A DNA stretch of 64,000 bases from NCBI GenBank assembly GCA_916610825.1, contig OU744446.1, positions 31,510,445-31,574,444 of the forward strand, read 5' to 3'. Both the position numbers and the translations under genes were made by a program. The DNA comes from Haliclystus octoradiatus. Its lineage: Eukaryota > Cnidaria > Staurozoa > Stauromedusae > Haliclystidae. Positions 1 to 64,000 of the stretch are shown piece after piece; position 1 is the first letter of the stretch; each line of letters begins with the position of its first letter. A model generated the notes under the pieces. The model worked only from the letters and a program-made list of their open reading frames with translations, searched no databases and was not told where the DNA came from.

Positions 1-1990
1 CAAAAAATTTACTAGGCCGATAAATGATTCTAATTCTTTTTTGTTTTGTGGAGCACGCATACTGCTAATCTTATTAACTAACCGGTCGTCGGGTTGAATT
101 CCGGATGCGGATATACGGTATCCCAAAAATGAGACTTCGGAAACTCGTTGAGTGGATTTTTTAACATTAATGGAAAGTCTGCGTGATTTGAAGCGTTCCA
201 TTACAGCATTGAGTCGCTTGTTGAGAGACTCCTCAGTTGTGGCATATATTAGAACATCATCCTGATATGCAATTGAGCCCTTGATTCCTGAAAGGATATC
301 TTCAATAACGTGTTGGAAAATAGCTGAGCTATTGCGCATTCCCATTTGGAGACACGTTACTCTATATAACCCTTTACTAGTGTTGATTACGGACAGGTTT
401 TGAGCATTTTCGTCGAGTTTAATTTGCCAATAAGCGGATTGCAGATCAATTTTGGCAAAAAAACGTGCGCCATCCATTTTAGAAAAAATTGTTTCAACAT
501 TTGGTAATGGATAGTCATCATACAAAATTTTACTGTTCACATGAACACTGAAATCTGCGCACATTCTCAGACCTCCTGATTTCTTTTTAATCCAGACAAC
601 TGGTGATGCGTTTTCCGCCCCACCCGAGTCCATTGGTTCAATAACCCCCATTTTCTCAAGCCGAGTCAGTTCGTGGTCTACAGCGGCTTGAAGTGGAAGA
701 GGCACGGGTCTAGCTCGACAAAACATTGGCTTAGCACCCTGTTTCAATTTCATAGACGCTAAAACATTGGTTATATAAGGGAGTGGCTTAACATCATCAT
801 CATTCGCATAAATAACCATCTGATCTTCAACATTATCACGACCCAACAGGCCATAACTCCTGCTGGATTCTACTACATAAAATACCACTATTTTATTGTT
901 TACACTATCTGAAATTACATTTAACTTACAACTACCAATTACAGACAACTCATGGTCATCGTAACATTTCAGCTTACGGTTGCTTGGGGCCAGAGGAGGA
1001 CAATCTAATTGTTCCCAAACCAGGCGTGAGAGAACAGAACACGAGGCGCCAGTGTCTTTTAACATTTTAACTTTCACGTTATTAATAGTAACATCTTCAG
1101 TTGATAGAATTGTGTTGTTGACATCATCAGCACAATATAAAATGATTGCCACATCGTTGATATCGTCATTGGCGTCGCTTTCGTATTCAATATCCACGTG
1201 ATTAACTGTATTGGCCTCTTTCTTTTTTTTGTAACAACAGTGTTCAAAATGCCCATGTTTATTGCAATAATTACATCTTTTGTTGTAGGCCGGACAAGCA
1301 CGTGGAGGATGTGTGTCATCACAAAATTTGCAACGCTTCAGGCGTTTCGAAGCCCCAGCTTGATGAGTTGAATTGCCTACGGCATTAATAATTTCTTTGT
1401 GTTCTTGACTTGGTAATGTAGTTCGTTGTAGAAATGTTTGTGTTAATTCATATAAACGTACACGCTCTCTCAAGTCTTCAAATGAGGCTGTAGGAATAAG
1501 GCGTAAATAGTCTAATAACTCTCGCGTAATTTTTGTATCGCTAAAACAATTGATGAAGACCAACTTCTTAAGTTCTTCTGAGGGGTCTAGCTTGTCTTTA
1601 AACCCAGAAAAATCACATCTCTCACTTTGATAGTTGATTCTTGAGTATACATCCTGTACAGATTCATCTGGTAATTGTCGTATGGCTAAGAATGTAGTAC
1701 GTTCAGCTACTAGAAAGCGTTCTTTTGGTTCTAAATATTTACACGCAGTATCATAAATATCTATAAACGGCATACTCTCTAATTTCTTTGGCGTGACCAA
1801 AAGAACTAGAGAGAGTAATGTAAGCTGATTCACCACACATTTCGATGAACATATCTGTTTTCTCTAAGACTCCTTTTTTTGAAACATCACCGTCTTCCAG
1901 TTCATCATGACGGCACTTAGCTTTGAAGGCAGCAAACCAAGCATTGGCTTTCTCGACATCAGTCAGAATCAGTACTCGCTTACGATCCAT
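1..1990 (-). CDS. Ty3/Gypsy-type Gag-Pro-Pol polyprotein, 5' part, one frame break, runs off left edge
   Basis: Retrotransposon polyprotein read leftward from an ATG at 1990. Gag N-terminus comes first; then a paired zinc-knuckle region with CKFC and CNYCNKHGH (about 1350-1230), the arrangement of the K02A2.6-like Gypsy lineage. Next come an aspartic protease core KDTGASCSVL (about 1060) and a reverse transcriptase with IDLQSAYWQI, the catalytic YQDD (about 266) and the SFLGYRIS stretch. From about 1800 to position 1 I read a single frame with no stop, so Gag, Pro and Pol look fused. The first ~60 codons are in another frame; the switch falls near 1795-1815, where the first frame stops at 1751. 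A one-base indel is the simplest explanation, though a programmed shift cannot be excluded. RNase H and integrase would lie beyond the window. It sits in an ABCA intron on the same strand as the host gene. Confidence 0.85.
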
Positions 1991-2026
1991 ACTGATGTGG
2001 TGAAGATTCTTTGTATATTCTTTGTT

Positions 2027-2042
2027 TTAACTCGCAGCACCA
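2027..2042 (-). other. Putative primer-binding site of the Gypsy-type element
   Basis: On the minus strand the sequence TGGTGCTGCGAGTTAA begins three bases after a CA dinucleotide that would close the 5' LTR. It lies 37 bases upstream of the gag ATG. A TGG start next to an LTR end is what a tRNA-primed element shows. I could not match it confidently to a particular tRNA. Confidence 0.5.
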
Positions 2043-2045
2043 ATT

Positions 2046-2218
2046 TGTCGTATGACAATAATTAATGATAAAACGGTTTCATGAGTCAACAAGTACAACG
2101 CAAGTTCTAGCAGAATCTTGTATTTTAATTATGATCATTTGCTTATATAGGCTATATGAAAACGAGGTTAACATATAGAGAGATTATAACAAAAGGGCTA
2201 AATATATATATAAATAAC
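2046..2218 (-). mobile_element. Probable 5' LTR (extent uncertain) of the Gypsy-type element
   Basis: AT-rich stretch immediately upstream of the putative primer site. On the minus strand it ends in CGACA, and a TG start is possible at 2218. Only one LTR is in the window, so neither the outer boundary nor a target duplication can be checked. Confidence 0.35.
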
Positions 2219-2389
2219 ATTTACGTAATATCACATAAAATTAAATGGAACTTGTAAATTCGTAAGCTCAAATATCATTATGGTTTTAGCACTTATCCTT
2301 GAGTATTTGAAATAACAGGGCTATTTGTGATAGGATTACTAATGAGAATGATTAATCTTCCTGGCTCTTATATAAAATTGAATAAGAAA

Positions 2390-2465
2390 TACACTGGTAG
2401 CTCAGTGGAAGAGTGTTCATACTCTGCGCGGGAAGCCAGGGTTCAATTTCTCATTGGTGCACACA
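2390..2465 (+). repeat. tRNA-like sequence, probable SINE head remnant
   Basis: Contains an A-box-like TAGCTCAGTGGAAGAG and, about 30 bases on, a B-box-like GGTTCAATTTC, the internal RNA polymerase III promoter spacing of a tRNA. The ends that should form the acceptor stem do not pair, so it is unlikely to be a functional tRNA gene. It lies in an ABCA intron. Confidence 0.5.
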
Positions 2466-2592
2466 TATTTATCACTAGTAATAATTTGTATATGTAAATT
2501 TATTAATGTTCTCCAATAAAACAGCACTTGTGCTTACTGGGTAACTGTCAGTCATTGATTGCCTGTATAATGTAATACTAAATACATCATAC

Positions 2593-5500
2593 CTCATTGC
2601 TATACCACGAGGTCAGCAAAGGTTTACCATTGATATTCTGAGAATCATCATCTAAGGTGAAACCAACAGTGTGCTTCTCAAAGAAATCTTTACTATCGCT
2701 ACGTTCAAGAATCTCTTCAGAAAAGTATAAATGATTATCAGTCGTATCAGTATTTTGAAATGATAACGAACAATTAGTACCAGTAGAGCTTCCAGCACTA
2801 AACAACAAAAATATACAACAACATTAAATTGCTATTAGAAATTTGTTACATTAGATAAAAACATATTATTTAGTCAAGAAAGCACATGGTACACAAATAT
2901 ATTAATAATTAGATTTAATAGAGGACTTGAAATCATTTGAAATTCTGCGCACGGAATCTATTTTGTAGGGTTTTTCATTTAAACCCATAGCTGCGGTGGG
3001 TCATATTAACCCCCCTAAAATGTAGATTACTAAGAATTAATGGGGACTACTATACCGAATTGAAATCGAAAAGGATAAGTATTGCACCATCAGACTAAAA
3101 TTTATACAGGATTGATTGTTTGAATACACTAGCAACCCTCTGACAAATATACCGATGAAATCTCCTCGCGTTCAATAATTCGCTAGCTGCTGATGGCTTC
3201 CTTGTAGCAACAAAATCTTTTTATGGCAAAGTGATGGTATCAGCACTCAGGATTTGATCGATTACACTCGATGCTCGGCAGAAAGACCTATCAGGTCAAT
3301 ATTTACTCCTGGTCCATATGTTCATATAGCAGAGTGGATAGCGTACTAAAGTTTGCATTAAAGCCAGGAATGAAATGAACAACGTAATGGTAGTTCTGAA
3401 ATTAAATCTATTTCGAGGATGATTCATGCAGCAAAAAGTCAAAGTTTCTGTCCCAGTTGACGTCTTTGGACTTTATTGGATATTATATTAAAGAAGAAAT
3501 TTTCTTGTGTTACGTTATGGGATAAAATTCAGAAGAAAAGTTTGATCAAAAGTTAGGTTTCCAAATGGTAAAACTTCTCCTCGGACCTTTCTTGCAAAAA
3601 TAAGAGAAATCAACATTCGTAGAGCTGCGAAATTCAAACGTAGATATTATTATATTTTCAATAGTGTAAATATGTCAACATTTTGAAAAACTATAATGTT
3701 GAATTGTTTGCATTCTGTATTCTGTATTCTGTAATGCATTCTTTGTGGGAATTTTATCCCCAATTACTGTATATTTAACGGAAAATAAATAACCCTATAA
3801 AGCGGAATACAGATCAAACGGTTCATGAACACCGTTCATAAGCGGCTCGTGAACGTTAAATGGCACAATTTTTCATGAACCGTTCATGAACACTGATTAG
3901 TGATATTTGATGATCCCTAAAAATTTGAGTTACATGAATATTAAAATGATTAAATCACTTTATCAAATCAATCAAATTGTTGTTTACTTTATGGATTTCT
4001 AGATTGTTACACGAGAACTTGTGGATCTAAATTCTGGTGCCCACTGACAAGAGTGATGTTATCCCTTATTAATTAATATAGATCTACCTTTTTAAATACT
4101 TTCTTTACCAATCAAAGTTCATATTAAAAGTTTCATTTTAATTTATATTAAATATCAAGCCATGGAAAAAGTTGACTGGAAAATTCATTAGTTTGATAAA
4201 AATGAGAAGTTGGAGGGTAGAGTAACAAGCACCAGAAAGATTATCCAACGAGTCCTCACGATGGGATAGTACCCATATAAACATTCATATGTTTGATTGA
4301 CAAGACATTGTGATTTTAGCCTCGAAAGTCCTTGAAAAGTCCTTGAAGTAGTAAAGTCTACCATTCTTATAACTACCTATTGGTACAGCTTTCGCAATCC
4401 TTATGCCGATATCCAAAAGTGGACGATGAGCCACAAATTGAGAACTCAGATACCAACTAGAATAAAAGTAAAAATAGTTAATATCAATGCCTCACACTAT
4501 GAATAAAAAAGTTGTGAAAAAGTTGTGAAATTTAACAACTTTTTTCAATACTTTTTCACAAGTTAAAACACATGTAAACCGTGCAATATCATTGATCATT
4601 TCAAAATAGATATTGGGATTAGTACATTATGGTGGCTTACTGAAATAAACTTTAATCAGCCAGTATTTGATAAAGCATTGCTCTAGTAATCTGTGGAGTG
4701 CCGTATAATCCAAGCCTAGCATGCTGGCCCATCGAGGTGTGTCTATCTAAATTAAGCTGATATTAATCAAAACAAAAGTGTTCAAGAGAACCCATGTTTC
4801 AGATGCATACAATAGGATCGTCTATTGTTTTCAACAAGTATGTCACGTGTAACACTGTTAATGAATTCACAAATTATGATTTGTAGGAGCATATGGGAGT
4901 TTCTATTGTTGTTGTTGTTGTTACCAGTACTTGCTTGTTTGTTGGATACAATTTTCTTTTTAAATAGGAAAATTTAACATCTACTACGACTCAACTTGCG
5001 TTAGGTTAAATTGCATTATGGATACTTACAGAGCTTAAGCAATTATTGTTCATGATGAAATATGGATACAAACAGCATTCTGTTCGAGTTAAAGTCAACA
5101 TTGTTGTTTCGCCACGAACAAGAACTGTATTGTTGATATTGCCATTTTTAATATTCAACGATTTGGTTGTAATGTCTTCTGGGACAACAGAAACAGTGGA
5201 ATAAAATGATTTTGCAGACTAAAAAAAAAATAAAAAATTCATCAAACACGTTAGAATTAAGGAATCATCACCTTTTGAGAATATGTGCAGTCAAAACAAT
5301 ATGTTGTTGATGACTTGCTGAAAGGCTTTCCCAACACACAAGAACTTTAACATTGTTAAAATAGATAATAACTATAATAACCAGCTTTGTTATTTCATTG
5401 TTTCTATACATTGCTAAACTTTCAACAGTAATGCTGGATAATACAGGATTAACTTCAGGAGGCATTCACATTTTTTAAAAAATACGAATAAAATTTGAGA

Positions 5501-8500
5501 TACATGGGACACCTCTATATCTATAGCGGCCACATCGATCAGTAATATAGAAAAAGTATTATTCTATTGAATCACCTCTGCAGTCTATATATATTGGTCA
5601 ATATATCTAGACCTTATAAATGGCTATCATGTGTACAGGTTCTACTTCAGAATCATATTTCCATTTTTGGATTGATGGCAGTAACAATAATATTAATAAC
5701 TGTACAAAACGAATTTATTTTATTCAAAGCTAAAATTCAAAATGTTTTCATATAGAAAGAAACAATTTTGTTTCGTCGGCAATAGATAGACATACCTCAA
5801 ACATTTGCGCTTTATTAGCTACCGTCTCATTCCTGTAATCTGCATAAAATCCAACAGTACTACCAATATCTCCTACAGCTAAATGTGACAGCTTCATGAC
5901 AAGAAGTGGGTCATCTTCCTGTCCAGGTGTTATACGTTCCAATAAGAGGCCACCAAGAACAAGTACAAGCGGTAAGACAACTTGTTTTAATAAAGATTTA
6001 AAGTTTCGTTTGAAATCAATAAAACGTTTTTTAAGAAGCGCAGTATATCTTGACCACATCAATGCACTACCATTCATCAATTCTGCAAAGCAAGAAGAAA
6101 CATTACAATAACAACAAGAGTGTTGTGGAAGTCGCTAGCATGGAGAGTGATGAAGAAGTAGGCTCACCCACTATTAAATTGTTATTATTTTTACAGAGTG
6201 ATCTTGCTGCATTGATCATTGGTGACGTAGTGGTGATTATATTCGCTCCTGGTTACATCCTGTCTACCAAGCACCTGGCACCAAAAGTATTATCCTGATA
6301 ATGAGTTCCGCTCTCTGCATGAAACCTGTTCACGGGCGTTACAAAACTTTCACAAACTTACTTCATGAATAGTTCACAAACACAAAAAAAGCAGATATTT
6401 AATGTCCATGAACTGTGTTTCATAGGTGATGCGGTGTTTATGAATTTATGGTTACAGTATAAACAAATATTGACATATTGGGAATATGTTCATGAAATTA
6501 AAATGAAAATTAAAATGAAAAATAGGCAATTTTACGTTCCAGGCCAAACTGTTCATGAATAGTACCTGGACACTTAACTGTTCATGCACATTGCTCATGA
6601 ATGTTTTCTAAAAGTTTATGAAAAGTTCATGAACTTAAAACATACTTTTGCCAGGGCAAGCATGCTGGTACATCAATATCTCAATAGGCTCCTACAGATC
6701 ATTAGATTGTAATGATAGACAGCAGGCATTGCAAAGCAATTGGATCCAATGAAATTACTTACTCAGCTTTTTCACATTTGATTCATACAAGTCAATTTTA
6801 TGTTGTTCTAACAATTCTGCGTCGTTATGGCCATTCGCTTGTCTACAAACAGAAGAATATAACACAATAAAAATTCCTATAAAACGAAATACACGCAAAC
6901 TAGCATGTAATAAACCAGCAAATAATAAAATTTCAAAAATAGTCTGAAATCAAGAATAGGCCTTTGTAGATATTTATATTTATCGAAATGACAACATTGC
7001 AAAACATTCTGATCACAGATTATGGAAATCTGAGCATAATACGTCGACCTAAACATTATTCCAGTCAAACGTTTGAATAAATGATAGTGATAACTTACGC
7101 TGTTAAAGCTTGGTCAAATCCTTCGCCAACTTTCAAAAACACTTCTTCAAGGGTTGTTATGGAAACACCAAAGCTACTAATACCAAGTTGCTCTTGATTT
7201 GATTCCAATGTTGCAAACAGCTCTTTAAAATTCTTAGCATCATCATAATCCAAGACATATGATAATTCAGCACCAATATTACCAGCCATCTTTGAATTAG
7301 GGACACTGGATTGCAGTAGACCAATAACATTGTTTTGTTGAAATTTTTCACCTTTTACTATTGTCATATGATACCCAACACCATACCTATAGAATAGCAA
7401 GTGACGCATGATACCTCAGAGCCTGTTTACAATGGAGAACAATTTAATGTAAACTCCCATATGAAAACGAACTGTTCATGAAAATTAGGGCCAGTTAACA
7501 TTCATGAACGCCTGAACTGTTTTTCGCTTGTTTACCGAGTCAAGGTTTTTACAGAATTGAAATAAATTTAAAACGATCAACAAAGGAATCACAGATTTTC
7601 ATAAATTTCAATAAATTATCAAAATCAAACTCTTGTATGAACACGTCAAGAGAATTGAGATATTAATCAGTGAATTTTATCAAAATCATATTGCTTTGAA
7701 AGGCTCATAATTTCTTCGGAGAGAAATAACTTCCTCATAGAGCAATTATAAAACACCACCCTTAGTGTTGCAAAAGTTTTATGAATAATCGAGATACGAT
7801 GAAATGCTCGTAAAACTGAAATCACTCCTCGCCACAGCGACTCGTTTGCATTTCACTGTCTATTCCCATGAAAAACAGTTTATGAATTGAACAGCTCATG
7901 AACTGTTCATGTAATGTTCATGAACTGTTTATTATAAGGTTTTCATGAACAGTTCATGGATGTTTGTGAAGTTCAGGAAGTTCATGAACAGTTCTTGAAC
8001 TCAACCAAATTTTTCACAGTGGATAGTACTTGTACTCGTATGTTTATTTTGTTTCAATCGAAATTCAGTAATGTCAGTGTAATTGAAATACAGAAATATA
8101 AGCCATTGATTTGATGTTGTCAAAAAGCTAGATTCGATATGTTTCTTCTCAGCAAGACATATCATATTCATAGATTTGTAACTAAAAAACAGTATGAATG
8201 TGCGCAATTATCTACATTATGCTTTCTTTCAACAAATTTTTTATTCCATATTACATCTTTGGTAAACGCTCTTGCAAATCACAAAACACTTCTTTGTAGT
8301 TTTACTGTAACACTTCTCGTGATATATTCCAGTTACCAGATTTCTTCTCTATGAAAACTCAAAACATAGATGGGGTGATGTCACAACTGGTGTTTGAAAA
8401 TGAGGTTTTGAAAAAATTATCGCCGGTCAATAATGCCCCTTTAATAAAAACCCAAACAAACATGGCTTTCAACAAATAATTGCTCAAAATTTAGTGAAAT

Positions 8501-11500
8501 CGGTCATTTAAGAGAGGGTATTTTCACTTACATTGAGCCATGATGACAATGGGCTTGAAATTATCTACATTTAATACAATCAATATTCCTGATATCAAGG
8601 TTTAGAAATTATTGTCACTACTCTATTTGGATATTGGAAATACGGCAAAAGACACATATAGAAGTTGCATAAAATTGAAGGAATACAGTCTACTGGAATC
8701 AGAATTATCCTGAAAATTAATTTGTATATTTGTCATTAGAAAGACATAGCACGACTCGAAGGTTTTTAAAATAAATTATAATGATGTTGTTGTTGTTGAT
8801 AATACATTATTTCTAGTAAACAAAAAGAGAAAACATGTATTTACCTCTTTTTCAAGAACAGAGAGCTACCACAGCAACGTAGTTGACCGTCAGCCATGAT
8901 AGCAATTCTATCACCTAGATAATCTGCTTCATCCCTAAAACATAGACAAAAAGTATTAATTAACATAATAAATCACAACTTAGCTGGTCATCTATTTCCA
9001 TAAGAAAAGGCGTAAACATAATTCAAGTATATCAAAGTTATACAAATACTCTAATAAATGAAAGGCTAATAAAGCTTATTGTAATACAATTGCAAAGGAT
9101 GAGACACAATAACGACAACACATCCATTGGTCTAATGTGCTGATTGACAATTCGAATAGCATTTTTGGCTAAGTCTCAATTGCATGCATGCCTCGTTTTA
9201 TACACCACAGTTATTAATAATAACATCCCCTGCGAAAAACAGTTCAGGAGTTCTGAATTACACTTATGAAATAGTCATGGCAGCAAATATTGCATCATGA
9301 ACTTTTGTTGAATAAGTTAGCCGGTATTGAATAATTTATTTAAATGTGTGAGTAAGCGATTGCTACTTTGCTAACTACCAATCAAGTCAAATTGTAATTA
9401 AATAAACATAAATTCATGGTTAAGAATTTTCTAGCATTGACGAACTACTGTTTTTATTTATGCCGCACTTACATAAAATGGGTTGTCAATATGATTGTTC
9501 TACCAGCACGGTACTTTTGTAAGAGATCCCAAGTTGCTCTACGAGCATAAGGATCCATTCCACTTGTTGGTTCATCAAGAAAAATAATTTCTGGTTCACC
9601 GATCAGTGCAATCGCACAACTGGAAAGAAAAGAATAATTATTTAGCTGTAAAATGTAATAAGCAACACATGGTCTTTGTTCGTTAAAACTGCAGGTGGCT
9701 GTTTAGACTGTGCCATACATATAAGACTGTGCAATGGTATATCCCTTGTGAAAAACAATTCAGGGGTTCATAAACATAAATTGGCCCCAAATTTTCATGA
9801 ACTGTATCTGAACTGTTTTTCTCAGGGGATATACAAATAATTGTATTGCGATAATTTGAAAACATGCCATGGCTTTGTATTGTATATTTTACAGTAGCAA
9901 CAGTAGAACAATGTCTTAAATTATACCTTAATTTTCGTTTCATTCCACCAGACAATGTCTTTGATTGACTTTTGCGTTTGTCTGTTAATTGAATATCCTC
10001 TAGCATTTGTTTGATATCAGCCTTTGCACTTTTACCAGATTTACCCTAATACAAATGGAGGAATAATAAAAACTTGAAGAGTGACTGTACTCAAGCATCT
10101 GTCTGATCCTAAATCAAAATTTCACAATAAAATAAATTATGAAATCTTTAAATGTTTTCCCAAACTATGCTTGGTTGAGATGCCTTTGTGAAAAACCTAT
10201 AAAGACATAGATTTGGGCTAAACAGAAAATAGATTTGGGCATACAGACATAGATTCCATGGCAAAGTATTCGCATAAAACAAATTACAGATTAAAATACA
10301 TCGATTGCCATACTTTCGAAATTTTTAAAACTGTTTAAGATAACTGTGCCTAAGATGTCTTGAAAACTACAATAAGCTAAGTAAAATATCAGGGATTTCT
10401 TTCTTACTTTCATGGACCTATCACTCAAACTCAAAGTCTAATAAATAATATAGAAATACAACACGAACTGACAAAATTGGTTATCCCTCAATCCTAGATT
10501 CCTGGGTACTCAGCAAAACCAAAATACAATTTTTATTTTTCTGATTTATTGGTCAAACATCAACAAAAACTTCAGAAAAAAAAGTTTGAAATGTTATAGG
10601 ATTTAAGAATACTATACTGTTGTCAGATACTGAAAACAATACATTAAATGCTTCTATTTCCCACACCTTCAGGGCAGCAAAAAATTCCAAATGTTCTTCA
10701 ACGGTCAAACGATCAAATAAAACGTTATGCTGTGGACAGAGTCCAAGGCTGTCTCGAATGGTATCCATTTCTGTTAAAATACTTCTACCATTGATGAAAG
10801 CAGATCCTTTTGTTGGTGAGAACAAACCAGTCAGAATAGACATTGTTGTTGTTTTTCCTGTAAACGAAATCACAAATCAAAATTGTTAATCAAACGTCAC
10901 AGATTTGTCACAGATTTTGAAATTTTATCCAAATAGATTAGGCCTACCATATTGATCCATTTGTAGGCCTATATAATAACAGCCCTTTTACGGTAATGAT
11001 TATTATGAATGATCAACAAATGCAGATAGATAAATTCTCTTGACGAGAGTATTTTTACCACACATGGGAACACAAATGTCAAAATAGTACGAAAATGAGG
11101 ATTTTGATAAATTCTTAATAAATTTCAATGAGAAAGCATACACATTAGGGATTTTTAGTCTTTGAATTCAAAAGCCTAAAAATATGAAAGTGAAAAAGTG
11201 GAAAATAAATGAATAACATACCAGCTCCATTGTGACCAAGAAGAGCAGTAATTTGACCTTTGAACATATTTAAACTCAAATCATTAACAGCAACCTTTTT
11301 TCCAGTGGCACTCTTAAATCAAATAAAATCAACATCATGGTAAAAATTTATGTACAATACAAGCATATTTTCACATAATTACATATTTTCACATAAATCA
11401 ATATTGCATATTTCCTTCCATAAATGTTTATGAACCTAAAACAGGGTTTTCAGAGGGGATGTGCCTGACTTAGAGAACACTCCATGCATCATCGTTTCGA

Positions 11501-14500
11501 AAATTAAAATAGAGTCACCATGAATCAAGAGCAAAAACTTCATATCTTCTGTTATAAATCAATCATATAAGAAGCTACATTACCTTGTAAACTTTTCTTA
11601 ATTTGTGAATCCCAACTCCAATAGGTGTATCTATGGGTTCTTCTTCAACATCCTCGTTTGGTTCTATTCTCATAGAATCACGCAGGTTCTAGAATAAAAG
11701 ACACACCATCCTTACATATATAGATTAATAAATAAGCTATCAATTACGTAACCAAAATACATGTTAGACAGTAAAACTCAAATTTACATTTTCGAGAGAT
11801 AAAAAGGACATAATTACCTTGCTTTTGCATAAATAATCCAACTAAACTGAAATTAACATCTTCAAGCATTGAATAATTCATTGTATCGAAGGGTATTTAT
11901 CCGAACAAAAAGATACTCTAGCATCTGAGTGTCTTAGACAAAAGGGTCAAAAACTTGAATGTTCTTCAATAATAGCCTAGCTTACTATATTTTTCTTAGC
12001 ACCCCCCTGTCCATCAAAAAAATTGGCAAGTTCATGAACAGTTCAAAAACAAGTTCATGAAGGTTAAATGGTCTGTTTTCATGGAAATTCTATTGAGTGT
12101 TTATGAGAGTTCGGCCATTTAACGTCTATGGACTGTTTTCACTCATGCAAACTCATAGCTTAGGTTATATAATATTTAAATGCACTTACTTCCACTGAGC
12201 TGACACTGTTTGCATGTGAAGAACCACACCAATAAGATGGCAGGAATGGAAAATAGAATGGTTTTGCAATGCCATACTCTCCGGGTAAGACTCCTTCGAC
12301 ATACCTAAAGAATATCAAAAAAATGATGTCGCTAGATCACTCAGTAAATAACACTTTCTGAGCAGATGATAATATATAGTACAGGTTATTAAACTGCCTT
12401 CTTCTCAGAACATGCGTAGATGAGTATAACTTTCATAGCAGTCACCTCAAGATAATGACGACCTGTCCAGTGGCTGGCAAAAAGTTTATCCCTCTGGAAT
12501 CCTAAAACATTTCAAGCAATTTCTTCTTAAGTTTTGTTTAGGTTTGGCCCTTAAATCAGAAAAATTTCCATTCTCTTTTGAATTTGCTCTAGACCATCAA
12601 ATGTAAGTATGGTACAGTAACTCAGAATTTCTTTATTAATGTAATAAATTAGTACAAATAATAAGACAGCGCTTATTCGACAGAAGCTATTTGACAGTAA
12701 AGGAACAATGTTTAAAACAACATAGATTGCAACGAATAATATAAACATTATTGTACCTTTGTGTCATTTTAATCATGGAAATTATATTAAGGTTAACGAA
12801 AAGAGATTACAATATACTAAATTGTGTCTTCATCATATTCAATTAAAAAGGGTTGACTTATTGGTAAATAAGAAAGTCAAAACTGTCTTGGCCATCTTCA
12901 AATCCTTGCTCCTCTAGTTTCTGTTTCCTGAAAACTCATAGTGATTTAAGTGCGTCTTTTCAATTAGTATTAAATGAAAACAACACTTACCATGTAATAA
13001 TCAAATACATGACAGATTGAACGATTAGCATTAAAAATACAGCACCAAGAGAAAAGTTCTCGTCAACAATTGGTGTTTTTGTTATGTTACTCCAACTTGC
13101 TCCGACTGTCGATGATTCATATTTTGCTAAAACTTTGGCAGCAATCCCTAAGCAAGTGTTTGGTAAAAGACAAGATGCAGCTTTTGCACCCCTAGAAAAA
13201 AGAAATGCAGGCAAACCGATTGTAACAATCACCTCTATTCAGCAACCACTATTGTGGTCACTTTCGATACGTCCAAAACAAAAATCTAAATTTTCTATTG
13301 AATCAACCCTGTGCTAAATAAAGGCCACCTGCATACAATGGTCAATTTATCTACCTTTCATAACTGGCTGGCTGCACTGTAGGTACATGAAATTGTTATA
13401 GGTAAAATATTGATATTTGTCATTTCTTTTCAGATCGACTTCAAACACTTGGACCAATGGAATATTTAGTTATTCAACAGCAAAATCAATGATTTATTCG
13501 GAAACACTGTTTTTAGAGAAAAGAAACGCCCATTGCCACCGTGACTTTGGTAGAAGTATCGTAGAGTACATACAGAGCAATTGTTACTGTACAACTTGTT
13601 CCCAGGGCATGATAGCTACAAAGCATTATCGTACAACCTGTGAAAGTTGATTCCAAGACTTTTGTGGTAATCCATAACACACTACATTTCAACTTGCTTA
13701 ATATCACCCTCAGGTGCGAATGAAAAGTGGGCATTAAACAAAATTGGATACTAAGCGATGTAAGAATATGACAGTTTGTATGGAGAATGGAGATTGAAAT
13801 CAGTTTTATGTGTGGATACTAAATAAGCAGGATGGCACATTATTAACAATGGGATATCAAACAAACCAATTCGACAGTATCACTTAAAACCAAACCAGAA
13901 AAGGAAAAACACTTTTATAACCAAATCAGCATACTGAACAAACCTTGAGAGTCCTTCGTATGTTGATGCATTACTAAATGCCAAATAAGGTACAAGTGTT
14001 CCAAACCATAAAACAGCACCAAAAAGCATACCTCTGATTGCGTTAGTGAAGAAAGCACTGTCAACGAAATCAAAATAATAAATATCATATTGACTGTTTA
14101 AAGAAAGATAACTATTGGTGAGCGATATTGAACTTAGATTCCCAATTTCAATTGGACTGTTCAAAGAAATATAATTATTTGTGAGTGATAGGCCTATTCA
14201 TCTTAGATTCCCTCAATAAAAATATTTTGTGTTACAAGTAACTTTTATATCTGAATTAAACTGTTATACTAATTGCAAAAATAATCAATTCCAGAAAAAT
14301 GTTGTGCCCTGTGACAGTGACGGCCAGGAAAATCAGAAATAGCGGGACATGTACACAATTTTATTATTTGATACCGGTACTGCATCTAAATCATTCCATC
14401 AGTCAATGTGTTATGAAAAATGATTTTTTTTTCAAATATATAAGTACTGTAATGCAGATAATATGGCATTGCAATGAGCTGTGTATTACTGTAAATGCAA

Positions 14501-17500
14501 ACGAATAACAATAAAAACTACCTCTTATCACATTGCAGCCTGCAACCCAACAGAATCCTAACAGTTGAGTATGGTATAAACAAGCCTAGTTGGAGTTAGA
14601 AAGCTCCATTGTAATAAGGTGGGGAAATTCAATAGAATCATTTCATGTTTTTCTCTGGGGACAGACAATAAGAAACAAGAAGCTGACAAAGAACTCTGAG
14701 GATGCTTAATTTATAAACAGTAAGGTTGGGTAAACTCAAAGAACACAATGTATCATCAAGTATAACATTTGTGATATGCTCTCTTCGATATGTACATTTG
14801 TGATATGCTCTCTTCGATATGTACATATATGAGACTGGTCCCTATTGCATGCTATGACCAACATAACAACTACAGTCAAACATTTTATAATGGTCATCTC
14901 TATACAGCGGCCATCTGTCCATAGTGGTCACTCTTGCAATGTCTTAAATAGTATTTTCGATTGAATCAAACCTGTATATAAAGGCCACCTGTCTATAGTG
15001 GTCAACTTTTCTACCTCTCGTAGCTGGCAGTTATATAGGCCTACATGTTTCACAGCAACATATAACAAATTAAAACAGTTATTTACACCTTACCTGACAG
15101 CAAAGCAAAATGAGATCATAGCAATTGCATACAGTAAGAACATTACAAAAAGTAACGATGTCTCAGCATATTTGAAGATATTTCCAACCTACAATATCAA
15201 AGAAAGAAGGTGTTTGTTTGAAGGATGTTTTATCTTATTAATCACTCAGCGGATTGATGAATAAAGCCCTGGGCAAACGACGGCAACATTTACGCGACTT
15301 TTGAATCCTTCGAAAATCCTTGTCGTTTAGCCACTCTTTTGATTTTATCTGACATGTTGCATCGTGCATTTTACTTGTCGCATCGTGTTTGATGGCCATC
15401 AAACATTTTCAAGTCTTTCCAAGGATTTTTGTTAGCGAACGTCTTCGTTATTCTTTTAGAACCATTTTGTTCGAAATGTATAGAACTTTTTCGATGTTGT
15501 TGCTTCTCCGTGGCTTCTTTTTAAGCACAATCTGACTTTTTCTAGAAAAGTCTTGAGAAAGTATCGTCCTTTAGCCGCTCTTGAAAAGACTGCTTCAGAA
15601 CACGAAAAACACAAGTCAGACAAAAACAAATTTGTTGCCATCGTTTGCCTGAGAGCTTGATAATTGATAGCTTTGTATTTTCTTAATAAACTTGGAACAT
15701 GGCAGATGTACTATACTGTCAAGATATTGTTCAAAAATTATTAATAAGGGTCAGTTACTGTTGCGAATGACCTTTTTATTGAGATCTTTACTTGAATTTA
15801 AGGAATGTTTTTAGTAGTTTTTCATTTGCCATGGTTTCGAAAGTAGACTACAGATCATGATTCTCCACCAGCAAATAATTTCATGAACATTCATGAATTG
15901 ACATCATCAACTAGTTCATCATCGTTAAATGGCACAAAGTTCATGAATAATCATGAACTCAAATTATAAATCATTTATGAAAAGTCAAGAAAGTTAATAA
16001 ACTAGTTCACTAAAGTTCCTGAACTACTTCATCAATGTTCATGAACTTTCATGAATTGAGACAAGAACAAGATCAACAAGATCATCAAAGTTTATGAGAG
16101 TTTATGAACTTCTTTCTTAAGAGTTATATTGGGTATCAGAATCATTGCTCTTCAACAATCAGACTACTAAGATTAAATCTATTAGGTTCTACAATCAGAA
16201 ACGTGGCTTTTATAGTATTATTCTATATTTGAAAGGAATTATTATTCTATTTGAATCTAGGTTACCTTGAGGAGTAATGTCAGGACAGCGACACTGATGA
16301 ATAGAAATATGAACTGTTTCAAAAACCATGCAAGCCAATGAATCCAATTTTCCAAACCCATCATTTTCATTGATTCTTTCAAACGACTTTCTTTCTCTGC
16401 AACTAGTTCCTGTTGAAATTAATTAGAGATAAAAGCATGATTACTTCATTTAAAAAAAACTTTGATAAGATCTCGATTCACAACCGTTATGTGATCAACA
16501 TTTTCAAAGTTGAAAAGTGAATGCCATATTTCAAGCCACAAGTAGTGTAGTGAATCAGTTCATTATCGAACACCGAGCGCATTTAAGGCCGCGGGTCAAT
16601 TTTGTACCTTTAAATGCATAAATGAAATGTTTTGCAATCAATAGAAGCTTTAGCCTCTTGCGAAAAAAATTATTATTAAAATCATCCAGATGATGAACGT
16701 TGGCACAGGGTGTTCGATTGGAAGAATGAAACTAATGTATTTGCTGTTTAAAATTTATCTAGACATCATAAGTGTAAATTTATATACACCTTTTACTGCT
16801 GTTAAATAACACTTGCCTTAACAATCATTACGGCAGTATAAATAAAAGCCAATGTAAAGAGTAGTGGCATTAGTCCTTCAATAGTGTTGATGAAATCATC
16901 TTTCTTGTACTCAGGATATGGCAGTCGCTAAACAAAACAAAATAAACTAATATCTTCTAATTGTGTAATATTATAAAATTTCTGTATCATGTAATCACAC
17001 ATTGATGATGCTTAGGCCCCTCATAATCACATTTGGTTTAACTGTGAAACATAACAAGCATAAAGATTAATCAGAAACACAAATAACAATTCTCTGCCTC
17101 CCATAATACTCCCTCTGTGCGGTGTCCGACAAAAGGTTCAGTCTTCTGGAATCCTAGAGGCATTTCAGCATTTCGTTCTAAATTGTTTTGTTGAGGTTTG
17201 ACCAATAAATCCTAAAAATAACACCTTTCTTCTGAATTTGCTCCAACCTTCCGGGATCTAGGATTCCAGGAGGCTTACTATTGTCAAACCTTGCCTCTAT
17301 GAAAAAATTAAATAAGTTCATGAACGATTGGTTCGTTAACAGTTAGTTAACTGGTTCATTAGAGTGAAATTGCCCAAATTTTCATGGACTGTTCATGAAT
17401 GATTAGGCAATTTTGTGTTCATGGTTGGCTCTGAGCTATCAGTCCATATCAATTATAAATTTATAACGATGAATGATTATTATGTGCAATTAAAATGTAA

Positions 17501-20500
17501 ACATCAAACCAAAGCATATGGTTACAAAATGAAAGAAATTGCAATTGAAAATGGATTACCTGAAGTCTGCGAGGAAACAATGGATCACTTTGACCAGATT
17601 GAAGCTCTGTGATAACTAAATCAGTTGCATATTGTAATGGAACAAACCGACTTTTAAACATATATAAACTGCAATGCAAATTTAATAAAAAAGCTATTTT
17701 TATTTGAACTAATAAAAATTATAGGCCTACATATAAAATAGCCACCATAATTCTTACTTTCGTGTCAGTCTGCAATATTTAATATACAGTATAATGTTTA
17801 CTGACGTGACCCAACTATTTTTGTGTTTATAAGTACTTGCAATTGTATGTTCTATCTATTCTATTGCATCTTCTTGAAACATCATATTGATTTTATGTAA
17901 CTCAACATCGTTTCGGCTAACATCTGCAGCCATTTTCAAGAGAATAAACATTTTAAAATTGTTATCAAGCTATAATCGAGTATAATATAGAAGTATTAAG
18001 ATTAAATATAATTTTGTAATGTACAATGTACATGCTAGGAATTTTATATTAACAATAAAAAAAAATAATATTGAGAGGATTGAATCCATTTGAGAATTTA
18101 GATTGGGTTTAAAGTCCTTAATGTAGAGCATTTCAAAAATTAGGCAGTCCCATTGTCTAAAAACGCTAAAGTAATGCTATCAATAAGTTATGATAACAAA
18201 AGTAGATTATATTATATAAGTCAATTAGCGTGATTAGCAGAAAAATTAATCCAATTACTTTTCAGTGCGTGGTCCACTCTGGGGGAAATTTGGATATGTT
18301 CTCTTTGTTCGCCAAGTGCTTCTTGGTCCATCTGATCCAGTTACTTCTTTAATGATATCATGAGACAAACGGATTGTGTAGCGAATGTTTTTGGGTAAAG
18401 GTCCACTCACAACATTTTCAAAAACAAGTACTGGGAAAGAAGAAAAACAATATAAAAATATTTATTTAACATTGTTTGTTCAATAATTGTTATAATATTC
18501 ATGTTAATCATGTTAATGTTATTGTTGTTTGATAACCAGGCAATTGGGGAGTGTTTCCAAAATGGCTTACTTGAACACATATTGTATTTACAGCTTCATT
18601 TTCATTTAAGTATTTTCTATGATTTATAACATGGTGTCAGATGTGGGATTTGAACCCACGCCGACATACGTAGACAAGAATTACATATTTAAAGCAAATA
18701 TTAAATACTTTCTGTTTAATATGGGTTACATAAACACGAGTGATGTGTCATGAAGCCTTTTAAATGTCTCATAGCAGCCCAAGTGTTTATATACCCACAT
18801 GCACAAGAAAGTGTTTAATATTTGATTTATAAAATAGCTTATACTGGATACTTTTCAATAAGCCTTCCTTAGTGCATGAATCATTGTATATCGTATGATG
18901 ACGAATATCGTATCAAGATACTCGTAAATTATCACGAATATCGTATCAATATGAGAAAGGATGGATCGTCGAAATATGATTTGAAGCAATGTTCTTGTTT
19001 AAGTATTTGTTTGTGCGTCATGATATTTATGTTCTGTTGATTAATTTGTTATTGTGTTGTTATGAATGGTTCGTTTCGGTATCTCTGCATGATTGTTTAC
19101 GTTGTACAGATTAGCCACAGGTTGTTAATTGTGATAAATAGCATACTTTTGTAGCTTTTTTTCAGTCTTGTTGTAAAACGTTGATGTTGCCTTATTAAAA
19201 TGTCAAAGTCAAATTATTGTCACCGTTTCTGTCTCTCTCACATCGAGCCAAAGTTCTGCAAAAGGGTTACCTTTTGTCGAATCATGATATTCGAATTCAT
19301 TTTAAATCAAAAATTGAAGAGAGTATTTTTACTAATAAATTTGTAAAAAATTAATTAATTTAGTAATTTAAGGCAAGCACAGAAAATTTATTAGAAAATA
19401 AATGTCCACTTACGTGTAGCCCAAGTGTAGCCCAAGTTTTCGTGGTGTTTTATTGACAGCGCTTCAATATTAGGGTTTTAATTTAAGTTTCACTTGTTCT
19501 ATTTTATAATTCTTTTTATTAAGTATTTCATGGTTTCACTTCTGTTTTGTTTAATTGTTCATGCCATTACTAACGGCATCAAACATTTGTAGATTCCGGT
19601 AGCATCTCATTTGTACTACAGTGTAACTTGCTCAAGTGCAAGTCGAAAAATTTGTCAAAGGTTTTCATTGCATTTATCCTAATTTGCGGTTATCCGAAAT
19701 TGTTTACCAAGGACTTGACAAGAAAATAGTTTATAGGGTTTCAAAGCTAGGTTGCAGATAAGCAGGAATTTCACATCCGAATTGCACTTAAGCGGGTTAC
19801 ACTGTAGTGAAGTAGAGAAATGGGAATTTTGATTATTCGCCCCTGTAAGAAACAGTCCATGAAACTATAACATTCATGATCATCAAAATTTTCATGAATA
19901 GTTTTTAAACGGTCCATGGAATGTAATAAACAGTTCAAGAAACAGCCGCATTATCTATTAAATGGTATGAGCTTGTACTGCTGTTCTATTTGATACATAT
20001 CCAGGCTTAATACAGTGTCAATACGAAAGTGTGTCAATTACAGTGATTATACTTACATCCATAGTAATCGTCAGTGTAAAATTCAGATGCTTCTTCAGCT
20101 GCCATTTGTAATGATGTGATACTAATCCCCTGTCTGTTGGTTGTGGAGATACCCAAGCCAAGTTTTTGGGCAACATTGTTAGCGATAAGAGTAGCTAAGA
20201 CACGCAGAATAACATTAATGTATGTAAGTCAGCTAAAGCTACATCTTGCGATAAACAGCTGTTAAATTTGCATTGAAAAAATTTCTTAAATTTTTGTTTG
20301 GAACATTTTAGCTGTGTGATACAGTGGAACTCTCTTAAATGCAGTTGTAGTTACAGATAAAAAGCTCAGTGTAGAGCAAGGCCTATCTTACTAAAAATTA
20401 ATTTAATTACGGCAATTACACTGCAGGAATAAATGTAAATATAATAAAAAGTATATCGCTAGACAATTTTTATTGCAATTGACAATATTGTGTTTAGATT

Positions 20501-23500
20501 ATCATACAACCAAGGAAAAAAATAGTTGAAATGTAAACATTATGAAATTAATAAATAATTGTCTGGTTTTCGACCAAAAGTCTTTTGACAGTACTGCCAT
20601 TTGTTTTAGATCATAAATCACAACAATCTCGATCTTTCGACCAACCAATTGATTTTGAATGCAAAATAATCACACATTATCACCTGACACCTGACTACTT
20701 AATTAGTGGAAAAGACAATATAATGTTGACACAATCTCCATTCAATTACAGATTTTCGATTAATTACGCACAATCTTATTCAATTTAATACAGACTACTA
20801 GTTAATCGGTTAGTTTATCGTTATCGATCCCTCAAACCTGAAACATCTTATTAAAATCAACTTTCAAAATGTATGAAGAATGTAATCGTCACATAATGTA
20901 TAAAATTTCTGTTATAATTTAATTTTTCACTAGTAAAATTGATTTTTCAAGATAACGTAGATATATGTTGCCATTGATTGCCCACCATCGTACGCCTTGG
21001 ATAACTGAGATGTGCATTCCGTCACACATCCATAATTTCAGGACCATGTCATGGCAAATTCCCCTAGTGGCTGAAGTTACAGTACACTATCAATACACCC
21101 TTGATTGTTAAATCAATATACATACTTGAATTATTGATGGGATAATAAAGAATCTTGCTAATATTTGCACTCGCATTGATGTTGATGTTTGAAGATAGAA
21201 AAGCGCCAAAATGTTCTGCTGTTGGTGTAGCTATAAGTAAACACATTATTATTTAAAAATTAATTCAATTTGATGGTTATGTTATTATTATGACCTTATA
21301 AAATTTAACAATCATCAGAAAAGTCTGCATATTATCTAGTAAAGTCCTGGTTAGCACTTGTAACCCCTGCAAAAAAACAGTTCAGGATTTCATACACAGT
21401 TCATGAACGGTTCATGAACGTTAAATGACTCCAATTTTCATGAACCCTCATAGGCAGTCCATGAACAGTTCATGAACAGTTCATGAATTTCTGGGGCCAT
21501 TTAACGTTCATGAACTGTTCATGAACTCCTGGACTGTTTTTGCAGGGTTAGAGTGATATTCAATCTGTCTAGTAATTGCTATTACTCAAAAATCTTGATG
21601 TTACCCTGGAACAAATATGCAAAAAATTTAATTCTCACAGTTTTCAACTTTATTATGAGGTTAGATGGAAATGTATGCTCAAATTCATACATACAGGTCA
21701 GTGCATTGTGCTATACACATGTTACTGCATGCTACAACAGTTGATAATAAATGATAGACATACTGATGACAATGACGATGCGTCATCAGCTTCAATGATA
21801 TTGACAACGTTCAAACACAAAGGATATGCATAATACTCACTAAAGCATTTGTCAGTTGAACTGATTTGACTCCTGCAACACAAAATAGTGAAAGTTATGT
21901 ATTATTATTAATTTATGTTATTAAAGATATTTCTACTTTTTCATTGTTATTTGTAAAAGTGTCAGCCTCACATACCTTGCCAAAATCAATACTGATGCAA
22001 AAATGGCTGGTAATAGAATTTCAATGAGTGTACCAATAGGGCGGCGAATCTAGAATATTACAAAATAGAAAATCAATAACAATTGGATAGGCCTAGCTGT
22101 TAGTTCTAGTTACAGGCATTTGTGCAAAAGGCACATTATAAGCTACTTTCAGAGTTGTTCATAAAAAATTAATAAAAAACGGGACATTTCAGTGTTGGCC
22201 TCAGTTCAGAAATAAATTGCTCAGAGTATGGTTTAAAAAAAAGATTTTAATTTATATGCCTTAATGTAGTTTCTGTTATTAGAAATATTTGTAAGACTTA
22301 AAGCTATCAAACTTTTGAAAATTTGATTTTTGATACACAGAACCTTAACTGCCAGTTACGATGATGTGATGCGAAGTAGTGAGGTTATGAGGAAAATCCC
22401 TGGGATATTGTTGATTCTAGTTTATTCTAGGGAGCCATAGCCTGTAGAGAAACATTCATTCAGATTATTGAGTTCCTCAATAGCATGCATCGGATGAGTA
22501 ACAAGAAAAACTGTTCCCGGGAATGCACAGGATAGATTAAAAGACATTAAAATTCTGAAATGCCTCCAGGGGGTATTCCCCTAATCCCCTACCAGTAATG
22601 ATGTTTTGATGGGGTGACAGCATCCCCAACTATTTTTTCTTGGAGATGCCATCCCCTCACTATCTTCATTAAAAATAAAATTTAACATATTTCTGCTATA
22701 CAGTCGTTATTATTTTTCGTGCTAGATCATATAGATAATCTTGTGAAAATGATGAGACATTGACTTTTTTGTACTCAGCCGGTCTCGAAAATACACTAAT
22801 AAGAGCTCCTGAAACTTTTACAGGTATGCATGTCCCAAGCCACCTAGACCAAAGGTCCCTGATGGGTATGGAGGTTGGCAGGTCTGCAACAGCAAGATAC
22901 AGTGTTAGAAATAGCAAGTACAGTAGCTGTAGGCTATACAATTGAATCTGATTATTTTACAATCTGATGCAATCTAGGTTAAAAGGCGTGCATGCAATTG
23001 CGTAAATCAAAATATTTTATTTTGCTTCATTGCTACTTGGGTGTAGTACCTTTTTTTTTCTATGAAGAAAGAAATATATCATGTTGAATCTCATTCTAGA
23101 AACTAGAGGGTGATTAGGCTACACTTACTGCCATGGCAAGGGTAATGAGCAAAAATATTTACATAGAAGACCTACGACCTTAGTTACCCCCCCCCCCCGG
23201 GTATTGTTCTCGTTGGCGTAAATGTAGGCCTATACATAAAACCTCGCCATAAATTAACGGGAAGGTTAAAACAGATACAATTTGATTATATTGTATCTAT
23301 ATTTTACAGGCCTGAAATATTGTGAATTCAAATTACTGAGTGCCATTATAACAATATGCTACTATTATTTGAAACGCGAGTGTAGCAAGTGGAACTTTTT
23401 AATTTAAATACCATTTTCTCATTATTAATTTGCTGGACAAGATTTCAAGAATTAGAAAGGGAGTTCACCCCCACAGTCCTACACCTCCCTTATTTGCGAG

Positions 23501-25906
23501 CCTGCGTGCATTTATAACAGAAGTTTTATCCTGGTCTATACGTACACCTCCTAGAAACCCCTCTATAGCCCACACGTACAATTATTATACATGTATTGTT
23601 GTATGCATTAAGCCCGGTTTCCACTTGACGAAAAATTCGCTGCAGCGAAAATTTCGCGGCTAAAAAGCCAAGTACGCATGCGCTGTGTGACGTTGCACAC
23701 ACTTTTGGACCGCGCAGGTTTCGCTGCAACTTTCGCTGAAGCGGAAAAAGTAGTTGGAATTGATCCTACTTTTTTGCGATTCGCTGCAGCGAAAAGTGAA
23801 TCAAACCAATGCAAATCATCTGAAAATGATGTTGTCATGACATTTTCAGCAAACAAGATGGCGGGATGAAATTTGTATTGCTTATTTGCCTGAAATTTGT
23901 AGCCTGTATTTTGTCAATTGTGAATCTCCATTCTCCAGTCACCAAATAAAGCAAACAAACACATGGTTTTCTCATGTGAGTATCGTTCTTTTCAATTTTT
24001 AGACCAATCATTACATAAAATTGTTCAAATGTCGAATGACATATTTTCGAAGAGAACGGTAAAAATATTCGATGTCGTAGATCTTCATTTCCTTTACGAG
24101 TAAATGAAACTCTCCTTTCTCTTTCCTCTCTTCAAATAATTTCCGGACCCAGAATGGTTTACTGTATTTTCTTGCATAAACTCTACGTCTTCTGAGCAGA
24201 AACATTTGAATAATTTGTAGTCGTGCAAGCAATACAACTTCCAAATTGACTGGTGCCATGATGGATTTTCATAAAATGTAGATTTTGGCGCGCGAAAAAA
24301 ATTTCAAGTGGAAATGAACCAGCGAAAATTTCGCCGCGAAAGTAGCCGCGAAAAATTCGCTGCAGCGAAAAATTTGCGTCTACTTTCGCGGCGAAATTTT
24401 CGCTGGTTCATTTCCACATAAAATTTGATTCGCGCGCCAAATTCGACATTTTATGAAAATCCATCATGGCACCAGTCAATCTGGAAGATGTATTGCTTGC
24501 ACGACTGCAAATTATTCAAATGTTTCTGCTCAAAAGACGTAGAGTATATGCAGGGAAATACAGTCAACGATTCTGGGTCCGGAAATTATTTGAAGACAGG
24601 AAAGAGAAAGGAGAGTTTCATTTACTCTTAAAGGAAATGAAGCTCTACAACATCGAATATTTTTACCGTTCTCTTCGTAAATACGTCCTTCGACATTTGA
24701 AAAGTTTTATATAATGATTGGTCTAAAATTGAAAAGAAGGATACTCACATGAGAAAAACATTGGTTCGCTGGAGAGGCTATGTGTTTGTTTGCGTTATTT
24801 GGTGACTGGAGATTCACAATTTGCAAAAATACAGGCTACAAATTCATCCCGCCATCTTGTTTGCTGAAAATGTCATGACAACATCATTTTCAATTGATTT
24901 GCATTGCTAGATTCACTTTTCGCTGCAGCGAATCGCAAAAAAGTAGGATCAGTTCCAACTACTTTTTTCGCTTCAGCGAAAGTTGCAGCGAAACCTGCGT
25001 GGTCCAAACTCGTGTGCAACGTCACACAACGCATGCGTACTCAGCATTTTAGCCGCGAAATTTTCGCTGCAGCGAATTTTTCGTCAAGTGGAAACCGGGC
25101 TTTAAGCACAATATAGATATCAATTATTGTGATTTATTCCCTAAATAAGAGTAGGTAGGCCTACAATTTCTCTGTCATTTAACCACTTCGAAATGATATA
25201 CAAATACAATGCTGAAGCAAACAGGTGTAACATCACATAGTAACCGTTTGAAACAAACATGTTGACCTTGCAATGGTTTTCATTGTATTTTCAAGTAACA
25301 ACGTTTACTTTAATCAACACTCTTTTATCATAATTTAGCAAACAAGAACTGCAAACAAAATAATATGAGAAGTTTACCAATGAAATGCAGTTTTAAGTGC
25401 ATGATGAAACAGAATCGTCAAAATGTTCTCAAGTTATGTAAGCTTTCCAAGGATATATCGACAACATTTACGTGAAAGATGAATTTACAAGGCGTTGAAA
25501 TCCAACCTAACGGGATTCAAATTTTAGCTGAGACACAGCAGTTGTAAACGTCTAACTAATGAGGTTTAGCGATCAAAAAGTAATATTTGTGTCACATTAC
25601 GATCAAATCAAGCTGCGACATACCACGCTTTTGTTATTTATTGGCACATAATAACAGGATAATAACCTGCTTACTAAGGCTTGCGAAAAGAAACGAAACG
25701 AAACGAAACCAAGCTATGGCTTTATAGGACTACTCATTTCTATGCGGAAGGCAGACGCTTTTTGATTATAAAGCCATACAAACGCTCCAATCAAGGGAAC
25801 CAGCAATATGATTACATTCGAGTATACTCATGCTTATTGACTGACTCACCTGTAAAATAAAGTTCTTCCACAGAAGCAAGCGAAATTGCAGAAATTTTCG
25901 CGCCAT
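2593..25906 (-). CDS. ABCA-class ABC transporter, ABCA3-like, N-terminal two thirds (25 exons; 3' part off the left edge)
   Basis: Family role: ATP-driven export or flipping of lipids across membranes. Exons, 5' to 3': 25850-25906, 21976-22049, 21841-21872, 21126-21230, 20057-20194, 18259-18430, 17560-17668, 16817-16927, 16266-16409, 15094-15188, 13944-14057, 12991-13191, 12190-12304, 11584-11688, 11222-11312, 10667-10857, 9927-10045, 9473-9619, 8845-8934, 7099-7386, 6763-6842, 5796-6082, 5030-5218, 4377-4456, 2593-2797. The sum is 3339 nt (1113 codons) and all phases agree. It starts [19 protein letters not shown], a typical ABCA N-terminus; the first extracellular loop is short, as in ABCA3. 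Then come the first membrane domain ([12 protein letters not shown]), PSYWCG, and NBD1 with Walker A GHNGAGKT (550-557), signature LSGGM (649-653), Walker B IIFLDEP (669-675) and LTTHFMDEAD. The second membrane domain begins [14 protein letters not shown]; the last exon ends TSWYSNE. The intron after 16817 has a GC donor. TMD2 remainder and NBD2 are outside the window. Confidence 0.93.
2798..4376. other. ABCA intron with dispersed repeats
   Basis: No gene recognised. 3480-3600 resembles the GGTCCRACAAAAG miniature family (see 47521-47690), and 3820-3900 holds a degenerate copy of the TTCATGAA family. Stop codons interrupt every frame. Confidence 0.5.
6310..6640. repeat. TTCATGAA-family miniature element, degenerate copy
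   Basis: AT-rich intronic stretch with repeated TTCATGAA-type palindromes and the linked GTTCATGAAC-like ends. It is diverged from the better copy at 21361-21550. No coding content is supported. Confidence 0.45.
7430..8010. repeat. TTCATGAA-family miniature elements, two adjacent degenerate copies
   Basis: Palindromic GTTCATGAAC units cluster at 7460-7530 and again at 7865-8005, with AAATGG-type linkers in places. They fall in the ABCA intron between the exons at 7099-7386 and 8845-8934. Nothing else is recognised between them. Confidence 0.5.
13225..13400. repeat. CAGTCAAACCTGT-family miniature element, degenerate
   Basis: Shares the internal string TTCTATTGAATCAA and a flanking GGTCAATTTATCTACC with the intact copy at 47864-48040. 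The ends are eroded. It abuts the 5' side of the ABCA exon at 12991-13191. Confidence 0.45.
14763..14826. repeat. Two-unit tandem repeat, about 30-bp period
   Basis: ACATTTGTGATATGCTCTCT plus a TCGATATGT tail occurs twice in direct succession with no visible difference, which suggests a recent slippage or duplication event inside an ABCA intron. Confidence 0.8.
14873..15053. repeat. CAGTCAAACCTGT-family miniature element
   Basis: Starts CAGTCAAA after a TA dinucleotide and carries the family's internal units (CTATACAGCGG, GTCTATAGTGGTCA). Its right end is diverged. TA flanks and CAGT termini fit a Tc1/mariner-superfamily non-autonomous element; it is 41 bp downstream of an ABCA exon boundary in plus coordinates. 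Confidence 0.6.
15880..16110. repeat. TTCATGAA-family miniature element, degenerate
   Basis: A run of TTCATGAA and TCATGAAC units with AAATGGCAC linkers, inside the ABCA intron left of the 16266-16409 exon. The termini cannot be placed. Confidence 0.5.
17119..17300. repeat. GGTCCRACAAAAG-family miniature element
   Basis: Begins GGTGTCCGACAAAAGGTTCA and ends with GGATCTAGGATTCCAGGAGG. Matching segments (GGAATCCTAGAG near one end, TTCTTCTGAATTTGCTC inside) recur at 47521-47690 and, more diverged, at 12470-12620, 45240-45395, 48094-48245 and 60505-60620. No coding content; superfamily unassigned. Confidence 0.6.
18632..18663 (+). other. tRNA-Leu-complementary primer-binding-like site
   Basis: TGGTGTCAGATGTGGGATTT followed by GAACCCACGCC is complementary to the 3' end of an animal tRNA-Leu: CCA tail, acceptor strand TGTCAGA, then a whole T arm. 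A CCA complement is expected in an LTR-element primer site, not in a tRNA gene. The match runs past the usual 18 nt. The base just upstream follows AACA, a possible LTR end, but no paired LTR or coding sequence was found around it. Confidence 0.6.
18696..18823. repeat. Small foldback element
   Basis: Imperfect inverted repeat: AAATATTAAATACTTTCT on the left pairs with AGAAAGTGTTTAATATTT on the right, and further in GGGTTACATAAACAC pairs with GTGTTTATATACCC. It is typical of a miniature inverted-repeat element. Intronic in ABCA. Confidence 0.6.
19619..19804. mobile_element. TA-flanked miniature inverted-repeat element (Tc1/mariner type)
   Basis: Left end CAGTGTAACTTGCTCAAGTG and right end CACTTAAGCGGGTTACACTG form TIRs, with TA at 19617-19618 and 19805-19806 as target duplication. 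186 bp, no ORF. A partial relative is visible near 20320 (ACAGTGGAACTCTCTTAAAT). Confidence 0.75.
21361..21550. mobile_element. TTCATGAA-family miniature foldback element, most complete copy
   Basis: About 190 bp, almost entirely palindromic. Left end TAACCCCTGCAAAAAAACAG, right end CTGTTTTTGCAGGGTTA. Inside, the 10-mer GTTCATGAAC is repeated several times with the linker GTTAAATG and its complement CATTTAAC. Eroded relatives are scattered through the window: 3820-3900, 6310-6640, 7430-8010, 9740-9830, 12030-12150, 15880-16110, 17310-17420, 19850-19935, 45480-45600, 45735-45850, 49070-49265 and 63180-63270. No coding content. Confidence 0.75.
22050..23610. other. ABCA intron 1, right of exon 2: no gene seen
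   Basis: AT-rich sequence with a C13 homopolymer at about 23187-23199 followed by CGGGTATTGTTCTCGTTGGC. A diverged relative of the sequence right after it (CGTTGGCGTAAATGT, later AAAACAGATAC) lies at 43330-43540 in a UBA5 intron. Nothing else recognised. Confidence 0.5.
24011..24259 (-). CDS. Harbinger transposase N-terminal exon-like ORF, left arm
   Basis: 82 residues beginning [15 protein letters not shown]. The segment [19 protein letters not shown], followed by KEM and [10 protein letters not shown], matches the N-terminal region of HARBI1/PIF-type transposases as I remember it (W-V-R-x-I/L-F ... G-E-F/Y ... Y-F-R-x-L-R). The catalytic DDE domain is absent and no continuation was found, so this is a fragment retained inside a foldback element. 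Confidence 0.6.
   Translation of the reverse strand: MAPVNLEVVLLARLQIIQMFLLRRRRVYARKYSKPFWVRKLFEERKEKGEFHLLVKEMKIYDIEYFYRSLRKYVIRHLNNFM
24466..24714 (+). CDS. Harbinger transposase N-terminal exon-like ORF, right arm
   Basis: 82 residues, same length as the left-arm ORF and differing at about 13 positions, many conservative (K/R, D/E, L/V, L/I, N/D). Both stay open. The motif block [16 protein letters not shown] is kept. It has no catalytic domain, so by itself it could not act as a transposase. Confidence 0.6.
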   Translation: MAPVNLEDVLLARLQIIQMFLLKRRRVYAGKYSQRFWVRKLFEDRKEKGEFHLLLKEMKLYNIEYFYRSLRKYVLRHLKSFI

Positions 25907-26991
25907 GGTCCTCAAAAAAATCAGCTGTGATAGCAACAACTCAACAAAACATTGTAAAGTCAAGCATTAATCAAGCTTATTCCAAATTAAAATGATAACA
26001 ACGAAAAAGATTCTAAAAATGTGTTATTAAGCTGTATTATATGAATAATGTGAGAGTTTTTAATGGCAATAAATAATGTTTTTTTAAGCACGATAGTTCT
26101 CCAATGGTGTAGTGTTCAAAATAGAAATACAGTACTGCATTATTGATTTCACTTTTATATTACGTAATGTGACGTCACAATTATAGTGTTTGGTATTTTC
26201 ATGACGAACAATATAATTATAGAACGTACGATTTTTAAAAGGTATGGTGTGTTGTCATACCATGCTTCAATGACAGATGATAAATTAAAAACAAGGAACA
26301 AAAATTACATTGATAATACACAGGAACTTGAACTGAACGCTCCTGTAAACATTCTAATTTGTAGGGCATCTCTTTTCTCCCGGGGGGGGGGGGGTAACTT
26401 CCATACTTTTGGTGTGGCGTGGGGACGTTCAAATACTAAAGGGTACATTTTTCAAAGTCCAGTAAAAAGCATTATATTGTCAACTTAAACTTAAACTGTC
26501 ATTCATAAAAATATATTTGGGGTATATTTTTCATTATTTCAGATATTTTTATGGTCGGTCTGCCAAAGCACATTTGAACATATGAGTCAAAAACACACAC
26601 ACACCCTCTCCGATCAACAGAGTCATATACTTTCCAGTCTTTTAGAGATAAACAGTATAGCTAGACATTTTTAGCAGAACATCTATAGACCAATGTATAT
26701 AATACAGTATAATTAATGAAATAATGCATAAGGAGGAAGTTAGGAAACTACCACACGGGTCATACATATGATAAATATCTAAGAATGATCACGTGACTTA
26801 CGTACGTCTGCTTTAGAAATTATGGCCTCTCAACAAATTTTTGTATGATGATGCAGTGATCGTATCCTAATCAATTTATATCATTATCAATCACATTAAC
26901 TTTGTATGGATGCTATTCACGTACTCCAGACAAAAATCTTCTTCAAACATATCATCATTTTAATCATTTTTGATTAATAAATTTTTACTTA
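25907..26991. other. Upstream region of the ABCA gene, no gene seen
   Basis: Should include the ABCA promoter and 5' UTR. No TATA box or conserved promoter motif can be asserted. A G12-13 homopolymer sits at about 26377-26389. An in-frame ATG at 25963 extends the first exon by 19 codons, but the family start at 25906 is more likely. A short GAAAC pentanucleotide run lies downstream at about 25690-25710, inside intron 1. Confidence 0.5.
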
Positions 26992-27177
26992 TTAATTTTG
27001 AGACAAATGACAGCGATAAAAGAGACATAATTTAGAAACGTTTCGTTATCTTCTTAATAACATCGTCAGGCGAGTGAGTGATATTGAAAATTTCATAAAA
27101 TATATAGAGAAAACTAATTAACATAATTCTAATAGAGCGTTAAATTCACAGACATCGATACGGAAGACTGTCAGTGA

Positions 27178-28413
27178 TCAAACAAAGAGCCGGGATTTAA
27201 CAGAGTCTAATTGCGTGTTGAGTGTAGGCTTGATCTGCCGAATCGCAAGCATTTCATGAATGAGGCAATCAAAACGGTTCTTACATTTTTTAATAACTCG
27301 AAAGTTTTGATGACAATCGCGGACGGTAATACCATGTGAATAGCGAAGATGTGATCCAATGGCCGATCCAGTATGTCCGTCAATGCGTTGATGTAAGTGT
27401 TGGCAAGTGAAGCCAACATAAACACGCAAGTCACATTGAAAACAATAAACAACGCATTGACGAGACAAGAGCGGTGGCTTTGGCTCACGTAATCGCAAAT
27501 CATCTACAATTTTCCTAGTGTTGAAAACCGGTCTGATAACTTGGCCGATATTACCACTAAGATTAGATAGCTGCTTTTTAAGTGAATTTGCTGAAATTTG
27601 ATCTTTGAAAGGCAAAGTAATATTGATGTCATTTTTACTTCTGCTTGCGACTGGCAAATCAAGTGTACCTTCAACACGCTTCTTTCTAAATTTATTTACG
27701 TAAAACTCAATTAATTGACTAGGATACTTTAAGTCTAAAAATCTATTACGCACTATAGTGCACTCTTCATCAAAGTTTTTATCGGTTGATGAAAGCCGAT
27801 TGGCACGATCTAGCATTGTAATCAGTAGTGCCTTCTTATAATTTCCATCAACATGACTCTGATAATGTAGTAATAATCCATTATCAGTAGGTTTATGATG
27901 AACACCAGTTTCAACTGTCTTATTAATAAATTTCATTGAAACGCCAAGAAAAGGTAATTTGTTATTCTCTGCGATTTCCATAGTGAATTTTAAAGCAGGA
28001 TGTTCATTGTTTAACTTATGTAGTAATTGATTAGCATCGTATAGGTTTGGCATAATTGTTAAAGTATCATCGACATAGCGATAATAATGTTCAAGAAGAT
28101 CATTCTTTTCCTTCAGTCTATCTTCAATGTGACACATAAAAACATTTGCCATTAAGGGACCCAAAGGGGAACCCATTGCCACGCCATCTATTTGTTCGAA
28201 CAGCTCTCCTTGAAAAGTAAACAACTGATCTTTTGTGGCAATTTGAAGTAATTCTTTTAGATCATCTTTTGTTAAAGCTAGATCGTGTGTTTCATTAAAC
28301 CAATTATCTGAGAAAGCTTTATCAACTAAAATATCTATGGTTTCATCCACAGGAACGTTTGTGAACAGGGACTCGTCGACGCAAATTTTTTTTCCGTAAC
28401 CCATGGGAAGCAA
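27178..28413 (-). CDS. Penelope-like reverse transcriptase with GIY-YIG domain, N-terminally truncated
   Basis: 411 codons open from the annotated start, which is probably not authentic because the family RT begins further upstream. Seen: SLFTNVPVDETI (RT motif region), GVAMGSPLGPLMANVFM, the catalytic YRYVDD, then a C-terminal domain with YCFQCDLR, YVGFTCQHLHQRIDGH and RFDCLIHEMLAIRQIKPTLN, the GIY-YIG pattern of Penelope-like elements. Compared with its partner it lacks two codons just before YVGFT. Known role: target-primed insertion, with the endonuclease nicking DNA. It ends DSVKSRLFV and stop. Confidence 0.88.
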   Translation of the reverse strand: MLPMGYGKKICVDESLFTNVPVDETIDILVDKAFSDNWFNETHDLALTKDDLKELLQIATKDQLFTFQGELFEQIDGVAMGSPLGPLMANVFMCHIEDRLKEKNDLLEHYYRYVDDTLTIMPNLYDANQLLHKLNNEHPALKFTMEIAENNKLPFLGVSMKFINKTVETGVHHKPTDNGLLLHYQSHVDGNYKKALLITMLDRANRLSSTDKNFDEECTIVRNRFLDLKYPSQLIEFYVNKFRKKRVEGTLDLPVASRSKNDINITLPFKDQISANSLKKQLSNLSGNIGQVIRPVFNTRKIVDDLRLREPKPPLLSRQCVVYCFQCDLRVYVGFTCQHLHQRIDGHTGSAIGSHLRYSHGITVRDCHQNFRVIKKCKNRFDCLIHEMLAIRQIKPTLNTQLDSVKSRLFV

Positions 28414-28692
28414 TTTGCCTCATTTCCAGGTGTTGGTGGTCTCGCTCTCGCTGTTAACAAAGCGCGCGTATGTTCGCTTTCTTTTGCATCTTTGAAAATT
28501 TCAACAACACGAATGTAGATCATTTTCAAGCAACAATTTTTTTTCCGTAACCCATGGGAAGCAATTTGCCTCATTTCCAGGTGTTGGTGGTCTCGCTCTC
28601 GCTGTTAACAAAGCGCGCGTATGTTCGCTTTCTTTTGCATCTTTGAAAATTTCAACAACACGAATGTAGATCATTTTCAAGCAACATTATCA
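28395..28692 (-). repeat. Two 151-bp tandem units at the 5' side of the left Penelope-like copy
   Basis: The block containing GCAAATTGCTTCCCATGGGT through GCTTGAAAATGATCTACATT occurs twice in succession. The identical duplication is present in the right copy (31951-32252), so it predates the split of the two copies. Confidence 0.8.
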
Positions 28693-29325
28693 ATGACAAT
28701 TTCATAGTTCATTTTCAAACAACTTATTGTTATTTAAGAATTTTAACTTGTCGTTAAACAACACAAATACTTCATCAATTTAAAACAACGGAATGGAAGG
28801 TGAGCGACAGTCAAAATATTTATGTTAGCTCTCTTCATTGCTGGTAACCAATATGACACAAATGTTATCGGTTTAAAAGCTAGGTTAGGACAGTAAAAGT
28901 TGCTGATATAATAATTATGTTTTAAAATTTGGAATACTTGAAACGAATCCCCGTTTGATATCTGTCGTTTTCGTATACTGACATTTTACTAATCGAATTA
29001 GTTACTCTGAATTTCTTGACTAGGCCCTATTTGTTGATGGCTCATGGAACATTTGTATACTTTACATTTGTAGTCTTTACTTTATATATTGTATACCGAA
29101 TTAAAGGTTATTTGAAAAAAATATTTATTTGGCTTGTACTAGGTACCCTATTAGAATATAGCATTGTGGCACGTTCATATTACCTTACCAACGGATACAA
29201 TAAAATGTCTATATTATAATTTAAGTCATGTTAATTTCTAGTGAATGTGCTTTATCATATGTGACTATTTCACCACTTTTTACCCTTTATCTGGACTATA
29301 ATAATATCTTATTCAGACTCAACAG

Positions 29326-29742
29326 CAAGTAACGAAAGCAACACTTCTAGGAAAGGAAAGGGAAGCCGTTATGCAAATGGGTACAACTTATTCATGCAAA
29401 AGCTATCGGTAGGCCTTTGAACAGAATGATCTAACTTATGGATGTGCAGGGCTTCTTGTAATAGTTTATGTGAATGTTTGTGTTCTGTCTGTTTCAAGGA
29501 ATGTGCTGCTGATGAAATGGGAGATGAAGAAAATTACCTACCAACATTGTCAAAAATGGCATCTCATTCGTGGAACAGTCTAGATGCAAATTCTCGTGAG
29601 GTATGAGGCCTTATACGCCCTTTGATAACAATATGCGCAGGATGAATTTATTCTCATTTCTTAATTACTGTTATGTCCTTTCTTACTAAAGGAATGGAGT
29701 ACACTGGCTAAAGACAGGTACAAGAAAAAACAAAATATATAA
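29326..29742 (+). CDS. HMG-box-like gene fragment, three exons
   Basis: Exons 29326-29408, 29499-29600 and 29692-29742 (stop TAA) join in consistent phase with AG/GT signals. The product reads RYANGYNLFMQKLS, then LSKMASHSWNSLDANSRE, then EWSTLAKDRYKKK, the hydrophobic and tryptophan spacing of an HMG box (DNA-bending domain). The first exon needs an upstream exon that I did not find, so the start is unknown. It lies between the two Penelope arms, and a truncated LTR begins 10 bp after the stop. It could be a real small gene, a captured fragment or a pseudogene. Confidence 0.45.
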
Positions 29743-29751
29743 ATATAAATA

Positions 29752-31585
29752 TGTTTAAATATATTGCCTGTTGTCCCTTCCTGTGATCGTAGCCGTGATG
29801 TAATATAAACTTGTAAAGTCTGCCAGCTGACTGCGGTATGGCAGGTCAGCGGTGTTTGTATATAAAAATAGAGTTTGAAGTCTTGTTAAGAGACTCGCGT
29901 ATAGAGTTCGTCGAGAGACCAGTGAAAAGATAATTACTTGAACTTTTACTGTGTCGTTTATGTCTCCCTCACATCGACCATAGTCTGTATGTTTCCTGTT
30001 GTACAGTAGTTAACTAATTAAGTGTGTTAACGTATGAGCTATGTGATCTTGAGATCAGGTAGGGATGTGTGATTTGTTTGTTTAAATATATTGCCTGTTG
30101 TCCCTTCCTGTGATCGTAGCCGTGATGTAATATAAACTTGTAAAGTCTGCCAGCTGACTGCGGTATGGCAGGTCAGCGGTGTTTGTATATAAAAATAGAG
30201 TTTGAAGTCTTGTTAAGAGACTCGCGTATAGAGTTCGTCGAGAGACCAGTGAAAAGATAATTACTTGAACTTTTACTGTGTCGTTTATGTCTCCCTCACA
30301 TCGACCATAGTCTTACAAGCTAACGGGCCAAACTGCAAAAGATGGGATGTGAGGGAGACCAGTAATGAATTGGTTTTGTTTAAGCATTGGCTATTGTTAA
30401 TGACAGCGCTGTTGTCGTTTTGATTTGTATTAATTTACCATGATTTGTTTACGATGGAAATGGTTCTTTGAGCTTTCAGTTGTAATATTTTTGAAGTGTT
30501 CGTTCGAAGATATCGATTGAATGGAAGATATTTTGGATTTTATTAATGGTACAGTTTTGCTGGAATGGATGGTTATTACATTGGTTTATGAAAAGCGGCA
30601 CTAAGATAAATACGTGATTTTTTTTGCTGTGGTGCGAAGAGTATGGTTATATGAGATTGTTATTATTATGAATTATGAATTATTATCAAGGCAAATATCA
30701 ATTGATGGATATAGCTATTTGTTATTCGTTTGCCTGTTTGGCTACTTTGGACTCATGTTATAAGGATTATCGGAGGTCTAGTTTTGCAGAGTTGCGTTGC
30801 TATCTGTAAACATCCGTAATGTTATGCATATGATTTTTGTAATTAATGTTTAATTATTTATCGGAGGTCTAGTTATGCAGAGATATAAAGATGCTATGTT
30901 GCTATGATATTCTGTAAACATCCGTTGTTTTACGCATCATTCAAAGACTTATGGAGTTGTTGACGTGTTGTCACTCCAGTACGTGCAGTTGTTGACGTGT
31001 GTCTCTGCATGGGAAATTTTATTTAACTGCGTTTAGTTTGTTGATGCGTTATGGCTACAAGTTTAAAGTTATTTGTCGCCAACAAAAGAATTTGGTTGTC
31101 GTTGCCAGTTGAACAGTTTGTTTATGTGTTATTCATACGATTACGAAGAAATAAATTGGTTTTTGACGTTTGAACTATTTACGTTGTATTAGTTGAAGAA
31201 TAATTTTAAGTTAGTATTTTAAAATGTTTTTAGATTTAGAAATCTGATAGGGGTGTATGTTTCCTGTTGTACAGTAGTTAACTAATTAAGTGTGTTAACG
31301 TATGAGCTATGTGATCTTGAGATCAGGTAGGGATGTGTGATTTGTTTGTTTAAATATATTGCCTGTTGTCCCTTCCTGTGATCGTAGCCGTGATGTAATA
31401 TAAACTTGTAAAGTCTGCCAGCTGACTGCGGTATGGCAGGTCAGCGGTGTTTGTATATAAAAATAGAGTTTGAAGTCTTGTTAAGAGACTCGCGTATAGA
31501 GTTCGTCGAGAGACCAGTGAAAAGATAATTACTTGAACTTTTACTGTGTCGTTTATGTCTCCCTCACATCGACCATAGTCTTACA
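29752..31585 (+). mobile_element. Non-coding LTR retroelement with an extra partial LTR
   Basis: Two 332-bp LTRs at 29986-30317 and 31254-31585, starting TGTATGTTTCCTGTTGTACA and ending ACCATAGTCTTACA. They enclose 936 bp without any long ORF. The segment AATCTGATAGGGG just before the right LTR is a plausible polypurine tract. A third, partial LTR (29752-29985, missing about 93 bases on the left and 5 on the right) directly abuts the left LTR. No TGG primer site follows the left LTR. No flanking duplication was found. Non-autonomous (TRIM-like). Confidence 0.8.
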
Positions 31586-31898
31586 ATAAGTAAATAAGAA
31601 ACGGGATAACCTTTCAAATTCAAACCTAATTAAAAGGCCTGCTACACCAATACTCTATGCCCAGTTATAAAGCTATGAAAATTATCATTTGTCAGAAAAG
31701 TCTGAGTTGAACAGATGTCTAAAATTGTCTAAATTGAGAATGAGAAGCAGGCCAAAACGACAGATGAAACAGAGACACACGTTTGAAGTAGCCTATGAAA
31801 GCATTCGAAACCTATCAACATTCTAATCTAAATCGAATTTGGACTCACCTTTTTTCGTTATCTGGCTGATTTCTTGATCAGGAGTTGTTAAGTAGTTA

Positions 31899-33443
31899 AA
31901 TAACGATAAGTTGTTTGAAAATGAACTATGAAATTGTCATTGATAATGTTGCTTGAAAATGATCTACATTCGTGTTGTTGAAATTTTCAAAGATGCAAAA
32001 GAAAGCGAACATACGCGCGCTTTGTTAACAGCGAGAGCGAGACCACCAACACCTGGAAATGAGGCAAATTGCTTCCCATGGGTTACGGAAAAAAAATTGT
32101 TGCTTGAAAATGATCTACATTCGTGTTGTTGAAATTTTCAAAGATGCAAAAGAAAGCGAACATACGCGCGCTTTGTTAACAGCGAGAGCGAGACCACCAA
32201 CACCTGGAAATGAGGCAAATTGCTTCCCATGGGTTACGGAAAAAAAATTTGCGTCGACGAGTCCCTGTTCACAAACGTTCCTGTGGATGAAACCATAGAT
32301 ATTTTAGTTGATAAAGCTTTCTCAGATAATTGGTTTAATGAAACACACGATCTAGCTTTAACAAAAGATGATCTAAAAGAATTACTTCAAATTGCCACAA
32401 AAGATCAGTTGTTTACTTTTCAAGGAGAGCTGTTCGAACAAATAGATGGCGTGGCAATGGGTTCCCCTTTGGGTCCCTTAATGGCAAATGTTTTTATGTG
32501 TCACATTGAAGATAGACTGAAGGAAAAGAATGATCTTCTTGAACATTATTATCGCTATGTCGATGATACTTTAACAATTATGCCAAACCTATACGATGCT
32601 AATCAATTACTACATAAGTTAAACAATGAACATCCTGCTTTAAAATTCACTATGGAAATCGCAGAGAATAACAAATTACCTTTTCTTGGCGTTTCAATGA
32701 AATTTATTAATAAGACAGTTGAAACTGGTGTTCATCATAAACCTACTGATAATGGATTATTACTACATTATCAGAGTCATGTTGATGGAAATTATAAGAA
32801 GGCACTACTGATTACAATGCTAGATCGTGCCAATCGGCTTTCATCAACCGATAAAAACTTTGATGAAGAGTGCACTATAGTGCGTAATAGATTTTTAGAC
32901 TTAAAGTATCCTAGTCAATTAATTGAGTTTTACGTAAATAAATTTAGAAAGAAGCGTGTTGAAGGTACACTTGATTTGCCAGTCGCAAGCAGAAGTAAAA
33001 ATGACATCAATATTACTTTGCCTTTCAAAGATCAAATTTCAGCAAATTCACTTAAAAAGCAGCTATCTAATCTTAGTGGTAATATCGGCCAAGTTATCAG
33101 ACCGGTTTTCAACACTAGGAAAATTGTAGATGATTTGCGATTACGTGAGCCAAAGCCACCGCTCTTGTCTCGTCAATGCGTTGTTTATTGTTTTCAATGT
33201 GACTTGCGTGATGCAAGTTATGTTGGCTTCACTTGCCAACACTTACATCAACGCATTGACGGACATACTGGATCGGCCATTGGATCACATCTTCGCTATT
33301 CACATGGTATTACCGTCCGCGATTGTCATCAAAACTTTCGAGTTATTAAAAAATGTAAGAACCGTTTTGATTGCCTCATTCATGAAATGCTTGCGATTCG
33401 GCAGATCAAGCCTACACTCAACACGCAATTAGACTCTGTTAAA
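31899..33443 (+). mobile_element. Penelope-like element, right copy, 5' portion (interrupted at its 3' end)
   Basis: Inverted partner of 26992-28738. After 33443 the element is split by the outer transposon and resumes at 41518. Removing the insert and one TSD copy restores the reading present in the left copy (GTTAAATCCCGG). Confidence 0.88.
31951..32252 (+). repeat. Two 151-bp tandem units at the 5' side of the right Penelope-like copy
   Basis: GCTTGAAAATGATCTACATT recurs at 31951 and 32102. The second unit runs into the RT ORF, so the ORF start lies inside the repeat. Mirror image of the array in the left copy. Confidence 0.8.
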
Positions 33444-33467
33444 TATGAAGCGGAATCGGGGTCATAA
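32220..33467 (+). CDS. Penelope-like reverse transcriptase with GIY-YIG domain, right copy, C-terminus replaced by insertion
   Basis: 415 codons, nearly identical to the left copy. RT motifs GVAMGSPLGPLMANVFM and YRYVDD are kept, and the endonuclease segment reads DASYVGFT, probably the ancestral form. The last codons (YEAESGS) come from the TIR of the outer transposon; the original ending lies at 41518. Both catalytic domains are otherwise intact. The N-terminal part of the RT is missing. Confidence 0.88.
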   Translation: MLPMGYGKKICVDESLFTNVPVDETIDILVDKAFSDNWFNETHDLALTKDDLKELLQIATKDQLFTFQGELFEQIDGVAMGSPLGPLMANVFMCHIEDRLKEKNDLLEHYYRYVDDTLTIMPNLYDANQLLHKLNNEHPALKFTMEIAENNKLPFLGVSMKFINKTVETGVHHKPTDNGLLLHYQSHVDGNYKKALLITMLDRANRLSSTDKNFDEECTIVRNRFLDLKYPSQLIEFYVNKFRKKRVEGTLDLPVASRSKNDINITLPFKDQISANSLKKQLSNLSGNIGQVIRPVFNTRKIVDDLRLREPKPPLLSRQCVVYCFQCDLRDASYVGFTCQHLHQRIDGHTGSAIGSHLRYSHGITVRDCHQNFRVIKKCKNRFDCLIHEMLAIRQIKPTLNTQLDSVKYEAESGS

Positions 33468-33585
33468 TTCCGACTTTCGTGCCGTCGTTGGATTTCCGCG
33501 TCGTCGTTGAATTTCATTCCATGTTTCTATTTCGTCGTCATCTGCGCTGCCATCTGCGCATCAATTTGAAAACATCACAAAGAAT

Positions 33586-33593
33586 AAATTTCA
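33586..33593. repeat. Left 8-bp target duplication of the inner transposon
   Basis: AAATTTCA directly precedes the TAGCCTGCG terminus and recurs exactly at 40467-40474 after the other terminus. Confidence 0.9.
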
Positions 33594-33727
33594 TAGCCTG
33601 CGTGCAGACTCAAAACAAAACTTCTCTAAAGTGTAGAGTCTGCGCAATACCGGAAATGGCCCTGTACTGCTGACTCAGCGCAGTATTGGAAAACTAGTGA
33701 CCCAATACATTTCGACCTATTTGTCAC

Positions 33728-36277
33728 ATGGGTCATGAGCAACAAGCTTACATCAAAACACTCTTCGTGACCAATATTTTCAAAATGGCGTTGCTAAATT
33801 CTAGTCGTTTGAATAAATTGGAGTTCGATGAGAACAAATTTCAAGAAGCTATAGGTATTGCATTGATGTATTTTCCACTGGAAAAGTTTTACCCGGATCA
33901 AATCTTGGCGTGGAGACAATTTTTCGGTGGTAAAAATATTTATTTTAGTGCTCCGACTGGTTTTGGGAAGTCAATGATATTTCAGTGTTTACCAATTATC
34001 GCCGATCATCTTCAGGGCAGTTATGGAACAAGTATTTTACTGGTTATTTGCCCGTTGATAAGTCTCATGCACGATCAAGTAAGGTATTTGAATAGTATCA
34101 GTATATCGGCTGCTGCAATACACAGCGAGCAAGATAAAACAGTTTTATCAGAGATCGAAAAGGGTTTTTTTCGAATTGTATATGCCTCACCAGAATCAAT
34201 GTTATCATTAAATAGATGGAGACAACTTCTTTCTTCCGACATATTTAGAGAAAACTGCATCGGGGTTGCTGTAGACGAAGCACATTGCCTGAGTGAATGG
34301 TAAGTTTTGAATGGAAGACAGCCTATCGCTGTGGTAACTTTTTATATTTTATTACGTCGTCCTTTTGTGCTAGGCCTACAATAAAAGAACTCTCGAATAG
34401 CAGTAGGCTACTGTCATCTGTTGCTACACTTTTACGATATACCTGCAATGTTCTACTGTTGAATAGTTTACCCTGTAATAATTAACTAACTTATTTTACC
34501 TAGTCACTGGTTTCTACGTAGGAATATGCATTATTTTGAAGATCATTATTACAGTTTAATCTAAAAATTTTGAACTCACGATAATAATAACATCTGATTA
34601 GTGATCACCATCCCTATATTCTAACATTCATTCATGTTTTAATACGTAACTACAATGGTGTTTATGAATGTAAACATTATGCATTGTGTGACTCCTTTCA
34701 CTATGCACAGTGAAACTCAAAGAATTTTGGCCAACCAACCTTGTGAAGTTTGGTGATTGATTTAGGTAAATCCCATTGAATTGCCATCCAGTAGGCCAAC
34801 CTGCATTTTGCTTTGTTTGTTTTGTTCTAATTCCCAATTTATTTATTTTTGTAGGGGATATGCTTCCAGAAAGAATAAACCAGCATTTCGGGAATTATAT
34901 AGGAATTTAGGACAGCTTCGCTCTCTCCTGGATAGCTCAATTAGATTTGCTGTTTTTACTGCTACGGCAACTCCAGCAATAAAGTACAGGATATTTGACA
35001 CTTTGGGTTTGAGCGATAGCAATTCCTACTGTATACAGAAAAGTCCTGTAAAGAATAATATATCTTACTGCGTGCAGTATGTTGATAAAGATATGCCCAT
35101 GTCAGAAATTTTCAATCCACTAATACAAGAGTTTTCAGACTGTGATGCATACATAGAGAGAACAATAATTTTCTGTCAAACAAGAACTCAATGCGCTTTG
35201 ATCTGGAGAATGTTTCTCCTTAATTTGGATGATAATTTCTATGTTGGCACGAACAACCCGGAGAACCGCAGAGTTGAAATGTTTCATGCTGGTAGTCCTC
35301 CAAAGGTTAAAGAGCACGTACAGAATGAGATGACAAAATGTGGCAGCCATTTACGCTTGCTAATTTGTACAATTGCTTATGGAATGGGAATGGATTGCAA
35401 AGAGGTGCGTCGAATCATACATTTCGGTCCCTCTTCATCGATTGAAGCCTATGTACAGGAAACTGGGAGAGCCGGACGTGATGGGCTTCCAACAGTATGC
35501 TACCTATTACACAATGGTTTACTATCTAGTCATTCTGATGATGCAATGAAATACTATGTCCAGCTCACCAAATGCAGAAAAGAGAATATTATTTCTCATT
35601 TCCCCAGCACTGATGCTATTGGAGAAGCAATATGTTGTTGTTGCGATATTTGTTCATCATCTTGCATGTGTCACAATGATCAATGTCTGTTTGATCCTAG
35701 TTATTTCTGTGGGCGTTTACCTGTACATTGCAAGGCTGACGAAAAACAATTTATGAGGAAAAGGGATGTTAAAGATGAACAGAGAGAACATATAAAACAG
35801 CTTCTTGAAATTTATTTGACATATTTAAAATCAAGAAAATCATCATCATTGACCCACAATTATATGTGGTATGAATTTAATGAGTTTCATATTAGGCAAA
35901 TTCTAAACTCATGTGATGTAATCTTCGATGTAAGTGATGTTTACCAGTTTATGGAAACGTGGAGATATGGTCATGCGTGCAAAGTCCTCACAATATTGTC
36001 TGAAGTATTCGGTGATATTGCTATAGATGATATTCCTGCTTCAGCATTGGAAGAAACACATTGTGCAAATTATGGAGATGATGAAATTCAACCTGAGTGG
36101 AGAGACATTAGAGATGATTCATTTATTCACGTTGATTGTGAAGATTCTGCAATGTGTGCATCTGATACTGAAACATTGAACTGTTCAGAATCGACTGTTA
36201 TGAGCCTCGGAAGTGTTTTGGATCACTCTACAATCAAACCTTCATTAATGAGAGATGCTGGAAATTTTGAAGTCTAA
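33728..36277 (+). CDS. RecQ-type SF2 DNA helicase encoded by the inner transposon
   Basis: Exon 1 33728-34299, exon 2 34855-36277 (donor GTAAGT, acceptor TTTTTGTAG); the junction restores SEWGY, the usual RecQ block after DEAH. 664 residues, or 645 from the second ATG at 33785. Motifs: APTGFGKS (75-82, Walker A), DEAH (183-186), TATAT (226-230), RTIIFCQTR (293-301), IAYGMGMD (364-371), QETGRAGRDG (392-401), then a cysteine cluster ICCCCDICSSSCMC (450-463) at the place of the RecQ zinc-binding subdomain. The C-terminal ~180 residues are acidic and unrecognised. Known family role: ATP-dependent 3'-5' DNA unwinding. Inference: it helps mobilisation or replication of the element. It lies 74 bp inside the left TIR. 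Confidence 0.92.
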
Positions 36278-36559
36278 GAAGTTTTATATAAATTTGGTTA
36301 TATGTATAATTCTAATTATGAGAAATATTGACTATCCAAAGTTACTCAACCTGGAGAATATAGTTTAATATTGGAATATCTCATGCACATAGTTTTTACA
36401 ATGTTATCATTATTGATCATATTATTTAGTTTCACGTATGAGTACTATTCTACATTTGTGAAGGAGCAACTATATGGAGAGTTATTTTAAAAGTCATTAC
36501 TTAGTATTGTTCACATTGCTTTTGAATGTAGTCATGTCGTTACTGAACTTGGAATCACT
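36278..36559. other. Convergent intergenic spacer of the inner transposon
   Basis: 282 bp between the two stop codons; AT-rich, presumably holding both 3' UTRs and polyadenylation signals. No feature stands out. Confidence 0.5.
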
Positions 36560-39500
36560 TTACCTGGCTGTCTTTTGCAGGTAAATTGAAGATTTATGGT
36601 TGTCTATCCATTTGTATAAATTGTGTAAATCTAGATTATGTAATAGGTCATCTTCTACAGAACAGTAATATTTATAATCTCGTCCTTCAGAATTGTAAAT
36701 CATTGCAGTCTGATTCACCAGTTCCTTAACAATTTTTTTCAGATCCTTCTCTGTTGATGTCATAACATGTCTACCAGATTTTCTAATTACATGGCTGACG
36801 TTGTCAAAATTGTCAAGCAAAGCCTTATTGTATGATAGAGCCTTACAGTAACGATCTACCGCATTCTTATTAGTAGCATTTGGCCCAAGTTTCCGTATTA
36901 TTGTCTTCATGAAGTTGTTGTAATGCTCTAGAGCAAGATCTATAGGGATATTACCACCAGCTCCGAATTTTGCTTTGTGAAAACGGTTCCATATCAGTTT
37001 GTGCGCATCCCTTGCAGATAACATAGCGTACACTTGGCACATTATATAAAGTGCCTCTACAGCATACTTCTGAGACCTTTGACCATCTTGTTTTAAGTAA
37101 GGCAGCATAAACTTCCAGCTCCTCAAAACTCGTGCACCATCTCCATTACTCACAGCATCAAAAAAATTCATCACAATCATACCATATTTTAAAAATGAGC
37201 ATTGATAATTGTACATGTCATCTGCTAATCTCTTATTTGCCTTTTTCTCTACTTTGCGTAAGCCTGAATGTTTTTTTTCATGTTCTTGACGTATGATCCC
37301 ATCATGTTTGAAACTTGCAGAACAATCAGCCTCGCGACACTTGTACCTACCATCTTCAGTTCTTGGATTGTTTTGAATTAACCAGTCTTCGTACTCCTGC
37401 TTATTGCGCAATCTGTCAAGATTTTCTGCGGGAAATAAAAACTGGTCAACAACTTTTCCACATAAGTTGGTAAAAAAGGTGGCTTCTGCATTTTCATTAT
37501 TAAACTTTGGTAAGTCTTCAGAGGATGGTATTTGGTTAATTTCAGTCAAATTTAATAAGGTCATTACTGCAGCTATAACTCTGGCTTCTACTTCAATTAA
37601 AATAAACTTTTTACACGCATCATGTTTGTGTCGAACGTCATCTGACACATTCTTACGATTTATCAAGACTTTATCACTGAATAAGGTGCATTTGTCTCCT
37701 GTAGATTTGTAATTATAAAAGTGATCATAGCCAAACTGAAATAAAATAAAATTTTAAGATTATCAACACTTGCTTTTAGGTAGATCTGAAAATCTGAAAT
37801 CTCAGAAACTTGTCATACTAACGTACTTGTAAAAACTTCATTCCACCATGAAAGTCTGCAATTTCAAAATGAAGGCCTTCTCTTCTCTCCTCTGGTGTAA
37901 ATCCATGTGCCAACTGCAATAGGGTGTTGACTCCCCTCTCTACAGTTAATTGATCAGCTTGGATTGCCTAATTTAATACAATTAATGTTTTCTATTAAAA
38001 CAGGAATGGTTTACATATGCGCCTCACAGATAAGTTGGACAAGCAGCAAATCAGTAGCATCTAATGGCTTGGCACTTTCATATCACAATCCAATGCTACT
38101 GTTTTGCTGTTTGTCTTATTTGCATTGCATTCCTCACCTGTTCGCCGTACTGACGTCGGTCACCATTTCCTGTGAAAGGTACATAACTGTTGTGTAGTTT
38201 CTGAATGATACTGCTCATCCCACCTGCCTCATTTTCGTTTTCATAAATTACACCTAAAAATGTCTGTCAATATAAGTATGGTAAGTTAGTAAATGTAGCT
38301 GAAATAATACAAAGCAGTTGCATTGCCTAGGACGGACCCTCTCATATTTCTCTTTGAAGGAATGTTGTAAAGATCAGTTGTATGTATAGATGCAGATTGT
38401 GAAATAAATTATATTTGAATAGGCAGTTATAACATTTATTAGATATCAATATTTAATACTTAACTGTGTCTCAAACAATAGTAATTAAAGATGAAAAGTT
38501 CACATAGGTAAATCATTTACTTGTGAAACATAATTTGTTGGTTTCATTATTTGATTTATATATATTGCTGATGATCAAGCTATTATACAAGGGGGTCATG
38601 GTGTAATTCTGATGTAAGCCCCCCATCCTGTTTAGGCTCTGGGCATAATTAGGACCTATAAAAATCATTAAAAATTACTCACTGTATCAGTAGGTTGAAA
38701 ACTTTCTGATGAATACGGGTGTTTGATATGGGCGTGAACAAATTTTTCAAATGGTTTTAAACATACTATTCTTTTTGCAGCAATACGTGCTATCAGAGAT
38801 ACATAATTTTGATGCTGGAGCTTGTAATCATTGTCTGAAGGAAGGCATTTGCTGTTGTCTAAATTGTTGATTGTGTTTTGAGGAGGAGTTTCAGATGACA
38901 AATGTTGAGCATGTACTCTATCACCAACAGATAATACAGTAACCCAGTGGGAATCAACATTTTGATGTTCTTCTGTCATTGAGTGGACGTTGGTTCTAAA
39001 GTCAAGATTATCAAATGACAGTTTGTATCCTTCTATTGATTCTCCAATGGGCTCTTTGTTTTCGAGTTGCTTGCTCTTTTTCTCCATAATGTCAATAATC
39101 TTTTTGTCATGTTCAATCCCAAACTCATCCAACTTCTTCAGCATAAAAGGATGGGACACAACCAGTTTAAAAATTTTGAGACGCAATAGTGTCCCCTATA
39201 TGGAGACAAAAAATAGTTCACTATTATTTGAAACAGTACAAGTCAGCATAATAAATGCAATCAACGTGAAAAGAGAATTGTAATTACCGTCAGCCCAGAA
39301 TGTTGCAAGATGATTGTAACAAGCAACTGCAATGCTGTCATGTATGGAGATCTATTTTTTAAACATATGGCAGCAGCCATGCATACTGCAGGCTTCCAAA
39401 GGAGATTGTTGGATACATCTTTTGTTGGTTTGAAGGAAGCAACTTTCAAAATTGACTGTAGCAGGGGACAACGTACTTTCATTTCTTTGTCCAGAGCTTC

Positions 39501-40262
39501 AATTGAGAAATTTGAGAAATCCTCTTTGCTAGTGTTTCTCAGACAGCTAGGCTTCTTTCTGGAACACATGGCAATACATTCCTCATTGATTTCTCTCAAG
39601 GCAAACTTTAATATTTCATTTCTCATTTTCTCATGCTTCCAAACAGCCCGTGCTATTTGTTGAAATGTACCACGACAGAGCATCTTTCCAATGGAGTTCA
39701 TTTCAGGTTTTAAAAGTTTTTCTATTGTTTTGGAAGGCCATTCAATCCTAACATAAACTTTTGTCTCCTTTAAAATTCCATTAGTCTCTGTAACCTTTTT
39801 GCCATTATTTTTAGGCACATCAGGGTTATTGATGATAATAACTTTTTTAGGCTGACATGTACCAACACCAACACCATTGTATTTTCTCTTAGTTGGTGTA
39901 CTGGTCAAACCCTCCTCCAATAGCTTACTCCAATTTTTGCAGTCTGATGTATCATTTAGCTCAGCCACACGTCTTCTCAAAGTAGAATTGGAAGAACCAC
40001 GATAGAGTGATAAAACTTTTTCTTCAAGCTCTCCAACTTTTTTATAAGTAAATTTGATACGTTTCAAAATATCTACACAACTTTTACAAATGTATTTAGA
40101 TGAGTTATCGTCAACCAAATAACCTAGAAATTCCAGCTCTTCTTTTGGATTGATAGCAATACTCTCCGAAATAACTAAATTTCTATCTGACTTTTTATCG
40201 AGTATAATATTACAAAGAATACAGTGAAAAATGTTTTGCGCTTGAGTCTCAAATGTCGCCAT
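36560..40262 (-). CDS. DUF6589-type protein, probable transposase of the inner transposon
   Basis: Five exons: 39288-40262, 38679-39195, 38138-38253, 37827-37967, 36560-37735; phases agree, giving 974 residues. Seen: four-cysteine zinc site C14-x2-C17 and C59-x2-C62 (ZAD-like); a conserved block EWPSKTIEKLLKP ... GKMLCRGTFQQIARAVW; QADQLTVERG (D541); IADFHGG (D574, H576); a C2H2 finger C716-x4-C721-x13-H735-x3-H739; and a tract SNGDGARVLRSWKFMLPYL ... KYAVEALYIM (E810) that I recognise from DUF6589-domain proteins of animals. That domain has no assigned function known to me. Inference: it is the transposase, because it lies inside perfect TIRs with the helicase, and D541/D574/E810 could be a DDE triad. 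The start ATG lies 144 bp inside the right TIR. Confidence 0.85.
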
Positions 40263-40405
40263 GATGCTTCGACATTTTGATCACGAAATTGCGAAATGCT
40301 CATTGAAACCATAACAACGCGCCACAGCGAGTCTTCGGTTATTGAAATCGAGACATAAAAAAGGGTTTTTAAAAACCGCGCTGGGTTTCGGAGTACAAGC
40401 TTTTA

Positions 40406-40466
40406 TCCGGTATTGCGCAGACTCTACACTTTAGAGAAGTTTTGTTTTGAGTCTGCACGCAGGCTA
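40406..40466. repeat. Right 61-bp TIR of the inner transposon
   Basis: Exact reverse complement of 33594-33654; ends GTCTGCACGCAGGCTA, followed by the duplication AAATTTCA. Related but diverged ends occur at 44406, 44955 and 54782. Confidence 0.95.
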
Positions 40467-41517
40467 AAATTTCAGGGCTCTTCAGGTCAAATTTTAAATG
40501 GCTTTAGTTTAACGGGATAATTTCTGGAAAATACAATGATTATTTAGTTTTATAAGACTTATAAGAGGTCTGGATTGTAAAATATTCAAGCTTATATGGA
40601 TATGGAAAACGATGGCATTGATGTTTGCAGTTTATTATTGAGAAACATATAAATTATTATCGGAACATGTGATTGAAGGTTGACAGACAGACTCGGAAAA
40701 AGCAAAATCAAAATCCATGAAATATAGAAGCAGCAGACACATATTCAAAATATTGGACATTTTGTAGTCTTGCAGTAGTGGGACTTTTTCATTCTGATCA
40801 ATGACATCAATCATATTGTCCTAGATTCTTAGATTTTCCGAAGAAAAGTATTCGAGACAACGTTTAAAAACACCATACAAGTACTTCACATGGTGTTAGG
40901 GTGCATCGGTGTTATCAGTATTTCATGGATTTTGATGAAGATGATGTTGCATTTTCATTTTACTACATAATAGCTATAATAATAATAGCTATAAATCTTT
41001 CTCAATTAATGACATAAATGATATTAATAAATTAATAAACTGCAAACATTTCCATTGTTTTTCCGTCATATAAGCGTGAGTATTCCACAATCCAGACCTC
41101 TGATAGAATTGATAACAACCATTTGAAAACGAACAATAAAGTAAGCAATGAATGCTAAGCCTGAATCTGACAGTAATTAAAATCCAGTGAAGATAATACA
41201 AACATAAATCGAAAACCTTCCTCTTGGTAATAAAACACCTTGGTCAAAAATGAGAGACAATTTGATAGTTGCGCAGATGGCGACGCAGACGGCAGCGCAG
41301 ACGGAAGCGCAGACGACGGAATGAAGTTCAACAACGAAGCAAGATCCAACGACGACTCCGCAGCTCAGAATATTGACCCCGATTCCGCGCGAAATTAATT
41401 GCGCAGATGGCAGCGCAGATGACGACGACATGGAAACACGGAATGAAATTCAACGACGACACGGAAATCCAACGACGGCACGAACTTTTGGAATTATGAC
41501 CCCGATTCCGCTTCATA

Positions 41518-41728
41518 GTTAAATCCCGGCTCTTTGTTTGATCACTGACAGTCTTCCGTATCGATGTCTGTGAATTTAACGCTCTATTAGAATTATGTTA
41601 ATTAGTTTTCTCTATATATTTTATGAAATTTTCAATATCACTCACTCGCCTGACGATGTTATTAAGAAGATAACGAAACGTTGCTAAATTATGTCTCTTT
41701 TATCGCTGTCATTTGTCTCAAAATTAAT
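41518..41728 (+). mobile_element. 3' end of the right Penelope-like copy
   Basis: Resumes the copy split at 33443 (GTTAAATCCCGGCTCTTTGT) and matches the left copy to its end near 26992. Contains CTGACGA-N-GAAACG (41650-41680), see findings. Confidence 0.88.
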
Positions 41729-42708
41729 CATTTTTGTTTGTTAAAAAGTTGATGCTCATAATACAATGATATAACAATAAGTAAATTCAATGAAATGTAG
41801 AAATATAAGGGTACTTGCTGGGCTGCGCGTTGGAAAAAGTTTGTCGAATGTTCAAATTTACTCACATCCAGTACAATTTCGAATGACTCAGTGGTGAAGT
41901 TGATGGTCAATTGCCAGCGAAACTTAAAATATCATTGGGCATTTCTACAATGTTATTTACAGTTTTAAAAACCTTGATTCAATTGAATCAAGATGAAGTA
42001 AATCTAATTTATCATCATAGTCCGTGAATTTCATATTTGACTTATAACTTGGATTAGATCTTTAATGAAGTCTGTTTATGCATTATCTGTATATCTGATG
42101 AACATACTAACAAAATGGGCGTGACATATGCTCAACTGGAACTCTGGACGCAGTATACCTTTAGAATTGCACGATTTTGCATTTTTATGTCAATTGTAAG
42201 AATTTTCCTCAAAATATTTATTGGGGGTGAAATGTACTGAGGGCATTTTGCTCCAAACATGGGCGTGACATATGCTCAATTGGAGGCTCCAGTACTTCAA
42301 TATCTTCAAAATTACACGATTTTGCAGTTGTACGTCCCTCCTTTCCTATACAAGGTTGACGTACAGGGATACAGTATATGAGTCGTAACAAAACTATCAT
42401 GATTTATAGCCCAATCCAAACATTTTAAATCACAATCATTTACAGTGTAGGCATACTACAACACATGATTCAATATCATTGTAAATGAACATTTTGTCAA
42501 GAGAGACATCTAGCCCATGAGCAGAATAATTAAAGATATCACATGATACCAATCTTAAAACCAAGGAAATATAGAGAAACCGAGAAAGCATTCAACAGTA
42601 TGGATTACAATTATTCAAACAAAAGAAAATCGCTGTATTTGCCATTGTTATTACAATATCTTATTATTATTATTTATTTATTTTAAATTATTAAATATTT
42701 GTTTATAT
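41729..42708. other. Region downstream of UBA5, with a diverged direct repeat
   Basis: ATGGGCGTGACATATGCTCA starts two related segments at 42115-42180 and 42259-42325, both ending ACACGATTTTGCA or close to it; period about 144 bp. No gene recognised. UBA5 polyadenylation is expected near 42650-42708, an AT-rich stretch. Confidence 0.5.
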
Positions 42709-57761
<15,053 letters not shown>

Positions 57762-60345
57762 AGTGAATTTAATATGCGTAATTACAAAGGTAAAAACTGT
57801 TCCTTTTACTTTGAAAAAATTGAAAATAAATCGTGTCACAGAAAGTTGTCCTCCGCAGCCTCAATTTTGATCTACCACCTCGTTTTATGCACAACAGAGC
57901 AGCAACAACAACACTATTTTTCCACAAAGAAAACAACATTTTATCTTGCTGCTTGTTTTCTGTATTCTTCTAATTATTATTAATCATTTTATTTTATAAT
58001 ATAATGAAAGAGTTTAATTCACAGCAAGTACAGGTAAGCTATATAAAGTTATTTGATTTATTCACGAACAATTGATTATATTTTCAGTATGAAATCTTTG
58101 AAATTGACATGAATTCAAAACTCATGTTTTTGAAAGATTTAGATTCATTGCCAATGATTAGTGATGAGCCTCACTCCACTCAGTATAGTCCTCCATTTTA
58201 TAAATATTGTAACATTTTATACCAGAAACTCAACCAAATTAAGCTAATTCTCTGCATAACCTATATTAAAGGGATACAAAAATCTATTTTTGAAATTCGT
58301 TACAAAGTAGACTTTTGAGATAGTGGATTCATAGCTGAAGAATTGAGTTAACAGACCTATCATGAAGCTAAAATACGTCTCATTCTCATATTCGTTTCAA
58401 GCAGAGATCATTTTTACATCCTTTATTTAATTATGGTGATACGTTGTAACCATGTTAATATCACTAGCCTACTTTTAATATCACAAGCCGCTTAATAAAG
58501 ATAGTTCAGTTGGAACTAATTTTTGAAAAAGGGGATCTCTAGGCCTACAAAACTAAACTGATTCACTCCGGTTAATATCACAACCTGTTTATTATCACTA
58601 TTTTTGGCTGCCGTAGGACCATAGGCGTAGGAGATGAATACAGGGGGCATTTCCCCCTTAATGAAGACTTTGGTTTCAAACTACTAATTAAAGAGTTTCG
58701 AATGACCAGCAGCCTTTGCTTTTTTGTTGTTGTTTTGATTACAAGAAACGAGGCTAATCCTCTGGAAAGTGACGTCAGCGCTCACGTCAGAGGATTGTCC
58801 TCGTGGCTGTTGCTACGGAAAGACAAGACAGAAAATAGTCTGGTTTATCAATTTCAGTTTTGGATAAATCTCAATTCTTACTTATCGAAACGCAAAGTTT
58901 ATGGCTATAGATATCCAACAAATGTATACGGCTCAAAAATAAATAGCGGACTGGGAGTCACACAGTCCGATTATCTGTCTGAGAAGTTTGACGCAAATCA
59001 AAACAACTTGGATAAAATGTACTTTCAAATCAACACTAAATAAATTCATATGATTCTAAAGTTTACAATTTACATGCATAAATACTGCAGAAAAACAATG
59101 CAATATAAAACATACATAGGTATGTAACTAACTATTTTTAGACGAAGCCTACGTGTAACGTATTTACAAATATAATTTTGAGTCAATGATCAAAGTATCC
59201 GTATTAAAAATCGAATTCACCTGGTGTTATAATTTCATTTTGTTTTGGCGATAAATTTCGATTTTAATGCTAACAAATTTCTTCCTGTTCTTTCAATCCC
59301 TAATATTCTTGTATCAAGTAAACACCAACATGAAATTTTGAATTAGTCGAGTTCAGTTGTAGCTTTCAACTCTGTCGTCCTTTCTCAATTCGTATGACGC
59401 TAGTAGGAAGTGAATTGATTTTTGTGGGACACATTTATTCAAGCGTCGAAAGCCCTTACGACGTCCACCTCTATTGCTCTTGTAACTTTCCAAACAAGTT
59501 CGTTGATAAATAACTTGGCAGAATGCTTCCATGTTCGTTTTACGAAATGTTTTGCAAATCGCGTGTGTGTGCAAAGGAGACACAAAGGCGGGCTGTGTAT
59601 CTTGAAAACGAGTGATTGAAATCTGGGTCCAGATTTAAAAGACAAAAATATACAAAGGCTGCTGGTCATTTTATGGTCTTTAATTTTGTGAACAATTCTG
59701 GCTTAATATGCACAAGTGTTTGGGTTCTTCAAATGCACAAGTGCAAATTATCAAAAATTATTATTACGGTAGCCTAAGTCTAATATTACCACTGCAGTTC
59801 CTTGACATCAGAATGGTCACATGATATTATTTGATTAAATATAGAGATAAAAGTTGTTAAAAACAACAAAAAACTGCAAACTATGTAAAACTAAATTCTC
59901 AAAATCCGATTTAATCCGACAGAAAAATGCCAGTCCGATCCGAATTCCAATTGGATTGGATCCGATTGGATTCGGGTCTGATTTTCACACCTTTATTCCA
60001 CACATTAATTGAACATATAAGGAAAGAATTTAAAATAATTGAACATTTTGGTATATATATTGCGCTTATAACTTTTTGAATGTCCTCGCGTTTTCTGATC
60101 GTATGATTAGGCCTACCTTTAAATCACATACCTGCCAAGATATCCATTAAATAATAATTTTTGCGGGAAAGAAACTAAAAAATGATCACGTCATGAAATA
60201 AAATATTGCTTTGAACAGCCATATTCCATTTACGTGTTACATGGTCCGCATTCTTGAACTCTGTTTTCATAGGGTAGCAATTGATTTGAATGTTAATCAA
60301 GTTTTTAAATTGGTGGAATTATTATTTTTTTATTTAAAATTCTAG
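57762..60345. other. Intergenic region between UBA5 and ARMC8 (head to head)
   Basis: Should contain both promoters; no TATA box or initiator can be asserted. A possible mini-exon MKEFNSQQVQ (58004-58033) followed by GTAAGC, and a following acceptor at 58087, could be upstream ARMC8 exons but are not supported by family similarity. A TIR-bounded segment at 58700-59671 is listed separately. Confidence 0.4.
58700..59671. repeat. Element with ~18-bp inverted ends AATGACCAGCAGCCTTTG
   Basis: AATGACCAGCAGCCTTTG at the left and CAAAGGCTGCTGGTCATT at the right are exact inverse copies, about 970 bp apart. A 113-codon plus-strand ORF (58702-59043) starts inside the left end and has no recognised domain. 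No target duplication found. Superfamily unknown. Confidence 0.55.
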
Positions 60346-63300
60346 GGAGCAATGGATGAAGATGTAACAATGTTAGAAGATCTATCTTGCGTCGCAGATA
60401 CAGCTAACCAATTAGAAACTATTAGGTAATGGCAATATTACTGGCTGAAAATAGTGACTCCAGCAATTAACTAGGAAGGCAGAAGGGTTACTATCAACAC
60501 AGTAGGGTCCGATAAAAGTTGGTATCCTGCAGTCCTAGATTTAAGAAGGTCAGATCAAGTTCAGAAATTCAAAAAAAAAATCTCAGACCATTGCCAAACG
60601 GTAATAAATCATTTTAGAACAACTAGATAATGTAAAAATGAATGCATCCATGGCCATTTTCTATTCTATAATTTGCGAAAATTCAGACTTTATGTTTTGG
60701 CAAAGAATAATGCTGTGAGTTGTTTGAGATAGAACACACTATTGTTGGCCAATACAGCTCCTTTTTCTAAAACCTATATTTCATGATCAGGTTTAGCCTT
60801 TCATAATCAAAAGGTCTTACCTTGTAACTTCATTTAATTGCCGTAAGCTTAGGCCTACTTGATATTTGCTTTTGTAGTTATTCCTCATTTGCACATATCA
60901 AACAAGAAACAACACTCCTGAGCCAGCATTATCATTGTGTAGCTTCCATGATAATTATTGTTTTACAATATTAAATTATCATTCTATCTCATAATTATCA
61001 GCTTGCGATTGCGCACCTCGAAATAAAAGCCATGTTGATCGGGGTCTACAAAGTATATTTATGCCTGCAATCAAATTATCCCCTTTCAAAATGCCTGCAA
61101 GTTGTTAGGTTACTGGCTTATGAAAGGATATCATTTTAGTGAGAATAACACTGATTGAAACATGTTTAGAATTCATAAAAGTTACTGATCCAGAAAGATC
61201 TGCAATAGACACTCCAAATACAGAAACTTGTGCAGCCTTGAGACTTGCGTCTGTAGACCTAGTAATTCTATTGTTTCCAGGATGTGCCTGTGACCGACGG
61301 TCCCAGCGGTCCCCGTTTTATTGAGCCCTGCATGTTGCACTAACCTGGACTGTTTTGTCTTCTTCATATATATCGTATATATTGCTAGTATAGTTTCCTC
61401 TTTTTTGATTTCAGAAATATCAAATACTCAATTATTGGCAGTAAGAAACAGAAATCTTCATTCGTTCAGAATGGACTATTTAGCAAGTGAGCTAGCCTAT
61501 AGGCCCAGAGCCATCTATTTACAAGAGTTGGGACACTTCTGCCATTTTTGTATCTTTTTGCCTGGACCCGAGCACGTTTAGCAGGATAGCGGCACATGAA
61601 AGCGTGTCCCAACTCTTGTAAATAGATGGCTCTGTATAGGCCTAACTGATCTCTCTACACCAATCTAATTTTCTATTAATAAATTTGTTTAATAAATTAT
61701 GCTGTTCAGCTGTCACTTTTTTAAGTGCAAGCCCAAATAGCAAACTTGGGGAGGGCTTCAGATCTGATGGCCTGTAGCTCAATTTCTCCCAATTTCAAGA
61801 CGGTCTTGACTTTAAGAGAAGGGCAATTTTGAGGAAATTCAGTGCCAATTTTTTATAAAATTTATACTCAGTGCAAAAAATTAAATTTAAAAATGATTGG
61901 TTGATATAATATTCAAATTAAATGCTAGCCATAATAAAACAGAGTTTGAAATATGCCAACATTGAAAGAGTGACCACTATAGACAGATGGCTGCTGTATA
62001 GAGGTGACCGTTATAACAGGTTTGACTGTATTACCACACCAATACTATTAATGCTATAGTAAAGAAATGAATGAAATGAAATAAACAAACAGACACTGGT
62101 ATGTGTAAATTCATGTTGATGGAAATATTGTAGCATGGTTGAAAATATTTTAAATTGGTTTCACTGACATCTAGATGTACAATTCACCTATATGATTTCT
62201 TATTGTGTTTAGATTACCTCCAATTCAAATGGATAGTCAATTGCAGAATGATATTGATATGGCAGTTGAAGTTACTGCAATTATTGGTTGTTTAGCAAGA
62301 GGTTAGTCTGATTTTAATTGTAAATTAAACAGGAATTCATGCAAGTCTATCTAGGGTTTTTTGCATAATAAAGCAATCCCCAAAACATATCCATCAAGAG
62401 AGACGAGAGAATACTTAACGTCTTAACAAGAAAATACAGCAGTATGCTACGCAATGAAAATATGAAATTAAATAGATATCTGATTGCAAGATTGCATCAG
62501 CAATTCATAAGCTATATAGATGTTAAAATGAAACCAAGTTTTATTGTATGCGATTATCCTGTGTCAATCTATTTCCTCTGATTGCTTGACCATCAAATCA
62601 TGTGATTATTTTGTGTGTGTTTTTATCTATATTTGTTATCCAATTTTCAGCAGGTCTATTCCATGATGCATTTCAATTTTAATTTTAGGTGCTACTGAAG
62701 ATGTTGCAATTATCGCTACGGATGCTACTGTTGGATTACTATGCGAAGGTGATTTTACCTATGCTAATTTGTTACGTACAATTATCAGCTACCTGTATTT
62801 TAAGACCGTCTGTTTAGCTGTTTCATTGATCAATACTTTTTGTCAAATGTTAGTAACTATTTGGACTATTTAAATTTTACAGTAGTCACCTATAATCATC
62901 TAGTACTTTACTGGGCTTAAGGGATGTTTCTTCTTCCTACGGCAGAAGTGATTCTTATCATTATGATTAGAAGTTTGAGGCTTAATGTTCAATAAAGGAT
63001 TCATACAAGAGTTTCTGTGCACATTCTTCATCGCGACTTACCTGCATAAGTGATGTTAGGAGACACGAGTGAAGCGTTATGAATATCTGAGATGCAGGCT
63101 AGGACATTCTAGCTTCCTGAGTGTCTCCTTACATTGCAATGCAGGTAAATCGCGATGAAGCACAGCAACCCGTGCATAAACCCTTTTTTGAAAGGATTTA
63201 CCGGTATGAAAAAACTGCCCAAATTTTCATTAACATTTTCACAAATATCTCATAAACTGTTTATGAACTTTTTAATCATTTGAATCCCATTAATTAAATA

Positions 63301-63831
63301 TTTTGATTATCATTCAAATTATTGTTACTGTGTTAATGTATAACATTGTATATATGTATGCAACAAATTTTCGTTTGTAGGGTTGCAGAATAGTAATTCA
63401 AAGTTATCAGTCACTTCTCTGCGATCCCTGCGAACGATTGTTACCAATAGTGAAGTAATATTTGATCAAATAATCAATGTAAGATTTAATTACTACTGTA
63501 TCTATTGGTTTTGAACTTTTATCTTTTCTTGTAGATTAAATAGACCTGATGTACATATAATAATTTGATTTATCTTCCTATATTTATAAGTGGCGCAATA
63601 TCAACTTTCATTTAATAAAGGTGAAATTGTGAGATTCAAATTCATAATTATATTAAGGGTTTGTCATTTTTATTTTGTATTTGTGCATTACAATTATAAT
63701 ATATATATTATTATTATTTTTTTTTTTTTTGTTGACAGGATGATGCTGTTTTGAATATACTGATACAGTATTTAGCTGAGAATCCTTCCTACGCAGAATG
63801 TGCTGCTAATATTCTTAGTAAAAGTTGCAAG
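60346..63831 (+). CDS. ARMC8: ARMC8 (armadillo repeat protein, CTLH/GID E3 ligase subunit), 5' exons, continues off the right edge
   Basis: Exons 60346-60425 (ATG at 60352), 61415-61486, 62213-62301, 62689-62748, 63381-63478, 63739-63831, all phase-consistent. Product start MDEDVTMLEDLSCVADTANQ; then IIGSKKQKSSFVQNG, VEVTAIIGCLARGATEDV, SVTSLRSLRTIVTNSEVIFD and SYAECAANILSKSCK. These align in order with ARMC8 as I recall it (VIGNNKQKANLIVLG; VVLGSLAMGTENNV; CLRCLRTIFTSP; YICQIFSHCCK). ARMC8 is a helical-repeat scaffold of the CTLH ligase. The true start could lie in an undetected upstream exon, since 60346 follows a good splice acceptor. About 150 codons are visible of an expected ~650-680. 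Confidence 0.8.
61506..61634. mobile_element. hAT-type miniature element
   Basis: 129 bp, TIRs of about 30 bp: CAGAGCCATCTATTTACAAG at the left, CTTGTAAATAGATGGCTCTG at the right. 8-bp duplication TATAGGCC at 61498-61505 and 61635-61642. Begins 19 bp after the 61415-61486 exon of ARMC8. Non-coding. Confidence 0.88.
61964..62028. repeat. Right end of a CAGTCAAACCTGT-family element
   Basis: GGTGACCGTTATAACAGGTT then TGACTG and TA matches one terminus of the 47864-48040 element in reverse. The left end is not recognisable. ARMC8 intron. Confidence 0.6.
63028..63159. repeat. Miniature foldback element
   Basis: CTTCATCGCGACTTACCTGC at the left and GCAGGTAAATCGCGATGAAG at the right; the arms pair over about 40 bp, ending AGGAGACAC and GTGTCTCCT. 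No target duplication is clear. ARMC8 intron. Confidence 0.7.
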
Positions 63832-63880
63832 GTAAAAAGCTTACAAAGTCAAACCCGTAGTGCACTTGATAACCAAATGG

Positions 63881-64000
63881 CCGTAGTTCAGTTGATAGGG
63901 TGTTGGGCCTCAGCCTGCAGGGTCTTGGGTTCAATCCCTGGCAGGAGCACTATCGGTTGGCTTCAGGAAGGGCATCCAGCCATTAAACTCACATACGCTC
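63881..64000 (+). repeat. tRNA-headed SINE, cut by the right edge
   Basis: A-box-like TAGTTCAGTTGATAGGG and B-box GGTTCAATCCC with tRNA spacing, then a non-tRNA body with GGCTTCAGGAAGGGCATCCA, a string I recall from RTE-type LINE tails and SINEs that borrow them. The 3' end lies outside the window. Confidence 0.7.

Follow-up and report, generated by a model that had tools for sequence, protein, structure and literature searches.

A RecQ helicase in Academ transposons was on record by 2013, in a statement credited to Kapitonov et al. (PMC3627910, cited passage). In the available part of PMC10045372, the helicase-bearing lineage AcademH (Kojima 2020) is described from animals and fungi, with target site duplications (TSDs) of 9-10 bp, and AcademX, the other Academ lineage cited there, bears a nuclease and has TSDs of 3-4 bp. 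Citations of the AcademH paper appear in the accessible text of PMC10799480, PMC8290104, PMC12210899 and PMC9970103. RecQ helicases also occur in KolobokH / Kolobok-1_CCri, KolobokH being reported only from fungi in the passage concerned (PMC9587614). The repeated RecQ helicases of fungi are mainly subtelomeric genes in the excerpts of PMC4522978 and PMC5576322, and were rejected as a counterpart of the element described here; a whole-word look through PMC11071193 did not find the word Academ.

We analysed a 64,000-nt stretch of Haliclystus octoradiatus DNA (GCA_916610825.1, OU744446.1), here called the window, in which an intact DNA transposon pairing a DUF6589-type protein with a RecQ helicase had been predicted from the letters alone. 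The novelty implied by this original prediction is not supported, as RecQ in Academ was in print by 2013 and AcademH has been described; the published descriptions of Academ/AcademH, in the parts cited above, largely cover a helicase-bearing superfamily of this kind. The host is an animal: its genome contains 41 matches to the wnt family, counted exon by exon, a family known only from animals.

The element, its copies and their target sites

The 6873-bp element at 33594-40466 (Table 1) is a genuine DNA transposon that has moved recently. Its perfect 61-bp terminal inverted repeats (TIRs), the exact 8-bp duplication and the two convergent spliced genes, a helicase gene on the plus strand and a DUF6589 gene on the minus strand, were all found as predicted. 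The duplication of AAATTTCA is exact over 8 bp, the ninth flanking base being different, and no gene beyond these two was recognised within the element.

Table 1. Positions of the transposon, its parts and neighbouring features in the window
Feature	Position	Strand	Evidence
ORF of a Penelope-like element a short way upstream of transposon (reverse transcriptase; GIY-YIG weak)	32220..33467	+	Profile match
Left target site duplication, AAATTTCA	33586..33593		Flank reading
Whole transposon, 6873 bp	33594..40466		TIRs and TSD; empty paralogous sites
Left TIR, 61 bp, starts TAGCCTGCG	33594..33654	+	Perfect match to right end
Internal inverted repeat of left TIR (GTGCAGACTC, 33602-33611 / GAGTCTGCGC, 33636-33645; one mismatch)	33602..33645	+	Arms change in concert in two further families
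RecQ-type superfamily 2 helicase gene, 664 aa	exons 33728-34299, 34855-36277	+	GT-AG splice model; profile and structure-sequence matches
Gene for 976-aa DUF6589 protein, putative DDE transposase	36560..40262; exons 40262-39288, 39195-38683, 38263-38138, 37967-37827, 37735-36560	-	GT-AG splice model; Pfam
Right TIR, 61 bp	40406..40466	-	Perfect match to left end
Matching internal inverted repeat of right TIR	40415..40458	-	Repeat search of TIR
Right target site duplication, AAATTTCA	40467..40474		Flank reading
Second TIR end of same family, solitary, from decayed or short copy	54768..54783	-	Exact 16-mer

The element inserted into a 300-bp target that is itself a repeat. When the flanks were joined with a single copy of the duplication and compared with the genome, 43 matches were obtained, 40 of them over the whole or nearly the whole 300 bp; two of these empty sites are 100% identical over the 300 bp and a third is displayed as 100% through rounding. 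The empty sites are unoccupied copies of a repeat adjoining the Penelope-like ORF, and their match to the joined flanks shows that the element landed in this repeat. The ORF matches reverse transcriptase at E=1e-7, its GIY-YIG match falling under the cut-off. Two Penelope-like copies lie in the window in inverted orientation (27195-28737 and 31896-33444; arms of 1315 and 227 nt, 100% complementary), each with 151-bp tandem duplications, and the transposon sits just past the tail of the right-hand copy. Elsewhere in the window there is a spacerless inverted repeat of 363 nt, 92% complementary (24000-24725), and a very long trinucleotide repeat (52665-53609) whose translation is polyisoleucine, polyasparagine or polythreonine according to frame. 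The solitary TIR end (Table 1) lies near sequence that, by eye, looks like a ThiF/UBA5-like gene.

The 16-base terminus of the element occurs 813 times (430 + 383) in the 262-Mb genome, and its reversed control not at all. The search for other copies that had been proposed yielded eleven more with all or most of the gene content, flanked by 8- or 9-bp TSDs where these were read, so that there are twelve gene-bearing copies, counting that in the window, beside gene-less short ones. Copies with these TIRs therefore do not consistently lack the two genes, as they would if the prediction were wrong. Over the stretches fetched, ten of the eleven are 99.6-100% identical to the window copy; the other, on C10, is 97% identical over its aligning part and contains stops. 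The copy on C5 matches the window element only as far as element base 4325, and that at C1:8.05 Mb is ~300 bp shorter and is missing part of the DUF6589 gene. At C4:24.00 Mb a helicase of 93-95% identity, interrupted by stops, stands without a DUF6589 match. The genome holds several hundred further TIR ends, and the pairs sampled from these are short copies without genes. Some mini-copies of 75-79 bp are palindromic and have exact 8-bp duplications (L005, L020, L021, also L015 and L016); almost the whole of each of the first three can be aligned with the outer TIR arms, and they resemble near-minimal mobile units.

Both ends could be read in ten of the twelve gene-bearing copies, those on C5 and C10 being left out. 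The TSD is 8 bp long in four (window, C6:24.75, C8 and C1:8.05) and 9 bp in six (C4, C2, C6:15.2, C6:16.5, C1:39.46 and C1:39.71); none is 10 bp long. All ten true end pairs share 8 or 9 bp, whereas among 90 mismatched pairs none shares as many as 7 bp, and the duplications are beyond chance. We also read 23 short copies, all on contig C1 and hand-picked as the clearest end pairs, with nested or ambiguous pairs and partnerless ends excluded. Exact duplications are present in eleven of them (8 bp in eight, 9 bp in three), duplications with one mismatch in seven (two of 8 bp, four of 9 bp and one of 7 bp), and five have no duplication. As 8- and 9-bp TSDs are both found among the copies, one family produces both lengths. 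The empty sites, the near-identical copies and the TSDs in all ten measured copies bear out the prediction of an intact transposon.

The two genes and their pairing

The predicted five-exon splice model of the DUF6589 gene has no internal stops and gives 976 residues, replacing the predicted length of 974. DUF6589 (PF20231) is the sole confident Pfam match of the protein, covering residues 438-908 (E=4.1e-32; 111.8 bits against a gathering cut-off of 27), and Pfam finds no nuclease domain in this protein or in the helicase. PDB sequence searches gave no match, and an AF2 prediction of the last exon only, from a five-row alignment, reached a pLDDT of 38; neither showed an RNase H-like fold. Among viral contigs 169 pattern matches to DUF6589 were obtained, of which none was confirmed; the domain was not found in phages, and none of the papers searched mentions it.

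The residue comparison covers up to seven rows, all from the H. octoradiatus genome. Its invariant acidic residues include D543 (aDqLtvER), D576 (aDFH, a D-x-H) and E855 (LEHy), which we propose as candidate catalytic D, D and E; the choice is a matter of judgement because E548, E568, D599, D778, D784, D851, D896 and D916 are equally invariant. The D543-D576 spacing of 33 residues is short for a DDE core. Between D576 and E855 a zinc-finger-like C-C-H-H stretch can be seen by eye. In the relatives on C7 and C4 an intron likewise separates residues 496 and 497, and the last exon starts at the matching place.

The helicase gene likewise has a predicted splice model without internal stops, and a second in-frame ATG at 33785, 57 bases downstream, could serve as an alternative start. 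The protein matches the Pfam families DEAD (E=4e-19) and Helicase_C (E=4e-15). Its best NCBIfam match is recQ_fam (E=1e-59), at 202 bits under the curated cut-off of 219.8, and its best match among solved structures is WRN, followed by bacterial RecQ, RECQ5, RECQ1, RECQ4 and BLM. By eye it contains GFGKS, DEAH (as DEAHC), QETGRAGRDG and a zinc motif, CxxCDxC, which we take to be superfamily 2 and zinc-binding cysteine motifs. Host RecQ genes sit elsewhere in the genome; their identity to the element helicase is 28-30% in N-terminal pieces and 28-53% in short stretches of C-terminal motifs. In a tree in which two of the host RecQ rows are less than half filled, four element helicases separate from three host RecQ genes and human WRN with support of 100/100. 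The phylogeny called for by the prediction thus places the element helicases apart, and this split gives no sign of a recent capture from the host.

A search for PF20231 returned 24 genome matches, and one for the helicase at least 84 (67 of 142 candidates scored). Within 10 kb of 19 of the 24 DUF6589 matches there is a helicase, in 19/19 cases downstream and convergent (one 7.3 kb off), in a count that used 70 of the 84 helicase matches and excluded 14 short or weak ones; the chance expectation is ~0.005 per DUF6589 match. For the remaining 5/24 there is no helicase match within 10 kb. Eleven of the 24 are near-copies of one family, and the independent evidence consists of eight diverged places. 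The claim that the family carries its own helicase is upheld by this arrangement. The pair is ancient and the helicase a stable part of the system; capture of a helicase alone is rejected in view of the retention of the gene pair across diverged families. The pairing in 19/24 places, diverged families included, also makes the DUF6589 protein very probably the transposase, as had been proposed. A likely function would thereby be given to a Pfam family without an assigned one, some members of which may carry orphan host gene annotations.

In the diverged families that share the arrangement, the proteins are only 31-66% identical by exon. A second family, at C1:28045949-28052896, has a perfect 53-bp TIR (TAGCCTGCGTCACAGACC...) and, in its one copy, the 9-bp TSD TATAACCGG; by exon, identity to the window copy is 38-43% for its helicase and 31-48% for its DUF6589 protein. 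Its DUF6589 reading contains in-frame stops and, close to the end, a frame change; introns may account for some of these. A third family is represented by copies at C7:15.00 and C4:23.58 Mb that are 99% identical to each other; its helicase-side end starts TAGCCTGCGCGCAGACCC, and a search for the other end at C4:23.58 Mb did not find it. There is also a distant DUF6589 group (L047, L052, L053 and L055). Its member at C2:21.09 Mb has a convergent helicase ~29-30% identical (52% in one short piece), with broken reading frames and no matching TIR found, and its three other members have no helicase match within 10 kb.

Between the window and C7 copies, the proportion of synonymous differences exceeds that of non-synonymous ones in the helicase (0.79 and 0.36) as well as in DUF6589 (0.79 and 0.31), which indicates that purifying selection has acted on both genes. 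The C7 and C4 copies have too few differences to judge (2 synonymous and 5 non-synonymous in the helicase, 0 and 11 in DUF6589).

Proposed mechanism and rival readings

Each TIR contains an internal inverted repeat (Table 1). The corresponding repeats are TCACAGACC/GGTCTGTGC in the second family and CGCAGACCCAA/TAGGGTCTGCG in the third, one mismatch being allowed, and the two arms change together from family to family. Shuffled TIRs reached the repeat length in 3/300 cases for the window family, 18/300 for the second and 2/300 for the third, so that the repeat is weak in the second family taken alone. We read it as a pair of opposed putative sites at which one protein would bind; the alternative is a hairpin.

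The need for the helicase is constrained by the copies at C1:39.46 and C1:39.71 Mb (L107 and L108), which lie 251 kb apart. Both carry the same insertion in the Walker A region of the helicase, SINE-like in our reading from its tRNA-like head, but their flanks differ, as do their 9-bp TSDs; this version, with its helicase already broken, has therefore moved at least once. As gene-less short copies have moved too, a helicase is not required in cis, and either acts in trans or is dispensable. Its long conservation argues against its being dispensable over evolutionary time. With several near-identical open-frame copies, the family offers a test bed for why some DNA transposons retain a helicase.

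We consider it likely that the element belongs to the Academ/AcademH type and is an autonomous DNA transposon with TIRs, a DUF6589 transposase and a RecQ-type helicase as an accessory acting in trans. We infer movement by cut-and-paste with DDE chemistry, in which the DUF6589 transposase would bind the ends, probably via the paired opposed motifs within each TIR, cut the element out and reinsert it at target cuts staggered by 8 or 9 bp. The helicase, supplied in trans, would most likely help to process or repair the DNA intermediates that arise on excision or insertion, a step to which we give about an even chance; aid in opening the palindromic ends comes next. The 8-bp TSDs and the lack of 10-bp ones, the empty PDB searches and low-pLDDT model of DUF6589, its other equally invariant acidic residues, the D543-D576 spacing, the moved helicase-broken copy and the 5/24 DUF6589 matches without a helicase count against this account. 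The TSD lengths, 8/9 bp against the 9/10 bp cited for AcademH in PMC10045372, would also fit a superfamily apart from Academ, namely a separate DUF6589 transposase lineage that reads paired inverted TIR motifs and acquired its RecQ independently of AcademH and KolobokH. RecQ is indeed reported in another superfamily, in the KolobokH passage of PMC9587614, and the likeness to Academ is one of described features. We nevertheless think such a separate origin unlikely, because Academ is the lineage described with RecQ and because AcademH, in the passages cited, occurs in animals and fungi with near-equal TSDs of the same one-base variability.

The low pLDDT of the last DUF6589 exon, which shows no catalytic fold, and the existence of gene-less short copies with TSDs, which means that movement in trans occurs, could be taken to suggest that DUF6589 is not a transposase and that both genes are cargo of an element moved by an unlinked enzyme. 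This is very improbable in our estimate: no other gene is recognised in the element, 19/24 DUF6589 matches have the same arrangement even at 31-66% identity by exon, both proteins are conserved and a helicase alone is not known to have strand-transfer chemistry. RecQ helicases are normal in hosts, and two host genes might lie between inverted repeats by chance. We give this almost no weight, and it is already contradicted by the empty site at 100%, by scattered near-identical copies each with its own TSD, and by host RecQ genes that lie elsewhere, are only 28-30% / 28-53% identical and branch separately.

Comparison with known systems

Kolobok elements duplicate TTAA on insertion, unlike the present element, whose TSDs are 8-9 bp long and of varied sequence, and KolobokH is rejected on this ground. 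What the element shares with KolobokH, as described in the cited part of PMC9587614, is a RecQ helicase in a DDD/E transposon, the DDD/E assignment being putative here. From AcademX, in the passage cited (PMC10045372), it differs in having a helicase in place of a nuclease, none being found by Pfam, and TSDs longer than 3-4 bp. Zisupton/KDZ and hAT have the 8-bp TSD in common with it, but a helicase is not mentioned for them in the available text of PMC12730594, and DUF6589 is the only confident Pfam match of the protein here.

The closest likeness is to AcademH. Both are TIR DNA transposons found in animals with a transposase and a helicase, RecQ being stated for Academ; in both the TSD varies in length by one base, and 9 bp is common to the two. 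The difference lies in TSDs of 8 or 9 bp here and of 9 or 10 bp in the AcademH description cited. This likeness is drawn from published descriptions, as excerpted. By this analogy the element would work like AcademH and is probably a member of it. The kind of transposon is already known, and the one-base difference in TSD range makes this a variant of it; new here are the link to DUF6589, the 8/9-bp duplications, the covarying inverted repeats within each end and a broken-helicase copy that still moved.
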